Positions 1 to 64,000 of a stretch of 64,000 bases of DNA are shown here, one piece after another; the first letter of the stretch is position 1, and every line of letters starts with the position of its first letter. Source of the DNA: Nitrospinae bacterium bin107 (GTDB lineage Bacteria; UBA8248); contig MPNJ01000005.1 in assembly GCA_002238965.1 (NCBI GenBank), positions 62,001 to 126,000 on the forward strand. Reading direction: 5' to 3'. The translations under genes were made by a program, and so were the position numbers. The notes below the pieces were generated by a model. That model ran no database searches. It worked only from the letters and a program-made list of their open reading frames with translations, and had not been told where the DNA came from.

Positions 1-304
1 CGAAGACCTTGTCGCGCAGGATCAGGCGCCTCGCCGTGCGCACCGAACTCGCCGGGTTGGTCTCGGAGTCGCGGATCAGCGCCTCGAACTTGTGGCCCAG
101 GACGCCGCCCGCGTCGTTGATCTCCTTGACAGCCATGTTGATGCCCTGGCTCGTCCGTTTCCCCACGATGGAGTAGAGGCCCGTCAGCGGAGAGAGGACG
201 CCGATTTTTATGGTTTTCGCCGCGAACGAAGTGGACGCGCCGTATGACGCGATCGCCAGAGACATGACTGCGGCGACAAACATTTTTTTTCCAAGACCAG
301 ACAT
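1..304 (-). CDS. ABC transporter substrate-binding protein, LivJ/Peripla_BP_6 type (partial)
   Basis: Only the first 101 codons lie in the window; the gene continues beyond base 1. The reverse-strand protein begins MSGLGKKMFVAAVMSLAIAS and has a clear signal peptide ending near SFAA. It then runs into IKIGVLSPLTGLYSIVGKR and GINMAVKEINDAGGVLG, the classic N-terminal lobe of branched-chain amino acid/amide receptors of HAAT-type ABC importers. The start at 304 is favoured by a purine-rich AGGGGGG six bases upstream. It would deliver an amino-acid-like ligand to a Liv permease, but no permease genes are in view. The family assignment is firm; the ligand is unknown. Confidence 0.9.
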   Translation of the reverse strand, partial: MSGLGKKMFVAAVMSLAIASYGASTSFAAKTIKIGVLSPLTGLYSIVGKRTSQGINMAVKEINDAGGVLGHKFEALIRDSETNPASSVRTARRLILRDKVF

Positions 305-811
305 GAGAAGCCCCCCTGTAAGATGGAAACAAACGACTCCGAAGAGCCGGAATCAGATTCGTCCGGGACCTGAAACCGGACGTCAGCGCAAATTTATTTT
401 CAATTTAGAGAGCAGGTTAGATGAGCCTCGAATCGGGGTCAAGGCCGTGATTTTCGTCTCGATCACGCGACACGGCCTGCGGCGATTTGCGTAAGCCGTC
501 CGGGGCGATAGAGCGCGTCGAGGCGGAAACCTGGTTCATTATTTTCCCGGGGTCATCCGCCAGGTCCCATCTACTGCCGGGGCGATATCGTCCGCCCTCA
601 AACTCCGCTCTGTCAGCTCCGTGAGAAACTACCGGAAAATGGTTCATCCCCTGGAAAACAGTATCACCGCCTCGCACCGTTTGCTCATGATTTGCTCTAA
701 TCAGTTAGCTTTCTGGACAATTGCCCCTATCGTTCCGAAGCTACAAACTAAAAATATCTCGGACTTCCTCTCGCGCTGCAAGATTCGCTATTGGGACAAA
801 ACGAGCATCGG
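305..811. other. Intergenic region without a recognisable gene
   Basis: About 500 bases separate the divergent receptor and IclR genes. Short open frames on both strands (for example around 417-677 and 621-815) have no family resemblance, no credible ribosome binding site and no consistent codon bias, so they are not called. The 3' part becomes AT-rich towards the promoter of the regulator. Nothing else was recognised. Confidence 0.5.
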
Positions 812-840
812 TTGACAAGTACGGGTGCGAGACCTATATT
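812..840 (+). promoter_or_regulatory. Sigma-70-type promoter of the IclR regulator gene
   Basis: A perfect -35 box TTGACA (812-817) is followed, after exactly 17 bases, by TATATT (835-840). This lies 44 bases upstream of the likely start of the regulator. It is one of the best consensus promoters in the window. The position just before a palindrome fits an autoregulated gene; transcription itself is inferred. Confidence 0.75.
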
Positions 841-843
841 TAC

Positions 844-883
844 TGATAAACAAGAATATATTTCTTAATAAATGAGAATATCA
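844..883. promoter_or_regulatory. Palindromic operator candidate (IclR autoregulation)
   Basis: An inverted repeat AAGAA-TATAT-TTCTT occupies 852-866. It is nested inside a weaker outer pair, TGATA (844-848) and TATCA (879-883). It sits between the -10 box and the preferred start codon. IclR-family proteins commonly bind AT-rich palindromes at their own promoter and repress, so this is the natural operator candidate. Binding is inferred. Confidence 0.5.
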
Positions 884-1663
884 ATGTCTGCCTCTTCCCT
901 GAAGACGATAGACAAGGCCATCGATCTCCTCTGGGCGATAGCCCATGGGTCCGGCTCTTCTTCTGTGGATGAGCTCTCCTCCGAGATTCAGCTACCCAAG
1001 AGTACGACTTACCGATTCCTCAAGACCCTCCAGGAGAGGGGCTTCGTGGACGCTTCCGCGGAATACGGAAAATACCGGTTGGGACCCTCCCTCTCCCTCC
1101 TCTCGAATAATAGTTCCCGGAACGGGCATCATGGAACCCTTTGCGAACTTGCGCTTCCCGTCATGAGAAGGCTTACCTCGGAAACGGGGGAAACGACTTT
1201 TTTGTGCATCAAATCGGGTTGGGAAACCATTTGCATCGAGAGCATCGAAAGTCGCCAAAGGATCATCTCTCGGTTTTTTGTGGGAGAGGTGCGGTCATTG
1301 CACGTCGGGGCGGCGTCGAAAGCCCTGCTCGCCTTTTTGCCGGATCGGGATATCGAAATGATCGTGCAGCAGAAGCTTTCGAGAGTGACGAAAAATACGA
1401 TCACCGATCCCGTCAAATTAAGAAAAGAACTCCGGGAGATTCGTGAGAAGGGCTACGCATACAGCGACCAGGAGTTCATCGTCGGGGCCAGGGCGATTTC
1501 CGCACCGGTGCTGGATGAACGGGGCGATGTTACGGCATCCATGACGCTCTCGGCCCCGGTTCACCGGATCGAAAACTCGAACCGGGAAACCCTTGCCGCC
1601 CGGGTCGTCGGAGCCGCTCGAGAAGTTTCGGCGTCCCTGGGCTGGAAGGAAGCTGAAGAATAG
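884..1663 (+). CDS. IclR-family transcriptional regulator
   Basis: This is a 259-residue protein with the two-domain IclR layout. An N-terminal winged helix-turn-helix covers roughly residues 5-70, including SVDELSSEIQLPKSTTYRFLKTLQ split as ..LPKSTTYRFLKTL... The effector-binding IclR domain follows, with GETTFLCI, LHVGAASKALLAF and GAISAPV-like GARAISAPVLDERG near the C terminus. The ATG at 884 is preferred because a GAG lies seven bases upstream; the in-frame ATG at 872 has no ribosome site. It lies 119 bases upstream of the TAXI-TRAP catabolic operon on the same strand, so it probably controls that operon in response to the imported substrate or an intermediate. The family is certain; the effector is unknown. 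Confidence 0.93.
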   Translation: MSASSLKTIDKAIDLLWAIAHGSGSSSVDELSSEIQLPKSTTYRFLKTLQERGFVDASAEYGKYRLGPSLSLLSNNSSRNGHHGTLCELALPVMRRLTSETGETTFLCIKSGWETICIESIESRQRIISRFFVGEVRSLHVGAASKALLAFLPDRDIEMIVQQKLSRVTKNTITDPVKLRKELREIREKGYAYSDQEFIVGARAISAPVLDERGDVTASMTLSAPVHRIENSNRETLAARVVGAAREVSASLGWKEAEE

Positions 1664-1782
1664 GAAACCTGTTTTCGGGAATTTATTGCGAATCATTTTG
1701 ATACGGACTCTTGTTGTGGCTTCATCATCCTTCCGGGTAATCAAGGAAGGTTCTTTGTCTATCCAACCAAGGAGGACGGAAA

Positions 1783-2751
1783 ATGATGCGCGCAATGAAG
1801 ACGTTCATCAGGTTCGCGGTGGTGGTCGTCGCCATTTTGGCGATGACGATTTCCTCCGCCCAGGCCGCCAAGAAGTTTGTAACCATCGCCGGCGGCGCTT
1901 CGGGCGGAACCTACATCGTGGTCGCAACCGGCATGGCCAAGATATTGTCCAAATACGTTTCGGGGATGCGGGCGAACGCCGAGGTCACGGGAGGCGGTTT
2001 CGGCAATACGCGCCTCATCGGAACCAAGAGAGCCGATTTTGGTCTGACGACCCCGGACGCCGCCTACTTTGCGGTGAAGGGAGGCGGGCGGTTCAAGCCG
2101 GGAGAGAAATACAAGCTCCGCGCTCTGATGAGCGGCCACGCCAGTATCGAGCATTTCGTGACGCTCAGGAAGTCGGGGATCAAGAGCGTGTATGACTATA
2201 AAGGAAAACGGATATCCATCGGCCAGCCGGGTAGCTCCACGGCGGTAATGGGTGTGGCGATGCTGGAGGTCCTGGGGATCAGCACGAAGCAGTTCGCTCG
2301 TACGGATCATTTGACCCAGACGGAAGCTGTTGCGGCCCTGAAGGATGGAACCATTGACGCGACCATTCAACTCGCCGGAATTCCGGGAGGTGCGGTAAAA
2401 GACATCACTACGACGCACGACGTGAGACTGGTTCCCGTCTCCATGGAAGACATGAAGAAAATCAGCAAGGTTCATCCATATTGGACCCCATCAAGCATTC
2501 CCAAGGGCACTTACGGCGGCATGAAGGGAGACGTCGGGGCGATGGCGTCGGCGACCATCGTGATCACCCACGCGGATATGGACAACGCGACGGTCTACGC
2601 GGTGACGAAAACTGTTCTTGAGCACACCGATGAGCTTGCCGCCATTCACCGCGCCGGGTCGAAATATAAACTTCCAGGCTCTGCCGGGAAAATTCCCATC
2701 CCCATTCATCCCGGCGCCGCGCGTTACTTCAAGGAAAAGGGCATCAAGTAA
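1783..2751 (+). CDS. TAXI-family TRAP transporter solute-binding protein
   Basis: A 322-residue periplasmic receptor. The signal peptide runs to about residue 28 (ISSAQAAKK), and the mature protein opens with FVTIAGGASGGTYIVVATGM, the hallmark of TAXI (TRAP-associated extracytoplasmic immunogenic) receptors. The C-terminal HPGAARYFKEKGIK is also typical. GGAGG seven bases before the ATG at 1783 fixes the start. It feeds the fused TRAP permease immediately downstream and is the first structural gene of the IclR-linked operon. TAXI receptors bind organic acids or amino acids such as glutamate in known cases; the ligand here cannot be read from sequence. Confidence 0.95.
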   Translation: MMRAMKTFIRFAVVVVAILAMTISSAQAAKKFVTIAGGASGGTYIVVATGMAKILSKYVSGMRANAEVTGGGFGNTRLIGTKRADFGLTTPDAAYFAVKGGGRFKPGEKYKLRALMSGHASIEHFVTLRKSGIKSVYDYKGKRISIGQPGSSTAVMGVAMLEVLGISTKQFARTDHLTQTEAVAALKDGTIDATIQLAGIPGGAVKDITTTHDVRLVPVSMEDMKKISKVHPYWTPSSIPKGTYGGMKGDVGAMASATIVITHADMDNATVYAVTKTVLEHTDELAAIHRAGSKYKLPGSAGKIPIPIHPGAARYFKEKGIK

Positions 2752-2768
2752 GCTGTCGTACGGGTATT

Positions 2769-2800
2769 TCGGCGCCTCCGTCTGAGGGCGGGGGCGCCGA
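2769..2800 (+). promoter_or_regulatory. Intercistronic stem-loop between receptor and permease genes
   Basis: TCGGCGCC (2769-2776) pairs with GGCGCCGA (2793-2800) around a 16-base loop. It lies in the 70-base gap between the receptor and permease cistrons and has no uridine tract, so it is not a classical terminator. Such hairpins often protect the receptor mRNA or attenuate downstream expression, giving more receptor than permease; that role is inferred. Confidence 0.5.
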
Positions 2801-2821
2801 TCACCGCAAGGGAGTCGTTCA

Positions 2822-4828
2822 GTGAACGCGAATGGCGAACCGAAGCAATCGCCGGATTCGGAAGAAGCGGGTGTGATCGTTCACGGCCGGACCCGTCCGG
2901 ACAACGCCTTCGAGCGTTTTCTCAACCCGGTCATCACCTGGCTGGCCATTGCAGTGGCGGTTTTCCACCTGTACACGGGTTTCGCCGGTGCTTACGGTGC
3001 GCTTATTCAACGTTCGATTCACTTGAGTCCGCTTCTGATTCTCACATACCTTCTCTACCCGACTGCAACGAACAAGCGGTTCTATGTTTTCGGTCGAGTT
3101 CTCGACACCATTTTCGTTGTCGGAAGTATCACCATAGGCCTCTACATTATCGATCAATACCATGTTCTCACTTTCCGGGACGGGAATCCGAATTTAACGG
3201 ACATGCTTCTCGGAATCGTCGCAATCATCCTGGTTCTCGAAGCAACCCGGAGGGTCATCGGCTGGACGTTGCCTCTGGTTGCCGTGGCGTTCGTGATCTA
3301 CGCTTATTGGGGTCCGAACATGCCGGGCATCTTCGGGCACCGCGGTTACGACTGGGGGCGGATTTTGCAGCACTCCTACACCAGTACGGAAGGTATTTAC
3401 GGGTTTCCGATCGGAGTTTCAGCGACATTCGTCATTCTGTTCATCACCTTCGGGGCTTTTCTTCAAGAGACCGGCGCGGGCCGATTTTTCATCGATCTCG
3501 CCTTCGGGCTTTTCGGCAGGGTGCGAGGCGGGCCGGCAAAGGTCGCGGTTGTGGGGAGTACTCTTTTCGGCACAATTTCGGGCAGTGCCACGGCCAACGT
3601 GGTGGGCACGGGGACGTTCACAATACCGATGATGAAGCGTCTGGGGTACCAGCCCACCTTTGCCGCCGCGGTCGAGGCGGTGTCCTCGACAGGGGGCCAG
3701 TTCATGCCCCCCATCATGGGCGCGGCCGTTTTCATCATGATCGAGATGATCCACGTCACATACAGAGAGATTATCGTCATGGCGCTGCTGCCCGCCATCC
3801 TCTATTACGTCGCGGTGTTCATTGCCGTTGACCTCGAAGCCGTGCGACTGGGGCTTCGGGGGATGGATCGCTCTGAGCTTCCCAAACCGTTGCGGCTTCT
3901 CTCGGAAGGCTGGCCCTTTCTCGCCCCACCGGTCATTCTCGTTTTCATGTTGATGTACATGCACTGGTCCCCGACAAAATCGGGTTTTTGGGCGATTGTG
4001 GCTACGGTCGCCGTCAGTTCCCTGAAAGCCGCCAGTCGCTTATCGCCCCGGCAGATTCTCAGTGCGCTTCGTGCGGGAACAATGGCCACGCTGCAGGTCG
4101 CGCTCGCCTGCGCGTGTGCGGGGATCGTGGTGAGCATTTTCACGCTGACGGGTCTGGGGGCTAAGGTTTCATTCGCTCTCCTCGAACTGGCCAATGAAGC
4201 TTTGCTCCCGATGCTTGTGATCGGCATGATAACCAGCATTCTTCTCGGGATGGGGATGCCCACGATGCCGGCCTACATTATTCTGGCGGTGCTGATTGCA
4301 CCTTCCCTGATCAAGGCCGGAGTGCCCAAGATATCGGCGCACCTCTTTGTCCTGTACTCCGGCATTATTTCGGCGATCACGCCGCCGGTCGCATTGGCCG
4401 CGTACGCGGGCGCCGCCATCGCCAAGGCGCCTCCATTGCGGACGGGATTCACGGCGATACGCATCGGGCTGGCGGCGTTCATCGTCCCGTTCATGTTCGT
4501 ATACAGCCCCGGCCTCGTTTTTATTGGAACCCCCTGGGAAGTGATATACTCGGTCGGGACTTCCCTGTTGGGGATATTGGCCTTTACTTACGGAGTTCAG
4601 GGAAGAATGCTGCGGGAGCTCCACATCGTGGAGCGCATTCTCCTGGTGGTCTCCGGGGTTTTGTTGATCCCTTTCTCGATTTCAGCGAACGGAACCGGCC
4701 TCATCCTGTTGCTGGCAGTGGTCGCTTGGCAACGCTGGAGATCCGTAGATGTTTCCTTGCGTCTCCGGCGCGGAGCGGGAGCGGATGAGGTTACGTCTTC
4801 TTACCCATCACGAGAGGAACAGCGATGA
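2822..4828 (+). CDS. TRAP transporter permease, fused small and large subunits (DctQM type)
   Basis: A 668-residue polytopic inner-membrane protein. The first about 170 residues form a DctQ-like part (four predicted helices). A DctM-like part follows, with GFPIGVSATFVILFITFGAF, GPAKVAVVGSTLFGTISGSA, VSSTGGQFMPPIMGAAVF and AHLFVLYSGIISAITPPVAL, the signature of 4TM/12TM fused permeases that partner TAXI receptors. It uses sodium-coupled secondary transport in characterised relatives. The GTG start at 2822 follows AAGGGAG seven bases upstream. Its stop overlaps the next start (ATGA at 4825), so translation of the amidohydrolase is probably coupled. Confidence 0.95.
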   Translation: MNANGEPKQSPDSEEAGVIVHGRTRPDNAFERFLNPVITWLAIAVAVFHLYTGFAGAYGALIQRSIHLSPLLILTYLLYPTATNKRFYVFGRVLDTIFVVGSITIGLYIIDQYHVLTFRDGNPNLTDMLLGIVAIILVLEATRRVIGWTLPLVAVAFVIYAYWGPNMPGIFGHRGYDWGRILQHSYTSTEGIYGFPIGVSATFVILFITFGAFLQETGAGRFFIDLAFGLFGRVRGGPAKVAVVGSTLFGTISGSATANVVGTGTFTIPMMKRLGYQPTFAAAVEAVSSTGGQFMPPIMGAAVFIMIEMIHVTYREIIVMALLPAILYYVAVFIAVDLEAVRLGLRGMDRSELPKPLRLLSEGWPFLAPPVILVFMLMYMHWSPTKSGFWAIVATVAVSSLKAASRLSPRQILSALRAGTMATLQVALACACAGIVVSIFTLTGLGAKVSFALLELANEALLPMLVIGMITSILLGMGMPTMPAYIILAVLIAPSLIKAGVPKISAHLFVLYSGIISAITPPVALAAYAGAAIAKAPPLRTGFTAIRIGLAAFIVPFMFVYSPGLVFIGTPWEVIYSVGTSLLGILAFTYGVQGRMLRELHIVERILLVVSGVLLIPFSISANGTGLILLLAVVAWQRWRSVDVSLRLRRGAGADEVTSSYPSREEQR

Positions 4829-6210
4829 CGCCCCCAGACGTAAATCGTGATTACAATCTGATGAACGCGAATGTTGTGACGCCCGAAGAGATTCGCCGCG
4901 CCAACGTGGCCCTGCGCGACGGGCGGATTGCTTCGGTCGAAGAGGGCCCCCTGCCCGGGAGAAGTGCGGAGGAGATCGATCTCGGGGGGAAATTCCTTCT
5001 GCCGGGTATCATCGACCCCCACGTGCACCTGCGCGACATGGGGGAATCCGAAAAGGAAGACTTCACCACAGGAACCGCCTGCGCCGCCGTCGGTGGTGTG
5101 ACGACGGTGATGCAGATGCCAAACGGTATACCCGACGTTCTCACGCCCGAGGATTTTCTCGAACGAAAAGCGCTCATCGAAAACCGCACATACGCGGATA
5201 TCGCCCTCTACGCCTGGGCTTGCGATCAGAACCGAAAAGAGCTCCATCACTTCCAGGAGTTGGGCGCTATCGGTTACAAGATTTTCACCGCCGTAACGGG
5301 GGCCTTCAAGGAAGACTTCGCAAATTACATTACAGTCGACATCGACAAGCTCTTCCTGCTGTTCGAGGAAATCGCGGGCTTCGATGGACAGATTGGAATC
5401 CACGCCGAATCGAATCCGATCCTCGAGCTCTTCACCGAGCGATGCAAGGAAACGATGAAGCCGGACATCGACGCCTGGCGTCTGAGCCGGCCGAATTTCG
5501 CCGAAGACCTCGCGGTCTTCGATGCCCTCACCCTGTCCACGGCTACGGGCGCCCGTTTGCATATTTGTCATGTCATCGGCGCCGAAGCGGTTCAACTCAT
5601 CCGCAACGCGAAGAAAAAAAATGCCAAGATCACCTCCGAAGTGGCGCCGTGCAATCTGCTCTTGTGCGACAAGGACCTTCACGCGGTGGGTTCATGGGGA
5701 AAATTCAGCCCGCCCGTCAAGACAGCCGCCGATCGCGATGCTCTCCGCGAAGGGTTCCTGGACGGGACCATCGACACGATGGGAACCGACCACGCCCCCC
5801 AGATCAACGAGCTGAAGAACAACGAAAATATATGGATCGCTCCGCCCGGCGGACCCGGCCTCGAAATTTTTCTGCCTTCGATGTTGAACGAAGTGAGTCA
5901 AGGTCGCCTGACGCTCCCGACGCTCGTTGCGCGTTTGTGCGAGGCGCCGGCGAGGATTTTCCGCCTTTACCCGAAAAAGGGGACGATCCGCACGGGAGCG
6001 GACGCCGATCTCGTGGTGGTCGATATGGAGCGGACCGTGCTCGTCGATCCGGTGAAGGGGAAAAGTAAAGGAAATTACACGGCCTTCGCCAACAGAACTT
6101 TTGTGGGCGCGCCGGTGATGACCTTTCTGCGCGGGGAGCTGATCGCCAGGGACGGAGATGTGGTGGTCCCGCCGGGCAGCGGCCGTTTTGCGCAACCATC
6201 GCTGGATTGA
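4825..6210 (+). CDS. Dihydroorotase/hydantoinase-like amidohydrolase
   Basis: A 461-residue cytoplasmic metal-dependent hydrolase of the cyclic amidohydrolase branch. Visible metal-site elements are HVHLRD (residues 66-71), the lysine of GYKIF (K152, carbamylated in relatives), H193 in IGIHAES, H246/H249 in LHICHV, and the catalytic aspartate of GTDHAP (D322). Length and motif order match dihydroorotase and dihydropyrimidinase. Placement behind a transporter and before a lyase argues for a catabolic cyclic amide (imide, hydantoin or dihydroorotate-like) rather than pyrimidine synthesis. GAGGA precedes the ATG and the start overlaps the permease stop. Enzyme class is sure; substrate is inferred. 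Confidence 0.9.
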   Translation: MTPPDVNRDYNLMNANVVTPEEIRRANVALRDGRIASVEEGPLPGRSAEEIDLGGKFLLPGIIDPHVHLRDMGESEKEDFTTGTACAAVGGVTTVMQMPNGIPDVLTPEDFLERKALIENRTYADIALYAWACDQNRKELHHFQELGAIGYKIFTAVTGAFKEDFANYITVDIDKLFLLFEEIAGFDGQIGIHAESNPILELFTERCKETMKPDIDAWRLSRPNFAEDLAVFDALTLSTATGARLHICHVIGAEAVQLIRNAKKKNAKITSEVAPCNLLLCDKDLHAVGSWGKFSPPVKTAADRDALREGFLDGTIDTMGTDHAPQINELKNNENIWIAPPGGPGLEIFLPSMLNEVSQGRLTLPTLVARLCEAPARIFRLYPKKGTIRTGADADLVVVDMERTVLVDPVKGKSKGNYTAFANRTFVGAPVMTFLRGELIARDGDVVVPPGSGRFAQPSLD

Positions 6211-6260
6211 GCTTTTGATTCCATTCATTCCTCCAAACAACGGATGAACACGGAGAAGAA

Positions 6261-7661
6261 ATGAAAGATCAGTGCCTGTTGCTTCGTGATTATTACGCCA
6301 CGCCCGAGATGCGGGCTGTCTGGACGGAAGAGAACATGGTCCAGAAATGGCTCGACGTGGAAGCGGCCATCGCCTGGTCGCAAGGGGAACTGAAGATGAT
6401 TCCGAAATGGGCGTCCAGGGCCATCGTGCGCGGTTGCGACGCGAAGAAGGTCACTCCCCTTCTCGTCTACCGCGAGTTCGAGAAGGCGCGCCACTGGATC
6501 GTTTCGCTGGTTCATGCTTTCGCGAAGGTGTCGGGACCGGAAGGGGAATATTTCCATCTCGGAACGACGACCCAGGACATCCTGGATGGCGGGCTGACGC
6601 TGCAGATACGCGAGTCTTACGTCCTCCTGCTCAAAGAGCTTCGAGCGCTCGAATCCATCCTCGTCCGTCTGGCCCGGCGTCATCGCGCCACCGTCATGGC
6701 CGGTCGAACGGAGGGGCAGCAGGCCTCTCCCGTCACATACGGCCAGAAGATGGCGATTCTAAGCAGCGAGCTCCGGGATCACGTCGAGCGGCTGAAGGAG
6801 TGCAGCAAGCGGCTTTTTTACGCGAACGTCTCTTCCGGAACCGGCGCTCAGTCCACTTTCGTCTACCTGAGCGATCTTCAAACCACCCGGCGGATGGAAA
6901 CGCTGGTGGCCAGGCGGCTGTCGCTCCATGTTCCCTACATGAGCATGCATCACCGGACGGACCGCTTTGCGGAATTGCTCAACATTCTCGCGCTGATCAA
7001 TTCAACACTGGGAGAAGCGGGGATGGATATCCGTGACCTCCAGCGTACCGAAGTGGCCGAGGTGGCGGAGCCCTGGGACATCGAACACCAGCACAGCAGC
7101 AGCACCTTCCCACACAAACGCAATCCCGAGACGAGTGAATGGCAGGAAGGACTCGCCAAGCTTTCACGGACGAATGCGCTCGCCATGATGGATGTCCAGC
7201 AGCAGCACGAGCGCGACGCGAGCCGCTACGCCGTGGAATTCTCTCGTATCGCCGAGAGCTTCGGCTTGGCGTCATCCGCTATCGCGGCGGCCAAACATAT
7301 CTACGGCGGCCTCATCGTCGACAAGAAAGCGATGCGGCGCAATCTCGAGCTTCAACGGGAGCTCACCATGACCGAGGCGGTGATGCTGCGCCTGTATCAG
7401 AAGACGAAGCGAAAGGTCGAAGCCCATACCATCTGCCATGACGCCGCCCAACTGGCGAGGGAAGAGGGACGCTCGCTCAAGGAGTGCCTCCTCGCGGATC
7501 CGCTCGCGCGAAAACACCTCACCGCCGAGGAAATCGACGAGGTCACAAATCCGGAAAACTACATCGGCACATGCCCGCAGCAGGTAGACCGGGCGCTCAT
7601 GCGAATCGCCCGGCTCAGGCGCACGGACGGGCGGTTCCTGCGGATGGGTAAAAAGCGATGA
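6261..7661 (+). CDS. Adenylosuccinate lyase/fumarase-superfamily lyase
   Basis: A 466-residue member of the homotetrameric aspartase/fumarase superfamily, which splits C-N or C-O bonds and often releases fumarate. It shows GTTTQDILDG (residues 101-110) and the signature loop SSSTFPHKRNP (279-289). The usual histidine of the GRTHxQ motif is glutamate here (GRTEGQQ, E151), as also varies in carboxymuconate-cycloisomerase relatives, so it is unlikely to be the housekeeping PurB. Behind an amidohydrolase it could cleave the ring-opened product, for example an N-substituted aspartate, to fumarate. GGAGAAGAA precedes the ATG; the stop overlaps the next gene. Confidence 0.88.
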   Translation: MKDQCLLLRDYYATPEMRAVWTEENMVQKWLDVEAAIAWSQGELKMIPKWASRAIVRGCDAKKVTPLLVYREFEKARHWIVSLVHAFAKVSGPEGEYFHLGTTTQDILDGGLTLQIRESYVLLLKELRALESILVRLARRHRATVMAGRTEGQQASPVTYGQKMAILSSELRDHVERLKECSKRLFYANVSSGTGAQSTFVYLSDLQTTRRMETLVARRLSLHVPYMSMHHRTDRFAELLNILALINSTLGEAGMDIRDLQRTEVAEVAEPWDIEHQHSSSTFPHKRNPETSEWQEGLAKLSRTNALAMMDVQQQHERDASRYAVEFSRIAESFGLASSAIAAAKHIYGGLIVDKKAMRRNLELQRELTMTEAVMLRLYQKTKRKVEAHTICHDAAQLAREEGRSLKECLLADPLARKHLTAEEIDEVTNPENYIGTCPQQVDRALMRIARLRRTDGRFLRMGKKR

Positions 7662-8749
7662 GCGCAGCCGATACGATCACGTTGGCCGTCGCGGGAGACT
7701 TCTGGGTCAACCGCCCGCTCCCCCGGGACGAACCCCGCCTCGAAACCGTGCTCGACAGGCTCCGGGCGGCGGATCTTTCGGTGTGCGTTCTGGAGATGCC
7801 GCTTTCGCGGCGGGGCGCGCCGGCCGAGAAGACCGTCCGCATGCGGGCGGCGCCGGAGCGCGCGAAAGATCTGCATCACCTGGGGGTCGATTGCGTCACG
7901 ATAGCGAACAACCACATGCTCGACTACGGTCCGGACGCCCTCCTGGACACCTTGGAAGTTCTGGAAAGCGAAGGAATCCCTTTCGTGGGGGCGGGCAGGA
8001 ACATCGAAGAAGCGTCGCGTCCGCTGGTTCTCGAGGCGGGGGGCATCCGCGTGGCTTTTCTGGCGTGTGCGGCCACGCTTCCCCTGGGAAGCGCGGCGGG
8101 AGAAGACAGGCCGGGCGTGAACCCGCTGCACGTCTTCACGGCCTGGGTGGTCGAGCCGAGTGCGCGGACCCAGGAGCAGCCGGGCACGCCGCCTCCCGCC
8201 ATGACTTTCGCCTCCCCCGAGGACGTCCGGGCCCTCCAGAACGCGGTGCGCGAGGCGAAAAGTTCCTCCGATGTCGTTGTCGTCCTGCCCCACTGGGGGT
8301 TGCCGAACGTGAGCGCCCTCATGGATTACCAGCGCGACGCCGGAGGCGCACTCGCCGCGGCGGGCGCGGACCTCATCGTCGGCCACCACGCGCATTGCAT
8401 CCAGCCGGTAGAGATGGCCGGGAACACGCCGGTTGTCTGCGGTGTGAGCAATTTCCTGTTTCACGAGCTTCCCGAAGGTATGTCTAGGAACGTGTACGAT
8501 TTCATGTCGAAAGACGAACTGCTGGTGGAAGCCCGTCTCGGGGTCGATGGAGTGCGCGAACTGGCGCTCGCGCCGCTCGTTCTGGATCCGTCGGGACACC
8601 CGCGCCTCGCCGAAGAGAAGGAAGCGGCGCGGATTTTGGGAGAAGTTTCCGACATGTCGGCGAAATACGGAACGGTTATCGAGCTCGAAGGCGGCCGCGG
8701 CATGGTCGGGCTCGGAGAAATGGTGGCCTCATCGATGCAGAAGGAGTGA
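7658..8749 (+). CDS. CapA-family metallophosphatase-like protein (copy 1)
   Basis: A 363-residue protein of the CapA/PgsA poly-gamma-glutamate family with a calcineurin-like fold. It has AGDFWVN near the N terminus, TIANNHMLDYG, LPHWG and VGHHAHCIQPVE, which carry the metal-ligand Asp, Asn and His residues. No signal peptide or membrane anchor is seen, unlike capsule CapA, so a cytoplasmic role in this catabolic operon is likely. The start overlaps the lyase stop by ATGA. A close paralogue follows directly, sharing ANNHMLDYG and RTQEQPGTPPP. The reaction is unknown; amide or phosphoester hydrolysis is only a guess. Confidence 0.88.
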   Translation: MSAADTITLAVAGDFWVNRPLPRDEPRLETVLDRLRAADLSVCVLEMPLSRRGAPAEKTVRMRAAPERAKDLHHLGVDCVTIANNHMLDYGPDALLDTLEVLESEGIPFVGAGRNIEEASRPLVLEAGGIRVAFLACAATLPLGSAAGEDRPGVNPLHVFTAWVVEPSARTQEQPGTPPPAMTFASPEDVRALQNAVREAKSSSDVVVVLPHWGLPNVSALMDYQRDAGGALAAAGADLIVGHHAHCIQPVEMAGNTPVVCGVSNFLFHELPEGMSRNVYDFMSKDELLVEARLGVDGVRELALAPLVLDPSGHPRLAEEKEAARILGEVSDMSAKYGTVIELEGGRGMVGLGEMVASSMQKE

Positions 8750-8755
8750 TACGGA

Positions 8756-9862
8756 ATGTCCAACGAAGGGACGGTTTCCATCGCGTTGGCCGGGGACGTG
8801 TTCATCGGCAAGAAGCTTCCTCGTCCGGGAGAGCCGGGGGCGGAACCCGTGCGCGCCCTGTTCGAACGTATGGCAAGGGCCGACATGACGTTCATCAACC
8901 TGGAGAGCCCTTATTCCGAAAGGGGCTATCCGGCCGAAAAATACACGTTTCTGCGCTCCCACCCTTCCCTGATCGACGAGTTGGACGAAATGGGGGTGGA
9001 CGTCGTCACCCTCGCGAACAACCACATGCTCGACTACGGCTACGATGCGCTTTTCGACACCCTGTCCCTTCTCGACGAGAAGGGGGTCCGGCGCGTGGGA
9101 GCGGGCCGGAATCTGGAGGAAGCGTACGCGCCGGCCATCATCGAGAAGGCCGGGGTCCGCGTGGCTTTTTTGGGTTATGCCTCCACCCTTCCGCTCGGCT
9201 GCGCTGCGGGTGAGGAGCGCCCGGGCCTCGCGCCCATCCATGTCTTTTCCGCTTTCGTCCTGGAGCCGAGCCCGAGAACCCAGGAACAACCCGGCACGCC
9301 CCCTCCTGTGAAGACTTTTCCGCTCCAGGCCGATATCACGCGCATGCAGAAAGTCGTGGCGGCGGCGAAACAAGAGGCGGAGGTCGTGATCATCGCCGGT
9401 CATTGGGGGCTGGCGAGCCGCTACGATCTGGCGGAATACCAGACGTGCGTCGGCCGCGCGCTCGTGGACGCGGGCGCGGATGTGGTTCTCGGGCATCACT
9501 CCCACACGCTTCAGGCGGTCGAAATCTACAAGGGAAAGCCGATCCTCTACGGAATCGGGAATTTCATCTTCCACGAACTGCCCGATGTCGGAAGCCCCGA
9601 ACTCTCCTACGGCGGCGTGATGACGCCCGAACTCATCAAAAAGCGCATGCCGAGGCAGACGGCCCTCTTTGAACTCACGGTCGAAAAGGACGGGGTAGTT
9701 GAATTGGGCTTCGTTCCCGCTTCGATTGACGATGCAGGTAATTCCGGCTTGGTCGAAGGGGAGAGAGCCGAAGGGGTGATCGACCTCGTGGAGAGGCTCT
9801 CGGCAGAGTTCGCCACCCGGATCACACGGAAGGACGGCATGGGGAAAATCGTTCTGGAATAG
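8756..9862 (+). CDS. CapA-family metallophosphatase-like protein (copy 2)
   Basis: A 368-residue paralogue of the preceding gene, begun six bases after its stop; AAGGAG lies nine bases before the ATG. It keeps the same blocks: LAGDVFIGKKLP, NLESPYSERG, TLANNHMLDYGYDAL, AGHWGL and GHHSHTLQAVE. Again no secretion signal. The divergence between copies outside the motifs suggests an old duplication with two substrates or a heteromer rather than simple dosage. Same functional uncertainty as copy 1. Confidence 0.88.
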   Translation: MSNEGTVSIALAGDVFIGKKLPRPGEPGAEPVRALFERMARADMTFINLESPYSERGYPAEKYTFLRSHPSLIDELDEMGVDVVTLANNHMLDYGYDALFDTLSLLDEKGVRRVGAGRNLEEAYAPAIIEKAGVRVAFLGYASTLPLGCAAGEERPGLAPIHVFSAFVLEPSPRTQEQPGTPPPVKTFPLQADITRMQKVVAAAKQEAEVVIIAGHWGLASRYDLAEYQTCVGRALVDAGADVVLGHHSHTLQAVEIYKGKPILYGIGNFIFHELPDVGSPELSYGGVMTPELIKKRMPRQTALFELTVEKDGVVELGFVPASIDDAGNSGLVEGERAEGVIDLVERLSAEFATRITRKDGMGKIVLE

Positions 9863-9983
9863 AGGGCTTTGTGCGCTCTTCGCCGCATCGACTCCCATCG
9901 ACCCGGGCGCTTTCATCGAGAGTCGCCCAGCAGCTTCCATCGGTAGAAAACGACAGTTCATTCATGAGCGATGAGGATTGAAA

Positions 9984-10772
9984 ATGGACATGGGCCTGGA
10001 GGGAAAGGTTGCTCTCGTCACCGGAGGGACGAGCGGTATTGGAAAGGCGACGGTATTGGCCCTGGCGGACCAGGGCGTGAAGGTCGCCTTCTGCGGCCGG
10101 GATCAAGCCCGCCTGGGCGCCACCCTGAAGGCGGTCGAGGAACAAGGCGGCGCGGGTCTCTCTCTTCGTGCGGACATCAGCGTGGAGGAAGAAGCGCTGG
10201 AACTTGCGTCTCGCGTGGTCGAGTCATTCGGGCGGCTGGACATCCTCGTGAACAACGCCGGACGCGCGGCGCCGAGTTCGCTTCCCTCGCTGACGCCGGC
10301 GCAGATCCGAAAGACCGTGGACACGAAGATCGTCGGTTATCTCGTAATTTCGCGCGAGGCGGCGCATTTCATGAAAAAGCAGAAGGGGGGACGGATCATC
10401 AACATGATCGGAGGAACCGGCAAGGAACCCCTGCCCGGCGTTCTGGGAGGAAGCACGACGAACGCAGCACTCCTGGGGCTGAGCAAGGGCCTCTCCCAGG
10501 CCCTGGTCAATGACGGTATCTTGGTGAACACGATCTGTCTGGGGCAGATCGATACGCCCATGCAGGTCTGGATGACGGAGCAACTCGCCAAAGATCGAGG
10601 AATGTCGATCGACGAAATGCGCCGGGCCCGTGAATCGCAAATTCCCCTCGGACGATTCGGCACTCCCGAAGAAGTGGCGGGGCTGGCGGTGTTTCTGTCG
10701 TCGGTTCACGCGAGCTACATCACGGGAGCGACGATCAACGTCGACGGCGGAAAATTCCATTCGATCATCTGA
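9984..10772 (+). CDS. SDR-family oxidoreductase
   Basis: A classical short-chain dehydrogenase/reductase of about 262 residues. The cofactor motif reads VTGGTSGIGKAT near residue 15, NNAG follows at about residue 90, and the C terminus ends with YITGATINVDGG. The usual YxxxK active-site tyrosine is not obvious: the region reads GGSTTNAALLGLSKGL, with asparagine where tyrosine is expected. That is unusual and may mean altered or lost catalysis. ATG 9984 is chosen because GAGG lies seven bases upstream; a TTG at 9978 is in frame. It trails the CapA pair by 121 bases and may belong to the same operon. Confidence 0.9.
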   Translation: MDMGLEGKVALVTGGTSGIGKATVLALADQGVKVAFCGRDQARLGATLKAVEEQGGAGLSLRADISVEEEALELASRVVESFGRLDILVNNAGRAAPSSLPSLTPAQIRKTVDTKIVGYLVISREAAHFMKKQKGGRIINMIGGTGKEPLPGVLGGSTTNAALLGLSKGLSQALVNDGILVNTICLGQIDTPMQVWMTEQLAKDRGMSIDEMRRARESQIPLGRFGTPEEVAGLAVFLSSVHASYITGATINVDGGKFHSII

Positions 10773-10812
10773 ATCTTTGCGGCTTTCGCTGGATAAAATT
10801 ATTGCAAATTGC

Positions 10813-10836
10813 CTGGAAAATATCTCGAGTTTCCAG
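10813..10836. terminator. Hairpin between convergent genes, possible terminator
   Basis: CTGGAAA (10813-10819) and TTTCCAG (10830-10836) form a seven-pair stem with a 10-base loop in the 147-base gap between the convergent SDR and ATP sulfurylase genes. There is no immediate T-tract, so intrinsic termination is uncertain. Confidence 0.3.
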
Positions 10837-10919
10837 CCGCTTTATGGACAGGAAATTATCTTCGCTATTTCGTAAACCGGATGGGTCTCATCGACAAGAG
10901 AAGCGGGTCAGATTTTTTT

Positions 10920-12083
10920 TTAAGAAGAATAACGCCTGAGTTCCTCGGCGACTTCCGGGTAGGTGAACCACTCGGGGATTTCCTCCCCGCTCGCCATCAT
11001 CTCGCGCAACCGCGTGCCGGATATCTGGAGGATGCGGCCGTTCTCCGGAATCTCATCAATCGGCAGGTAGCCTTCTTCATCGAGGGAATAGACCATCTCC
11101 TGGAACGGGACCATTTCGATACCGCATTCGGCCTGGTGGGTTTTCAGCAGATCCTGGGCGGCGTACGGGTCATAGAACGGCTCGCCTCTGCCGTCGACGC
11201 CGGGGCCGGCATGATCCCTGCCCACGATGAAGTGGGTGCAGCCGTAGTTTTTCCGGATGAGCGCGTGCCAGAGGGCCTCCCTGGGGCCTGCCATCCGCAT
11301 CGCCAGGGGTAGAAGCGCCAGGGTGACGGAATCAGGCGCATAATGCTCGAGAACGTGTTCATAGCAGCGCACCCGGCAGATATGGTCGACGTCTCCCGGC
11401 TTCGTCATTCCCGCTACCGGATGCAGGAGAATTGTTGCCCCGTTCTCGGAAGCGGCCCGCGTCGTCAGCTCCACGTGCGCCCTGTGCAGCGGGTTGCGCG
11501 TCTGGAAGGCGACAATCCTGTTCCAGCCCATCGCATGGAATTGTGCGCGCAGTTCTCCCGGGGTGCAGCGATACTGCGGGAAATCGGCGTGCCGGGGCAG
11601 CCGGATGCCGCGCAAACGGCCGCCAAGGTAGAAGGGGCCTGTTTCCCGGGAAAGATATCGAACCCCTGGATGCGCCTGGTCGAGAGTGCCGAATACGCCT
11701 TGCGCTTCTCGATCAAAATCGGCCCGCCAGACGTCTTCGGCGTCCAATATGGCGAGGGTCGTTCCACCGGCGTCCCGCAGGGCGAGCCGGGGGCGCTTTT
11801 CGATGTCGTTTGCCACACTCTCGGAAACGTCGAGGGCGATGGGGATGGGCCACAACGCCCCGTTTTCAAGGCGCATGGATTCCAGAACGCAGTCGTAGTC
11901 TTTCCAGCATAGATATCCACTTAAGGGAGCGAACCCGCCGTTCAAGAGCAGTTCGAGATCGCATAGCTGGCGGGCGTTGAGAGAGAGGTGGGGCAGATCG
12001 GCGGCCTCACGTTCTAAAGCCGCTCTTTCTTCCTCAGGGACCAAGAGTGAGGGATGCGCCTGCTGGTCGTTTTGTGGAGACAA
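10920..12083 (-). CDS. sat: ATP sulfurylase (sulfate adenylyltransferase)
   Basis: A 387-residue protein of the homo-oligomeric Sat type, which makes APS from sulfate and ATP. Motifs are QTRNPLHRAHVELT (nucleotide site with HxxH), GRDHAGPG and the C-terminal ISGTRLREMM followed by PEWFTYPEV. A longer open frame reaches back to 12425, but its first part is an out-of-frame reading of the upstream sulfotransferase gene. The TTG at 12083 is chosen because AGGGAG lies eight bases before it and the family homology begins there. It follows the sulfotransferase stop by 14 bases. No APS kinase domain is attached or nearby, although sulfotransferases need PAPS. Confidence 0.93.
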   Translation of the reverse strand: MSPQNDQQAHPSLLVPEEERAALEREAADLPHLSLNARQLCDLELLLNGGFAPLSGYLCWKDYDCVLESMRLENGALWPIPIALDVSESVANDIEKRPRLALRDAGGTTLAILDAEDVWRADFDREAQGVFGTLDQAHPGVRYLSRETGPFYLGGRLRGIRLPRHADFPQYRCTPGELRAQFHAMGWNRIVAFQTRNPLHRAHVELTTRAASENGATILLHPVAGMTKPGDVDHICRVRCYEHVLEHYAPDSVTLALLPLAMRMAGPREALWHALIRKNYGCTHFIVGRDHAGPGVDGRGEPFYDPYAAQDLLKTHQAECGIEMVPFQEMVYSLDEEGYLPIDEIPENGRILQISGTRLREMMASGEEIPEWFTYPEVAEELRRYSS

Positions 12084-12097
12084 GCCGGATGCTCCCT

Positions 12098-13111
12098 TTA
12101 ATGAAAACCCCAAAGGAGGGAATCCCGGTCTTCCTGCTTCCAAACGCCCCGCTCGAGCCTTTCTTTTCTTTTTCCGCCATGCCAGCGTTTGTACTCGATG
12201 GACGCGATGTTGGTGATGGTGTCGTTCTCGATCAGTTGGCGCTTCTCGCGGGTGGAAAGGTCGTCCGGCGCCCCCGTGAGTGCGTAGCCGAATTCGCCTA
12301 ATGTCTCGCCGATCAGGCTCTCGATAACCCCCACGTCCGCCTCGGGCAGGCGATGCTTGTACATCTCGACGAAATCCGTCGTGATGGGGCGGGCCGTCTT
12401 GGCGTGTATCGGGGTTTCGGCCCATTGCTTCGTCGATGGGGTTTCCTGGTGGGCCAGCATGGCGGGCGAGAAATCCTCGCCCAGGAATTCACAAAGCTTC
12501 ACCAGAACGGGTTCCGGATCGGCGCAGAGTTCCTCATACCTCACGGCGCAAAAGGATTCAGGCCCCAGTTGTTTCGCCGAGTCGTTCACGGTCCGGACGA
12601 AGTCGCGCCAAACGCCTGCGGTCGCGTAGAGGTTGTTCGGCCACAGCGCGGAATCGGCGATGTCGATGGCGACGTCCCGGCCGTCCCTGATGATGTGAAC
12701 GAACTGCGCGCCCGGGTACATGGATTTCAGGTCTTCCATGTAGAAGCAGACGCGCGGCGTTTTCTCTCCCCAGCGTTCTTTACCCTCGGATTTCGCATAC
12801 AGCCGGTGAAGGGCGGCGTACATCTCCGCAAAGGTCGGTTCTTGCATCTCATCGCGCACTTCCTCTTGCGTAGGCGAGATGGGCCATGCGCGGATAGTGG
12901 GAGTGGCGAGGGAGTCTTCGATCAGTTCGGCGAGATTGGCCTCGTTCGATAAATCGCCATAGCTGAACAGATAGGGATAGATGAAATGCGTCAGCCATGC
13001 GGGCGGGGGCACCGCCAGGCGCGGGTGGGCGTCCAGGATCAACCTCAGAAGCGTCGAGCCTGAACGGGGTGAACTGACGACGAATACGGGGCGTTCTGTG
13101 TTCTCGGTCAT
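12098..13111 (-). CDS. PAPS-dependent sulfotransferase (paralogue A)
   Basis: A 337-residue soluble sulfotransferase-family protein. The 5'-phosphosulfate loop is seen as SSPRSGSTLLRLILDAHP (residues about 13-30) and the 3'-phosphate-binding segment as VHIIRDGRDVAIDIADS. Members transfer sulfate from PAPS to hydroxyls or amines of small molecules, sugars or lipids. It precedes sat in one transcription unit, so the pair links sulfate activation to sulfation. GAGAGGAAG before the ATG supports the start. A close paralogue of the same length lies at 24528-25541. The acceptor is unknown. Confidence 0.9.
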   Translation of the reverse strand: MTENTERPVFVVSSPRSGSTLLRLILDAHPRLAVPPPAWLTHFIYPYLFSYGDLSNEANLAELIEDSLATPTIRAWPISPTQEEVRDEMQEPTFAEMYAALHRLYAKSEGKERWGEKTPRVCFYMEDLKSMYPGAQFVHIIRDGRDVAIDIADSALWPNNLYATAGVWRDFVRTVNDSAKQLGPESFCAVRYEELCADPEPVLVKLCEFLGEDFSPAMLAHQETPSTKQWAETPIHAKTARPITTDFVEMYKHRLPEADVGVIESLIGETLGEFGYALTGAPDDLSTREKRQLIENDTITNIASIEYKRWHGGKRKERLERGVWKQEDRDSLLWGFH

Positions 13112-13192
13112 GAAAAGCTTCCTCTCAAGACGGCCCCGGCGCTTTGGCCGCTTTTTCCGGGGTTTGGTTTGAACGGGTGAATTTCAACATCT

Positions 13193-14071
13193 TCATGCGG
13201 GAAAGCACATCGTCTCCCAGGAGAATTGGTCGGGATTTCCCCGCGTGAAGTGCATCTTTTTTTCGATCAGGTCGAAGATGACCGCGGTGCGGGTCGAGCA
13301 TGGCTGCGCGCTGTTCGTCCGCGCTCCCGGCGCGCGCAGATTAAGCGCGCAGATCGAGCCCACGCCCCCGTCCCCTTCGGGTCCCTTCCAGGCGAGCGTT
13401 CTTTTAAGGCTATCGAGCGCCTCGTCCTTGCTCATCCCCTGTGGGATGGATTCGCGAAGCTGCTGCATGGTGTCCTGCATGTATTCACAGCGTGTCTCCC
13501 TGTCCTCGCGAACGTGTCCGGGCAAGCGGGCTTGTTCCTCCAGGAGAATAAGGCGGCCGTTGTTCCCGCGCGCCGCGCAGCCGGCCGGGTAGACGCGGGA
13601 TTCGATTCTGTCCTCGCAGTGCTCGAGCACGGCCACCTTGCCCGTCGCATCTGCGAGGAGAAAATTTCCGCCCCGCTGCCCGGTGCCCTTGCCCGTGTGC
13701 TTGGGGATGACGTCGTGCAGGTAGGGGAGCGTCTCATCGACGGTCTCGTAGATTTCCAGGAGACCTGCGGCGATGGCGCTGCGGCGGTCGACGTCGAGCG
13801 GGAAGTCCTTTTGTTCTTTTACGGGTTCGTCTTTTTCATCGAAAGGCCCCCGGTAGTCCAGAAAAGAGCGGATGACTGCAAGGCCCTTTTTGTTCATGCC
13901 GGAGTTCACGCCGGGCCGCGAAGCCGTGTTGAAGCCCATGAAGTCGTTGCCCGCTCCCCCGGATATGCAGCCGTGCCAGTGGCCGACCTGCATGTAGTCC
14001 GAATTCTTGAGCGCGAAGGCGACGGGATTTCCTTCTGCGTCGGATGTCGCAACGGCGCCTATAGTGCACAT
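13193..14071 (-). CDS. Ntn-hydrolase, acyl-CoA:6-APA acyltransferase/linear amide hydrolase type
   Basis: A 292-residue protein that begins MCTIGAVATSDAEG; removing Met exposes Cys2 as the N-terminal nucleophile, as in the AAT/carcinine hydrolase/choloylglycine-like group. Further family blocks are ALKNSDY, NSGMNKKGLAVIRS and ANNGRLILLEEQ-like RGNNGRLILLEEQARL. These enzymes cleave linear amides or transfer acyl groups and activate by autoprocessing or Met removal. GAGGAG lies six bases upstream of the ATG. It is on the same strand as the DUF3604 gene 89 bases upstream. The substrate is unknown. Confidence 0.83.
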   Translation of the reverse strand: MCTIGAVATSDAEGNPVAFALKNSDYMQVGHWHGCISGGAGNDFMGFNTASRPGVNSGMNKKGLAVIRSFLDYRGPFDEKDEPVKEQKDFPLDVDRRSAIAAGLLEIYETVDETLPYLHDVIPKHTGKGTGQRGGNFLLADATGKVAVLEHCEDRIESRVYPAGCAARGNNGRLILLEEQARLPGHVREDRETRCEYMQDTMQQLRESIPQGMSKDEALDSLKRTLAWKGPEGDGGVGSICALNLRAPGARTNSAQPCSTRTAVIFDLIEKKMHFTRGNPDQFSWETMCFPA

Positions 14072-14160
14072 GTTGTTCTCCTCACCGGATTCCTGAGTTA
14101 TGAACCGCCCGATATCAGGTCCTCTCGGGTCGACGATATCTTTAAGCGAGCCTCATCTGA

Positions 14161-16356
14161 TTACGCAAGGTTCACCCAGACGGGGCTGCTCCAGGCTTTT
14201 TCCTGATCGACCTGAATCACACGGACCCAATACGTGTTCAGCCCTGAATGAGCATCGTCATCCGTGTACTCGAAGCGGGCCTCCCAGGGGCCGTCCGTCG
14301 CCGGACTTCTCCCGACTTCCATCCGCTGGCCGAGCCTCCCGGCGTCCACCATGGCTGCTTCTTCGAGCAAATCCCGGATTCTCCCCTGAAGCGCCGCGTG
14401 TTCCGTGCTGATCTTCATATCGCCCGCCTCGCCGTCCAGCTCGAGGTTGAACCCCCTGGAATCTCCCGCGGTATAGAGGCTCCACGAGACCCCGGATTCC
14501 GTGCTTTCGAGAAAGCGGTCGCGGTTATCTACAAAGGCGACAGGGTCGATTTCGAGGATTCGCGCCTCGCTCAAGTCCAGGCGCCCGTCCCACAAGGTCG
14601 AGCGCCCCCGTCCGCGAACCCTGGCTCCCGAGAACAGGACGCGAAGCCGGTTGCCCTCCTGATCCTGGGCGATTTTCTTGGTATGGATGCGCGTCATCCC
14701 GCGGTATACCTCGATTCGCTCGATGGGGGCTGTGCCCACGGCTTCGACCGAGATACGGGGCGCTCCGGCCGCATCGATCTCCTCTCCCATCCAGCGGTCG
14801 TTCACGGTGAAGCGCAGGTAAATCCGCTCGCCGCTCGTGGCGTAGCAGCGGCGCGCCTTGATGTCGGCCCAGATGGATTCCCGCGTCAGATCACCGGCGT
14901 AAAGCGCCGTCAGGCCGTTGCGTGCGGCGAAATGGTTCACGTCCTCACTCGGGTAGCAGGCGCCGGGCTGCCCGTAGTGATCGTCGCTCCCGCCGACGAA
15001 GCCCACCTTCATGTTCCGCTCGATGGATTCTTCCAGCATCCACTCGAACATGCCGTGCTTGGAGTGGATCTCGATAACGGGTTCGAGTTCGGGGTCGTGA
15101 AATTCCAGGTTGGCCGGACGCCCGCCCACGTGGGGGAGGCTCATCGCGCCCCCGCCGCGCAGTTGCGCATGGAGCTTCGTGATGTGATCGCGATCGGTAT
15201 CGACGTCTGAGAGGTCGGTTTGCAGCCAATGGGAGCAGCGGTGGATCGCGTTGTCCTCATCGAAGAAGAATATGGCGTGATCCCCGCCCATCGGCGTCGT
15301 GCCTGACCATTCATAACCGAGGAACGGCACGAAGCGGCCCGGCTCGTGGAAGGCGCGGGTCAGCTCTTTCAACTCAACCATGTCCTCGTTCGTCACCTCG
15401 AAGCAGTTTCCCTGATGGGTGGTGAACTCGAGCGCGCCCGCGTCCCGCGCGAAGCGGTAGAATTCCTCAAAACTGTTGACGCCCACCGTGCCTGCGGTCT
15501 GGCCCCCGTGGAAATCCCCCCAGTGGAGACGAGGGCCCTCTATCCGCTCGCGCACCACGACAGGGTTGCTGAGCACCTCGCGCCCCGCCCCGTCCCTCAC
15601 TCTCATGCGGGCCACGCCCTCGCTCTCGAAAGAAATTTCTTCCGTCCTCACAAGCGCGATACCGTTTGCATCGAAACGCAGACTCTCGGGAAGGCCCAGG
15701 TTCGCGCCCTCGGCTTCGAGAGAAATCTCCTCCGAGCAGCCTTCCGCGATGTTGCCGTGCCGATCTTCCGCCTTCACGAGCAGCCATCCCTTTTCGCCGA
15801 CGGCGGCCTCTGAAGTCATGAGCGCGACCAGGCGGCGCGCTTCTCCTCCCTTGATGCGGAGCATCGGCGAAGCGGGCAGGGGCTGAAAGTTTCCCGCGCC
15901 GAAGGGATCGATGAACATCTTGAACTCGAAATTACTCTCGCTGAAGGTCTGCGCGCGCAGGCCCGGCCCGCCCCCGCTCGTATCCCCCAGCGTGATATCG
16001 ATGCTGTCGCCCTCCCAGAGACACCCGTCCAGAACGTCGACCGTCAAAGCCTGGCGCCAGTGGCGGATGTATCCGCGCCTCTCGAATCTGGGCGAGAGCA
16101 CCGCTTCGGACTCGGAATGGAGCCTGACCGTGGTGTAGTTCTCCCCTTCGGGGTCATCGAATTGCGGCGTGCCCCAGTTGCTGACCTGCCGGAAGGCGAC
16201 CTTGATGGAGCCGCGCTCGTCTATCCCCCAGCGACCCACCTTGTAGCGGATTCGCCATGTGCCGAGTTCACCGGCCACCGCGTCGGCGGCGGGCGCCACC
16301 TCGGCGAAGCCCAATTCATCCGTCCAGCTCTGTATCGTCCAATCCGGGAGACGCAC
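14161..16356 (-). CDS. DUF3604 (PHP-like) metallohydrolase
   Basis: A 731-residue protein. An N-terminal beta-rich half leads to a PHP-like half opened by LHWGDFHGGQTAG (about residue 275) and FTTHQGNCFEV, then GYEWSGTTPMGGDHAIFFF, SLPHVGGRP, EIHSKHGMFEW and GFVGGSDDHYG. These provide the His/Asp residues expected of a trinuclear metal site. This is the DUF3604 layout; reactions are unproven for most members, and phosphoesterase or amide hydrolysis has been proposed. The GTG start has AAAGG eight bases upstream. It is flanked by a hydrolase and a TAXI-TRAP transporter, so it may process the imported compound. Confidence 0.82.
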   Translation of the reverse strand: MRLPDWTIQSWTDELGFAEVAPAADAVAGELGTWRIRYKVGRWGIDERGSIKVAFRQVSNWGTPQFDDPEGENYTTVRLHSESEAVLSPRFERRGYIRHWRQALTVDVLDGCLWEGDSIDITLGDTSGGGPGLRAQTFSESNFEFKMFIDPFGAGNFQPLPASPMLRIKGGEARRLVALMTSEAAVGEKGWLLVKAEDRHGNIAEGCSEEISLEAEGANLGLPESLRFDANGIALVRTEEISFESEGVARMRVRDGAGREVLSNPVVVRERIEGPRLHWGDFHGGQTAGTVGVNSFEEFYRFARDAGALEFTTHQGNCFEVTNEDMVELKELTRAFHEPGRFVPFLGYEWSGTTPMGGDHAIFFFDEDNAIHRCSHWLQTDLSDVDTDRDHITKLHAQLRGGGAMSLPHVGGRPANLEFHDPELEPVIEIHSKHGMFEWMLEESIERNMKVGFVGGSDDHYGQPGACYPSEDVNHFAARNGLTALYAGDLTRESIWADIKARRCYATSGERIYLRFTVNDRWMGEEIDAAGAPRISVEAVGTAPIERIEVYRGMTRIHTKKIAQDQEGNRLRVLFSGARVRGRGRSTLWDGRLDLSEARILEIDPVAFVDNRDRFLESTESGVSWSLYTAGDSRGFNLELDGEAGDMKISTEHAALQGRIRDLLEEAAMVDAGRLGQRMEVGRSPATDGPWEARFEYTDDDAHSGLNTYWVRVIQVDQEKAWSSPVWVNLA

Positions 16357-16505
16357 GTTCCATGCCTTTCCGACGCAGTCCTGCGACCGTTACTGTGGAT
16401 GCCCGATTTGGTGTCGGCATCGAATCAGGTTTTCACTCACGCGGCCCGCACCTTCATGAAAGATGAGATGCCGCCTCTTGATTGCCCTGCAAATCTCTCC
16501 GTACC

Positions 16506-16653
16506 GGGAGTTGTTGACCCCCCCCCTGACAGGGTAAAGGCAACCCCCTTGAAGGGGAAACCCCATGAAGGTTGCCTTCCGACGAAGGGGGCATGGGGAA
16601 GCGGCCTTCCCGGTATAAGCGATGCCCCCTTCGAGGGCTTTTTCAACAACCCC
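16506..16653. repeat. GC-rich repeat region, related to the 20-kb MITE-like element
   Basis: This intergenic stretch begins with GGGAGTTGTTGACCCC and ends with GGGCTTTTTCAACAACCC (from 16635). The ends are inverted around the GTTGTTGA core, and GGCAACC (16540-16546) with GGTTGCC inside add an inner pair. The right end matches the end of the 19975-20329 repeat (GGGCTTTTTCAACAGCCC) with one difference. It abuts the 3' end of the TAXI gene and could also act as a terminator. Confidence 0.5.
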
Positions 16654-16669
16654 GCCCCAAAGCGGCTCT

Positions 16670-17677
16670 TTATTTCGCCATCATGGCCGATTTGGGAAGT
16701 TTGATGCCCTTCTCCTTGTAATAGCGAATCGCGCCCGGGTGCACGGGTATGTTCGCCTTCGTCATCTTGTTGATGTCCAGGGATTCCCATGACCTGTGGG
16801 CGAGCACCAGATCCTTCTTGTTCGCGAAAGTCGCCTTCACCACCTCATACACGAGGTCGTTCGGCACGTGCGCGCCCGATCCCAACCAGTTCGTTTGTCC
16901 GATGGTCTTGACGGGCTTCGGATTCCCCTTGTACATGCCGCCTACAATGGCAGTCTTCACGTAGAACGGGTATTTCGCCAGCATCATCTCCGCCCACTTC
17001 CCGTGTCCGAGTCCGAACACGCGGAAAGGAAGCTGGGAGGTGATGGAGGCGACGGCGGGATGTGGCGGCGCGCCAATCGTGGCGGCGACGTCCAGTATGC
17101 CGTCCTGCATCATGCGGTTCGCCTGGCCGTGGCCCACGTTTGTGACCTGGCTGGGCTTGAGGCCGACCACCTTCATGAGGTTGCGCCCGAAGCGATCCAC
17201 GCCGCTGCCCGGACGGCTGATGTTGAGGCGTCTGCCTTGGATGTCCTCGGCTTTCATAATGGGGCTTTTCGCTGGGGTCCAGAACTGCACGCCGGAGCTG
17301 TCCACCGGCGACATGATGCGGAGGTTCTTGTAGCGTTTCCCCTTGGCGAACCCTCTGCCGAAAAAGGCGGCGTCGGAGATGCTCGAACTCGTGCCGAAGC
17401 CGAAGTCCTGCCTGCCCTGGCTGATGAGCCTGGCGTTCACCGTCGCGCCCGCGGTGGACTCCACCGAGGAGTTGAGCTTGAGAACCTTGTTCAGCACGCT
17501 GGACCAGCCCAGCGCCTGGAACTGGATGGTTCCCTGAAGCGGCCCGCCGCCGATGGTGATGCGTTTGGGCCAGTCCTTTCTCGCCCCCTCGGCGGGAGCG
17601 GACAGCCAGACCCCGAGGGCGAAAGCGGCGATAATCGCAAAAACCATGGGTTTAATCTGTTTTCCGGGGAAATTCAT
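16670..17677 (-). CDS. TAXI-family TRAP transporter solute-binding protein (second system)
   Basis: A 335-residue receptor with a signal peptide (AIIAAFALGVWLSAPAEG) and the TAXI opening ITIGGGPLQGTIQFQALGWS. The C terminus HPGAIRYYKEKGIKLPK is shared with the receptor at 1783. The start at 17677 is preferred over an ATG 36 bases upstream because AGGAG lies seven bases before it. Downstream of the fused permease on the same strand, 57 bases apart. Substrate unknown; neighbours suggest an amide- or sulfur-bearing organic acid, which is inference. Confidence 0.93.
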   Translation of the reverse strand: MNFPGKQIKPMVFAIIAAFALGVWLSAPAEGARKDWPKRITIGGGPLQGTIQFQALGWSSVLNKVLKLNSSVESTAGATVNARLISQGRQDFGFGTSSSISDAAFFGRGFAKGKRYKNLRIMSPVDSSGVQFWTPAKSPIMKAEDIQGRRLNISRPGSGVDRFGRNLMKVVGLKPSQVTNVGHGQANRMMQDGILDVAATIGAPPHPAVASITSQLPFRVFGLGHGKWAEMMLAKYPFYVKTAIVGGMYKGNPKPVKTIGQTNWLGSGAHVPNDLVYEVVKATFANKKDLVLAHRSWESLDINKMTKANIPVHPGAIRYYKEKGIKLPKSAMMAK

Positions 17678-17734
17678 GGTCTTTCTCCTTTGAGTGAGAT
17701 TTGAAGCTTGCAATGTTCACGTAAAAGGCCATGT

Positions 17735-19657
17735 TTATGAGCTTTCTTCGGTCACATCCTCTTTTTGCTTATTCTCACGAATTCTCCGGAGCCAGGCGAG
17801 AAGGTCGCCCCCCAGCCCCAGGCCAAGCACGACGAGACCGATTAAGTCCGTCAGGCCGCCGGTGAGGATCAGCAGCAAGGCCGCCACTCCCAGAACCGCC
17901 CTGCGCCACAGGGAAATTCCCTGATCGATGACGCACCTCGCCAGGGCGTAGACGCCGAAAAGCGCCGTTCCAACCGCCATTCCGATCCCTCCCCAGGAGC
18001 CTTGCATCAGGAGAGAGTCCCCGTAGACGAACAGGAACGGGACGATGTAGGCGGCGATTCCGAGCCGCACCGCCATGAAGCCGACCTGCATGGGGTGGGC
18101 GCCTGCGAGCGCGCCCGCGGCGAACGCAGAAGCCGCGACGGGCGGGGTCATGGTGGCCAGGACGGCGTAGTAGAAAATGAACATGTGAGCGCTCAGGAGC
18201 GGAAACCCCAATTTCACGAGAGCGGGGCCTGCCGCGGCGGCCGCGACGAGGTAGGCGGCGACCGTAGGTACGCCCATCCCCAAGACGATGGAAACCAGCA
18301 TGACGGCGAAGAGTCCCAGTATTTTGCTGTCGCCCACGTAGGAGAGCAGCAGATCCGTGACTTTGAGACCCAGCCCCGTGAGAGACAAAACGCCCACGAC
18401 AACGCCCGCCAATGCGCTGGGAGTCGCGACGTGGATGGCGCCTTCCATCGTCCGGTAGAGCGCCTCGGTCACCCTTTTGGCTCCCATGCGCGTTTCCTGC
18501 CGGAACCAGCTGGCGATTACCGCCGCTCCGATGGCGTAAAAGGCGGATTTCATCGGCGAAACCCGCACGTATACCAGGAAGTAGATGAGGACGAATATGG
18601 GCAGAAGCAGGTGTCCGTTCTGCTTTAAGACGTCCCACAATCGGGGGAGTTCACTCCTGGGCAAGCCGCTTAAACCTAGGTTTTTCGCTTCGACGCCGAT
18701 CATGAAATAGACCGCCACGTAGAACAGAATGGCCGGTATGAGGCCCGCCGCGGCGATTTTGAGATAGGGGATGCCGGTCACCTCGGCCATTACGAACGCC
18801 GTGACTCCCATGACGGGAGGCATGAGCTGTCCGCCGGTGGAGGCGACGGTTTCGACGGCTCCCGCGAAGGCGGGTCGATAGCCGATGCTCTTCATCAGGG
18901 GGATGGTGAAGGTGCCGGTCGTCACCACGTTCGTCACCGAACTGCCGGACATAGTGCCGAAAAGGCTGCTGGCGAAGACCGCCACCTTGGCCGGCCCGCC
19001 TCTCGCGCCGCCTGCGATGGCCAGAGAGGTATCGATGAACAGCCGCCCCGCGCCCGAACTCTGAAGAGCGGAGCCGAAGAGGATGAAGAGGATGATGAAG
19101 GTGGAGGAGGCCGCCAGCGGAGGCCCGAAGATTCCTTCCAGACTGAAGAGATACGTGATGGTGCGCGGGAATGGATAGCCCCTGTGCCCCCAAAGACCGG
19201 GGAGATAGTCGCCCCATAGCGCATAGGCCAGGCATACGAGGGCGAGGATCGGTAGCACGTATCCCTGCAGGCGGCGTCCCATCTCCAGGATGACGAGGAA
19301 CGTGATGGTGGCGAAAACGACGTCGTATAGGTTGGGGTCGACGCCGACCCGGTAGAGCATCTCGTCGAAGTCGACGATGAGGAAGATGGTCGTCGTGACG
19401 AGGAGAAAGGCGAGGGAATAATCGAGGAGGTTGGGGCCTTCGTTTTTCTTGTCGGCTCTCCAGGGGATGAGCGCGAAAACGAGGATTCCGGCTGCCGTCA
19501 GGTGAAAAGATCGCAATATCCAGGGCTGGATCGGCTGGACCATGAGAACGTAGAGGTGATAGGCGGTGCTCAGCGCCCCGAAGGCGAATATGATCTTCGC
19601 CAGAGGCCCGGAGAGGCTCCTGTGTTGAGACCCTATTCCCTCGGCTCTATCCTGCAT
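17735..19657 (-). CDS. TRAP transporter permease, fused DctQM type (second system)
   Basis: A 640-residue polytopic membrane protein of the same fused family as the gene at 2822. Shared blocks include GPAKVAVFASSLFGTMSGSS, STGGQLMPPVMGVTAFV, GMGVPTVAAYLVAAAAAGPA and AHMFIFYYAVLATMTPPVAA. In this locus the permease gene precedes the receptor gene, the reverse of the first system. AGAGG lies eight bases before the ATG. The sequence is diverged from the first permease, so the two systems are likely to have different ligands. Confidence 0.94.
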   Translation of the reverse strand: MQDRAEGIGSQHRSLSGPLAKIIFAFGALSTAYHLYVLMVQPIQPWILRSFHLTAAGILVFALIPWRADKKNEGPNLLDYSLAFLLVTTTIFLIVDFDEMLYRVGVDPNLYDVVFATITFLVILEMGRRLQGYVLPILALVCLAYALWGDYLPGLWGHRGYPFPRTITYLFSLEGIFGPPLAASSTFIILFILFGSALQSSGAGRLFIDTSLAIAGGARGGPAKVAVFASSLFGTMSGSSVTNVVTTGTFTIPLMKSIGYRPAFAGAVETVASTGGQLMPPVMGVTAFVMAEVTGIPYLKIAAAGLIPAILFYVAVYFMIGVEAKNLGLSGLPRSELPRLWDVLKQNGHLLLPIFVLIYFLVYVRVSPMKSAFYAIGAAVIASWFRQETRMGAKRVTEALYRTMEGAIHVATPSALAGVVVGVLSLTGLGLKVTDLLLSYVGDSKILGLFAVMLVSIVLGMGVPTVAAYLVAAAAAGPALVKLGFPLLSAHMFIFYYAVLATMTPPVAASAFAAGALAGAHPMQVGFMAVRLGIAAYIVPFLFVYGDSLLMQGSWGGIGMAVGTALFGVYALARCVIDQGISLWRRAVLGVAALLLILTGGLTDLIGLVVLGLGLGGDLLAWLRRIRENKQKEDVTEESS

Positions 19658-19974
19658 CGGCTTCGCCTCTGGTGGTCTGTGTATTTACCGGAAGTGGAAT
19701 CTCCAAAATTCCTTTTTCCCGGGTTCTGAAATTTTCAATTACTTCGTATCTGGCGGTTCCTCAATAAGATTCTCATGGACGGTTGGCCGCTGGTGCGGTT
19801 CGGGAGACATCGTTTCGATCCCGGGTTTTCCGACGCGAAACGCAGGGACTCCAAGAAATCCTCGTCATCGGGAATCCGGCCTTCCTGAAACCCGGGTAAA
19901 ACGCCTCGCTCTGAATGAAAAGTATGTAAATCTTATACAAACAAAAATTTTACGGGTCAATCCCGCGCCGTTCA
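19658..19974. other. Intergenic region upstream of the second TRAP system
   Basis: No gene is apparent. It must hold the promoter for the minus-strand TRAP, DUF3604 and hydrolase genes. AT-rich patches around 19680-19760 and 19915-19955 could serve, but no consensus box stands out. Confidence 0.4.
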
Positions 19975-20329
19975 GGGTTGTTGAAAAAGACCGCGTTGCC
20001 AGAGGACAAAGGCAACCCCCCCTACCCCCCGTTGTTAGGGGTCAATTCCGACCGAGGAGGGAGGAATTGCAAGCCGATGCGTTTCCCGCCAATGGCTTAT
20101 GCAAACGCTCGTTCCTCACTCGCGTTTGACCCCTGACAAGGGGGGGGTAGGGGGGGTTGGTTTTCATGCAGGTAAGAGGGCAATCCAACCGACCGAGGAG
20201 GCGCCGCCCCGTAAGGACAGGCCTCCGTGCCTGTCCCGATTCGAACCATCCTGCAAAAGGACAACCGCAACACCGACCGACGAGGGCTTTTCTTTCACCC
20301 TTTCGTCAGGGGGGCTTTTTCAACAGCCC
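19975..20329. repeat. 355-bp MITE-like element with nested inverted repeats
   Basis: The ends are GGGTTGTTGAAAAAG (19975-19989) and CTTTTTCAACAGCCC (20315-20329), inverted with one mismatch. Inside, AACCCCCCCTACCCCCC (20014-20030) is perfectly inverted at 20142-20158, extended by TTAGGGGTCAA against TTGACCCCTGAC. No protein is encoded. The segment 20101-20132 recurs in inverse orientation at 25686-25717 with three differences, and the end recurs at 16635. It stops three bases before the TctA stop codon. A small non-autonomous transposon or a structured intergenic repeat family are both possible. Confidence 0.55.
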
Positions 20330-20332
20330 GGA

Positions 20333-21859
20333 TCATTCCTCCCCCACGGCGAACTCCTCTTCCGGCTTGTCCTTGTTCCGGCGGAGGAGGGCGGAAATCA
20401 CCGGATACAAGAGCACGAGCGCGGTCAATATGATGAGGACGATGCTGATCGGCCGGGTCCACAGGATCGACCAGTCATCCTGCGACAACCGGAGCGCGAC
20501 CCTGAGGTTGAACTCGACTTTTGGCCCCAGGATGAGGCCGAGTATAAGCGGCGCGATGGGGAACTTCAGCCGCTCCAGCGAGTAGCCGAACAGGCCGAAC
20601 CCCAGCATCAGGTAGACGTTGAAGATGCTGTTCTCGAACGAATAGATGCCCACCACCGTCAGCGCGATGATGAGCGGCATCAGTTGCACCTGCGCCAGGC
20701 GAAGGATGTTGGCGAAAAGCTTCGTCGCGATGATGCCGCCGAACACGAACAGGGACGCGGAGGTGAACAGCATCGCCCACATGTAGCCGTAGACCACGTC
20801 GGGCGCTTCCTTGAACAGGCGCGGGCCGGGTTCGAGTCCGTGGATGAGCAGGCCCGCCAGTATCAGGGCGGCCAGCCCGCTGCCGGGAACCCCCAGCGTG
20901 AGTGCGGGGATCATGGCGGCGGCGTTGTCCGCGTTGTTGGCGCATTCGGCCACGGCGACGCCCACGGGGTTTCCCTTCCCGAAGCTCTCGGGGTCTTTCG
21001 ATGAGCGTTTGGTTTCGTTGTAGGCGACAAATGCGCCGACGACGCCTCCGACCCCCGGAAGAATCCCGATGATGATCCCGATGACGTTCGCACGGACCCA
21101 GGCGGGAAAAATTTGCGCCCACGGCCAGTTCGCCATGTCGGATCTGCCCTCGAATTCGAGGTCCTTGGATTTGACGCCGGTCATGACGGCGCGCTCGGCC
21201 ATCTGAAACGCCGGCGGCAGCGCATACACTCCGACCATGATGACGATGAGCTGCAGGCCCCCCGAAAGCTCCAGGGTGTCGAAGGTGAAGCGCTCATAGC
21301 CAGTCACGTGGTCTAAGCCCACCATGCCCAGCAGCAGTCCGACGCAAGAGGCCATGAGGCCCTTGATGGGGTCCGAACCCAGCAGCACGGCGATGCTGGA
21401 GAGGCCGAACAGGCTGATCCAGAAGATTTCAGGCGGGCCGAAGGCCAGGGCGAAATCCGCGAGCGGCGGGGAGAGCGTCATCAGCGAAACGGCGCTGACC
21501 ATGCCTCCCACCGCTGAGGAGACGCAGGCGATCTTGAGCGCCCGTTCGGCGAGACCCTGCTGGGCCATCGGGTAGCCGTCGAAAGTGGTGGCGATGGCGC
21601 CCGGCGTGCCCGGAATGCGCAGCAGGACGGCGGGAATGGCGCCGCCGTATGATCCGCCGTTGTGGATGCCGGCCATCATCCCCAGCGCCATGAGCGGCGA
21701 CATGCCGAAGGTAAGCGGGATGAGGAGGGCGATGCCCATCGTAGCCGTCAGCCCCGGAATGGCGCCGAAAATGATGCCGCCGATCACCCCCACGACCATG
21801 GCGAGAATGTTCTGCCACTCGAGGATGACCCAAAGGGAATTGTAGAAAGGCTCTATCAA
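20333..21859 (-). CDS. tctA: Tripartite tricarboxylate transporter permease, TctA family
   Basis: A 508-residue inner-membrane protein of the TctA/DUF112 family, the large subunit of TTT secondary transporters. Diagnostic blocks are GVIGGIIFGAIPGLTATMG, GMMAGIHNGGSYGGAIPAVL, GIIIGILPGVGGVVGAFVAY and ALTLGVPGSGLAALILAGLL. It begins at a TTG (21859). It is the last gene of the minus-strand unit tctC, hydrolase, tctB, tctA. The transported carboxylate is not deducible. Confidence 0.94.
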   Translation of the reverse strand: MIEPFYNSLWVILEWQNILAMVVGVIGGIIFGAIPGLTATMGIALLIPLTFGMSPLMALGMMAGIHNGGSYGGAIPAVLLRIPGTPGAIATTFDGYPMAQQGLAERALKIACVSSAVGGMVSAVSLMTLSPPLADFALAFGPPEIFWISLFGLSSIAVLLGSDPIKGLMASCVGLLLGMVGLDHVTGYERFTFDTLELSGGLQLIVIMVGVYALPPAFQMAERAVMTGVKSKDLEFEGRSDMANWPWAQIFPAWVRANVIGIIIGILPGVGGVVGAFVAYNETKRSSKDPESFGKGNPVGVAVAECANNADNAAAMIPALTLGVPGSGLAALILAGLLIHGLEPGPRLFKEAPDVVYGYMWAMLFTSASLFVFGGIIATKLFANILRLAQVQLMPLIIALTVVGIYSFENSIFNVYLMLGFGLFGYSLERLKFPIAPLILGLILGPKVEFNLRVALRLSQDDWSILWTRPISIVLIILTALVLLYPVISALLRRNKDKPEEEFAVGEE

Positions 21860-21927
21860 GGTTTCATTCCCGGGGCTTGGAGATTGGGAACAAATCGGTG
21901 TCCAGTCACGATGTTACGCACTCCCTT

Positions 21928-22389
21928 TTAGTGGCGCAGGAAAAATTCCTGCGTGAGCGGTCGGTCGAAAAGCTGGTCGAATACCACGAAGATGAACAGG
22001 AGATAACAGACCGTGGTCGCCGCCATGACGAACCTGTTCCGGTAGCCCAGCGCCCAGGCAGCTGTGGGGATGAAAATCAGCGAGGCGCTGTAGTAGCCGA
22101 GATACTGCACGCCTGCAATGTAGCCCAGCGCCAGGAGGGCGCTCAGAAAAAACCGCTTGTGGTGAATGAAGAACGGCTCGAAGGTCCTGCTACGGCCTGA
22201 TTTGAGCCAGGACTTTACGAACATGAGGACGGAGAGAATGACCATCAACCCGATGACCATCCGCGGGTAGAAGGCCGCTTCTTCCGGGAAACTCCCGGCG
22301 TGGAAATAGAGGAAAGTCGTTACGACGAAGAAGATTACGGAGGCGACTCTGTCATGGTTTTCGAACACGTGCGCTTCCCCCGCGAGCAT
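21928..22389 (-). CDS. tctB: Tripartite tricarboxylate transporter small subunit, TctB family
   Basis: A 153-residue membrane protein with four predicted helices (for example VIFFVVTTFLYFHAG, MVIGLMVILSVLMFV, FFLSALLALGYIAGV and TVCYLLFIFVVFDQL). Length and topology match TctB. It lies 68 bases upstream of tctA and is expected to pair with it and with the TctC receptor at 23315. Confidence 0.85.
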   Translation of the reverse strand: MLAGEAHVFENHDRVASVIFFVVTTFLYFHAGSFPEEAAFYPRMVIGLMVILSVLMFVKSWLKSGRSRTFEPFFIHHKRFFLSALLALGYIAGVQYLGYYSASLIFIPTAAWALGYRNRFVMAATTVCYLLFIFVVFDQLFDRPLTQEFFLRH

Positions 22390-22438
22390 AGACAGGGACG
22401 AGTTGCCCGAAGCGAAATTTCAGGACACGCCGTTTCTG

Positions 22439-23221
22439 TTAAGGCGCGGCATCGACCTCCGCCAGGAACCCGAGCGTGTGCCGGCAGAACGCCTCGGGCC
22501 TTTCTATCGGGATCAGGTGTCCGCAGTCGGGAATCCTGACGAGGCGCGAACCCGGAATCCCCTCGTTCATGATTTCCGCGTGGCCCATCACGTTGGTGAC
22601 GTCCGCCTCGCCGTTCAGAATCAGCGTCGGCGCCTTGATGTCGGGGAGTTCCGCCTTGATGTCGAACGTCCCGAGCGCGGTAACGGTGAGTTCGCGAAAT
22701 TTTTGCGGCGACTGGAGGGCGATCTCATACGCCTCGGCGACGTCCGCCTCATCGCTGCCCGGCCGGAACCAGTGGTGGATGAGACTATCCGCGACGGCAG
22801 GCCATCCGTCTCGCTCGAGTTCGGCCAGCGTCTCGGGAACGTTGCGCCCCGTCCGGTCGGGCATGGTCCCCACGAGCACCAGCCCGTCCACCCGCTCGGG
22901 GTAATCGAGAGCGAAGCACTGGGCGATCATGCCGCCCATGGACAGTCCGCATACGTGTGCTTTCTCGACGCCCAGGGCATCCATCAGGCGCGCCAGTTCC
23001 CCGGCGAATCCGCGCGGTGAGAAATCGCCGGTTTCCTTTTTCTCAGAGTCACCGAACCCCTGGCGATCGTGCGCGACCACGTGGTAGCGCTTCCTGAATT
23101 CGGGCGTGATTTTGCGCCACACGCGGCCCGAACCCGCGTTCCCGTGAAGAAAAAATACGGGTTTTCCCGCGCCCTCGTCGACGTAGTGGAGGTCGACTCC
23201 CGATACGTTGATGTGCGGCAT
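22439..23221 (-). CDS. Alpha/beta-fold hydrolase inside the tct operon
   Basis: A 260-residue soluble alpha/beta hydrolase. It has an oxyanion HGNAGSGRVW, the nucleophile elbow GLSMGGM with serine, an acid in LILNGEADV and a terminal histidine in DCGHLIP. Relatives include 3-oxoadipate enol-lactonase and other carboxylesterases. Its location between the receptor and the tctB/tctA genes suggests it opens or de-esterifies the imported carboxylate. ATG 23221 is chosen; a GTG three codons upstream (23230) is an alternative with an AAGG site. Confidence 0.88.
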   Translation of the reverse strand: MPHINVSGVDLHYVDEGAGKPVFFLHGNAGSGRVWRKITPEFRKRYHVVAHDRQGFGDSEKKETGDFSPRGFAGELARLMDALGVEKAHVCGLSMGGMIAQCFALDYPERVDGLVLVGTMPDRTGRNVPETLAELERDGWPAVADSLIHHWFRPGSDEADVAEAYEIALQSPQKFRELTVTALGTFDIKAELPDIKAPTLILNGEADVTNVMGHAEIMNEGIPGSRLVRIPDCGHLIPIERPEAFCRHTLGFLAEVDAAP

Positions 23222-23314
23222 ACGCTCCACCTGACCTTAAGGCGTACCGACGGTGCGCGCCCTCGGGTTGTTTGCGTTACTGCGTCCTCAGTGAGCCGAA
23301 GTCCCGGATCTTTC

Positions 23315-24292
23315 TTATTTTTTCTTTTTCTTCTTCATCCAGGGGTTCGTCTTCCAGAGTTGTTCGTGGGCCATGTGAGACGCGTTCGCTACCTTCCCCA
23401 TCTCCTCGCCGCTGGTGTATTCCACCGCAATTCTTTGTTTCTTCGCCACTTTCAGGAATCCGGGATCTGCGATCGCCTTTTTGAAGGCGGCGCGCAGCTT
23501 CGCCAGTATGGGCGCCGGCACGCCCTTGGGAGCGGCCACGGGACGGAAGACGAAATTGGTGATGTCCACGCCCTGCTCCTTGAACGTCGGGACCCATGAG
23601 CCGATCGACACCCGCTCGGGCGCCGCCTGGGCGAGGATGCGGACCTTGTCCTTGAATTTCGCGATAGCGGACATCGAAATCGCCAGCACCGGAACGTGGC
23701 CGCCAAGAAGAGCGTTGCGCGCGGGTCCGCCGCCGCCGAAGGGCACCTTGTTCATTTTGAGTCCCGTCTTGACCAAGAACTTGCTGGTCCCGATGCTGTG
23801 GACGCTGCTGAGCGCCGCCATGCCGATCGAGATTTTGCCGGGGTTCTTCTTGACGTCGGCCATGAGATCGGCCAGGGTTTTGTACTTGCTCGTCTTGAGC
23901 ACGGCGAACGTCGTCGGCCCCCTGTTCACGTTGCCCAGGAAGTCGAAGTCCTTGATGGTGTATTTCACCTTCCCCATGATGGGGCCGACGATGGCCTGGG
24001 GGAAGTTCGTCATGCCGATGGTGTAGCCGTCGGGCTTGGCGTTCGCTATCGCGTTGAACCCGATGTTGCCGCCGGCGCCTGGCTTGTTGATGATGGCGAT
24101 CTTGGCGCCTTTGCCCAGGTGCTTTTCGAGAAAGGGAACGAAAGCGCGGGACGTCCTGTCGGAGCCACCCCCGACCCTGTAGGCGACGATGTAGTTGATG
24201 GCGCGTTCAGGATAGGCCGCTGCCGCTGAATCGACGAACCCCACTGATACCAGAACACCAAAGGCAATGATGCATTTCATGATCTTGGACAT
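23315..24292 (-). CDS. tctC: Tripartite tricarboxylate transporter receptor, TctC/Bug family
   Basis: A 325-residue periplasmic receptor. The signal peptide ends near VDSAAAAYP, followed by RAINYIVAYRVGGGSDRTSR, KPGAGGNIGFNAIANAKPDG and YTIGMTNF, all typical of Bug receptors. The ATG at 24292 is chosen over an upstream frame extension because GGAGG lies seven bases before it and the signal peptide starts there. First gene of the tct unit. The highly lysine-rich C terminus (WMKKKKKK) is unusual. Confidence 0.92.
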   Translation of the reverse strand: MSKIMKCIIAFGVLVSVGFVDSAAAAYPERAINYIVAYRVGGGSDRTSRAFVPFLEKHLGKGAKIAIINKPGAGGNIGFNAIANAKPDGYTIGMTNFPQAIVGPIMGKVKYTIKDFDFLGNVNRGPTTFAVLKTSKYKTLADLMADVKKNPGKISIGMAALSSVHSIGTSKFLVKTGLKMNKVPFGGGGPARNALLGGHVPVLAISMSAIAKFKDKVRILAQAAPERVSIGSWVPTFKEQGVDITNFVFRPVAAPKGVPAPILAKLRAAFKKAIADPGFLKVAKKQRIAVEYTSGEEMGKVANASHMAHEQLWKTNPWMKKKKKK

Positions 24293-24527
24293 CGGGCTTC
24301 CTCCATAATCAGGTTTCTCCAGATTTCGTTTCGATTCCGTTTGCTCGGCTCCTTTTATTCGTGATTTCTCGCAGCGACAGAGAAAGTGAATAAACCGGAC
24401 TTCCTCAAACGGCGCATGACTCAAGTAATATATGGATGGCGATCATCATAGTGAATCCGCGAAGACGGTACAAGCGCGCCTTATTCGGCCCGAAAATCCC
24501 GATGCGCCGTGAGCCGCCTCCCCGCCA

Positions 24528-25541
24528 TCAGCAAAGCGAGCGCAGGAGAGATTTTCTGTCTTCGAGCTTCCAGACGCCTTCCGAGAGCCGCTCCCGCCGC
24601 CTGTCGGCATGCCATTTGCGGTAGGCGATCACGCGGGGTGCGGATATCATCTCGCTTTCCATCAACTGGGCCGCGAGTTTTTCCGGTATAGGTTTTGCGC
24701 TCTCGCCCACCGGGTAGCCGAACTCGACGAGCAGATCCCCCATCACTTCCTCGAGCGCGGATACGTCGTCCGCCGGCAGGCGCGTTTTGTACATCTCGCA
24801 GTATTGCGTGGAGATGGGCCGCCCGCTCTTCACGTGGTTAGGAAGAGAACTCCAATTTTTCGAGGATTCCGTCTCATGGTGGGCAAGCATCTGTCCGTCG
24901 AAATCCTCCTTCAGGAAATCGCACAGCTTTTTCAGCGCATCCTCAGGCTCTGCGCACAGATCCTCATAGCGGATCACGTAGTAATCCGATTCCCCCATGC
25001 GTTTCCCCGACGCGTGCGCGGCGCCGGTGAAATCCTTCCAGACGTGCGCGCCCGAATATATGTTCTCGGGCAGCATCTCGGGCGAATCGGCGATGTCGAT
25101 CGCCATGTCGCGCCCGTCCCTCACGATGTGGACGAATTGCGCATCCGGGAAATCGCCTTTGATCTCCTCCATCCAGAAAGAATTGCGGGGAGATTTCTCG
25201 CCCCACCGCTCCTTGCCCGTGCGCTCGGCGTAGTGGCGGTGAAGCGCGTCGTAAAGCCCGCGGAAGGTCGGTTCTTCGGAGGCGGAAACGAGGTCCTTCG
25301 GCGTGATGTCGAGCTTCATGTTCTTGATGAAGGGGTTTTCGAAGATGTCCTCGGCCAGCGCCATGAAATTTTCCGGGCTTGCGAGGTCGCCATAGCTGTA
25401 GAGGTAGGGATAGACCATTTCGTACAGCCAGGCGGGGGAGGGCACTGCCAGCCTCGGGTGGGCGTCCAGGATGAGCCGGAACAGGGTCGAGCCTGAACGG
25501 GGGGCGCTGACGATGAATACGGGTCTTGAGAAATCCGGCAT
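24528..25541 (-). CDS. PAPS-dependent sulfotransferase (paralogue B)
   Basis: A 337-residue sulfotransferase closely resembling the one at 12098. SAPRSGSTLFRLILDAHP is the phosphosulfate loop and HIVRDGRDMAIDIADSP the 3'-phosphate site; WGEKSPRNSFWMEEIK is also shared. AAGGAGG four bases before the ATG sets the start. Two paralogues within 13 kb with one ATP sulfurylase suggest two related acceptors. It lies upstream of the tct unit with a 235-base gap, so it is probably separately transcribed. Confidence 0.9.
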   Translation of the reverse strand: MPDFSRPVFIVSAPRSGSTLFRLILDAHPRLAVPSPAWLYEMVYPYLYSYGDLASPENFMALAEDIFENPFIKNMKLDITPKDLVSASEEPTFRGLYDALHRHYAERTGKERWGEKSPRNSFWMEEIKGDFPDAQFVHIVRDGRDMAIDIADSPEMLPENIYSGAHVWKDFTGAAHASGKRMGESDYYVIRYEDLCAEPEDALKKLCDFLKEDFDGQMLAHHETESSKNWSSLPNHVKSGRPISTQYCEMYKTRLPADDVSALEEVMGDLLVEFGYPVGESAKPIPEKLAAQLMESEMISAPRVIAYRKWHADRRRERLSEGVWKLEDRKSLLRSLC

Positions 25542-25889
25542 GTTTCCTCCTTCTGGAGCCTTTGGGGTGTGCTCGAACGGGCGGGTTTTCCTTCGGTCCC
25601 CGCACCATTGCAATTGTTCAGTATGGGCGCATTATACGGGCGTGCGCGCCCGGAGACTAATAAGGTGAGGCGATCATCGAATGAAGGGTCAAACGCGAGC
25701 GAGGAGCGAACGTTTGCGTCCGTCATGCCGGCGGATGCCGGTGACAACCGACTGGTTGGCCGGAACCGGGGAGGGCGATCTTCACAACCCCTGGAAACTC
25801 CCCCGCTATTTTCATCCTTGCAACCGCGCGGTTGATACGATTTACTGGAAACCCTGATCAACCAAAACGAGCCTGAAAGGAGTTCTTAG
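25542..25889. other. Intergenic region with a dispersed repeat copy
   Basis: It separates the divergent sulfotransferase and ComA-like genes and must contain both promoters. Bases 25686-25717 (starting GGGTCAAACGCGAG) repeat, in inverse orientation, bases 20101-20132 of the MITE-like element. No gene is seen; short frames here lack support. Confidence 0.5.
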
Positions 25890-26702
25890 ATGGCCGGATT
25901 CGCCTTCGACTTCGTTCCTCTTCCCGCTGAGCGCAGCATGGAGAAACCCAGAACCAGCGGGATCACCATGATGATCGACAAGGGGGAGACCATCGAATAC
26001 CTCCAGGGACTCCTCCGGATGAGCGGCCCGTTCATCGACCTGGGCAAAATCGCGGTGGGCACTTCTCGCCTCTATCTCGAGGATTACTACCGCGAGAAAC
26101 TCGAACTGTTCAAAAGCCACGAGGTCAAGCCCTTCATCGGCGGGCAGTTCCTGGAATTCATCTTCGCCACGCAGGGCTGGGGCGGGGTGCACCCCTATTT
26201 CGAGGCGGCGGCGGAGTACGGGGTCGAGGCGATTGAGATTTCCGACAACTGCGTCTCCTTGTCCGACAATGAGAGAGAGCGGATGGTGCGCTCGGCGGTG
26301 GATGCAGGCCTCGAGGTGCACGGCGAGGTGGGCTCCAAGACCGGCAAGCAGGACGTGGCGGAACTGATCTCACAGGCGAACATCTGCATGGATGCGGGCG
26401 CCTCGGTGGTGCTCTTCGAGGCGGCGGAACTCATGCCAGGCGGCGAGGCCGATCGCGCCCTGATCGATTCCATCCGCGACCGGATGGACGTCCGCAAGGT
26501 GATTTTCGAACTTCCCGGCTGGTGGATAGAAGGCACGACGAACAACGTCATCTACGAGCTTCAGAAATTCCTGCTCACCGAATTCGGCCCCGACGTGAAC
26601 ATCGGGAACGTGCCTCCTTGGATGACGTTCAATCTCGAAGCCTTGCGCTGCGGCCTCAGTTCGGTCGGCCCGACGGAGCGGACTTTCGAGTCTGCGGGCT
26701 GA
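25890..26702 (+). CDS. Phosphosulfolactate synthase (ComA)-like protein
   Basis: A 270-residue TIM-barrel protein of the ComA family, which adds sulfite to phosphoenolpyruvate. Family blocks are GITMMIDKG, FIDLGKIAVGTSRLYLE, KPFIGGQFLEF (usually GGT), VEAIEISDNCVSLS and VHGEVGSKTG. AAAGGAG lies seven bases before the ATG. In archaea the product leads to coenzyme M; bacterial relatives are linked to sulfolactate. Proximity to ATP sulfurylase and sulfotransferases hints at organosulfur metabolism. Family is good; the exact reaction here is inferred. Confidence 0.82.
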   Translation: MAGFAFDFVPLPAERSMEKPRTSGITMMIDKGETIEYLQGLLRMSGPFIDLGKIAVGTSRLYLEDYYREKLELFKSHEVKPFIGGQFLEFIFATQGWGGVHPYFEAAAEYGVEAIEISDNCVSLSDNERERMVRSAVDAGLEVHGEVGSKTGKQDVAELISQANICMDAGASVVLFEAAELMPGGEADRALIDSIRDRMDVRKVIFELPGWWIEGTTNNVIYELQKFLLTEFGPDVNIGNVPPWMTFNLEALRCGLSSVGPTERTFESAG

Positions 26703-26879
26703 GGAGGTGGCTCGGGAGATTTTCCCTGAAACGAGAGAAGGGACTGCGGGTCGGCATCGCAGCATGTTCTGAGGGAAGCCATTATTCGCGCCGAGAATAC
26801 ACCTGGAATCTCTGGGGAGGGATTGCCGGCTAGAGAGAGACCGCCTCCCTCGCTCAAGGGCAGACCGCCGGTTTCCATT

Positions 26880-26975
26880 TCTCGTATAGCCCGTGTCCAT
26901 CCGTGTTTATTCTTTCCCGAGAAAATTCTGACGCATCCGGGTGAGAGGCGATCAACGCAATTGCGGGGAGATGCG
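26880..26975 (+). repeat. Degenerate direct repeat, copy 1
   Basis: It shares with copy 2 at 27373-27470 the ordered blocks TCGTAT, CGTGTCCAT, a TTTCC-GAG element, ATTCTG-CGCATCC and a terminal TGCGGGGAGATGCG. The order and spacing of blocks are kept although single bases differ, which argues for an old duplication rather than chance. Confidence 0.5.
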
Positions 26976-27179
26976 TGGGAGGGCCTGCCTTCGAGAATCG
27001 ACCCGTGATGTTCTTGCGGGCAATTGCGCGGAAATGCGGGGAGTCCCGCTCATCTCATCGCAAATGCGGGGAAATGCGAAGCCTGAAAATATTTTGTGGA
27101 CATATTTGAGTCGTCTGCGCTCAGAATCATGTTGATAACTGTTGAATTACAATGCTTTACGCTGATTGCGCGCGCGCTT

Positions 27180-27248
27180 TTTTATCGAAAAACCCCGTGA
27201 ATTTATCTAATTTTATCGAATTGTTCAGCTTTTTATCGAAATTCACGG
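27180..27248. repeat. Stem-loop with three TTTTATCGAA motifs
   Basis: CCGTGAATTT (27195-27204) and AAATTCACGG (27239-27248) form a perfect 10-base inverted repeat. TTTTATCGAA occurs at 27180, 27211 and 27231, two copies lying inside the loop. It could be a protein-binding site cluster; it does not match a DnaA-box set closely enough to be called an origin. Confidence 0.45.
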
Positions 27249-27372
27249 TGCGGCCTGTGGCGGCTCATCCCCAAGCGCGAATGAACCATTCCGGCTGGTG
27301 ATAGAGAAGTCGCCCGCTGGTGAGAGGAGGCCGGCGAACCTCGATGCGGGGCGAAGCGCCGTTTTCCCTTTT

Positions 27373-27470
27373 TCGTATGGTTCGTGTCCATGCGACTTCC
27401 TCCTTTCCAGAGGGAGATTCTGGCGCATCCCGGAAAAGACGCGATAACCGCAAATGCGGGGAGATGCGGG
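27373..27470 (+). repeat. Degenerate direct repeat, copy 2
   Basis: Second copy of the repeat described at 26880-26975, ending CAAATGCGGGGAGATGCG at 27468. The sequence upstream of both copies is also loosely similar, so the original duplicated unit may have been about 150 bases. Confidence 0.5.
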
Positions 27471-27713
27471 ATAAATAGGGTGGAGAGAAATCTTTTTCGT
27501 TTATTGAGGGAATTATCGTCTGAAATCAGCGTCGTTTATTTTAATTAAGTGGCCGTAAAGCGATAATAAACTGGAAGCAAATCTCAATTGCGTATATGGA
27601 TTCATTCTTGAGTATTTGTCAGATGGTAGGTCGAGCGGAGTCTAATCGAGCCTAAACATCAGTAAGCCAAGAGGGCATCCGACAAGCGGGTATTAGACAT
27701 TGACCTCAGTTCT

Positions 27714-28343
27714 TTATCGGAAATTCTTGAGATGGCATGCGGAGCCGAATTTCTTGATGTTCCATTGTGTCTGAGAGTTGAGTTTCTTGCGGAGCCGAAT
27801 TCCACCCGGTGACATCGAGAGCCGCTGTAGCTTGACGCCGGATTCTCTTATAGATCGGTCAACTTCCTTTCTCCTGGTTACAGTAGTAGACATAGATGAG
27901 CCTATAGTCGCTGATGCGTAAGCATTCTGCGTACATGAGAGAATGCGCTGTGTATCACTTTTTTTCGGTAGAGTACGTCCGCCTTTGCTCCAAGGCGTGA
28001 GAACTGCATGAGGGTTGGGCTCCAGCATTCGCTTCCACACATTCGGCTCATGGGCGTTTTCGGATCCATGGTGTGGGACCTTGAATGCCGACGCTATGCC
28101 AGCAGGTCGTGTCGTGCTCTGTAGAATCTCGACCCAGCCACGATTTTCCAAATCCGAACCAAGCAACACCACAAGGTCTCCCGCTTTGATCCAGAGCACG
28201 ACAGCGACATCGTTAGGAGAGATACTCGGAATGCGTCTTTTGCTTTCTCCTTCTTTAGGCAGCAACTTTCCAACATTTCTCAAGAAGGTGAGGAAGTTCG
28301 CATCGTTGGGCGAAAGCGTCCAGATTTCACACTCGTTGCGACG
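27714..28343 (-). pseudogene. C-terminal part of an MBL-fold hydrolase gene split by the IS1595 element
   Basis: These 209 codons continue, in frame, from the N-terminal part at 31759-32208 once the mobile element and one target duplication are removed. They contain LLGSDLE (residues about 211-216 of the restored protein, metal-ligand aspartate) and VPHHGSENAH (240-248), the late motifs of ComEC-like metallo-beta-lactamase domains, and a basic C-terminal tail. A TTG at 28283 could start a fragment, but without the HxHxDH half it would not be an active hydrolase. No other frameshift or stop is seen, so the disruption looks recent. Confidence 0.88.
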
Positions 28344-28351
28344 AAAAATAA
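28344..28351. repeat. Target site duplication, left copy
   Basis: AAAAATAA directly precedes the left terminal repeat and is repeated exactly at 31759-31766 after the right terminal repeat. An 8-base duplication is the normal product of IS1595-family insertion. Confidence 0.92.
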
Positions 28352-28376
28352 GGGAATTATATACAATAGTGCCTAA
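28352..28376 (+). repeat. Left terminal inverted repeat of the IS1595 element
   Basis: 25 bases starting GGGAATTATATACAATAGTG, identical to the reverse complement of 31734-31758. A GGG end is typical of the family. Confidence 0.95.
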
Positions 28377-28398
28377 AACCAGTTAAATCAGACTAATC

Positions 28399-28575
28399 TT
28401 ATTCTGATGAGGGAGGATTAGGAAGCTTGAGTTCTTCTCCGGGAGGTCTCTTTTTTAGGGACGTTGCAGCTTGCTTTTTTACATTTCGTTGTTCTACTAA
28501 TCTTTTACGAGTTTTCTTTTCTTGAATCGTCTTACTAGCTTTACCCGATTGAGGTTTTTTCGATCTTGAACTCAT
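28399..28575 (-). CDS. Small basic protein overlapping the SLATT-like gene
   Basis: A 58-residue, lysine- and arginine-rich protein (MSSRSKKPQSGKASKTIQ at the start, ending LPNPPSSE). Its start lies inside the end of the 175-residue membrane-protein gene, overlapping 35 bases in another frame, which suggests translational coupling. It resembles no family I know. The two genes probably form a cargo pair: a membrane protein and a positively charged partner or regulator. It was found by reading the frame directly and has no obvious Shine-Dalgarno site. Confidence 0.5.
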   Translation of the reverse strand: MSSRSKKPQSGKASKTIQEKKTRKRLVEQRNVKKQAATSLKKRPPGEELKLPNPPSSE

Positions 28576-29068
28576 TGATCAATATCCCTTCTACTTTTTT
28601 ACTCACGTTGGAATCAAGTTCAGCATCATCCACCACACCTACAAAATCAGCCCTACTGGTAATATGTTCAAGCTTCTCTCCCAAAATCCTATTTTTTGTT
28701 TTCGCAATTTCTTCTTCAATTTTATTTTCTTGAATTTCCGCCCACAAACTTTTCCAATCTCTACGCAATAACATAATATCAGTTGTTACTGTGTGTAAGA
28801 CAGCCGCCTTTCTATCGTGTCCAAAAGCAAAAATCAAACCCACTAAGAGTGAAATCGACGCACCAGATGCTACTTGCAGGTAACTTGAAAAGCTATCGGG
28901 GAATAAACTCACAATTGCACTAATTGCCCCGGTAAGCACTAAAATTACCTTCCATATAGTGCTCTTGCGTTCCATCTTCTGAGCAAGTTCCGCATAGTAG
29001 AGAGACAAGCGACAGGTATCTCCAAGGTTCCACCAAACATCAATTTTAGTTGTTTTGGAAATTCCCAT
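28541..29068 (-). CDS. SLATT-like two-transmembrane passenger protein
   Basis: A 175-residue protein. A short helical N terminus (LSLYYAELAQKME) leads into two adjacent membrane helices (IWKVILVLTGAISAIVSLF and YLQVASGASISLLVGLIFAF, residues about 38-85), then a long charged helical tail. This is the architecture of SLATT/DUF4231-type domains, which in nucleotide-signalled conflict systems are predicted pore-forming effectors. The residue pattern agrees, but the assignment is by eye. Carried inside the IS1595 element, transcribed away from the transposase. A defence or addiction cargo is one possibility. Confidence 0.65.
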   Translation of the reverse strand: MGISKTTKIDVWWNLGDTCRLSLYYAELAQKMERKSTIWKVILVLTGAISAIVSLFPDSFSSYLQVASGASISLLVGLIFAFGHDRKAAVLHTVTTDIMLLRRDWKSLWAEIQENKIEEEIAKTKNRILGEKLEHITSRADFVGVVDDAELDSNVSKKVEGILINEFKIEKTSIG

Positions 29069-29219
29069 AAGACAATCCTCTTTTTTCTTAAGTGTATTTA
29101 TACTTATTCCACATTCTCCTTAAAAACAAATTTCATTTAATCTTTTCGATATTATCTATTTTAGCATAAACCATCAATCAGCCCATTAATAAAAATACAA
29201 CAAATTATAAAAATAATAC

Positions 29220-29248
29220 TTGACAACTTCGGCACTATTTGGTAAAAT
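29220..29248 (+). promoter_or_regulatory. Promoter of the transposase gene
   Basis: TTGACA (29220-29225), a 17-base spacer and TAAAAT (29243-29248) lie 27 bases upstream of the transposase ATG, with AGGAGA as ribosome site in between. The match to sigma-70 consensus is strong. Confidence 0.75.
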
Positions 29249-29275
29249 TATGCCATTGAATAGGAGATAGAATCA

Positions 29276-30214
29276 ATGGCACAGAAAGCACCCGGCAAGG
29301 CATTCAGGGAAGGCATGAGCATCATGGATATGATGAAGATGTTCCCTGATGATGCAACAGCCGAAAAATGGTTCATCGAAAAAAGATGGCCTGTCGGCGT
29401 GTGTTGTCCTGAATGTGGTTCTTTGGATGTTCTCACTGGCGCAAAGCACAAAACCATGCCCTTCAGGTGTCGTGAAAAGGAATGTGGCAAACGATTCAGC
29501 GTCCGCACCAAAACCATCATGGAATCTTCCAATCTCGGATATCAACTATGGGCAATGGCACTTTACTTCTGCCTCACCAATCTCAAGGGCGTATCCAGCA
29601 TGAAGTTGCACCGAGACCTTGGGATTACCCAAAAATCCGCTTGGCACTTGACTCATAGAATCCGAAAAGCACTTGAATCAAATGGTGATTTTTTCAATGG
29701 CCCCGTGGAAATTGATGAAACTTATGTTGGTGGCTTGGAGAAGAACAAACACGGGAACAAAAAACAGAAGGCCGGGCGTGGCGCAGTAGGCAAAGCCGCC
29801 GTAGTGGGTATCAAGGAACGGAAGTCAAATAAGGTGAAGGCAAAGGTAGTGGAAGATACTAAGAAAGAAACCCTGCAAGATTTCGTGAATGAGAATGTAG
29901 AAGATGAAGTTGAAAAGTATACTGATGAAAATCGTTCTTACAGGGGATTGAAGAACCACAAAAGGGTGAATCACAGTATGGGCAAGTGGGTTGATGAAAT
30001 GGCTCATACAAACGGCATCGAATCCTTCTGGTCAATGTTCAAGCGGGGGTTTCATGGAACCTATCACAAGATGAGTCATAAACATCTTCAAAGATATGTT
30101 GATGAATTTTCCGGGAGGCACAACATCCGTAATCTTGATACAATCCACCAGATGGAAATGATGGTGAATGGAATGGACGGGAAACGTCTTAAATATAAAG
30201 ACTTGGTGGCTTAA
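29276..30214 (+). CDS. IS1595-family transposase (ISXO2-like, DDE)
   Basis: A 312-residue transposase. An N-terminal zinc ribbon has CPEC (residues 44-47) and C65/C70, followed by a helix-turn-helix-like part (KGVSSMKLHRDLGITQKSAW). The ISXO2-like catalytic domain has VEIDETYVGG (D147), DENRSYRGLKNH and HTNGIESFWSMFKRG, and ends with HLQRYVDEFSGRHNIR. Full length, with no stops or frameshifts, so it looks functional. AGGAGA lies eight bases before the ATG. It mobilises the surrounding 3.4-kb element. Confidence 0.96.
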   Translation: MAQKAPGKAFREGMSIMDMMKMFPDDATAEKWFIEKRWPVGVCCPECGSLDVLTGAKHKTMPFRCREKECGKRFSVRTKTIMESSNLGYQLWAMALYFCLTNLKGVSSMKLHRDLGITQKSAWHLTHRIRKALESNGDFFNGPVEIDETYVGGLEKNKHGNKKQKAGRGAVGKAAVVGIKERKSNKVKAKVVEDTKKETLQDFVNENVEDEVEKYTDENRSYRGLKNHKRVNHSMGKWVDEMAHTNGIESFWSMFKRGFHGTYHKMSHKHLQRYVDEFSGRHNIRNLDTIHQMEMMVNGMDGKRLKYKDLVA

Positions 30215-30215
30215 A

Positions 30216-30392
30216 ATGCCGAAGAAAAAGACGCAACAAAAATTGCCGGTAGTTGAAATCGTGGAATCGACGTATCAGCCTTCCAAAGCCGAGCAAGAAG
30301 AAGAATTTACGATAGAAGAAATGAGTTTGGATGAAGCAGTGGAACGTCTATTGCGTCCAGTTCAAATACGTCATACGGATAAGCCGAAATAA
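30216..30392 (+). CDS. Small passenger protein after the transposase
   Basis: A 58-residue protein starting MPKKKTQQKLPVVEIVESTY one base after the transposase stop, acidic in the middle (EQEEEFTIEEMSLDEAVE) and ending RLLRPVQIRHTDKPK. The tight spacing suggests co-translation with the transposase. A longer frame from 30168 overlaps the transposase and is not preferred. Function unknown. Confidence 0.6.
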   Translation: MPKKKTQQKLPVVEIVESTYQPSKAEQEEEFTIEEMSLDEAVERLLRPVQIRHTDKPK

Positions 30393-30438
30393 ACACTCCT
30401 GAATCTCCTTGTATAAATATTAGAAAGGAGATTTAATT

Positions 30439-30684
30439 ATGACTTCCCATAATCGTTCCACACAGCATAAACATGATCACGAAGTTGACGAAATGCTTCA
30501 TCTTCCACCTGAGTCAAATTTGCACGATCCCTTGCCTCACCGAGAGATTCTTGAAAAACAACCCCGGCCATATGTAAAGGAAAATCCTCCGTTTTCTCGT
30601 GAAACAAGGCTAGAGATGTTGCGAGAGCTTCAAGAATGGTGTGAACAGAAGTGGCCGGGTACGAAGTGGCGGCGGAAGAAGTAG
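30439..30684 (+). CDS. Small passenger protein of unknown function
   Basis: An 81-residue polar protein, rich in His, Glu and Pro, with a C-terminal helix (RLEMLRELQEWCEQKW) and a basic end. A strong AAAGGAG eight bases before the ATG supports this plus-strand gene over the overlapping 113-codon minus-strand frame. It follows the transposase and the 58-residue gene in the same direction. Not recognised. Confidence 0.55.
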   Translation: MTSHNRSTQHKHDHEVDEMLHLPPESNLHDPLPHREILEKQPRPYVKENPPFSRETRLEMLRELQEWCEQKWPGTKWRRKK

Positions 30685-30716
30685 ATTCATTTTCATTCAT
30701 TTTGATTCTCCCATTA

Positions 30717-31223
30717 TTAAAATGCAGACTTTCTTCGTTTCCCTTTGCAGTATTTTTTGAATAAAAGTTTAATAGCATTGACCATTCTATCTGAATCTAA
30801 ATCTGGCATTGGAATTGTAATTTTGTTATGACTACCTGACACAATTCCAGCTTGAGCAAAACTATATGCCCTAAGCTGATTGTGAAAATTTATATCTATT
30901 ACTGACTTATTTCCTTCCAAAATAAGAAAAGGAATTTTTTTTCTATTGATCCATTTTTCCTGTATTTTAACATCGTCTACAATTACATTATTCCAATTAA
31001 TGAGCATATAATCCCCATCGTTCCATTCAACTCCTGCTCTACAGACTTTCCTTTTAACTATTACTGCTGTCGCACCATCAAGTGTTTTTCGATGTGCATG
31101 ACCTAACATTAAATAGTTGTTGATTTGTTCAAACACATCTTTGGTTTCTGCAAATGAAACAGTGATATTTGAGAACACCACAATAGATATTACAAACAAA
31201 ACCGATAGACTTTTCTTGAACAT
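30717..31223 (-). CDS. Secreted passenger protein of unknown function
   Basis: A 168-residue protein with a clear signal peptide (MFKKSLSVLFVISIVVFSNI, then VSFAETKD). The mature part is beta-rich and polar, ends with a lysine-rich tail (YCKGKRRKSAF), and resembles no family I recognise. The ATG at 31223 is preferred because GGGAG lies eight bases upstream and the signal peptide starts there; the frame is open further upstream to 31319. The structured region 31251-31413 lies in its leader. A secreted protein is an odd cargo for an IS. Confidence 0.6.
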   Translation of the reverse strand: MFKKSLSVLFVISIVVFSNITVSFAETKDVFEQINNYLMLGHAHRKTLDGATAVIVKRKVCRAGVEWNDGDYMLINWNNVIVDDVKIQEKWINRKKIPFLILEGNKSVIDINFHNQLRAYSFAQAGIVSGSHNKITIPMPDLDSDRMVNAIKLLFKKYCKGKRRKSAF

Positions 31224-31250
31224 ACCCACATCTCCCACAACAACACGATC

Positions 31251-31413
31251 CCCGGCCTTCCCATAAGGCCGGGTCATGCCATTACCATAGAGATACTTGG
31301 GGTAATCTCGCCTATTCACCTTTTGTCCGGGGAGCTACCCCAAACCGGGTTGCAAGGCTGTTGTATTCAGCGAGTGACCCGACTTGGTAGACGGGAAACT
31401 CTATGGTAATGGC
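31251..31413. ncRNA. Structured intergenic element, possible RNA
   Basis: CCCGGCCTT/AAGGCCGGG (31251-31273) forms a nine-pair hairpin with a five-base loop. Next, GCCATTACCATAGAG (31278-31292) pairs perfectly with 31399-31413. That stem encloses TTGGGGTA (31297-31304) with TACCCCAA (31336-31343), and CGGGT (31346-31350) with ACCCG (31377-31381). Nested, non-overlapping helices form a closed multi-branched fold, as in a structured RNA. The strand is undetermined; it could be a leader of either neighbouring passenger gene. No known RNA family was recognised. Confidence 0.5.
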
Positions 31414-31476
31414 TAACGGGAAAGTATATGAGGTCGATTGCTAAAGTCAAGATGAAATTAAACGGGGGAATGTGAA

Positions 31477-31737
31477 ATGGGTATAAATAGATGTAGAACT
31501 TTGGAAGATCAAATAAGGAAACTTAAAAGAGATATGAGCGCAATCCTAAGACGACTAGATCAACTTGAAGAAAAAATGGATAAAAGATTTGATGGTCTTG
31601 AATCCCGAATAGATTCTTTTGAAAACAAAACCGGAAGATCATTTCTGGCTTTGACTAAACCTTTAGAAGTTCATTGTGGTTCTGAAGGCGCGGAAGCAAC
31701 CAGAGAATTAAAGGAAATTTGGAAGGATGATTCTTAG
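31477..31737 (+). CDS. Coiled-coil passenger protein
   Basis: An 86-residue protein with a long heptad-patterned helix (LEDQIRKLKRDM, AILRRLDQLEEKMDKRFDGL, ESRIDSFENK), then a short tail. GGGGGA seven bases before the ATG gives the start. Its TAG stop is supplied by the right terminal inverted repeat. Probably an oligomerising protein; function unknown. Confidence 0.6.
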   Translation: MGINRCRTLEDQIRKLKRDMSAILRRLDQLEEKMDKRFDGLESRIDSFENKTGRSFLALTKPLEVHCGSEGAEATRELKEIWKDDS

Positions 31738-31758
31738 GCACTATTGTATATAATTCCC
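31734..31758 (-). repeat. Right terminal inverted repeat of the IS1595 element
   Basis: Exact inverse of 28352-28376. It provides stop codons to the coiled-coil ORF on the plus strand and to the truncated MBL ORF on the minus strand. Confidence 0.95.
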
Positions 31759-32208
31759 AAAAATAAGGCAGTCTATGAGCGCTAGTTTCAGTCTCGACGC
31801 TACTTGCGAAAGCCGCGAGAAAACGTTGAAAATCTCTCTTAGGCCGGAACCAGCGACAGACAGGTGGCGGTATTCCAAGGCCCCGATGACGGCGAGAAAT
31901 TCCTTGTCACGTAATACACTTGAGCAGCAAAAAGTGGCTTTGTCGCAAACTTCAACCATTTGGGTCATGCCGCGTATGTGATCGTCATGCCAGTGAGTTG
32001 CCACGATTAACTCGACGGACTCAGCCGGGTCAATATCCATGTTTTCTAAGTATCTAAGGGAGCGCGGCGTCCCTTTCTCATCAAGGCAGGAGTCGACGAG
32101 GACCCAAGCACCGCCGCCGACATGCAAGACGATGCTCTCGCCATAACCGGGACCGAGAAGCGTGAATTCAAACTCGTCTATGTCAGGCGGCGTTCCCGTG
32201 CCAGTCAC
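31741..32208 (-). pseudogene. N-terminal part of the split MBL-fold hydrolase gene
   Basis: 150 native codons (32208-31759) followed by five codons read into the IS repeat and a TAG. It opens with FEFTLLGPGYGESIVLHVGG and has the zinc-binding THWHDDH (residues 71-77), the first half of a ComEC-like metallo-beta-lactamase fold. The rest is at 27714-28343; both parts join in frame to 359 residues. The GTG start at 32208 overlaps the stop of the upstream gene (GTGA), showing translational coupling in a three-gene unit. As it stands the product lacks the late metal ligands. Confidence 0.9.
31759..31766. repeat. Target site duplication, right copy
   Basis: AAAAATAA, identical to 28344-28351; see the left copy. 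Confidence 0.92.
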
Positions 32209-32813
32209 AGATCGAACGACCTCACTATTTCATTTGCCCACGCCTCCCCATCACGCAAATCGCTCTTGGTGATGGCGGGGAGATCGCGGAACACAAACTG
32301 AGATACGCGCTTTTTCGTTCTCGTCGCCGAGCGTTCGTATCCGATCACCCAGCGGAAAATGCTCCCTACACACACTTTTTTAGCGTCATCATCCGATATT
32401 TCTACCAGAGGAATGATAGCCTCTTCTTCTTCATGCGATGCATCCGCCGTCAGGTCGACCAGACGAGCCGTAAAGTCAGTGTCACCGATTTCGAGAACGT
32501 ATCCTTCCCATTCTTGAAGAGCGTGGAGGGTAGCGGCGGGTGCCCGACGCGGCTGGGGTAGGGGCAAGTTCATGATTTTCGCAAGGCTGTCGTTCTCCTG
32601 TTCATGTGCTATGAATGTTGGCCGGGTTGCCACGCCTCCATTTTTCACTGGTGCATCGGCCGCAAAATTAGCGCTTGTCCAACGCGCTAACGTAAAGTCA
32701 ACAGCCTCATTCGCATTACGAACCGGATCTTCTGCGGCATCCCCATTAGAATTGACGCGCTCTACAGACTTGAGTGTGCTTTGCGTAGCGTTCGATGGAT
32801 TCCCTACGTGCAT
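32205..32813 (-). CDS. Unrecognised 202-residue protein, second gene of the MBL unit
   Basis: The first about 90 residues are polar and probably disordered. Residues about 95-180 look like a compact beta-rich domain: LQEWEGYVLEIGDTDFTARL, VDLTADASHEEEEAIIPL, SIFRWVIGYERS and RVSQFVFRDLP, reminiscent of small OB/SH3-like barrels. The stop overlaps the MBL start and the gene follows the 230-residue gene by 13 bases. I do not recognise the family. It could regulate, bind nucleic acid for, or restrain the MBL enzyme. Confidence 0.75.
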   Translation of the reverse strand: MHVGNPSNATQSTLKSVERVNSNGDAAEDPVRNANEAVDFTLARWTSANFAADAPVKNGGVATRPTFIAHEQENDSLAKIMNLPLPQPRRAPAATLHALQEWEGYVLEIGDTDFTARLVDLTADASHEEEEAIIPLVEISDDDAKKVCVGSIFRWVIGYERSATRTKKRVSQFVFRDLPAITKSDLRDGEAWANEIVRSFDL

Positions 32814-32826
32814 GAAACTAAACCTC

Positions 32827-33519
32827 CTACTTCTTTTCCAAGGACATGATGTGATCTATGACTCCGTCGCTTCTCTTTATAGATGTTTCGAAGTTTTCTT
32901 CAAGTAGCCCCATTAGTTGTTGGGCCGTTTCTGAGCTGGGACTCTCTATGGAGTAGTGATCGTTGACGCTGACATAAATCCCCACTCGTCCCTCGCCAAC
33001 CCGATTGGACGGCTCCACCGTGACGTTGATGGAATCGCCCTTTGCTCTCCCTTCGGGATTGATTTGTGTCATTGTCAAAGACCTCATACCGCCGTGCTCG
33101 CCGTCCAGCCCGATTTGTTTGGCCCAAGTGCCCCACGGTTTAATCGGTGCCAGTGTTCTACCGATTCGATCTCGTTCAGCAAAACTTCCTACCCGGAAAT
33201 GCACACTCCGGTTGATACCTAGTGCTTTGAGAGGCGTATGGTGTAGGTGTTCCTTGAAAACACGCAAGACGAGGTCGCAAAGGCGAATATGGGGCGCTTG
33301 TGAGGTTTCGGCACTGAACTGATCGGTTACTACCCGTATTTGTAGCCAATCAGCGTCAAATGCGGTTGCCTGTTGATGCGCTACCTGCAACTCTGCGTTA
33401 TCCGCAACACTCTCTGGCAAGAGCTTGTGCAGCGCGAACCAAGCAGGCGTGAAAATTGCCGGATTGAAGTCACCGCGCAATACGATGCTCGCGCCGCTTA
33501 TCTCCGGCTCGATCCGCAT
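32827..33519 (-). CDS. Unrecognised 230-residue protein, first gene of the MBL unit
   Basis: It begins MRIEPEISGASIVLRGDF, with FNPAIFTPAWFALH, WLQIRVVTDQFSAET, a helical LCDLVLRVFKEHLHHTPLKA, then GINRSVHFRVG and a beta-rich C-terminal half. The layout is loosely like TIGR04255-type proteins, but that is a weak impression. GGAAGG five bases before ATG 33519 supports this start over 33549. Compact spacing with the next two genes makes it the first cistron of a three-gene operon. Confidence 0.75.
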   Translation of the reverse strand: MRIEPEISGASIVLRGDFNPAIFTPAWFALHKLLPESVADNAELQVAHQQATAFDADWLQIRVVTDQFSAETSQAPHIRLCDLVLRVFKEHLHHTPLKALGINRSVHFRVGSFAERDRIGRTLAPIKPWGTWAKQIGLDGEHGGMRSLTMTQINPEGRAKGDSINVTVEPSNRVGEGRVGIYVSVNDHYSIESPSSETAQQLMGLLEENFETSIKRSDGVIDHIMSLEKK

Positions 33520-33824
33520 ATCACCCTTCCTTTCCGATACCACAAGCACAGTGCTCGATCATGTTTCTAAAACTGCCTCGCATCGTTCGATTCTCGTTGA
33601 ATAAGGGCATGTTATCATTCCTTCATGCGCGGGCCAACATACCGAGCCTTTCCTTGCCCGGCAAGATCATCACCTCTCACAGCTTCAACCTAGCAGTCAC
33701 CGCCACACCAGAGGAAATCCCCCCCATCAGGTCGCCTCAGAAACTTCACTGTAACGCGCGTTTCATCGGGATAGTAAGTTTCTGAAAAGACTCTGTTTGC
33801 GGATGGTCGGATTTCAGCCCACCA
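33520..33824. other. Leader region of the three-gene unit
   Basis: No gene was recognised. On the minus strand it is the 5' region of the 230-residue gene. Short inverted pairs occur (GCATG 33607-33611 with CATGC 33624-33628; CTTGCC with GGCAAG at 33653-33665), together with runs resembling a structured leader or an intron remnant, but no pattern is conclusive. Confidence 0.35.
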
Positions 33825-34805
33825 TTATTCAGAACGGACACCACAAATTAATGCAGGTCGCGATTGACCCCCCAACACGCTCGGATAGGGCTCGAAAATC
33901 GTCTGCTTCCCCAAATATTCCGACCCCAGGCGACTGATCCATTCCCGAAGGATTTCCAGCGGCTCACCCAGCGGGATTTTGCCCTCTCGATATTCTTCCA
34001 TTGCATCGAGAAAACGCGCCTTATCGCGCGCGCTGACTTTTTCAGATAGATGCCCCACGGCATGGGTGAGGGCATTCACCCAAGTGGCGCGCGTCGGCGA
34101 ACGGGTGAGGAGCCGCAAGAGCGCGCTTTCGTAAGCGGAGGCGGCCTCGCCGAATGTTTGTTTTTCGTGATTCGCCGCGACCCGTCCCATCTCGCGCATC
34201 GTCTCCTGATCGTAGGCCATGAACAGCAGCTTGTTCTCCGCGTGGTATCGGGCGAGGCGGTCGGCGCGGCCCGATTCCTTGACTTCGCGGAAGGCGGCGA
34301 GTGCGAAGATTCTGGTGAGAAAATTCTCGCGCGCGGCAGGTTCGCTCAGTCCGGTCTCATCCACGAACGCGCGGGAACCGAACGCTTCGAGCGCGGCGCC
34401 TGCGAACAGGCCCGCCCCTTGCGCGATTTGCTCCTCCGAGCCGGGAGTGGGAAATATCCTGGCGTCGGTGATCGCGCAAGACGGCGATTTCGCTTTCAGG
34501 ATAAACCCGTCGACCTCTTCGAGGCCTTCCAGATACCGCCTGGAGAAGGCATTCATCCTGCGCGTCAGGTGTTTGCGCGTGCTGGGCTGGAAGAGGGCCT
34601 TCTGCTCGCCTTGTGAGTAGATGCGTATCGGGTCTCTCGGCGTTCCCAGACCGATTTCCACCTCGGGGCACACCGGCCGGAAGCGCACGTGGGGTTCGAG
34701 CCGTTCGATGAAGGATGATGCGATGCGTTCGCCGTTGTAGCGGCAGGCCTCGAACTCCAGGCACTTGCTCACCACGACGATGGGTTTCGCGAACGCTCGG
34801 CTCAA
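33825..34805 (-). CDS. DUF523 and DUF1722 (YbgA-like) domain protein
   Basis: A 326-residue protein. The DUF523 part (residues about 8-150) has VVVSKCLEFEACRYNG, RPVCPEVEIGLGTPRDPI and FILKAKSPSCA, with conserved cysteines. The DUF1722/YbgA part follows, with YHAENKLLFMAYDQ and the helical C terminus. The TTG at 34805 has GAG-rich sequence just upstream. Members are linked to thiol/DNA repair or cell-wall contexts without an agreed activity. It marks a return to GC-rich backbone after the accessory island. Confidence 0.85.
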   Translation of the reverse strand: MSRAFAKPIVVVSKCLEFEACRYNGERIASSFIERLEPHVRFRPVCPEVEIGLGTPRDPIRIYSQGEQKALFQPSTRKHLTRRMNAFSRRYLEGLEEVDGFILKAKSPSCAITDARIFPTPGSEEQIAQGAGLFAGAALEAFGSRAFVDETGLSEPAARENFLTRIFALAAFREVKESGRADRLARYHAENKLLFMAYDQETMREMGRVAANHEKQTFGEAASAYESALLRLLTRSPTRATWVNALTHAVGHLSEKVSARDKARFLDAMEEYREGKIPLGEPLEILREWISRLGSEYLGKQTIFEPYPSVLGGQSRPALICGVRSE

Positions 34806-34879
34806 CGCTCCTCTCCCCGTACGATGGTCGCGGCGGTGGAAGGCATCGATGAATCAGTCGCCGCTAACGGCGGGCGCGC

Positions 34880-36661
34880 CTATTCGTAGTCATAAAAGCC
34901 CTTGCCCGTTTTTCTGCCCAGCCAACCCGCCGAGGTCATCCGGCGCAGGATGGGCGGCGCATAAAACCTCGCCTCGCCCAGCTCTTCGGCCATCGAATCG
35001 GCGACGAAGGTCTGCACGTCGATGCCAACCAGGTCGATGAGCGTCAGCGGCCCCATGGGGTGTCCGAGTCCCATGCTGATGGCCTTGTCCATGCTCTCCC
35101 TGTCCGCGAGGCCCTCATCGAACGCATGGGCGGCGTGGTTGAGATAGGGCACGAGCAGGCGGTTCACCAGGAATCCCGGCCTGTCCTTCACGGGAATTGG
35201 GGTCTTGCCGATGCGGCGGCAGAACGCGATTCCGAACTCGGTGATCTCGGGCGCCGTCTGGATGGCCTCAACCACCTCGACGAGCCGCATCGCATAGGGC
35301 GGGTTGAAGAAATGGAGGCCCACCACGCGTTCGGGCGCTTTCGTCTTGGCCGCCATGGCGGTTACGGAGAGACACGAAGTGTTCGAGGCGATGACGGCCC
35401 CTTCTTTCGCGATGTCTCCCAGCTTTTCGAACAACGCGAGCTTGGCGTCCAGGTTCTCGACGATCACCTCGATGATGAGGTCGCAGTCCGCGAGCGCTTC
35501 CAGGTCGGTCGATCCGCCGAGGCGCGCCAGCGTCGCCTCTTTCCGGGTCTCGTCCATCTTGCCGCGCTTCACCGCGCCGTCCAGGTTCCTGCGGATGCGG
35601 GTAAGGCCCGCTTCCAGGGCGTCCGGGTTCACCTCCACGCCGGTGACTTCCAGTCCAGCGGTAATGCAGACCTGCGCGATGCCAGACCCCATGGCCCCCA
35701 GGCCGACCACGCCCACTTTCTTCACCGCGTCCGCGATGGGCTGTCCCCGGGAGAGGTCGCGCGCATTCGCGGCGTCTTCTTCGGGTTCCGCGACGCCGAA
35801 CACGCCTGCGGACTTATACGTGTAAAACCCCTTGCCCGTCTTGGCACCCAGATGCCCTGCGTCGATCATTCGGTCCACCAGCGGCGGGGGGATGTAGCGC
35901 GGGTCTTTCAGTTGTTCGTACATCGAGAGCGAGACCGTGCGGTGGATGTCGAGTCCCTCGATGTCGAGCAGGCGCATGGGCCCCATCCTGTAGCCCAGGC
36001 CGAGCCGCACGCCCGCGTCCAGGTCCGCCGGGTTCGTGTAGCCCGACTCGATCAGGCGGATGCAGTCGTTCTGGAACGCCACCAGGAAGTAGTTGAGCAC
36101 GAAGCCGGGCCAGTCCTTGACCGTGACGGGCGTCTGACCGACTTCTTCCAGAAAGGCGCTCGTCGCGCTTGTGGTCTCATCGCTCGTGAGGAGGCCGGGG
36201 ACGACCTCCACGAGCTTGTTGAGTGCGGCCGGCAGGCAGAAATGGGTGCCGATGGTCTGGGACGGTCGCCCTGAAGCCGCCCCCATGTGGGAGATGGAGA
36301 GCGTGCTCGTGTTGGACGCGATGATGGCGCTACCACCCAGCACGGCGTTCAGGCCCCTGAGCAGCTTGTTCTTCTCCTCGCGGTCTTCGGTGATGGCCTC
36401 GATCACCAGGTCGCAATCTTCCAGTCCCGAGAGCGACTCGGCTTGGCTGATCCGGCCCAGCATCGCGTCCCGCTCCTCGGGAGTGGTCTTGCCCTTCTCG
36501 ACGCCCGCGTCCACGAACGAGCGCACCCGGCCCATCCCGGTCTCCATGGCCGCGGGGTTCGCCTCGTACACCACCGTCTCCTTGCCGCCGCGGGCGCATA
36601 CGATGGCGATGTTCGATCCCATCGTACCCAGGCCGACGACGCCTGCCTTTTGAACCTTCAT
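34880..36661 (-). CDS. Tandem 3-hydroxyacyl-CoA dehydrogenase (two fused HBD units)
   Basis: A 593-residue protein made of two complete 3-hydroxybutyryl-CoA dehydrogenase-like units. Each has an NAD-binding GLGTMGS or GLGAMGSGIAQV motif (residues about 10 and 320), a middle domain, and a C-terminal helical domain ending GAKTGKGFYTYK and GRKTGKGFYDYE. The second unit keeps GLHFFNP; in the first it is GTHFCLP, so the His remains but the Asn is lost. AGGAG precedes the ATG. It likely oxidises 3-hydroxyacyl-CoAs; the first unit may be altered in specificity. Confidence 0.9.
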   Translation of the reverse strand: MKVQKAGVVGLGTMGSNIAIVCARGGKETVVYEANPAAMETGMGRVRSFVDAGVEKGKTTPEERDAMLGRISQAESLSGLEDCDLVIEAITEDREEKNKLLRGLNAVLGGSAIIASNTSTLSISHMGAASGRPSQTIGTHFCLPAALNKLVEVVPGLLTSDETTSATSAFLEEVGQTPVTVKDWPGFVLNYFLVAFQNDCIRLIESGYTNPADLDAGVRLGLGYRMGPMRLLDIEGLDIHRTVSLSMYEQLKDPRYIPPPLVDRMIDAGHLGAKTGKGFYTYKSAGVFGVAEPEEDAANARDLSRGQPIADAVKKVGVVGLGAMGSGIAQVCITAGLEVTGVEVNPDALEAGLTRIRRNLDGAVKRGKMDETRKEATLARLGGSTDLEALADCDLIIEVIVENLDAKLALFEKLGDIAKEGAVIASNTSCLSVTAMAAKTKAPERVVGLHFFNPPYAMRLVEVVEAIQTAPEITEFGIAFCRRIGKTPIPVKDRPGFLVNRLLVPYLNHAAHAFDEGLADRESMDKAISMGLGHPMGPLTLIDLVGIDVQTFVADSMAEELGEARFYAPPILRRMTSAGWLGRKTGKGFYDYE

Positions 36662-36811
36662 GGAATTCTCCTGTCGATTTTCATGAGCGAGGCGCGTTTC
36701 CCCGCCTGGATTTTGCAGTTTCAGACCGCATTTTCAGTATGAATATTCTTCGAAGAGGGGCAGTTGCTCATCTCCAAAGCGTTCGCACGTGGGTCTCTTT
36801 GTAGGCTTCGC

Positions 36812-36833
36812 GCCGGATTCTTGTCAATCCGGC
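36812..36833. promoter_or_regulatory. Perfect stem-loop between divergent genes
   Basis: GCCGGATT (36812-36819) pairs with AATCCGGC (36826-36833) around a six-base loop, 39 bases before the pentapeptide gene start. It lies between divergent genes, so a regulatory or leader role is more likely than termination. Confidence 0.4.
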
Positions 36834-36872
36834 CTTGCAAGTTCGCCGATCCGGTTTATGATTTTCCCCATC

Positions 36873-37235
36873 ATGAACATGACGCGCGAGAAGCTGGAGC
36901 AACTGATTGAAGAAGCCGCGCAAAAAGGCGAGCCTCTCTCGATGGAGGGTGAGGACCTCTCCTGGGCGGACCTGAGCGGGTGCGACCTCACCGACGCCAA
37001 TCTGAGGGGGGCGAGCCTGGTGCGCGCGAACCTGGGCGGCGCCGATCTCTCTGGCGCGGACATGCGAGAGACGGATCTGCGAAACGCGGATCTGGAGGGC
37101 GCCGTCCTCCGCGACGCGCTCCTGAACGACGCGGACGTGGCGGGCGCGAGCTTCCGCGAGGCGGACCTCGTCGGCGCCGATATCGAGGGCGTGAACTTCG
37201 ACGAAGCCATCATCGAGGACGCGCAGTTTCTCTAG
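36873..37235 (+). CDS. Pentapeptide-repeat protein
   Basis: A 120-residue protein. A helical N terminus (LEQLIEEAAQ) is followed by about 18 continuous A(D/N)LxX repeats (ADLSGCDLTDANLRGASL and so on), giving a right-handed quadrilateral beta helix. Such proteins can be DNA mimics or scaffolds; nothing here points to a specific target. ATG 36873 or 36879 are both possible; no clear ribosome site. It converges on the AAA/DUF4143 gene. Confidence 0.85.
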   Translation: MNMTREKLEQLIEEAAQKGEPLSMEGEDLSWADLSGCDLTDANLRGASLVRANLGGADLSGADMRETDLRNADLEGAVLRDALLNDADVAGASFREADLVGADIEGVNFDEAIIEDAQFL

Positions 37236-37257
37236 GCCCTCGTTGCACCCGAACCGG

Positions 37258-38436
37258 CTACTCTCCCCCGCGATCGATAATAGAGATCATCTCCCGCAGG
37301 CCGACCGCCTCCACGTCCTTCGAGATGGGGTAGCGCTCCTCGCCCGAGTATACGACGAAGGCACGCTCGGGTTTCACGTCTGCACAAGCGTGGTGGAAGC
37401 CCTTGCCGGGACCGCCTGAGAGTCCGCGCTTGATCTCGATTGCCCACGGACCGCACTTGCCCGGGATCTCCAGCAAGAGATCGATCTCTGCGCCCGCGAG
37501 GGTGCGGTAGAAGCTTGCCATCGTCCGGGGCGGTGCGACGGCGAGCAGGTTCTCGATCACGAATCCCTCCCAGCTCGGCCCCACGACCGGGTGCCCGGCG
37601 AGCGTGTCGTAGTCCTCGATCCCGAGCAGGGCGTGGACGATGCCGCTGTCGCGCACGTAGACCTTGGGTGATTTCACCAGACGCTTTTTCACGTTCGCGT
37701 GGAACGGGCGCAGGCGGCGCACGAGAAGCAGGTCGACCAGCAGATCGATGTAGCCGCTCACCGTCGGGGCGCTGACGGAAAGGCCTGCCGCCAGCTTCGA
37801 CGCGTTGAGCAGCGTACCCTGGCCGTGGGCCAGCATGGTCCAGAACCGCTCCAGCGTCTCCGCCGGGATTCGCCGGCCGAATTGCGTTACGTCGCGCTCC
37901 AGGTAGGAGCGGATGAAACTCCGCCGGAAGGTCATGCTGTCGGGGTCGTCCTCGGCCAGAAAACTGTCCGGGAAGCCGCCGCGCACCCACAGCGCCGTCA
38001 TGGCCCGCGCGTCGGGTGCGGCCTCGCTTATGTCGAGCGGGTCGAGCTCGACGTATTCGATTCGCCCGGCGAGGCTCTCGCCCGATTGCCGGAGCAGATC
38101 CAGCGAAGCCGAGCCCAGCATCAGGAAGCGGCCCGTCCGTTTGCCCCGCCTGCGGCCCTGGTCGATCAGTCCGCGCAACTCCTGGAACAATTCCGGCGTT
38201 CGGTGAATCTCATCCAGAATGACGAGGCGGTCCTCGTACTCGCGGAGGTAGAGCGCAGGCTCTGCGAGCTTCTCCCGGTCCACGCGGGACTCGAGGTCGA
38301 GATAGACGGCCTCCGCGCTCTCGGCGACCTCGAGCGCCAGCGTCGTCTTGCCGACCTGACGCGCCCCGAGCAGGGCGACGGACGCCTGCCTGCCGAGCGC
38401 TTTCAATACGTTTTGATATGCGCGTCGATGTATCAT
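37258..38436 (-). CDS. AAA ATPase with DUF4143 domain
   Basis: A 392-residue protein of the AAA_14/DUF4143 family. Walker A is LLGARQVGKTTLAL (about residue 22) and Walker B VILDEIHRTPE; the C-terminal DUF4143 part includes NLLAVAPPRTMASFYRTLAGAEIDLLLE with nuclease-fold-like acid and lysine residues (EIDLLLE, EIKRG). Members occur in large copy numbers in many genomes and their role is unresolved. The ATG is buried in one of five copies of a 16-base motif that surround the promoter region. No normal ribosome site is visible. Confidence 0.9.
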   Translation of the reverse strand: MIHRRAYQNVLKALGRQASVALLGARQVGKTTLALEVAESAEAVYLDLESRVDREKLAEPALYLREYEDRLVILDEIHRTPELFQELRGLIDQGRRRGKRTGRFLMLGSASLDLLRQSGESLAGRIEYVELDPLDISEAAPDARAMTALWVRGGFPDSFLAEDDPDSMTFRRSFIRSYLERDVTQFGRRIPAETLERFWTMLAHGQGTLLNASKLAAGLSVSAPTVSGYIDLLVDLLLVRRLRPFHANVKKRLVKSPKVYVRDSGIVHALLGIEDYDTLAGHPVVGPSWEGFVIENLLAVAPPRTMASFYRTLAGAEIDLLLEIPGKCGPWAIEIKRGLSGGPGKGFHHACADVKPERAFVVYSGEERYPISKDVEAVGLREMISIIDRGGE

Positions 38437-38659
38437 TCTCGTAAATTAAAACATATACTTATAATTTGCAAGGATAATACAATAATATTCTGGTAAATCT
38501 AAAGTATATATTTCAATTTACAAGGATAAAGGCCGTCATAGGGACCCATGACAAAGTTTTGAGCCTTTGCACAATCAGGCGAATCCGGCGCATTTTATGC
38601 GAGAAAAAGCATATTATCCTTGCAAATTAAAAGTTTGATTTTTAATTTACAATGATAAT
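38432..38659. repeat. Five copies of a 16-base motif around the AAA/DUF4143 start
   Basis: The consensus AATTTRCAAGGATAAT occurs at 38463-38478 (+), 38515-38530 (+), 38613-38628 (-), 38644-38659 (+) and, degenerated, at 38432-38447 (-), where it contains the ATPase start codon. The surrounding DNA is strongly AT-rich compared with both flanks. The mixed orientation and overlap with the start look like operator sites, perhaps for the ATPase product itself. 38460-38738 holds no gene. Confidence 0.7.
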
Positions 38660-38738
38660 GACTGGATTTACCGCCAGAATGATGCGCCCGGAGAGAAACC
38701 TCCGTCGACATCGAAGCCCGAGAATCGACGTTTTTTCG

Positions 38739-39680
38739 TCAATTCAACTCAGGCAGGCCGAGCGAGGAGAGAAATGCGTTGAAATGGGGTTTCCACTCTA
38801 TTGTCGACCATTCTTTGGAAAAGAACGAATGCGCTTGTTTCGGCGAGCTGCCTAGCTCGGGCAGTACGACCAGTTTGGCCTTGCCTCCGCTCTCGTTATA
38901 GGCGTCCCGCCAGGAAGCGGCCCTGACGGTTCGGGGGTCGTTTATCGCATACACCATGAGAGCCGGCGTCTTGGATACCCGGCCGAATGTTTTGTACATT
39001 TCGACCATGTTCTCGTTGAAATAAGTAGGACCCGAGAAATCGCCCTGCGCACAGCTGGCTCCCCTGTTTCCGGCCGTGCTGATCACCCCCCTTAAGCCGG
39101 CCAGGTGTCCATGCGGTTTCGGACCTTCGGTCAAGCCGAATACGGCCAGACCTCCTCCGGATTGGCCCACCGCCAGTATTTTCCCGGGCTCCACGTATTT
39201 TAGCTTTTGCCGGGTCAAGGCTTCTATGACCAGCCGGATTTGTAATCCACTATCTCTCGCCGCCTGCATGAAATTCTGCTCGCTGCAACCTCCCGTTCTT
39301 TCGAAAGGTTGGTGGTCGTTCCACTCGAAGCCGTCGGAATTGCCGTATCCGATTCTGTTGAACGTATACGCGGCGTAGCCGGAGCGCGCGAATACTATCG
39401 CGGGGGAAGCCAAACGACTTTCCGGATACTTGCGCCTGCATCTCTTGCCGCAAGAGCCGTGCATGAGAATGACCAGGGGGAATCTGCCTTCGCCTTCGGG
39501 ACGAAACAATCTCCCTTCCAGCGAATAATCGTAGCCGCCGATTCGGATTTTGGTCTTCATGCCTTTCACGACGATGTCGTATGGCGCGGCATCGACGGAT
39601 GAAGCCGCCGTGATGGCCGATATCGCCGCAACAAAGACCATTTGGGACCAATATCGAAAATTATGGCGAGTTTTGGGCAT
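38739..39680 (-). CDS. Secreted alpha/beta hydrolase (dienelactone hydrolase-like)
   Basis: A 313-residue protein with a signal peptide (VFVAAISAITAASSVDAAP). The core shows FPLVILMHGSCGKRC (oxyanion region), the nucleophile GQSGGG with serine, and a late Asp (YAINDPRTVRA) and His (KQAHSFF). Cysteines such as GSCGKRC could be oxidised in the periplasm. Relatives hydrolyse esters or lactones outside the cytoplasm. Single gene, 75 bases from the next on the same strand. Confidence 0.85.
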   Translation of the reverse strand: MPKTRHNFRYWSQMVFVAAISAITAASSVDAAPYDIVVKGMKTKIRIGGYDYSLEGRLFRPEGEGRFPLVILMHGSCGKRCRRKYPESRLASPAIVFARSGYAAYTFNRIGYGNSDGFEWNDHQPFERTGGCSEQNFMQAARDSGLQIRLVIEALTRQKLKYVEPGKILAVGQSGGGLAVFGLTEGPKPHGHLAGLRGVISTAGNRGASCAQGDFSGPTYFNENMVEMYKTFGRVSKTPALMVYAINDPRTVRAASWRDAYNESGGKAKLVVLPELGSSPKQAHSFFSKEWSTIEWKPHFNAFLSSLGLPELN

Positions 39681-39755
39681 GACGTTTTCTCCTCATGGCG
39701 TGTCGCAATTTCTCTTGAGGAAACATTACCAGAATCGCCCGGTACGAGGAACTTT

Positions 39756-41357
39756 CTAGTCGAACACCGTGTCGTCGTAATGCGCGGCGTCCACTACCGC
39801 CTCGATGACGGTCGGCCCATCGGCCTGGAATGCTTCGGTGAGCGCGCGCCTGAGTTCCTCCGGTGTTCTCACGCCCACGGCGGGCACGCCGAAGTAATGG
39901 GCGGGTGGCGCCTGGTATTCCTCTGCCTGGAGTTCGGTGCCGTAGCGGCCGTAATCCCGCCTGTCCTGTTTGACCTGGATGAGCGAGAGCCACCTATCGT
40001 CCAGCACGACGATGGGGATGGCGAGTCCCATTCTCTTGGCGACCGCCACCTCGCCGCACGTCATCTGGAAACACCCGTCCCCGATCAAGGCGACGACGGG
40101 TTTTTCGGGATGCGCGAGTTTCGCGGCGATGGCGCCCGGCAGGCCGAAGCCCATCGAGGACCACCCGTTCGTGATCAGGAAAGTGCGCGGGTCGTGCACT
40201 GTCCACTGGCTGGCTATCTGGTGCGTGTGCGCGCCCACGTCGAAGGAGAGTATCCCCTCCCTGGGCGTTACCTCGCGCACCACGTCGATGGCCTCATGAG
40301 CCGCGAAGTGCGGAACCTGGGGGCGCAGGGCCTTCTGGAATCTTTCCTTGTGCCGCAAGGCGGCGTCAGACGGCCACTCGTAGCTGCCGGGCGTGAAGTC
40401 GTTCATGCGCTTGAGAGAGGCGTCGAGGTCGCCCACCACCTCGTGCGCGATGTCGACCGAGGAATCCGCGTCCACCGGGTCGATGTCCACGCTGACGAGG
40501 GGAACGTCCTGTATCCATTGCTCGTATTCCACTTCTACGACGTCGTAGCCGATGCCGAGGATGAGGTCGGCGCTTCTCAGGAACTCGCGCTGCACCTGCC
40601 GCTTTCCGCGTTCGATGCAGCCGACCGATAGCGGGTGGTCCTCGTCTATCATTCCTTTCGCCATCGTGGTTGTGGCGAAGGGAAGCTGGTGGCGGTCGAT
40701 GAAGTCGCGCAAAAGCGCGGGGTTCTCCATCCGCATGCTCGTGGAACCAAAGACGGCGACGGGCCTCTTGGCGCTTTGTAGCAGTGATTCCAGTTTCCCG
40801 AACGCGTTCTCGGGCGCTGCCCGGTGGCGCTTTCCCTGAGGAATCGGCGGCAGTTCTTCTGTGGCGGGTGCGAGCGATACGTCTTCTGGGAGGTCCAGAT
40901 GCACCGGGCCGTGCGGCTCGCTCAAGGCGAGGCCCATCGCCTCTTCCAGTACGGCGGCGACGCGGCCTTTTCTGAGCGGAAGACTCGCCTTGGATATGGG
41001 CCGGTAGAGGGTGTGGTGGTCGATGTACATCTGGATGCGTCGCCCGAGCTGGTGCGTGTGCAGGTTACAGGTGAGGGCGATGAGCGGGGAGCGGTCCAGA
41101 TAGGCGTTGCCCACGCCGGTCGAGAGGTTGGTGGCGCCGGGTCCCAGCGTGGCGATGCAGAAACCGGGCGCGCCCGTCAGGCGGCCCATCACGTCGGCGG
41201 CGAAGCTCGCCGAGCCCTCGTGCGCGGTGAGGACGAAGGTGATCCCCCCCTTGCGCATGGCTTCGAGCATGGGCAGGACGTTGCCGCTCGGGATGCCGAA
41301 GCAGTGCGTGACGCCCGCTTCCTTCATGGTTTTGACGATCAGGTCCGCGTTGTTCAT
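39756..41357 (-). CDS. Thiamine diphosphate-dependent enzyme (acetolactate synthase-like)
   Basis: A 533-residue ThDP enzyme with the three POX-type domains. The N-terminal PYR domain has LTAHEGSASFAADVMGRLTG (catalytic glutamate) and TLGPGATNL; the central domain is nucleotide-binding-like; the C-terminal PP domain has LIGDGCFQMTCGE and the metal-binding end near VVLDDRWLSL. It is shorter than classical IlvB and no small subunit is nearby, so a decarboxylase or ligase on another 2-keto acid is likely. GGAGAG precedes the ATG. It follows the homoserine dehydrogenase gene by 17 bases. Confidence 0.88.
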   Translation of the reverse strand: MNNADLIVKTMKEAGVTHCFGIPSGNVLPMLEAMRKGGITFVLTAHEGSASFAADVMGRLTGAPGFCIATLGPGATNLSTGVGNAYLDRSPLIALTCNLHTHQLGRRIQMYIDHHTLYRPISKASLPLRKGRVAAVLEEAMGLALSEPHGPVHLDLPEDVSLAPATEELPPIPQGKRHRAAPENAFGKLESLLQSAKRPVAVFGSTSMRMENPALLRDFIDRHQLPFATTTMAKGMIDEDHPLSVGCIERGKRQVQREFLRSADLILGIGYDVVEVEYEQWIQDVPLVSVDIDPVDADSSVDIAHEVVGDLDASLKRMNDFTPGSYEWPSDAALRHKERFQKALRPQVPHFAAHEAIDVVREVTPREGILSFDVGAHTHQIASQWTVHDPRTFLITNGWSSMGFGLPGAIAAKLAHPEKPVVALIGDGCFQMTCGEVAVAKRMGLAIPIVVLDDRWLSLIQVKQDRRDYGRYGTELQAEEYQAPPAHYFGVPAVGVRTPEELRRALTEAFQADGPTVIEAVVDAAHYDDTVFD

Positions 41358-41374
41358 GAATAATCTCTCCGGTT

Positions 41375-42418
41375 TCAGGATGATGTATGACGATAAATGT
41401 TGATGAGGTCTTTCAGCAAAGCGGCGGCGGCCCCGCGCGGGTCGCTCTTGCCGCCCACGACGGTGACGCGATCCATCGTATCGCTCGTGTAGGTGATGCC
41501 CTTCTCCGCCCCCTCCACGCCCGCCAGGGGATGATCGGGCGAGAGCAGTTCGGGCGCGACGCGGGCCGAGACGCGCCCGGCCTCATCCCGCTTCGAGACG
41601 CCCACGAGGCGCATGATCTTGCCGGCCGCGCTCGCGCGCTGCACATCTTCGAGAGACATCCCGGCAATGCCCGTCCGCTCCACGTCATCGGGCGTCAGGT
41701 CCGCACCCATGCAGACGTTGGTGATGAGCGCGAGCTTGTTCGCCGTGTCGAATCCCTCCACGTCGAGCGTGGGGTCGGTCTCCGCGATTCCGAGCGCCTG
41801 CGCCTCTGCGAGCGCTTCTTCATAACTCTGTCCGTTCGTCCTCATGCGCGAGAGTATAAAATTCGTCGTCCCGTTCAGCACGCCCTCGACCCCGAGAATC
41901 TCCGCGCCAGCCAGGCACGTCTCGGCCACGTCGATGGTCGGGAGGGCGGCCGCGGCGGCGGCGGAGATTTTCAGCGACGCGTTTCTCTTCCGCGCCAGGC
42001 CGGTGAGTTCCCGGTAGGCGCGGATGAACGGCCCCTTGTTCGCGCTCACCACGTTCATGCCCTTTCCGAGCGCCTCGCGGATGTGGCTCAAGGCGGGTTC
42101 GCCCGTGCGGATGTCGGTGGGCGTCGTCTCGATGAGGGCGTCTGCCTGTGCGGAGCGAACCAGGTCGAGCCCCTGCCAGGCGGCCTTGAGACCAGGATGG
42201 CACGCGAAGCCGCCCTCCCGCTCGAAGGCGTCAGCAGTATCGGCAGGGTTGAGTCCGCCGGGGCAGTGCAGGCTCCCGTTCAACTCGCCGATGCCGACGA
42301 TGACCGCGTCCAGGTCATAAGTCGCCTGCATGAGTTCCGCTTTTTCTTGGATGAGTCTCGCGAATTCGCGTCCCACGCGCCCGAACCCGCAGACGATCAC
42401 TTTTATTTGTACAGCCAA
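41375..42418 (-). CDS. hom: Homoserine dehydrogenase
   Basis: A 347-residue NAD(P)-dependent enzyme that reduces aspartate semialdehyde. The Rossmann motif is VCGFGRVGREFARL, the active-site region VLNGTTNFILSRM, and the signature ALGIAETDPTLDVEGFDTANK. No ACT domain, so it lacks the usual feedback module. A TTG start has AAGGA six bases upstream. Cotranscribed with the ThDP enzyme, which suggests a special pathway rather than the main threonine route; this may be a second copy in the genome. Confidence 0.92.
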   Translation of the reverse strand: MAVQIKVIVCGFGRVGREFARLIQEKAELMQATYDLDAVIVGIGELNGSLHCPGGLNPADTADAFEREGGFACHPGLKAAWQGLDLVRSAQADALIETTPTDIRTGEPALSHIREALGKGMNVVSANKGPFIRAYRELTGLARKRNASLKISAAAAAALPTIDVAETCLAGAEILGVEGVLNGTTNFILSRMRTNGQSYEEALAEAQALGIAETDPTLDVEGFDTANKLALITNVCMGADLTPDDVERTGIAGMSLEDVQRASAAGKIMRLVGVSKRDEAGRVSARVAPELLSPDHPLAGVEGAEKGITYTSDTMDRVTVVGGKSDPRGAAAALLKDLINIYRHTSS

Positions 42419-42626
42419 GCGTCATCCTTTTCGGTTGTTGATGCGGATTGCCCGGAATTCCCGCCCCTTCATGCCACGCCGGGCGGCGGGTGGTCAACCG
42501 TGCGTTTTCAGGAGCCCGAGCACTCGCCTCGTTGCCGAGCGGATAAAACTATGAGAAACCTTTTGCTCGTTCCACATCATCATTAAGAATGCGCTTTCAC
42601 GATTTGATGACGCGAAAGGGGAAGAG

Positions 42627-43592
42627 ATGCCGGATCTGGAGCTCACGGCGGCGTTTGGCGATTACGATCGCACCAACATTCTCAAGATGGGCGCCGTTCG
42701 CCCGAATGGGGTGGACCTCAGGGTGCTCTCCCTGCCACCGACCGAGATATTCTTCCGCATGTGCAGGCACCAGGAGTTCGACCTGTCCGAAATGTCGATG
42801 GGCGCGCACATGTTCCTGCTGGGTGAGGGAGAAAGCCCCTTCGTGGGGATGCCCGCCTTCCCGAGCCGCGTCTTCCGGCATTCGATGGTCTACGCCAACG
42901 CCGATGCGGGCGTCGATGCGGTGGCGGACCTGAACGGCAAGCGGGTCGCGATCCGAGAATGGGGGATGACGGCGGTCGTGTGGATCGTGGGCATTCTCGC
43001 CGAGGAGTACGGCCTCGACGTGAGTTCTGTGGACTGGGTGGCGGCCATCGAGCCGCGTGTGCCGATACCCATGCCGCCCGGCGCAAGTATCCGCTACATG
43101 AAGCCCGGCCAGACGGTATCGAGCATGCTCGAATCGGGCGAGGTGGACGGCGCCCTGATCCACCAGGTGCCGGAGTGCTTCGCCAAGGGCTCACCAAGCG
43201 TCAAGCGCCTGTTCCCGGACTACAAGGCCGCCGAGACGGCGTATTACAAGCGAACGGGCGTTCACCCCATGATGCACTGCGTCGTTCTGCGCAAAGACGT
43301 TCACGAGCAAAACCCCTGGGCGCTCGGGTCCATCTATGAGGCCATGTGCGAGGCGCGCGAGAAGACAATGGAGCTACTGAGCGACAACGGCGCGCTCTCG
43401 GCCATGATCCCGTTTCTGCCCTCGGTGATGGACGAGACGCGCGAGATTTTCGGTGATGATTTCTGGCCCTACGGGGTGGAGGCGAACCGCGCGTCACTCG
43501 AAAAGCTCCTCTCCTACGCCCACGCGCAGGGTCTCACGCCCGGCCTGCTCGAGGTGAAGGATCTGTTCGGCGAGAGCGTGCTGAACACCTAG
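42627..43592 (+). CDS. 4,5-dihydroxyphthalate decarboxylase-like / substrate-binding-fold protein
   Basis: A 321-residue protein without a signal peptide. It has the periplasmic-binding-protein-like fold seen in dihydroxyphthalate decarboxylase (Pht5) annotations: ELTAAFGDYDRTNIL, LSEMSMGAHMFLLG, SRVFRHSMVYANADAGV and ADLNGKRVAIREWGMTAVVW. GGGGAAG precedes the ATG. Whether it decarboxylates or binds a ligand is unknown; many such genes sit in aromatic or transport clusters. It diverges from hom. Confidence 0.82.
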   Translation: MPDLELTAAFGDYDRTNILKMGAVRPNGVDLRVLSLPPTEIFFRMCRHQEFDLSEMSMGAHMFLLGEGESPFVGMPAFPSRVFRHSMVYANADAGVDAVADLNGKRVAIREWGMTAVVWIVGILAEEYGLDVSSVDWVAAIEPRVPIPMPPGASIRYMKPGQTVSSMLESGEVDGALIHQVPECFAKGSPSVKRLFPDYKAAETAYYKRTGVHPMMHCVVLRKDVHEQNPWALGSIYEAMCEAREKTMELLSDNGALSAMIPFLPSVMDETREIFGDDFWPYGVEANRASLEKLLSYAHAQGLTPGLLEVKDLFGESVLNT

Positions 43593-43642
43593 TCGAGCGT
43601 TTGGATTTGCTTCGTCCGGCGGAACCGCCCACCACCGGTGAT

Positions 43643-46600
43643 ATGGAACGCCCCATGGCGTCGGCCCCCAAAATTCTAATTGCAGCTCCTTTCCACCATC
43701 TGGAACCATCCCTCGCGCCGCGCGTGCGCAGCCTGGGCGGGGGAGACCCCCTCGCGCACAGGCGGGTGGTCGTCATCTCGAACCGGCTGCGCACTCACGT
43801 CCAGGGCGTGCTCGCGCGCGCGGGCGGCTTCGCGGGCGTAGAGGTTCTGAGCATGATCGACTTGGCGCGCGAGATTGCCGAGCCGCAGCGTGCGCTGGCG
43901 GGATTCACGCGTCCCCATCCGGCGCTCGCCGAAGTCATGGCGGAAAAAGCGTTCGAGAGCGCGCGGGGGGAGTTCGCCTTTTTCAAAGCGGAGACGAGAG
44001 GATACGGAGAAAGTCTCTGCGCAACCCTGACGGACCTGGCCGAGGCGAACCTCTCTCCTGAGATTTTAAGGGAACTCAGCCGGAAAATATCAGGCTCCGA
44101 TGCGGCGCGCCTCCGCGATCTGGCGTTTCTGGCCGAGCGTTTCCATAAGAATATGCGCGAGCGGAAATACTACGACCGCTCCTCGCTATTCGAGACGGCG
44201 TGCGAGAAGGCGGAAGCTGATCCGCCGCGCGTTCCCACCATCTTCTACGGCTTCGCCGAGATGAACGCGCTTCAGCGCAGGCTGGCGGCGGCGGTCTGCC
44301 GCGAGGCGAACTCCCAGGCCCTGGTGCCCGCGCAAACGGGCGCGCCCGCATGCGCGCACGCGCAACCTTTACTCGAATGGCTGGAGCGGCAGGGTTTTCG
44401 CAGAGAAGAAATTGATCGGCACACGCCGAGGCCGCTCTCGGGTCTGGCCGAGGCGCTCTTTTCGCGCGATGAGGCGGGGGCGGAGCCATTGGCGGCGGAC
44501 GCCCTGCGTATCGTGGCCGCACCCACAAGAGGCCGGGAAGTCTGGGAAGCCTGCCGGGAGATGCTTCGGGCGAGAGAAGACATCGAGGGCGATGATGAAA
44601 TGTGTGTCCTGATGACTGCGCGGGACGGTTATCAGGGTCTGTTCGAAGAGACGTTCCATACCCTCGAGATTCCCTGCCGCTCAGAAGATCAGCATCCCCT
44701 TTCCGAAGCGTCCGCCGCCCGTATATTCCTTCTCATGCTCCGCTTGGCCGTTGAAGGCTACCCGCGCGCCGAGCTGATGCGCTTTCTGGGTGAGGGTGGC
44801 TTCACCGGTTCGCCGATGTTCCAGGAACTGGCGCGTAAATACGAGTTCGAGGAGCGCGTCGGCGATTCCGCTCTTGCGTCAAAATGGGAGTTTTTCTCGA
44901 GGAGCCTGCCCTACCTGAGCGGCCCCGACGCCTGGCTCTCTGCGCTCGATGACGCTCTGGAGGATATGAGGGAAGGGGACGAGGAGCGTCCCGCCGCGCA
45001 TTCCCTCGCCATGTCTATGTCTGATTTCGTCGATCTTCTGGAGAAAATTCCGCAGCAGGGAGTGCCCTCATCGTTCGGAAAGCGCGCCCTGGCGGTATTC
45101 TCCGAGACGACGAGCAGTCTGGCACACCGGGACGAGGTGAAAGATGTTGTCTCATCTCTCGCGGCTTTGGATGAGATTACAGGCGAGATGACGCGCGAGG
45201 AGTTCCACAATCTTTGCGAGCGGTTTCTGGATAAGACTGCCCTGAGAGGCGGCGAGCCGGATGAGGGCCATCTGGCGAGTCTCTCTTCCATCCAGGGCGC
45301 GCGCGGTCTTACCTTCGATGCGGTCGTCTTCGCAGGTCTGGGCGAGGGCCTGTTTCCGCCCGCAGGGAGCGAAGACCCGCTACTGCCCGATTCGGTGCGC
45401 GATAAGCTGAACCGCGCCGCGCTGGAGACCTTCCCGGAGCGGGAGGCGGCGCTACCGCTCAAGAAATCGCGCGAGAGCGAAGCGCGGTTTCAGTTGTGGA
45501 CGATCCTTCAGTCGGCCAGGAAGCGTCTCATCCTCACGGCGACGAGCGCCGAGGATAGTATGGGGGAGAATGCGGCTTCTTTTCCGAGCATGTTCCTGCA
45601 TTATCTGGCCGACGCGCTGGGGGAGGCGAGAGACGGCGCGTGGGGACTTTTCGCTGAATCGCGCAGCCGCACCGCCGCCGCGACGCTGGACGCAGGGGCG
45701 ATTTCATCGAATCCCGCTCACCTGCGCGAGTATGACCTGGCGCTTATGTCGACTCAGATTGGCCGGCCCGAGGCGGGCAGCCTCTCTTACATGAACGATT
45801 TTCCGGGGTTTCTCAGAAGGCGGACCGCACTGGATGAGCGGTGGCGGCCGGGCGTTTTGACCGGTCACGACGGGATGCTCACCGCTCCCGATTTGAGGGA
45901 GATCATCGGGGAGAAAATTCACTCGCCCGCTCGGCCGCTCGGAGTCACCTTGGTGGAGAATTTCTTCGGGTGTCCTTACCGGTTCATCAACAAGCGCCTG
46001 CACCCCCGCATGGAAAAACGAGAAGAGCCCCTCCCGCCTTTCGACATGGACGGGAGAAGCCGGGGAGAGTTGACGCACCGGATTCTCGAACTATTCCACG
46101 ATTGGCTCAAGGAGAAGAACCAGCCGCTTCATGCGCTGGGCGAAACGACGACGCAGGAAGCGCTCCGCGATGTGATTCGGGAGGCGATGCGCGATGAGGC
46201 GGAAAAGGCCGAATCGACGCCGCTGCCCGCGCTGCCCTGGGGGGTGCTCGAAGACGCGCTCTACCGTCGTTTGCGGGGCTACCTGGAGCAAAGGCAAGCG
46301 GACGCGTCGGGCCCGCTTCCGGTGAGCGTGGAGGAGAGGTTCGGCGGGGTGGGTTCCGAGCCTTTGCGGATAACGCTGGAATCAGGGGCGCTTTCTCTTA
46401 GCGGGCGGATGGACCTGCTCGAGAGAAACGAGGCGGGGGAATACCGCGTAGTCGATTTCAAGACCGTAGGCAGAAGGAGTTCGGTTCCGGCCCGGATGAA
46501 AGTGCTGGACGGCGGCGAGAGCCTTCAGCTCCACCTCTACGCGCGGCATCTGCGCACGCGGCCGGACGCCTTGCCGGAGGGCGCCGGGGTGAGCGGCGCA

Positions 46601-46870
46601 TACGTCTACGTCACCCGGGAGGAGGGCGTCGTCGAACGCCCGCGCTCCTGCGAAGATATCGAGGAGCGCATGGCGGAGGTGGATGCGCTGTTGGATTATT
46701 TCCTCGCCTCGGTCCGGGAGGGGCGGTTTTTCCCGACGCCCTCGGTCGATGGGTGCAGGTATTGCGACTACAAGCTCCTCTGCGGACCGGACAGGACCGA
46801 GCGCGCCGCGCGGAAGGAAGGCGCGCCGGGGATGAGTGAGCTTCGAGTCTTGAGGGAGAACGCCTCATGA
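43643..46870 (+). CDS. addB: AddB-like nuclease subunit of the AddAB recombination complex
   Basis: A large protein (1075 residues from ATG 43643; a TTG at 43601 is in frame) with a degenerate UvrD-like N-terminal part. A C-terminal PD-(D/E)XK nuclease domain has YRVVDFKTVGRR. The cysteine set FFGCPYRF...CRYCDYKLLC matches the Fe-S-bound nuclease of AddB. AddAB processes double-strand breaks and invading DNA ends and loads RecA. Its stop overlaps the addA start (ATGA). Confidence 0.86.
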   Translation: MERPMASAPKILIAAPFHHLEPSLAPRVRSLGGGDPLAHRRVVVISNRLRTHVQGVLARAGGFAGVEVLSMIDLAREIAEPQRALAGFTRPHPALAEVMAEKAFESARGEFAFFKAETRGYGESLCATLTDLAEANLSPEILRELSRKISGSDAARLRDLAFLAERFHKNMRERKYYDRSSLFETACEKAEADPPRVPTIFYGFAEMNALQRRLAAAVCREANSQALVPAQTGAPACAHAQPLLEWLERQGFRREEIDRHTPRPLSGLAEALFSRDEAGAEPLAADALRIVAAPTRGREVWEACREMLRAREDIEGDDEMCVLMTARDGYQGLFEETFHTLEIPCRSEDQHPLSEASAARIFLLMLRLAVEGYPRAELMRFLGEGGFTGSPMFQELARKYEFEERVGDSALASKWEFFSRSLPYLSGPDAWLSALDDALEDMREGDEERPAAHSLAMSMSDFVDLLEKIPQQGVPSSFGKRALAVFSETTSSLAHRDEVKDVVSSLAALDEITGEMTREEFHNLCERFLDKTALRGGEPDEGHLASLSSIQGARGLTFDAVVFAGLGEGLFPPAGSEDPLLPDSVRDKLNRAALETFPEREAALPLKKSRESEARFQLWTILQSARKRLILTATSAEDSMGENAASFPSMFLHYLADALGEARDGAWGLFAESRSRTAAATLDAGAISSNPAHLREYDLALMSTQIGRPEAGSLSYMNDFPGFLRRRTALDERWRPGVLTGHDGMLTAPDLREIIGEKIHSPARPLGVTLVENFFGCPYRFINKRLHPRMEKREEPLPPFDMDGRSRGELTHRILELFHDWLKEKNQPLHALGETTTQEALRDVIREAMRDEAEKAESTPLPALPWGVLEDALYRRLRGYLEQRQADASGPLPVSVEERFGGVGSEPLRITLESGALSLSGRMDLLERNEAGEYRVVDFKTVGRRSSVPARMKVLDGGESLQLHLYARHLRTRPDALPEGAGVSGAYVYVTREEGVVERPRSCEDIEERMAEVDALLDYFLASVREGRFFPTPSVDGCRYCDYKLLCGPDRTERAARKEGAPGMSELRVLRENAS

Positions 46871-49800
46871 GCGCGCAGCCCCGCGACCAAAAACAAAGGG
46901 ATGAGGCCGCGACCTGGACGCGCGGCCCCGTTCTGGTCGAAGCGGGCGCGGGGACGGGCAAAACGACCCTGCTTGTGGACAGGATTCTGCATCTGATCCT
47001 TCACGAGGGTGTTCCTCTCGATGAGATAGCCGCCATTACTTTCACGCGAAAGGCGACAGCACAACTCAAAGACCGGATCCGTGGATGTCTTCTCGATGCC
47101 GTTAAAGGAAAAGAAGACGCCGCCACGAAAGCGCGGCTGCTGGATGCGCTGGACAACCTCGAATCCGCGCGCATCTCCACCATCCACGGTTTCGCGCTGA
47201 ATATCTTGCGGTCATTCTCCGTGGAAGCCGGGCTTCGGCCCGACCTGGGCGACGTGGATGAAATCGAGCACGATGCGCGGCGCGATGCGGCCTGGCGCGA
47301 ATGGCTGGCGCAGGCGCTGGATAGCGATGATCGGCGATTGCGCGACTTCCTGGAACTCGGCTTTCCGGTATCCGATCTGGAGAAAATCCGCGACGCCATG
47401 CTCGACCTGCCGGAATTAAGTGAACATTTTCCCCGCTCACATGGCGCTTCTCCCGTAGAAATCCGCGCGTCGATTGAAGATGCGTTCGACGCCTGGGCGG
47501 AAGTGGGAAGCCGCTGCGTGAATGAAGAAGACAAAGCCTTTATACAACTGGAGAAAGCGAAAAGCTGGCTGGAGGGCCTCTCCGGGCTTTCGCAAACCGG
47601 ACTGCTCCGCGAGCTATGGAGTCCCGGTTTCAAACTGAACAAGCGGGTGGGATCGGCGGCGAACTGGGGAGATTCCAAGGAGGAGGGCGGAGAAAACCTG
47701 AAACGCTTCAGAAGCGGATACGACGGGTTTTTGCAAGAGAGCGCCACGCTTATCGCCCACGAGGTGCTCGCCGGTCTGGCCCCCCTCGTCCGGGGTTTCG
47801 CCGAGTCATTCGAGGCGGAAATGCGCGAAGTGGGGCTTTTGTCCTACCAGGACATGCTCTTCCTGGCGGCGAAGCTCGTACGGGAGAACCCTTCCGTGCG
47901 AGGGAGAATCCGCGAGAGCATCCGGCACTTTCTGGTCGATGAATTTCAGGATACCGACCCTCTGCAGGTCGAGTTGATATTCCTGCTCGCGGGAGAGGGA
48001 GACGCCGCCGACTGGCGCGAGGCGCGGATGGAAGACGCCAAACTTTTCCTGGTGGGCGATCCCAAGCAATCCATCTACCGCTTCCGCCGGGCGGACATCG
48101 CCATTTACCACGAGGTTCGGGAGATGTTCGATGATCTCTCGAATGGCCGAGTGCTGCATATCACGGAAAACTTCCGCAGTACGCCCGGCGTGGTCGATTT
48201 CGTGAACGAGGCGTTTTCGCGCGTCATCCATCATGAAGCGGGAATTCAACCTCCATATGTAGAACTCGTGGCGCATCGCGAATCCGCAGACCCGGCCGTT
48301 TTTCTGTTCAAAAAGAAAGAAGACGGGGACGAGCCTGCGGAAAGCGTCAAGGTGAGCGAGGAGGAGAGGCGCAAGACGGAGGCCGCCTGCCTCGCCGCCG
48401 CGATTCGCGAGTTGGTGGAAGAGGAGAGGGTGGAAATCACGGACAGAGACAGGAATGCGCGCCGCCCCGTCCATTACGGCGACGTCGCTGTCCTGTTCCG
48501 GGCGCGCACGGCCTATACCCAGTTCGAGGACGCCTTCCGTGGCGCGGGGGTTCCGTTCATGACCGATGGCGGGCGCGGGTTCTATGACAAGTTCGAGGTC
48601 GGCGCGGTCGTCTCGGTATTATCAGCAGTGGCGCGGCCCGGCGACCCGCTGGCGCTCGCAGCCGCCCTGCGCTCTCCCTTGTATGGCTTTTCGGACGTGG
48701 AGATCGGCCGCTACTTCCTGAAGACGCAAGAACCGCCCGAGGAGTTGAAAGAGGCGGTTCGGGAAATACATCTGCTGCACGAGGCGAAGAAAGATACGAG
48801 CGCGCGCGCCGTTCTGGAGGAGATATACCGCCGCACGGGGGCGTTCGAGTTGTTCCTGGCTTCATCGGGTGGAGAGCAGCGCGTCGCCAATCTGTCTAAG
48901 CTCCTCGATATGGCGCATGAATTCGCCGGAAGCGGGAGGCGGGGCGTGGATGCGTTCGCGGCGCACCTGGAAGCGCAATACGAGTTGGGACGCGACGCCA
49001 GGGAACCCGAGGCGTTTCTGGACACCCGGGGGAGCGAGGCGGTCCGGTTCATGACCATCCACCAGGCCAAGGGGCTGGAATTCCCCGTAGTTGCACTGGC
49101 CGACCTGGAGGGGAGTGACGATCAGCGTTCCGAGGCGCGGATTGCAAATCACGAAAGAGGAAAAGAAGCGGTCGATCTGCGCCTGGGCGCAAAGCCCCGG
49201 TTACTGGTTTCAGATGGCTACGTTGACGCGCTCGATCGCGAAAAAGGGTTTCATGATGCGGAAATCAAGCGTCTCTGGTACGTGGGCGCGACGCGGGCCG
49301 AGGACTATCTGCTCTGGCCGGAGTCGGGGTTTCGCGGGTTCATGCAAAGTGCGGGGCTCCCGGAAGAAGAAACTGCCGAGGTGATCCGGGCGGCGTCCGC
49401 TTCGGTACTCGAAGTTTCGCCGGCAGAACCCGGGGAGCCGGAGTCCATCCTCCGTCTTGGGGACGCTGTGTTCCGCCCTGTGGACGGGAGTTCGGCGGGC
49501 GTTGTCGACCGGCGAGCGGTTCTGGATGAGAAACTGAAGCGCCTGAAAAAGCCGGTAGTGGCGCTGAAGCCCCTGGCTCCCAGCGGTCTCGTGAAAGGAT
49601 TCGACGAGGAGGAGCCTGCAGCCTCGACTGCCCTTTACGATGAGGATGCGCCTCAGGACTTCGAGGTTCACTCAGGCGGCATGGCGTTCGGGAGCCTGGT
49701 TCATTCGATACTCGCCCGGCTCGAGCCGCCGGCTGCGGCCCGCCTGGAGCGTTTGCGGGAAGAGGGGGTCGCTTGCGCCCGCACACTCGGCTTGACTCCC

Positions 49801-50202
49801 GAAGATGTGGATCACGCCATGGAGTTAATCCGAGACTCTATGCGGGCGGGGAGGATTCTGGCGCACGCAGCGGCGGCTTCCAGGCGCTGGCGGGAGCTTC
49901 CCTTCACCTTCGAGTTGGAGGGCAGGGTGATTCGGGGTTTCATCGATCTGGTGTTCGAAGAAGAGGGCAAACTCGTGGTTGTGGACTTCAAGACGGACAA
50001 GGTCGCCGAAGGCGAGGTGGAGGATAAGGCCAAGGATTATGAAAACCAGGGAGCCGCCTACGTCATGGCGCTCGAGGCGGCGGCGGGTCTCGAAGTGGGT
50101 GAACTGGTGTTTTCTTTTCTGCGTCCGGGCGTCGATGTTTCCTGCCCAGTCGATGATGTGTTAAGAAAGCGCGTACGAGAGGCCGTGGCGGGAGCGCAGT
50201 AG
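46867..50202 (+). CDS. addA: AddA-like helicase-nuclease (UvrD-type)
   Basis: A 1111-residue superfamily 1 helicase. Walker A is VEAGAGTGKTTLLVDR (about residue 27), motif II FLVDEFQDTDPLQVEL, motif III GDPKQSIYRFRRADI, motif V FMTIHQAKGLEFPVV and motif VI LWYVGATRAEDYLLW. The C-terminal nuclease has GFIDLVF and VVVDFKTDK. Length and motif order match AddA. It overlaps addB by four bases, so both are made together. Chi recognition cannot be read. Confidence 0.93.
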   Translation: MSAQPRDQKQRDEAATWTRGPVLVEAGAGTGKTTLLVDRILHLILHEGVPLDEIAAITFTRKATAQLKDRIRGCLLDAVKGKEDAATKARLLDALDNLESARISTIHGFALNILRSFSVEAGLRPDLGDVDEIEHDARRDAAWREWLAQALDSDDRRLRDFLELGFPVSDLEKIRDAMLDLPELSEHFPRSHGASPVEIRASIEDAFDAWAEVGSRCVNEEDKAFIQLEKAKSWLEGLSGLSQTGLLRELWSPGFKLNKRVGSAANWGDSKEEGGENLKRFRSGYDGFLQESATLIAHEVLAGLAPLVRGFAESFEAEMREVGLLSYQDMLFLAAKLVRENPSVRGRIRESIRHFLVDEFQDTDPLQVELIFLLAGEGDAADWREARMEDAKLFLVGDPKQSIYRFRRADIAIYHEVREMFDDLSNGRVLHITENFRSTPGVVDFVNEAFSRVIHHEAGIQPPYVELVAHRESADPAVFLFKKKEDGDEPAESVKVSEEERRKTEAACLAAAIRELVEEERVEITDRDRNARRPVHYGDVAVLFRARTAYTQFEDAFRGAGVPFMTDGGRGFYDKFEVGAVVSVLSAVARPGDPLALAAALRSPLYGFSDVEIGRYFLKTQEPPEELKEAVREIHLLHEAKKDTSARAVLEEIYRRTGAFELFLASSGGEQRVANLSKLLDMAHEFAGSGRRGVDAFAAHLEAQYELGRDAREPEAFLDTRGSEAVRFMTIHQAKGLEFPVVALADLEGSDDQRSEARIANHERGKEAVDLRLGAKPRLLVSDGYVDALDREKGFHDAEIKRLWYVGATRAEDYLLWPESGFRGFMQSAGLPEEETAEVIRAASASVLEVSPAEPGEPESILRLGDAVFRPVDGSSAGVVDRRAVLDEKLKRLKKPVVALKPLAPSGLVKGFDEEEPAASTALYDEDAPQDFEVHSGGMAFGSLVHSILARLEPPAAARLERLREEGVACARTLGLTPEDVDHAMELIRDSMRAGRILAHAAAASRRWRELPFTFELEGRVIRGFIDLVFEEEGKLVVVDFKTDKVAEGEVEDKAKDYENQGAAYVMALEAAAGLEVGELVFSFLRPGVDVSCPVDDVLRKRVREAVAGAQ

Positions 50203-50251
50203 GGGCCTTAGCTGGGCTTCGGGCTGTTCTGCTAAAAAGGAGGAGATTTCC

Positions 50252-51370
50252 GTGAAAGTCGAATCCATCGAGGTGTTCCGCGTCGACATGCCGATGCGGG
50301 ATTTTTTCAAGAACGCGAACCACAACCACAACGTCCAGCCCTCGGTCGTCGTTCGGGTAACCTCCGACGACGGCTACTCGGGAATAGGCGACGTCGAACC
50401 CGTGGCGGGATACTCGGGCTTGAACCGCGATGATATCGCGGACGCGGTGGAGCAGAAGCTCGCGCCCGCTCTCATCGGCGCGAACCCCAGGGCGTCGCGC
50501 GAGATTACGCGGATGATGGATGAGGCCTGCGACGGCTTCGACGGCGGAAAGGGCGCCCTGTCGCTCGCCATGGCGGACCTCCATGCGAAATATCTGGGGG
50601 TTCCGTTGTATGAACTCCTCGGCGGTGCGGTGAAGAAAGAAGTGCGCTTCAACGCCTGGATTGGCATCAAGGCGCCCGATGAGGCGGGGCGCGAGGCGCG
50701 GGGCTTTTACGAGCGCGGCTGGCGGGCCTGCAAGGTGAAGATGGGGGGAGAGGTGGCGTCCGACGCGGCGCGGGTGCTGGCCGTGCGGGAATCGACGGGG
50801 GATGATTTCGAGATACGGATCGACGCGAATGAATCCTACGGAAACGTGGAAGATGCAATCGCCCTCGCGCGCGAGGTGGAAGGGGCGGACATCCATCATT
50901 TCGAGCAGCCCGTGCCGAGAACCGACATCGAGGGGCTCGCCCAAGTGCGCCGCTCCATCAACATCCCCGTCATGGCGGATGAGTGCGTATTCGGGCCGGA
51001 GAGCCTGCTCGAGATCATCCGGGCCGAGGCCGCCGATATCGTCAAGGTCAAGATCATGAAGCAAGGCGGTCCCCTGCGCGTCAGGGATATGGTCGGTACG
51101 GCGGAGGCCGCCGGCATGAAGATGGTCATCGGTCACGGGTTCGGGTTGTCGCCCTACACGCTGGGAGAAATTCACGTGGCGGCGACTTCGAACGCTTTCC
51201 TGGCGGCGATAGAATCCGTCGGCCCCGAGAAGATGCTGGACGACGTCGTGGATTCTCCGGTCGATATGAGCACGGGGCGGCATACGATTTCCGACGCCCC
51301 CGGGCTGGGTATCGCCCTGGATGAGAATAAACTCGACAAATACATGACACGACAAGTGGTGAAGGTATAA
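50252..51370 (+). CDS. Mandelate racemase/muconate lactonizing enzyme family protein
   Basis: A 372-residue enolase-superfamily enzyme. It has the capping N-terminal domain (PSVVVRVTSDDGYSGIGDVE) and a barrel with CKVKMGG (catalytic Lys pair), RIDANESYG (metal Asp), EQPVPRTDIEG (Glu) and ADECVFGPE (Asp), then KVKIMKQGG. A GTG start has AAGGAGG eight bases upstream. Acid-sugar dehydratase, racemase or cycloisomerase are all possible; an MLE-like KxK motif suggests cycloisomerase or epimerase. First gene after addA, likely its own unit. Confidence 0.88.
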   Translation: MKVESIEVFRVDMPMRDFFKNANHNHNVQPSVVVRVTSDDGYSGIGDVEPVAGYSGLNRDDIADAVEQKLAPALIGANPRASREITRMMDEACDGFDGGKGALSLAMADLHAKYLGVPLYELLGGAVKKEVRFNAWIGIKAPDEAGREARGFYERGWRACKVKMGGEVASDAARVLAVRESTGDDFEIRIDANESYGNVEDAIALAREVEGADIHHFEQPVPRTDIEGLAQVRRSINIPVMADECVFGPESLLEIIRAEAADIVKVKIMKQGGPLRVRDMVGTAEAAGMKMVIGHGFGLSPYTLGEIHVAATSNAFLAAIESVGPEKMLDDVVDSPVDMSTGRHTISDAPGLGIALDENKLDKYMTRQVVKV

Positions 51371-51436
51371 AGCGCGGGTACTCGTTTTCTCCGTCTTTAT
51401 GTTGCGACACCTTTCACTTTCGATTGGAAAATAGCG

Positions 51437-53383
51437 TTGCCATTTCCATTTCAGGAAGCGCTGTCATTCTCCGACCATCTCCTGGCGGGCGGGGTTGCTT
51501 ATCTCTTCGTCCTGATGGGTGCGTGCGTCTGCGGCGGCTCTGTGATTTCCCTGCTCGCGAAGTCTCGCGCATCGGAGAGCATAGACCCCAGATGGGACGA
51601 CCTCGCCCTGCGGTGCGCGAAGACGACGCGCGCCCTGGCGGCGTGGGCGGTATGTCCCCTGGGTCTTGGTCTTTGGGTCGTCATGATGGCCCAACGCCCC
51701 CGCATGATGGAACAACTCCATTTGATATTCCTGGTTCCCGCCCTGCTGGGTTTATTGCTTTTTGGGTTAGGTCTTTGTATTTCGGGTCGATACATCTCCA
51801 CTTGGGAAAGAGGTCGCCATGAAAGCCGGCTCCATATGGCGTGGGGGATATTATCGGCGGTCGGCTTTTGGAGTGCGGCGGCCGTTTTGGTTTCGGTCTG
51901 CGCTTTTTCGGCGCACACGGGCGCATGGGCGGCGAAGCCTACCCTCTGGAACGCTTTCTGGAATCCCGCTTTTCCCGCCGTATTCTTGACGTGGGCGGCG
52001 GTTTCGATTTTGACCTTCGGCGCTTTCGGACTGCTCTACGCAGCGTCCCGAAAGGACAGCGCATGGCGCGTCGCCTTGGTGCATGAACTGGGCAAGTGGA
52101 TGGTGGCGGGAGCCGTCACCGGCGTTCTCGGATGGATATGGTGGGGAGTAAGCCTGCCGGAAAGCGAAAATCGGAATTTGGTGATTGGGCTGGTAGCGAC
52201 CGCTGTAGCGGCGCAGGCGGTCCTGGGGAGCATCGGATTCAGGTGGGGCGTCCGCGACCCCGAAAAGCGGCATCGAAGACACGCATGCGCGGCTTCGCTG
52301 CTGGTCGTTTTCCTGCTGGCCACAAGTGGGTGGGTCTACGTGGAAGCGAAGGGAAATTTCCAGATCCACCAGTATATGTATCGCAACGGAATGATCATCG
52401 AGGAGGCGGAGGACGCGAATCGAACGGGTTTGTGGAATTCCGTGAATCTCGGCGAGCCCCTGCCGGCACAGGGAGAACTCGGCGCATTCAGTTTCCGTGC
52501 GCAGTGTATGGCCTGCCATGCGGATTGGGTGAAGCCGCGGGACCCGGCCCGGGCCCCGGGGTTCAAGTTCGAGGGAGACGCGCTTCGGTTTCTTGGAGAG
52601 ATGCGAACCAAACACCCGCCGTACCCTCATTTGGCGGGCGCGCCCGAGGAGCGCAGCGCCCTGGCGGCGTATCTGGAAACGCTGATCGCGAAATCGGGCC
52701 GGACTCTCGCATCTCGCCCCGAGCCGGCGCCCGCCGGAAAAAAACCGGTGGTTCGTCCGGCGGTGGTTTCGAATACCTCTCCCGGGGATGCGGAAAAACC
52801 CTCTGATAACGCAGAGGCCAGACAGCCGGAAGAGGTGGGGAACAGCGTTGACGTTCCTGTTCTCAAACCTTCAGGCGCTGCGCAAGACCCCGAGCGGACA
52901 CAAGAAGCCAGAGTGCCGGAGAAAGAAGATCGCCTCATCGACTCTCCGGCTCAGCCTGCCGCTGCGCAAGACGCAGGGAAATCACAAGAGCAGGAACAGG
53001 TGAACTCCGCCGTTTCCTCCACCCGGCCGAGCGACGCGCAGGATGCCGTACCCTCGGTGAAGGAAGAGGCCAACATCACTCCTTCCGCCCCACCCAATGA
53101 TGTGGAAGACGGCGCAAAAGCCATGGATGCAGTAAAACCGGAAGAGGGAGGAGACGTTTCCACAGTATCTTCCAGTCCGCCGGATGAGGGACAGGACACC
53201 GGAAGCGACCCGGAAGCCAAAATGCCGCCGGAAAAGGAGCGCGCCGCCGCATCTCCCGCTCCCGTGAAAGGAGCGACGGATGCCAAGAGCCCGGAAGACG
53301 GAGAAAGCGTTTCCGCTGCTCCTTCGGTTCCGCCGGATGACTCGCAAGACGCGAAAAAAACGGAAGAGAAGAATTCGCCATGA
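51437..53383 (+). CDS. Membrane cytochrome c-containing protein with acidic repeat tail
   Basis: A 648-residue protein. About eight predicted membrane helices fill residues 12-300, with histidines in several (MEQLHLIF, SRLHMAWG, FSAHTGAW). A periplasmic heme c site CMACH lies at 357-361 in a short cytochrome c domain. From about 430 there is a disordered acidic tail with seven roughly 26-residue degenerate repeats centred on QD (residues 483, 511, 535, 557, 586, 615, 637). The helix pattern with FWNPAFPAVFLTWAAV recalls cytochrome bd-like oxidase subunits; this is a tentative reading. The TTG start is weak. The next gene overlaps (ATGA). Confidence 0.65.
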   Translation: MPFPFQEALSFSDHLLAGGVAYLFVLMGACVCGGSVISLLAKSRASESIDPRWDDLALRCAKTTRALAAWAVCPLGLGLWVVMMAQRPRMMEQLHLIFLVPALLGLLLFGLGLCISGRYISTWERGRHESRLHMAWGILSAVGFWSAAAVLVSVCAFSAHTGAWAAKPTLWNAFWNPAFPAVFLTWAAVSILTFGAFGLLYAASRKDSAWRVALVHELGKWMVAGAVTGVLGWIWWGVSLPESENRNLVIGLVATAVAAQAVLGSIGFRWGVRDPEKRHRRHACAASLLVVFLLATSGWVYVEAKGNFQIHQYMYRNGMIIEEAEDANRTGLWNSVNLGEPLPAQGELGAFSFRAQCMACHADWVKPRDPARAPGFKFEGDALRFLGEMRTKHPPYPHLAGAPEERSALAAYLETLIAKSGRTLASRPEPAPAGKKPVVRPAVVSNTSPGDAEKPSDNAEARQPEEVGNSVDVPVLKPSGAAQDPERTQEARVPEKEDRLIDSPAQPAAAQDAGKSQEQEQVNSAVSSTRPSDAQDAVPSVKEEANITPSAPPNDVEDGAKAMDAVKPEEGGDVSTVSSSPPDEGQDTGSDPEAKMPPEKERAAASPAPVKGATDAKSPEDGESVSAAPSVPPDDSQDAKKTEEKNSP

Positions 53384-54378
53384 ACGTATTGACTCCCGAA
53401 TCGAGTGAGTGGCTCGTTGTTCTGCTGGGTTCCGTCTTGTGGCTGTGCGCGGGCGTGAGTGTTTCGCTGCCGTGGTTTTCCGCGCATCTCGCGTTCTGGG
53501 GATGGTGGGAGAGCAACGATGACGACGTCGTATTCGCGCGCCGCCTCTCGGGCCTGTGCCTGGCTTCTCTCGTTCCCGTATTTCTCATCGCGGCGGCGCT
53601 CTCCTTGCTTGCGTCCACGATGCAGCCGGCCGTTTTTTTCACCTCCGTGATCGCGCTGTTTCGCCCGCTGGGTGCGTTGCTCCTCTTGTTGTTCCTTTTC
53701 GTGGTTGTCGTATTCGCCCATTCGAGACATACGGGACGGGGTTCGAAATTATCATTCGCGCACCTGATGATGGTTCCGGCAGGCGTTTTGATCCTGGCAG
53801 GGACAGGAGTGGTTTGGATGTTCACGCTTTCCTATATGGGTTGGACCCTCCGCGATTTCGAAGCAGTGTGGAGTTGGCGCTATTGGGTGTATTCCTCATT
53901 TTGGTGGCCCGTGGCGCATTTCTATCTTTCGGCGTTTTCTGTCGGCGGCCTCGTGCTCATGTTTCTGGGGGGCAGGGCTTTCAGGTGGGAGAGTTCCGTT
54001 TCCGTGTCGAGCGGAGCGCGGTGGGTTCGTCTCGGCGCCAGGTTCTCCTTGTGTTTCCTGATGATCCAGGCTGGATTGGCGGGAGCCTGGCTCTTCTTCC
54101 GGGGGGCCGATTTCCTAAACGGCATGCTGGCGTCAGGCGGTTCGCCTTTCGTGACGCTCCTCATCATCGGCGCCGTATGCGTCGTATTGTTGTTCGAGTT
54201 ACTGCTCGGCGCGCTCAGACGGGGCGGAAGCGTGCGAATGAGCGGTTCTTTCGCCATCTTTCTCGTTTTCATCCTGGCGGTGTCCGTGAATTCGGCGCGA
54301 TTGACCTTGAATCAGAATGATTTCTCTCTTTCCGGGCCGGGCGATTCTCTCGAGCGGTCCCAGGGCCGCTCGCGTTGA
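53380..54378 (+). CDS. Polytopic membrane partner of the cytochrome protein
   Basis: A 332-residue protein with about seven to eight helices and membrane-placed histidines (FSAHLAFWGWW, FAHSRHTG, LSFAHLMMVPAG, PVAHFYLSAFSVGGLVLM) that could ligate b hemes. The segment SSFWWPVAHFYLSAFSVGGL resembles NAFWNPAFPAVFLTWAAVSI of the upstream protein, suggesting related subunits. Start overlaps the upstream stop, so the two are probably a heterodimer. Quinol or cytochrome oxidase-like function is inferred. Confidence 0.65.
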   Translation: MNVLTPESSEWLVVLLGSVLWLCAGVSVSLPWFSAHLAFWGWWESNDDDVVFARRLSGLCLASLVPVFLIAAALSLLASTMQPAVFFTSVIALFRPLGALLLLLFLFVVVVFAHSRHTGRGSKLSFAHLMMVPAGVLILAGTGVVWMFTLSYMGWTLRDFEAVWSWRYWVYSSFWWPVAHFYLSAFSVGGLVLMFLGGRAFRWESSVSVSSGARWVRLGARFSLCFLMIQAGLAGAWLFFRGADFLNGMLASGGSPFVTLLIIGAVCVVLLFELLLGALRRGGSVRMSGSFAIFLVFILAVSVNSARLTLNQNDFSLSGPGDSLERSQGRSR

Positions 54379-55328
54379 TCATCGATATTTGCAGCTTCTT
54401 GCCCGTCGCGGAGTCCTACCGCGCCCGCCTGCTAGGCTGGGCTTCCATTCCCGGTTACCTGAAGATGTTCGCGAAGGGCTTGAGCGCATTTTGCGGCGTG
54501 GAGGAAGCGGAGTTTCGCCGCAGGGCGGTGGGGACGACGAGAGAGGAAATCCACGGCTTCATCGATGAGATATCGGCGAGGCTCGGACAGCCCTTGGAAG
54601 AGTTCATCGCGCTGCTGGATGCGGCAGGCTATGACAAGGCGGTCGTTTTCAGCATCGACCAGGAGAGCACCACCGGCGTTTCGCCGCTCGACCCGAACGT
54701 GCTCGCCAGTGCGGTGGATTCGTACCCGGAGCGGATTCTGGCCTTCCAGGGCGTCGACCCCAACAAGGAGGATGCGGCGATTGCGCTGGAAAAAGGCGTG
54801 CGCGATCTTGGCCTGCACGGGGCGTTTCTCGTTCCCTTTCTTCATCGCATGCCCGCCGACGCGCCGGAGTACCGTCCCATCTACCAGAAGTGCGTCGAGT
54901 TGGACGTACCCGCATGGATTCACACGTCGGTGAACTGGGCGCCCGCTCATCCCATGGAACTCGGCAGACCCCTGGCTCTCGATAGGCTGTGCGGCGAGAT
55001 GCCGGACTTGAAGGTAATCGCCGGTCACGGTGGTTGGCCCTGGGTGCCGGAGATGGTCGCCGCCGCCTGGCGGCACCCGAATCTCTACATCGACCCCTCG
55101 GGCCATCGGTGGAAGTATTTCACGACCCCTCATTCCGGCTGGGAGATGCTCCTGCATTTCGGCAATTCCACGATACAGGATAAAATTCTGTTTGGAACCG
55201 ACTGGCCGCTTCTGCCGATATCCCTGGAGGAGATTCTCGAAGAAGCGAGGAACCTCCCCCTGAAGCCGGTCGTCATGGAAAAATGGCTGGGCGGAAATGC
55301 GGCGCGCTTGCTGGAGCTTGATGAATGA
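54375..55328 (+). CDS. Amidohydrolase-2 family protein
   Basis: A 317-residue TIM-barrel metal-dependent hydrolase (amidohydrolase 2, ACMSD-like). Blocks are FSIDQESTTG, LAFQGVDPNKEDAA, PAWIHTSVNW, DLKVIAGHGGWPWVPEMVA and ILFGTDWPLLP (metal-ligand Asp). The N-terminal HxH is not present as such (IIDICSF), which is a deviation. The TTG start overlaps the upstream stop. Members decarboxylate or hydrolyse aromatic or keto acids. It overlaps the transporter gene that follows. Confidence 0.83.
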   Translation: MIIDICSFLPVAESYRARLLGWASIPGYLKMFAKGLSAFCGVEEAEFRRRAVGTTREEIHGFIDEISARLGQPLEEFIALLDAAGYDKAVVFSIDQESTTGVSPLDPNVLASAVDSYPERILAFQGVDPNKEDAAIALEKGVRDLGLHGAFLVPFLHRMPADAPEYRPIYQKCVELDVPAWIHTSVNWAPAHPMELGRPLALDRLCGEMPDLKVIAGHGGWPWVPEMVAAAWRHPNLYIDPSGHRWKYFTTPHSGWEMLLHFGNSTIQDKILFGTDWPLLPISLEEILEEARNLPLKPVVMEKWLGGNAARLLELDE

Positions 55329-56533
55329 CCGGAGAAAACCCGAACTGGCGCCCCATACTGGGGGCCGCCTGTTTCATCATTTTCGCCGTATTCGGCTCGT
55401 TGGTGTCGACGAGCGGACTCATCGGCTTCATCCGGAATGATTTGAACCTGTCCTACGGCGCGGGCGGTTTTCTGCTGTCCGCCCCGTTTCCGTTGATAGC
55501 GTTTTTCGCGATCGCAGGGGGCCGGCTGGTCGATCGGCTGGGTGTGAAGAAGATGGTCCTGTGCGGCGTTTTCCTCACTTTGCTGGGAGGAGCCGTCCGT
55601 TTCTCGAGCGGAGATTTCTGGTCGCTCGCTTTTGGAATCGCGCTCGTGGGCGCGGGCACGGGGCTGGTGTTTCCCGTCATGCCCAAAGTGGTGGGGACGA
55701 TAGTGCCCGCCGAGCGCAACGAGTTCGGCTCCGCCGTTTATACGGCTTCCATCATCGCGGGCGCTGGTTTGGGCGTCGCGGCCTCGCACTTTATGGCCCC
55801 GGCCGCAGGGGTTTTGCCCGCCTCATGGGGCGGGAGCATCTGGCGCGGCGGCTTTCTGGGCTGGGCGCTCGTTCTGGTCGTGGCTTTTATCGTCTGGCGA
55901 AGAAATTCCGCCTCGATCACGGTGGATTTAGGTTCCGAATCTGACTCGGCCCAAAGCGGGGTGGTGTATCGGCTCCTCGCCGTCTGGGGGGTTGGCGGCT
56001 CTTTGTTCTTCAACAACATCGTTTTTTATACGAGCCTGGGCTGGCTGGCCACGGTTTTGATGGCGAAAGGCTGGCCGCAAGCGAGCGCCGCGCTTATCGT
56101 ATCGAGTTTGCCTTTGCTCGGAATTTTTGCTTCCCTGAGCGCGCACAAGATGGCGTTGGCCTTGGGCGGCGAGCGGGTCATGATGGTTTTGTGCGGATTA
56201 CTCACGGCTGCGGCGCTCGCACTGATGCCGGCGGGAAACGCCTGGGTCGCTGCGTTGGGGACCGCCGTTTTGGGTTTGACCACGAATTGCTGGTTCTTGT
56301 TCTGTCTGGCGTATCCCGCGCAGTACGTGGAGAAAAGCCAGGTGGGCCGGGCGGGTGGTCTGATCATCGGCATGGGGTATCTGGGCGGTTTTGTCGGACC
56401 CTGGACGATTGGCGCGATGAGGGACTGGTCCGGGTCGTTCGGTCCGGGTTTATATACGTTGGCGGTCGTGTCGATCATCGGAATATCCTGCGCTCCGTTT
56501 TTCGGAAGATATGCCGATCAAGGCAGGGGGTAA
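55325..56533 (+). CDS. MFS transporter
   Basis: A 402-residue major facilitator with 12 predicted helices. It has the A-like loop GGRLVDRLGVKKMVL between helices 2 and 3, and GTGLVFPVMPKVVG. CynX/NimT-type or OFA-like carriers are similar in length. Its start overlaps the amidohydrolase stop (ATGA), so it probably carries the substrate or product of that enzyme. Direction and ligand unknown. Confidence 0.88.
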   Translation: MTGENPNWRPILGAACFIIFAVFGSLVSTSGLIGFIRNDLNLSYGAGGFLLSAPFPLIAFFAIAGGRLVDRLGVKKMVLCGVFLTLLGGAVRFSSGDFWSLAFGIALVGAGTGLVFPVMPKVVGTIVPAERNEFGSAVYTASIIAGAGLGVAASHFMAPAAGVLPASWGGSIWRGGFLGWALVLVVAFIVWRRNSASITVDLGSESDSAQSGVVYRLLAVWGVGGSLFFNNIVFYTSLGWLATVLMAKGWPQASAALIVSSLPLLGIFASLSAHKMALALGGERVMMVLCGLLTAAALALMPAGNAWVAALGTAVLGLTTNCWFLFCLAYPAQYVEKSQVGRAGGLIIGMGYLGGFVGPWTIGAMRDWSGSFGPGLYTLAVVSIIGISCAPFFGRYADQGRG

Positions 56534-56545
56534 GGAATTTTGGAT

Positions 56546-57787
56546 ATGGCGTCGGAACGATTGAAGCTGAGACCCGTGGAGGCCACCCCTGCGGAACATC
56601 AGGGGCAGCGAATGTTGATGCTCAGAGATCCGCTTCGTCTCAGCGAGGCGGTACTTTTTGCTCCCATGGCGCTGGTTCCCGTGTTGAGCCTGCTCGACGG
56701 GAGCCACACGTTTGAGGATATCAGGGAGCAATGCAAATCCCGCCACGGGATGGATGTCACGGAAGAAAACTACCGGGCGATGATATCCCGGCTCGAAGAG
56801 GCTCATTTCCTCGAAGGAGATGATTTCAACGCCTGGAGCGGATCGCTCAAGGATGCTTACTTGAATGATCCGGTGCGCCCGAGTTTTCTGGCGGGAAAAA
56901 GCTACGATGCGGACCCGGCGCATCTTCGCTCTCATATCGATGGTTTTTTCACGGATGCGGATGGTCCCGGGCGACTTGCGGAAAATTCCTCGGCTTCATC
57001 AAAACCGCTTCGCGGAGTAGTCGCGCCTCATATCGACTTTCATCGCGGCGGCGCCACCTTTGCATGGGCATATAAATCAATCGCAGAACGAGCCGATGCC
57101 GATTTGTTCATCGTTCTCGGTACGGTCCACGCTCCGACAAAATACATCTATAACCTCACGGACAAATCTTTCGAGACGCCGTTCGGTGTTCTGGAGGCGA
57201 ACACGGGGTTTGTGGAGGAGCTCTCGGGCCGGTTGGAGGTGAATTCCTTTCAGGATGAATTCGTGCATCGCGGTGAGCACTCCATCGAGTTTCAGGCGGT
57301 TTTTCTTCAATATCTCTTTGCGGGCGTGCGGCCGGTCCGGTTCGTTCCCATCCTGGTGGGTTCATTCCACCGGTTCGTAGCGGAGGGGCGATCGCCCGGG
57401 GGTGATGCGCAAGTGGAGGGTTTTATCGCCGCGCTGAGAGAGGCGATGGCGGCGTACCGGCAAAACGGGGGAAAGGTATGTCTCATTGCGAGCGTGGATT
57501 TCGCCCACGTCGGCCCCCAGTTCGGCGATGAAAATCCCGTAGACGAGGCGCGATTGGAAGAACTCGCGCAAGCGGACGGGAAATCCCTGGAAGCGGTGTG
57601 CCGAGGGGATGCGGAGGCGTTTTACTGGAGCGTGGCGGAGGATGGGGATGCGAGAAACGTGTGTGGCCTGGCGCCCATCTACACCATGCTGCGCGTTCTG
57701 GAAGACAGCGAGGGAGAAGTGCTGCGCTATTCGCAGTGGCCGGACCCGAACGGAACGGTCACTTTTTCGAGCGTCGCATTGTCTTGA
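56546..57787 (+). CDS. MEMO-family (AmmeMemoRadiSam system protein B-like) with N-terminal PqqD-like part
   Basis: A 413-residue protein. Residues about 1-105 look like a PqqD-type winged-helix (LSEAVLFAPMALVPVLSLLDGSHTFEDI), a peptide-chaperone fold. The rest is a MEMO domain: VVAPHIDFHRGGATFAWAY, GTVHAPTKYIYNLTDKSFETPFG, HRGEHSIEFQAVFLQYL and SVDFAHVG, providing the His/Asp metal site. The Ammeca1 and radical-SAM partners are not adjacent. ATG 56546 has AAGGA nine bases upstream; a TTG at 56540 is in frame. Confidence 0.85.
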   Translation: MASERLKLRPVEATPAEHQGQRMLMLRDPLRLSEAVLFAPMALVPVLSLLDGSHTFEDIREQCKSRHGMDVTEENYRAMISRLEEAHFLEGDDFNAWSGSLKDAYLNDPVRPSFLAGKSYDADPAHLRSHIDGFFTDADGPGRLAENSSASSKPLRGVVAPHIDFHRGGATFAWAYKSIAERADADLFIVLGTVHAPTKYIYNLTDKSFETPFGVLEANTGFVEELSGRLEVNSFQDEFVHRGEHSIEFQAVFLQYLFAGVRPVRFVPILVGSFHRFVAEGRSPGGDAQVEGFIAALREAMAAYRQNGGKVCLIASVDFAHVGPQFGDENPVDEARLEELAQADGKSLEAVCRGDAEAFYWSVAEDGDARNVCGLAPIYTMLRVLEDSEGEVLRYSQWPDPNGTVTFSSVALS

Positions 57788-57834
57788 AATGTCTAGGTTT
57801 CTGGAATTCTTGAATCATAGAGGAGAGAGGATCG

Positions 57835-58824
57835 TTGCTTTATTTGAGTGAGTCCGACGTCAAGAGTCTGGTGAACATGTCCGATGTCATGGATGTGGTG
57901 GAGAAATGCTTCAAGGCCCAGGGAGAGGGGCGCGCGCCGAATCAGCCGAGACGCCGGGTTTTTCTCCCCAAGGGCACGATGCACGTCATGTTCGGCGGCA
58001 TGGTGGATGAGAACGAGGGCTATCTGGGTCTCAAGGCCTACACCACGTTTCCGGGCATCGGCGTGCGCTTCATCTTCCTGCTGTGGGATGCGAATACGTC
58101 CGAGATGCTCTCGCTCATGGAGGCCAACATACAGGGGCAGATGCGAACGGGGGCGGCGAGCGGCGTGGCTGCGAAATACATGGCGAGAGAAAATGCGACG
58201 GTGGCTGGATTGGTCGGCACGGGGTGGCAGGCGAGGTCCCAACTCGAAGCCCTTTGCTGCGCGCGGGACCTCGAGGTTGTGAAAGTGCACAGCCGAAGGC
58301 CGGAGAAAAGAGAAAAATTCGTCAGCGCGATGCAAAGCCGGGTGAGCGCGGAACTCGTTCCGGTGGAATCGGCGAGCGAGGCGGTAAAAGGCTCGCAGAT
58401 CGTGTGCACCATCACCACGGCGCGTGAACCCGTTTTTGACGGCAACGATCTGGAGCCGGGTACGACGGTCATCGCGGCGGGCTCGAACCGAATCACGAAC
58501 CGCGAGATAGACGACGAAACCTTCCGTCGCGCGGCGAAAGGACGCATCGTGACGGATAACCTCGAGGGCGCCGAATTCGAGAGCGGCGATCTGGTCGGCG
58601 CCATTCGCGCGAACGTCATCCAGTGGGGCCAGGTCTCTGAGGTCGGGTTGATTGCGACGGGCGCCATGCCCGGGCGCGCGTCCGATGATGAGATCAACCT
58701 GTTCCTGAGCCAGGGAGTCGCGATTGAAGACGTGGCACTGGGCGCGGAACTCTATCGGCGCGCCAAGGCGCAGGGCGTGGGCGCGCCACTCCCCGTGGAA
58801 GGGTTTTTCAAGAAGGCGACTTGA
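57835..58824 (+). CDS. Ornithine cyclodeaminase/mu-crystallin family protein
   Basis: A 329-residue NAD(P)-dependent enzyme. It has MLYLSESDVKSLVNMSDVMD at the N terminus, GLKAYTTFPG, the Rossmann motif GLVGTGWQARSQLEAL, VKVHSRRPEKREKF and VIAAGSNRITNREIDDETF. Length fits ornithine cyclodeaminase, alanine dehydrogenase (archaeal type) and ketimine reductases. The TTG start has GAGAGG four bases upstream. It is probably amino-acid or imine related; substrate not resolved. Confidence 0.9.
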   Translation: MLYLSESDVKSLVNMSDVMDVVEKCFKAQGEGRAPNQPRRRVFLPKGTMHVMFGGMVDENEGYLGLKAYTTFPGIGVRFIFLLWDANTSEMLSLMEANIQGQMRTGAASGVAAKYMARENATVAGLVGTGWQARSQLEALCCARDLEVVKVHSRRPEKREKFVSAMQSRVSAELVPVESASEAVKGSQIVCTITTAREPVFDGNDLEPGTTVIAAGSNRITNREIDDETFRRAAKGRIVTDNLEGAEFESGDLVGAIRANVIQWGQVSEVGLIATGAMPGRASDDEINLFLSQGVAIEDVALGAELYRRAKAQGVGAPLPVEGFFKKAT

Positions 58825-58843
58825 GGTTTTCAGGCGCGGTCAA

Positions 58844-59725
58844 TCAAGCGCTGAGCCCTGCGGTTTTATCGAAAAACTCACGCACGGCGTTTTGGTCCAC
58901 CTCGCCGAAGCCCATGGCCGACGTGGCGATGAAAACCTGTCTCGCAAGTGCTGCGAACGGCGTCGGCGTCGTCGCGGCCTCGGCCATCTCGGAGATGAGG
59001 CGCAGGTCTTTGCGCATCAAATCGATTTTGAAAGCGGGCGTGTAATCCCTGCTCGCCAGGGCAGGACCCTTGATGCTTAGAATTTTCGGGATCGATGCGC
59101 TTTTCAGGTAATCCATCATCTCGACGGGGTCGAGGCCTGAGCGCTCCCCGAGTGTGAGTCCCTCGGACACCACGGAAAGAAACACCGAGACGATCTGGTT
59201 GGCCACGAGCTTCATGTGCAAGCCCGCGCCGTTCGGCCCGAAATAGTTGATGGACTCGGAGACGGCCTCGAGAACGTCGCGGTGTCGGTTCAATGCCGCT
59301 TCATCGCCGCCAACCATCACGTTAAGCTCCGCATTGATGGCGCTGGGCGCGCTGCCGCTCACGGGCGTATCGAGGAATATCGCGCCTTTTCCCGCCGCTT
59401 CCTGCGCGATGGCCTGGCTGCCGGCGGGGGCGATGGTGGAGAAATCGAAACAGACGACGCCATCTCTGGAGGTGAGCAGCGCACCTTTTTCGCCCAGATA
59501 GGTTTCGTGAACGTCCTTGGTTTCGGGCACGGATGAGCAGATGACGTCCGCCTCGGAAGCCGCCTCCGCCGGGGAGTCGAAGGTTTTCGCTCCCGCCTCC
59601 TCTGCCCGTGCGCGTACCTCGGGCACGGGGTCGTATCCGTGAACGACGAAACCTGCCTTGAGAAGATTGTTGACCATGGCTCCGCCCATGGTGCCAAGCC
59701 CTAAATACGCTACGATTTTCGACAC
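58844..59725 (-). CDS. Beta-hydroxyacid dehydrogenase (3-hydroxyisobutyrate dehydrogenase family)
   Basis: A 293-residue NAD(P)-dependent enzyme. The dinucleotide site is VAYLGLGTMGGAMVNNLLKAG, the substrate site FLDTPVSGSAPSA, and the catalytic lysine lies in GAGLHMKLVANQIV. The GTG start at 59725 is chosen since AAGGAG lies eight bases upstream and homology begins there; the frame is open to 59845. It converges with the cyclodeaminase-like gene. Confidence 0.9.
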   Translation of the reverse strand: MSKIVAYLGLGTMGGAMVNNLLKAGFVVHGYDPVPEVRARAEEAGAKTFDSPAEAASEADVICSSVPETKDVHETYLGEKGALLTSRDGVVCFDFSTIAPAGSQAIAQEAAGKGAIFLDTPVSGSAPSAINAELNVMVGGDEAALNRHRDVLEAVSESINYFGPNGAGLHMKLVANQIVSVFLSVVSEGLTLGERSGLDPVEMMDYLKSASIPKILSIKGPALASRDYTPAFKIDLMRKDLRLISEMAEAATTPTPFAALARQVFIATSAMGFGEVDQNAVREFFDKTAGLSA

Positions 59726-59959
59726 GGCGCTCTCTCCTTCGACGTTTGAATTTTCGGATGTGCGCGGGTTTTGAGAAACAAGTTGCGCTTCATCCGCTTC
59801 TCGATGATCTTGAATACGCGATTCTAGCGCATAAGCGATAAACAAAATACCTCGCGCGCCTCTTGCCTTTTTCCCGGGGCTTGGCTATGGTTGCGCTTCT
59901 TTGTGGACCGAGGATGCCTAGTTGCATCCCAAGACATTGATTTTTGTTGAGGTTTCGAG

Positions 59960-60109
59960 ATGCGCGAGAACATTCAACTCGAATGCACGACATGCAAGAA
60001 GATGCGCTACACCAGCACCAAGAACAAGCGGAATACGCCGGACCGGCTCGAATTCAAAAAGTACTGCAAATTCTGCCGGAGCCACCAGCCGTTTCGGGAG
60101 ACCAAATAG
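59960..60109 (+). CDS. rpmG: 50S ribosomal protein L33
   Basis: A 49-residue protein, [20 protein letters not shown] and so on, ending [12 protein letters not shown], with two CxxC pairs (CTTC, CKFC) forming the zinc ribbon, so this is the zinc-binding form. GAGG seven bases before the ATG. The stop codon is followed at once by the L28 ATG. Binds 23S rRNA near the E site. Too short for normal ORF lists but unambiguous. Confidence 0.95.
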
Positions 60110-60370
60110 ATGGCGACCTACAAGAAGCCCGTGGCGCGCAAGCACTGCGTAATTACCGGAAAAAGCGTGGCTTACGGAAACAACGTCTCGCATTCGCACA
60201 AGAAGACGAGGCGGCGCTTCGAGGCGAACCTCCACGTGAAGCGCTTCTATCTCCCCGAGGAGAAGCGCTGGGTGAAGCTGCGCGTCTCGGCGAAGGGCCT
60301 CAAGATCATCGCCAAGCGCGGCATCTCGAAGGTGATGGCCGACATCGCGAAGCGCGAACGCTCCCTCTAG
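60110..60370 (+). CDS. rpmB: 50S ribosomal protein L28
   Basis: An 86-residue basic protein with CVITGKSVAYGNNVSHSHKK and TRRRFEANLHVKRFYLP, the L28 signature. Zero spacing from rpmG (TAGATG) indicates a single mRNA with coupled translation. The reversed order, L33 before L28, differs from the rpmB-rpmG order of E. coli. Confidence 0.95.
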   Translation: MATYKKPVARKHCVITGKSVAYGNNVSHSHKKTRRRFEANLHVKRFYLPEEKRWVKLRVSAKGLKIIAKRGISKVMADIAKRERSL

Positions 60371-60533
60371 CAACTCCTTTATTCTCAGATATTTGCAAGT
60401 TTTATCCGGTTCCGGCGGCGGGCGTTTATTTGCGCGCCGACAGGAGATTGGCACTTATTTCGCTCCCGAAATTTCCCCGTATTGGCGTGCATTTCCCGTC
60501 ATCGCAGGCCTGGCGGACCATGGCGGCGAGGCG

Positions 60534-60938
60534 CTATTCGTCGAAGTGGTAGTCGACCTGGTCGAAGCGGTCTCGCGCGAAGGAGAACACCAGGATGAGA
60601 GGTTCTGTGCCGGTACAGCGCAACGTGTGCCTGGCATTGGGCGGAATATAGGCGGCGAATCCGGGCCCGATGTCGGCCGCACGGTCTTCGATTTCCATGC
60701 GCCCGCGCCCCTGCACGATGTAATAGGTCTCTTCCGGCCCATGGTGATGCAGCAAGAGCCGCTCGCCCGGCGGGACCTCCGCGATGCCGATGACGAGCCC
60801 GGCGCTCTCCGTGCGTTCGCCCGCGGCCAGGAGTTTCCAGCGGATGGCGCTGCGTGCGGCGACTTCGGCATCCTCCCACCCTTCCCAGGGCAAATCCGCC
60901 TGATCGATGATGACGGGTCGCGTCCGTGATCTCATCAT
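60534..60938 (-). CDS. Cupin-domain protein
   Basis: A 134-residue single-domain cupin. Motif 1 is RLLLHHHGPEETYYIVQGRG with metal ligands H, H, E, and motif 2 is IPPNARHTLRCTG with the last His. AAGGAAG lies upstream of the tandem ATGs (60938/60935). It converges with rpmB. Small cupins of this kind bind metals or regulate; activity unknown. Confidence 0.85.
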   Translation of the reverse strand: MMRSRTRPVIIDQADLPWEGWEDAEVAARSAIRWKLLAAGERTESAGLVIGIAEVPPGERLLLHHHGPEETYYIVQGRGRMEIEDRAADIGPGFAAYIPPNARHTLRCTGTEPLILVFSFARDRFDQVDYHFDE

Positions 60939-61219
60939 TTTCCAACTTTCTTCCTTCAGTTCCGGGCGTAACGGCGGCAGGGAGTCTTGCTGAACCCGTA
61001 GCGGCCGCTACTGAGACATCCTTCGCGCCTTTGCCACCGCACCGAAAGCAGCTTGGGCGGACAAAGTAAATGTGAGTCGAGATGATAGAGATTGCAAATG
61101 TTTTTCAGGGGGTCACCTGATTTTCCACGCAGTTTGTGCTCTTTTTTATCTCGATTTGCATTTTTTTGTTTCCCCGCAGCCATTGTCATTGACCGCGAGG
61201 AGGCCGGGGCTGGCCATGA

Positions 61220-61408
61220 GGGAGGGGTGCGGGGCTTCATGACGTCCGTATTCACGACCTCAGGCATTCGTTCGCCTCGCGCGCCCTGGCGCTCGGCGAG
61301 GGGCTTTCCATGATAGGGAAACTCCTGGGCCACGCCCGGATCGAGACCACCGCGCGCTACGCCCATCTCGCGCGCGATTCGGAGCGCGAGTCCGCCGCCT
61401 GTATCCGG
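61220..61408 (+). pseudogene. Tyrosine recombinase/integrase fragment
   Basis: A C-terminal catalytic remnant: HDLRHSFASRALALGEGLSM (61253 onward), IGKLLGHARIETTARYAHLA. It has the HxxR and GH boxes and the Tyr nucleophile. An in-frame TGA at 61217 and the absence of the N-terminal DNA-binding half show a truncated gene. The frame stays open to 61756, but the later part has no similarity and is probably junk. It is a relic of an integrative element at this junction. Confidence 0.75.
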
Positions 61409-61568
61409 ACCGTGCGGCCCATCATCTTCTATAAGTTCAATCGCGACCCCGCCGTCGCCGCCGGCCACCTGGTCACCGCCTTGGGCGACCAGCCGGGCAC
61501 CACCCTGACCTGGGTGATGGGGACGGCGAAACAGGCCAGGAAGGGGTCGGGGAACAGTCGCTCAACCG

Positions 61569-62738
61569 CTACTCCAACGCGCAGCCTTTGCGCTCCCGGC
61601 GCAGGCAGCCGAGGTTGCGATGGAATACCGCCGCCTGCGCTCGCGCGAAACCGGCCGGGCCGGAGCCGTTCTCCCGGCTATTCCGGTACCGCGCCCAGTC
61701 GCCCTCGTTCCTCTCACGCCAGTAACCGCCTAAGACCTGCGCGGGCAGGGGCTTGAGCTCGGGCAGGGTGTTGTAGCGGGCCCCGGGCGGGCCGTCGCGG
61801 CCGGGCAACCCGCGGCGCTCGCCGAGGAAGCCGCGGAACGAGTAGAAGGCGTCGGAGCCGGGGAGGAAGGTGAGCTCGTAGTCGACGGTGCGGTGCGGGT
61901 CGGTGATGTCGTCCGCTGACATCATCGGGCGCTCGCCGAAACCCATCATGAAGGCCCTGGCGTCATGGTCCAGAAACCGCACCGCCCGGCGCACCGCCCG
62001 TCCCGGAACGTGGGGGTAAAGCTCGTTCGAGCGGATGGCCACGTCGATGTCGAAGCGTCCGCCGGGCCCGAGCGCCACCGACTCGCCGACCAGGTAGGTG
62101 CGCAGGTAGTTGTGCTGCTGCAGGGTCAAGGCGACGGGACGCCCATCCGCGGCCAGGATCACGAACGCGGCTGTGTAGTGGTCGAGCTGGTGCCAGTCGT
62201 CGAGGTCCGCCACCAGCCGGAGCGGGATGGCCGCGACCGGGGACAACCCCGCCGGCAGGCCGCTCACCCGGAACACCAGGTGGTAGGTGAGGACGGTGAA
62301 TTCCCCGGCCGGCCGGTCCGCATCCTCCGGCGCCCACAGACCTGTGCGCTCCACCGCGGCGTAGACGAGGGGACGGGGCTCGGCCCCGCCCGGCGCGTGC
62401 GTGAACTCGGCGCGGACGTCCTCGCGGTAGCGGTTCAGGTCACCGGCGGTGGGGCCGTCGATGCGAACGCCGTCGCCCGTTATCAGGTAGCCGTGGGCGA
62501 TGTAGTCGCGGTAGAAGTCGATGGGACCTTCGTGGCCGGCGGGCAGGTGGAAGCGCGGCGCGTGGCGGCGGGCCAGGGCCCGGTCGGCCGGACCGGCGGC
62601 GCCGGCCGGAGGGTTGGCCGCGAAATACGCGGCGAACCCGGGGCGCTGCGAGAAGTTGCCGTCGGCGGCGGCAGGGCCGGCCCACGCGCAAATCAGCACA
62701 AGCCCCGCGAGACAGCCGATCATGTACACGTAACGCAT
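61569..62738 (-). CDS. Secreted protein of unknown function
   Basis: A 389-residue protein with a signal peptide (IGCLAGLVLICAWAGPAAA). The mature sequence has HAPRFHLPAGHEGPIDFYRD, LTYHLVFRVSGLP, LDDWHQLDHYTAAFVILA and LQQHNYLRTYLVGE, a mix of His, Asp and Tyr loosely like Vps62-type beta proteins; that link is weak. Cysteines at the very C terminus (NLGCLRRERKGCALE) could form a disulfide. No operon partner is intact. Confidence 0.65.
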   Translation of the reverse strand: MRYVYMIGCLAGLVLICAWAGPAAADGNFSQRPGFAAYFAANPPAGAAGPADRALARRHAPRFHLPAGHEGPIDFYRDYIAHGYLITGDGVRIDGPTAGDLNRYREDVRAEFTHAPGGAEPRPLVYAAVERTGLWAPEDADRPAGEFTVLTYHLVFRVSGLPAGLSPVAAIPLRLVADLDDWHQLDHYTAAFVILAADGRPVALTLQQHNYLRTYLVGESVALGPGGRFDIDVAIRSNELYPHVPGRAVRRAVRFLDHDARAFMMGFGERPMMSADDITDPHRTVDYELTFLPGSDAFYSFRGFLGERRGLPGRDGPPGARYNTLPELKPLPAQVLGGYWRERNEGDWARYRNSRENGSGPAGFARAQAAVFHRNLGCLRRERKGCALE

Positions 62739-62750
62739 TACATCACCGCC

Positions 62751-63041
62751 TCAGTACGAATAGCGCAGGGAAAGCCTGAGCCCGTGGCTCGTGAGCTTCG
62801 CCCGCGTCGCGGCGAGGTCGAGCGGTAGCGGTTTACGGTTCCCGTCAACCTTTCCGTACGCCTCAAGCGCAGGGCCTGCGTCGGTTCCCGATGATGTACG
62901 CGACAAGCCTACGAAGGCCGGCTGCGCGGGACCTGTATAACCGATGGGATGGACGCGCTCGATTGATCGGTTTTCTAAACCGTCACCATTTCGCCGGAGT
63001 TCGTCTCGCCTTCCACGTCCGTAAAAGCACCCCGGGCTCAC
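62751..63041 (-). pseudogene. Possible C-terminal remnant of an outer-membrane protein
   Basis: A 96-codon frame whose end, LDLAATRAKLTSHGLRLSLRYSY, looks like a last beta-strand of an outer-membrane barrel ending in an aromatic residue. It ends 12 bases before the secreted-protein gene. The upstream half does not resemble a barrel. It could be a truncated partner gene. The rest of the gap to 63166 holds nothing recognised. Confidence 0.25.
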
Positions 63042-63166
63042 ACGTACAAATTCTCCATGTCATCGGCGCCGAAGGTTCGGGCCTTCGGAAGATTTGTTTC
63101 CATCGGAACGGAAACCGGAGTGCGCTCTGCGGGAGGTCTTCGTTTCACCTCGATCCGTCCGGGCGT

Positions 63167-64000
63167 TCAAAGGACACCCTCCCGGGTTTCGGCGAGCACC
63201 ATATCCACCACGGAGCGCATGGCCTCTTCGCGGCTCTCGCCATTCAGGCCGCAAAGACGGAAATGATCGACTTGCCGGTCTGCGCTGCTGCCCTCCCGGA
63301 TGATGGTGAGCGCGTGGCGCATTTGATCCTCGCACGCCAGCGCCCGGGCGTCGGGGGTGAGTTTCTCGATCAGTTCCGTTGCGTAGTCCTCGATGTCCAC
63401 CCGCCCTCCAAGGTCCATGTCGCCGAGAAAGGCCAGCACACCGTACCGCTGGGCGAGCCAGCGGTTCTCGGCGATGATCTCCGTGGGCGGCTCGGGCGGC
63501 AGGCGGCCCTCGCCGTCCAGGCGCGCCAGCCACCGGATCAGGGAGGCGTAGAGGGCGATGATGCTCGCGGCGTCCTCGAGGCGCGGGCAGGTATCGCAGA
63601 TGCGAAGCTCCACCGTCGGGTGAGCGTTGGAGGGGCGAATGTCCCACCACACTTCGCTGCCGTCTCTGATGACTTCGATGCGCCGGTAGTCGTCCACGAT
63701 GCGGTCGTACTCCGCCCGGGTACGCAACGGACCGGGAATGCTGGTGCGCGGGAGCACGCCGAGGAGGTTCAGCCGCCAGGACTTCAAGCCGGTCTCACCC
63801 CCGCCGTAGAACGGCGAGGACGTCGACAGCGCGTGGAAAAGGGGAAGGTATCTCCGGAGCGACGTCATGACCCGGATGCGCGATTCCGGGTCGCCGAAGC
63901 CGGCGTGGACGTGCATGGCGGTCAGGCAGATCCGGCGGAAGCTCTCCTGGTAGGTGGCCGCGAACCGCTCGTAGCGATCCTTCGGCGTGACCAGCTGCGT
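63167..64000 (-). CDS. Carboxylate-amine ligase, GCS2/YbdK-like (partial)
   Basis: The last 277 codons of a gene that enters from beyond base 64000. AMHVHAGFGD, SSPFYGGGETGLKSWR, EVWWDIRPSNAHPTVELRI, CDTCPRL and NRWLAQRYG are diagnostic for the glutamate-cysteine ligase 2/YbdK family, which joins a carboxylate to an amine using ATP. No stop within the frame. The N terminus lies outside the window. Confidence 0.92.
   Translation of the reverse strand, partial: TQLVTPKDRYERFAATYQESFRRICLTAMHVHAGFGDPESRIRVMTSLRRYLPLFHALSTSSPFYGGGETGLKSWRLNLLGVLPRTSIPGPLRTRAEYDRIVDDYRRIEVIRDGSEVWWDIRPSNAHPTVELRICDTCPRLEDAASIIALYASLIRWLARLDGEGRLPPEPPTEIIAENRWLAQRYGVLAFLGDMDLGGRVDIEDYATELIEKLTPDARALACEDQMRHALTIIREGSSADRQVDHFRLCGLNGESREEAMRSVVDMVLAETREGVL

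Follow-up and report, generated by a model that had tools for sequence, protein, structure and literature searches.

The window analysed here, a stretch of 64,000 nucleotides from Nitrospinae bacterium bin107, contains at 28352–31758 an element of 3,407 bp bounded by identical ends. The 25-bp left (28352–28376, plus strand) and right (31734–31758, minus strand) terminal inverted repeats match at 25 of 25 positions and include a core, GGGAATTATATAC, that is common to relatives. Directly outside them lie two copies of AAAAATAA (28344–28351 and 31759–31766), which agree at 8 of 8 positions and constitute the target duplication. Elements of the IS1595 family duplicate 8 bp of target. The preliminary description had proposed a complete IS1595-family element with precise ends, an 8-bp duplication and passenger genes; each of these features was confirmed.

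Removal in silico of the element together with one repeat restored a single open frame of 366 codons, stop to stop. This is a metallo-beta-lactamase-fold gene on the minus strand, interrupted by the element so that its 5′ part lies at 31767–32208 and its 3′ part, which has weak ComEC-like matches, at 27717–28343. The G+C content of the element is 0.395, as against 0.56–0.59 in the 5-kb flanks. Given this contrast, the frame restored by deletion and the duplications found around relatives, the element is beyond chance. In its own genome the full element is present in a single copy.

A transporter IS with its own transposase

The transposase gene (29276–30214, plus strand) encodes 312 residues with a zinc ribbon and a DDE domain. 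The gene is intact, and its product exceeded the curated cut-offs of Pfam and NCBIfam: PF12762 (DDE_Tnp_IS1595) scored 135.6 bits (cut-off 27), PF12760 27.1 bits (cut-off 25.4) and NF033547 (IS1595) 180.6 bits (cut-off 75). In an alignment of seven transposases, inspected at the putative catalytic acidic positions, D147, N246, G247 and E249 are invariant; the related element L009 has E instead of D in the YTD block.

End cores almost identical to those of the window element are found in five related elements, of which three belong to the same genus and two come from distant genomes. The 8-bp duplication is perfect (8/8) in five relatives and matches at 7/8 in a sixth. Ends that failed to move together, and relatives in which the element's cargo survived only in broken form, had been named beforehand as contrary findings; neither was seen, the relatives bearing other cargo that differs largely from that of the window element. 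Two of them carry a DNA methylase fused to HNH, and metalloprotease-like lipoproteins, whose Pfam matches lie below cut-off, also occur among the relatives. A pattern search for the transposase in genome contigs gave 10 matches, none of them confirmed, and searches of plasmid and phage transposases (361 and 4 records) returned only relatives of less than 60% identity.

Six further open reading frames (ORFs) lie between the ends. On the minus strand, 28399–28575 encodes a basic protein of 58 residues with no family match in Pfam or NCBIfam, and 28541–29068 a SLATT-like two-helix membrane protein of 175 residues that falls under every curated cut-off. Directly 3′ of the transposase gene, on the plus strand, is a 58-residue ORF (30216–30392) with the motif YQPSKAEQEEE; ORFs with such a motif occur in three other elements, one in the same genus and two in one distant genus, so that a YxPxKAExEEE ORF is recurrent among the relatives. 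It is followed by an 81-residue ORF (30439–30684, plus strand), whose start region is common to a decayed element on contig G000:C4. The gene at 30717–31223 (minus strand) encodes a protein of 168 residues with a signal-peptide-like N terminus (MFKKSLSVLFVISIVVFSNITVSFAE...); its fold could not be modelled usefully from the single sequence (pLDDT 37). An 86-residue coiled-coil ORF (31477–31737, plus strand) ends with its stop codon inside the right end. The membrane, secreted and coiled-coil proteins recognized earlier in the cargo are all present.

In transposase family, inverted ends, 8-bp duplication and passengers without a role in transposition lying between the ends, the element resembles IS1595-family transporter IS (tIS) such as ISNha5. 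As far as the accessible text of PMC11891212 goes, which credits Siguier 2009, the passengers of ISNha5 include transcription regulators, and methyltransferases and resistance genes are carried by other IS families. Those of the window element are instead a SLATT-like and a secreted protein together with the conserved leader RNA, and those of its relatives the methylase–HNH fusions, metalloprotease-like lipoproteins and the YxPxKAExEEE ORF. We conclude that 28352–31758 is an IS1595-family tIS that encodes an intact transposase of its own and, as judged by comparison with its relatives, that its passengers are exchangeable.

A structured RNA upstream of the secreted-protein gene

The structured region of the preliminary description is present, but is better described as a conserved RNA, most probably a minus-strand leader of 30717–31223. 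It spans about 165 nt (31249–31413, minus strand) and scores 197.5 bits with a covariance model of which it is itself one of the three seeds. It consists of a long variable stem, a conserved core, a pseudoknot and a GC-rich hairpin. Its 5′ end lies just past a sigma70-like promoter, in which a −35-like TTGACT (31445–31450) stands 16 nt upstream of a −10-like TATACT (31423–31428), and its 3′ end is 25 nt upstream of the start codon of the secreted protein. In the order of transcription, the elements of the fold, all on the minus strand, are the 5′ arm of the outer stem P1 (31399–31413), which is the probable transcript start; the 5′ strand of the pseudoknot, GTCGGGTCA (31375–31383); a conserved internal loop, TGAATACAA (31361–31369); a conserved GAATA with the 3′ arm of stem P2 (31307–31317); the 3′ arm of P1 (31278–31292); the 3′ strand of the pseudoknot, TGACCCGGC (31268–31276); and the GC-rich terminal hairpin (31251–31273), whose 5′ arm overlaps the latter strand. 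A putative ribosome-binding site follows at 31229–31236.

In 19 aligned copies, 92.5% of cells were paired and 36 of 41 pairs had changed on both sides. None of 500 shuffles equalled any structure measure, and slid controls were 32–43% paired. The unpaired core nucleotides CGGG, AAUACAA and GAAUA are strongly conserved. A pseudoknot helix of at least 8 bp, G-U pairs allowed, could be formed in 17 of 23 copies (counting one whose register is shifted) and was missing in the other six; its mean length was 8.3, compared with 5.6 in shuffled strands.

The setting of the 23 copies was then compared on the two sides of the RNA. A signal-peptide-like ORF with a ribosome-binding site lies downstream in 11 copies and on the opposite side in one (Fisher p 0.0017), and in eight of the 11 the start codon is 20–46 nt past the RNA; by the rule applied, the remaining 12 copies have no adjacent signal-peptide-like ORF. 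A sigma70-like promoter scoring at least 8 stands just before P1 in 15 copies and on the other side in none. As many copies are related and come from one genus, these tests overstate the independence of the sample. Kept out of them were one partial copy (G250:C1:4284832), the weak G250:C1:11760, G004:C225 (21.2 bits), the L009 remnant and two loci located with RF02221 (L153 and L154). A low-complexity inverted repeat, G002:C33 (28.2 bits), was omitted from the copy lists, while the A8 set takes in the partial L112, the weak L107 and L091, and two copies from L099.

The first covariance model, R1, had been built on the plus strand, and R2 was built in the opposite, minus sense. R2 outscored R1 in six of nine independent copies (for example 73.2 versus 59.0 bits in G129) and fell below it in three (G170, G006:C65 and G004:C225), an advantage that may owe something to its 19 extra model positions. 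The question is settled in favour of the minus strand by the tests on promoters and start codons, and the plus strand was rejected as the sense strand. G-U pairs are present in the sense reading of the fold, and no terminator-like U run follows the hairpin in the window. An FMN riboswitch match (RF00050) on the plus strand was also rejected: its E value was 0.46, it reached 19 of 66.2 bits on the strand opposite to the sense strand, and it was not found in the other RNA loci scanned.

The RNA recurs in distant genomes and in one Chloroflexi MAG, whose record L129 matches R2 at 71.6 bits; on that contig it faces a 65-residue ORF lacking a signal peptide, and points away from a secreted metalloprotease-like gene. 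L129 came from a survey of organism-named contigs in which the pattern held one N too many, so that this survey is no evidence of absence of the RNA elsewhere; two further matches from it and the viral stretch L130 gave no R2 match at E 0.05. The corrected pattern had six matches in three of 241 genomes and none in viral contigs, and a reversed control pattern had none among the matches listed. Since an IS1595-family transposase match, in some cases a fragment, lies near only 11 of 25 RNA copies, the RNA is not a fixed component of such elements. Of the related elements, L043, L018 and L044 did not match the RNA at E 0.5, and the match in L009 was weak (19.8 bits).

Between the window and G000:C4, identity is 82% over 31199–31458, a block covering the promoter, the leader and the first eight codons. 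The cargo proteins of the two align at chance level (best E 0.34).

These observations are best read as one minus-strand transcription unit made up of the promoter-like sequence, the RNA and the secreted-protein gene. Conservation supports a transcript that would start at P1, fold as P1, P2, P3 and P4 with a CGGGUC/GACCCG pseudoknot, and close its fold 25 nt ahead of the start codon. Because they draw on shared bases, the pseudoknot and the terminal hairpin cannot be complete at the same time; a switch between them may be the means by which the leader would control its own cargo gene at the level of translation (or of stability). The block from promoter to first codons could stay in place when another gene body is substituted downstream of it. 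We consider it probable that the element as a whole is a tIS with a minus-strand, cis-acting leader RNA carried along with swappable secreted cargo.

Relation to sRNA-Xcc1 and C4 RNA

The RNA passed no Rfam threshold, and sRNA-Xcc1 (RF02221, gathering score 53 bits) had no match in the window at E 1. In six of the 23 loci scanned, sub-threshold RF02221 matches of 25.4–36.6 bits coincided with the RNA in place and strand; the other 17 loci had none, and no match above the cut-off was found in 386 genomes. Two loci located with RF02221 (35.8 and 32.3 bits) scored 51.1 and 58.9 bits with R3; both show P1 and the pseudoknot, and both are followed by a gene for a signal-peptide-like protein.

The two RNAs share the CGGG strand and its pairing with a GACCCG-like strand, the AAUACAA and GAAUA internal loop and the short stems, as well as a mobile-element setting (integron cassettes and prophages for sRNA-Xcc1) and a place before a gene. 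They differ in that the leader has an additional outer stem, about 15 bp long, at the place occupied in phage copies by a short hairpin whose loop is gene-specific, and in that secreted proteins, not antirepressors or symE, are encoded downstream. These sequence comparisons are best read as placing the leader among the distant relatives of phage and integron sRNA-Xcc1, with P1 as an extension.

Phage copies of sRNA-Xcc1 lay upstream of antirepressor-type genes in nine of ten cases tested, the ten proteins and 16 viral loci having been picked by hand from 120 viral stretches. Of the matches in these stretches, 119 had sufficient flank; 103 were unique, and of those 84 had a start codon by the rule applied. 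In 83 of the 84, the loop was complementary to the ribosome-binding region over at least 6 nt, compared with 24% in mismatched controls. In having loops that complement the ribosome-binding region, phage sRNA-Xcc1 copies follow the logic of C4 antisense RNA (RF01695, phages P1 and P7), which like the leader is structured and precedes a gene of a mobile element. This pairing is not seen in the leader type, where complementarity between loop and Shine–Dalgarno sequence at 13 loci was 5.5 nt versus 5.7 nt in mismatched pairs (8.2 versus 8.0 nt with G-U), and a C4-like mode of loop pairing was rejected for it. RF01695 itself matched none of the 23 RNA loci scanned (E 1 to 5). In the viral record L182, a C4 RNA is a separate neighbour of sRNA-Xcc1.

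A literature search found no paper mentioning 'sRNA-Xcc1' together with 'antirepressor'; it covered few subscription papers, and the 2011 sRNA-Xcc1 paper lay outside it. Papers containing both 'IS1595' and 'riboswitch' concern other subjects, judging by their titles.

Discussion

The RNA could be a discrete trans-acting small RNA, processed from the cargo mRNA or transcribed independently of it. The parts of the published record available to us offer precedents, in that sRNA-Xcc1 gave a Northern band of about 100 nt with mapped ends defining 88 nt (PMC2996969) and RNase P processes a longer transcript into C4 RNA, which is comparable and also of phages (PMC5320573); some copies, moreover, have no suitable downstream gene. 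The 20–46 nt spacing to a signal-peptide-like start in eight of 23 copies and a hairpin with no U run behind it argue the other way, and we regard a small RNA of this kind as possible but on balance unlikely. A cis-acting leader and a processed small RNA are compatible, neither excluding the other.

A metabolite-binding riboswitch, sensing an envelope or extracellular signal and controlling secreted proteins, would account for the strongly conserved unpaired core, the pseudoknot with its mutually exclusive hairpin and the recurrent association with signal-peptide genes. The downstream genes, however, have localization in common rather than a known pathway, and the antirepressor-type genes behind the phage relatives argue against a single metabolite, which makes a riboswitch distinctly unlikely.

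The preliminary description had further suggested a small defence or persistence module, in which the SLATT-like protein would be a pore-forming effector. Matches to SLATT_1, SLATT_4, SLATT_5 and the PADLOC 2TM effector at E values of 2e-7 to 2e-3, and the methylase–HNH fusions of two relatives, point in this direction. Every SLATT match with a curated cut-off nevertheless falls below it (SLATT_4 22.6 bits against 27 in Pfam, a second SLATT match 19.8 against 26.3, SLATT_1 31.1 against 41 in NCBIfam); the PADLOC match, for which no cut-off is given, has an E value of 5e-4. Pfam, NCBIfam and PADLOC revealed no nucleotidyltransferase, SLOG partner, sensor or other defence partner among the element's ORFs, and the relatives' cargo is largely different. 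We therefore hold a defence function to be very improbable and do not retain this part of the description, whereas its element, ends, duplication, passengers and structured region stand.

That the fold acts as single-stranded DNA, as an attC-like recombination site for swapping cargo bodies, is improbable in the extreme: the block kept through the eighth codon before differing gene bodies in the window and G000:C4, and the sRNA-Xcc1 in integron cassettes noted in the accessible part of PMC12444791, would suit it, but the promoter-like sequences just upstream of P1 (15 of 23), the short start-codon spacing (eight of 23), the G-U pairs of the sense reading and the lack of an integrase among the element's ORFs in Pfam and NCBIfam searches do not.

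Returning to the cis-acting leader, the evidence seems to us evenly balanced on whether it belongs to a superfamily of mobile 5′ leader RNAs with exchangeable cargo, of which sRNA-Xcc1 would be the phage and integron branch, with a constant core and a replaceable target-addressing part. The latter would be the loop facing the ribosome-binding site in phages and the long P1 stem here, and the cargo would be antirepressors in prophages and secreted-protein and lipoprotein genes in IS1595 elements of several phyla. 'sRNA-Xcc1' would then be misfiled as a stand-alone trans-acting small RNA. The link to sRNA-Xcc1 makes a direct test possible, because the phage loops complement the ribosome-binding region of the next gene. 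Small IS elements are already known to carry passenger genes; a conserved structured leader able to remain with an element as one gene after it gives way to another would provide a means of controlling exported proteins that can itself be transferred.

The window element and its insertion site

The coordinates of the preliminary description proved exact: the 25-mers at 28352–28376 and 31734–31758 are identical inverted repeats, and AAAAATAA forms an 8-bp duplication on both flanks. The transposase (29276–30214, plus strand) is a full IS1595-family protein, scoring above the Pfam and NCBIfam cut-offs. At a G+C of 0.395 the element is A+T-rich in G+C-rich surroundings. It splits a metallo-beta-lactamase-fold gene of the minus strand; excision of the element and one repeat in silico left 366 codons open through the junction. 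The full element is present once in its own 4.37-Mb genome. The insertion is clear and exact, and the element is a further example of an already known kind. The split gene (27717–32208, minus strand) had weak ComEC-like NCBIfam matches and very weak Avs1a-like ones, far below cut-off; it might be part of a locus knocked out by the insertion.

Related elements: similar end cores, mostly different cargo

Further complete elements were obtained by a transposase search, which gave matches in nine of 61 genomes at E 1e-20, and by the end pattern. Five relatives had perfect 8-bp duplications: those on G000:C44 (2,958 bp; ATTTTTTT), G003:C15 (3,036 bp; AATAAAAA) and G005:C247 (3,447 bp; CTTTTTTA), and those of genomes G129 (6,614 bp, L116 4536–11149, with perfect ends; AATGATAT) and G026 (2,254 bp; AAAAATTT). 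A duplication matching at 7/8 positions flanked the G005:C94 element. The end core GGGAATTATATAC was found on both sides in four of the five, the exception being G026, with GGTAATTATATAC and GGTAATTATATAT. This core occurs 28 times in the seven genomes of the genus, so that many ends must be single or decayed, and was absent from the family's remaining 11 genomes. Identity to the window's transposase was 54–62% for six others, of which four belong to these relatives.

The cargo was largely different from element to element. The window element encodes SLATT-like, secreted and coiled-coil proteins; G000:C44, as read from its ORFs, coiled-coil and small membrane-type proteins; and G003:C15 two proteins with signal-like N termini. 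The G005:C247 and G129 elements share an N6/N4 methylase fused to HNH, above the Pfam cut-off. Two lipoproteins with lipoboxes gave peptidase matches below the Pfam cut-off: a reprolysin-like one in G129 and, on the Chloroflexi MAG contig VXOZ01000366.1, a matrixin-like one that also has an fn3 domain. Such differences do not fit a fixed defence module. Exchangeable cargo fits the transporter-IS concept.

Four elements, from two lineages, have a small ORF with the motif YxPxKAExEEE (window 30216–30392; L116 near 10448–10640; L149:428–613; L013:6784–6942), the window and G003:C15 belonging to one genus and G129 and G398 to another. The window copy had no Pfam or NCBIfam match; the product may be an accessory peptide of transposition or a regulatory one. 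In the 6.6-kb G129 element, from a distant genome, the motif reads YNPTKAELEEE; this element also carries the leader RNA described below and a coiled-coil ORF.

A structured RNA, probably a leader

Window 31199–31458 was 82% identical in DNA to a transposase-less element on G000:C4 and, over part of its length, 76% identical to G003:C15; in the three-way alignment, paired changes rebuild an outer stem, P1. The RNA (about 165 nt, 31249–31413, minus strand) lies ahead of the secreted-protein gene (30717–31223, minus strand). The G000:C4 relative (L008:5037–7056) has degenerate ends and lacks a duplication; it carries the leader RNA together with a long ORF for a secreted protein. That ORF had no Pfam match at E 0.01; it contains a HELLHVLG-type zinc motif.

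A plus-strand covariance model, R1, found distant copies in eight of 193 genomes at E 0.1. With the minus-strand model R2, of which the window forms all 41 pairs, six of nine independent copies scored higher than with R1 and three lower. R2 also found more copies (in five of the family's 18 genomes, each of these five belonging to the genus), and hit 7/386 relatives at E 0.02. The Chloroflexi contig scored 71.6 bits with R2 and also carries an IS1595 transposase (55% identity); its RNA points away from the secreted gene, towards a 65-aa ORF. The refined model, R3, found the RNA in four of 16 genomes in the phylum of G129 and in one of five in that of G250, which holds four copies. In this closed 4.3-Mb genome (G250:C1; L113, L114, L152, L138, L139) a fifth copy was weaker (21.4 bits), and three copies adjoin IS1595-family transposase matches. 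By model search, some related elements lack the RNA.

Across 19 aligned copies, in an alignment fitted to the model and hence biased towards structure, 92.5% of cells held standard pairs and 36 of 41 pairs showed changes on both sides. None of 500 shuffles attained any measure, and sliding by one to three columns left 32–43% paired. P1 was 95.8% paired despite strong sequence differences between copies.

Among 23 copies, a count that includes related ones, a sigma70-like promoter (score at least 8) ended at most 14 nt before P1 in 15, compared with none on the opposite side. The window has TTGACT and TATACT at a spacing of 16 nt, with 9 nt between the −10 and P1. Downstream, 11 of the 23 had a signal-peptide-like ORF equipped with a ribosome-binding site, as against one on the opposite side (Fisher p 0.0017); eight of the 11 start 20–46 nt past the RNA, and some copies have no suitable gene downstream. 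Promoter, leader and first codons are kept between the window and G000:C4, while similarity of the proteins behind them was not above chance.

A pseudoknot, GTCGGGTC/GACCCGGC, could form at least 8 bp (G-U allowed) in 17 of the 23 copies and fewer in six. Paired changes include GTCGGGTCGT/ACGACCCGGC and TCCGGGTGG/CTGCCCGGG, and the longest helix of G002:C27 has a shifted register. In the window the 5′ arm of the terminal hairpin shares bases with the 3′ strand of the pseudoknot, so hairpin and pseudoknot are mutually exclusive, at least partly. A putative switch between them is plausible. Judged from sequence, what is novel here is the leader RNA with secreted cargo, the underlying kind of RNA being already known.

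Relationship to sRNA-Xcc1

An Rfam scan of the window at E 1 gave nothing besides an FMN match, which was implausible. With lax thresholds, sRNA-Xcc1 (RF02221) matched at the same place and strand in six of 23 loci (25.4, 27.1, 27.4, 29.5, 32.6 and 36.6 bits, where 53 are needed) and did not match in the other 17; the RNA did not qualify as a member of RF02221. Over 386 genomes RF02221 found two loci, both sub-threshold (35.8 and 32.3 bits), which scored 51.1 and 58.9 bits with R3. As read from sequence, each combines a long P1 and the pseudoknot strands with a downstream gene for a signal-peptide-like protein.

The sRNA-Xcc1 core pattern occurred in at least 120 stretches of the viral collection (L155–L274), and 13 of 16 hand-picked viral loci passed the RF02221 gathering score. 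Among the matches listed, 103 unique viral copies had a mean pseudoknot of 9.3 bp, compared with 6.4 bp when shuffled, and 84 had a ribosome-binding site and start codon 60–190 nt downstream. The stretch from the core to the 3′ pseudoknot strand holds a hairpin loop; among the same matches it was complementary to the ribosome-binding region of its own locus over at least 6 nt in 83 of these 84 (mismatched controls 24%) and over at least 7 nt in 69 (10%). Antirepressor-type proteins (P22_AR, AntA, KilA-N, Bro-N, ORF6N) were encoded downstream in nine of ten tested, of the matches listed. This pattern suggests that RF02221 exerts C4-like cis control; the loop complementarity is akin to the logic of C4 RNA, as set out in PMC5320573. 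The complementarity test was negative on 13 loci of the P1-type RNA.

Phage sRNA-Xcc1 can stand directly ahead of an antirepressor-type gene (for example L156:6761–6845). In Xanthomonas integrons symE lies downstream of sRNA-Xcc1, according to PMC12444791. In viral stretch L182:2422–3753, isrK and C4 RNAs alternate with sRNA-Xcc1 in what looks like a stack of several RNA-controlled units, and on viral contig L169 (2202–2349) three CRISPR-DR4 repeat matches lie near an sRNA-Xcc1 and Bro-N unit.

We take the leader RNA and sRNA-Xcc1 to be distant homologues, and of the results on the leader RNA this tie to phage leaders holds the most interest.
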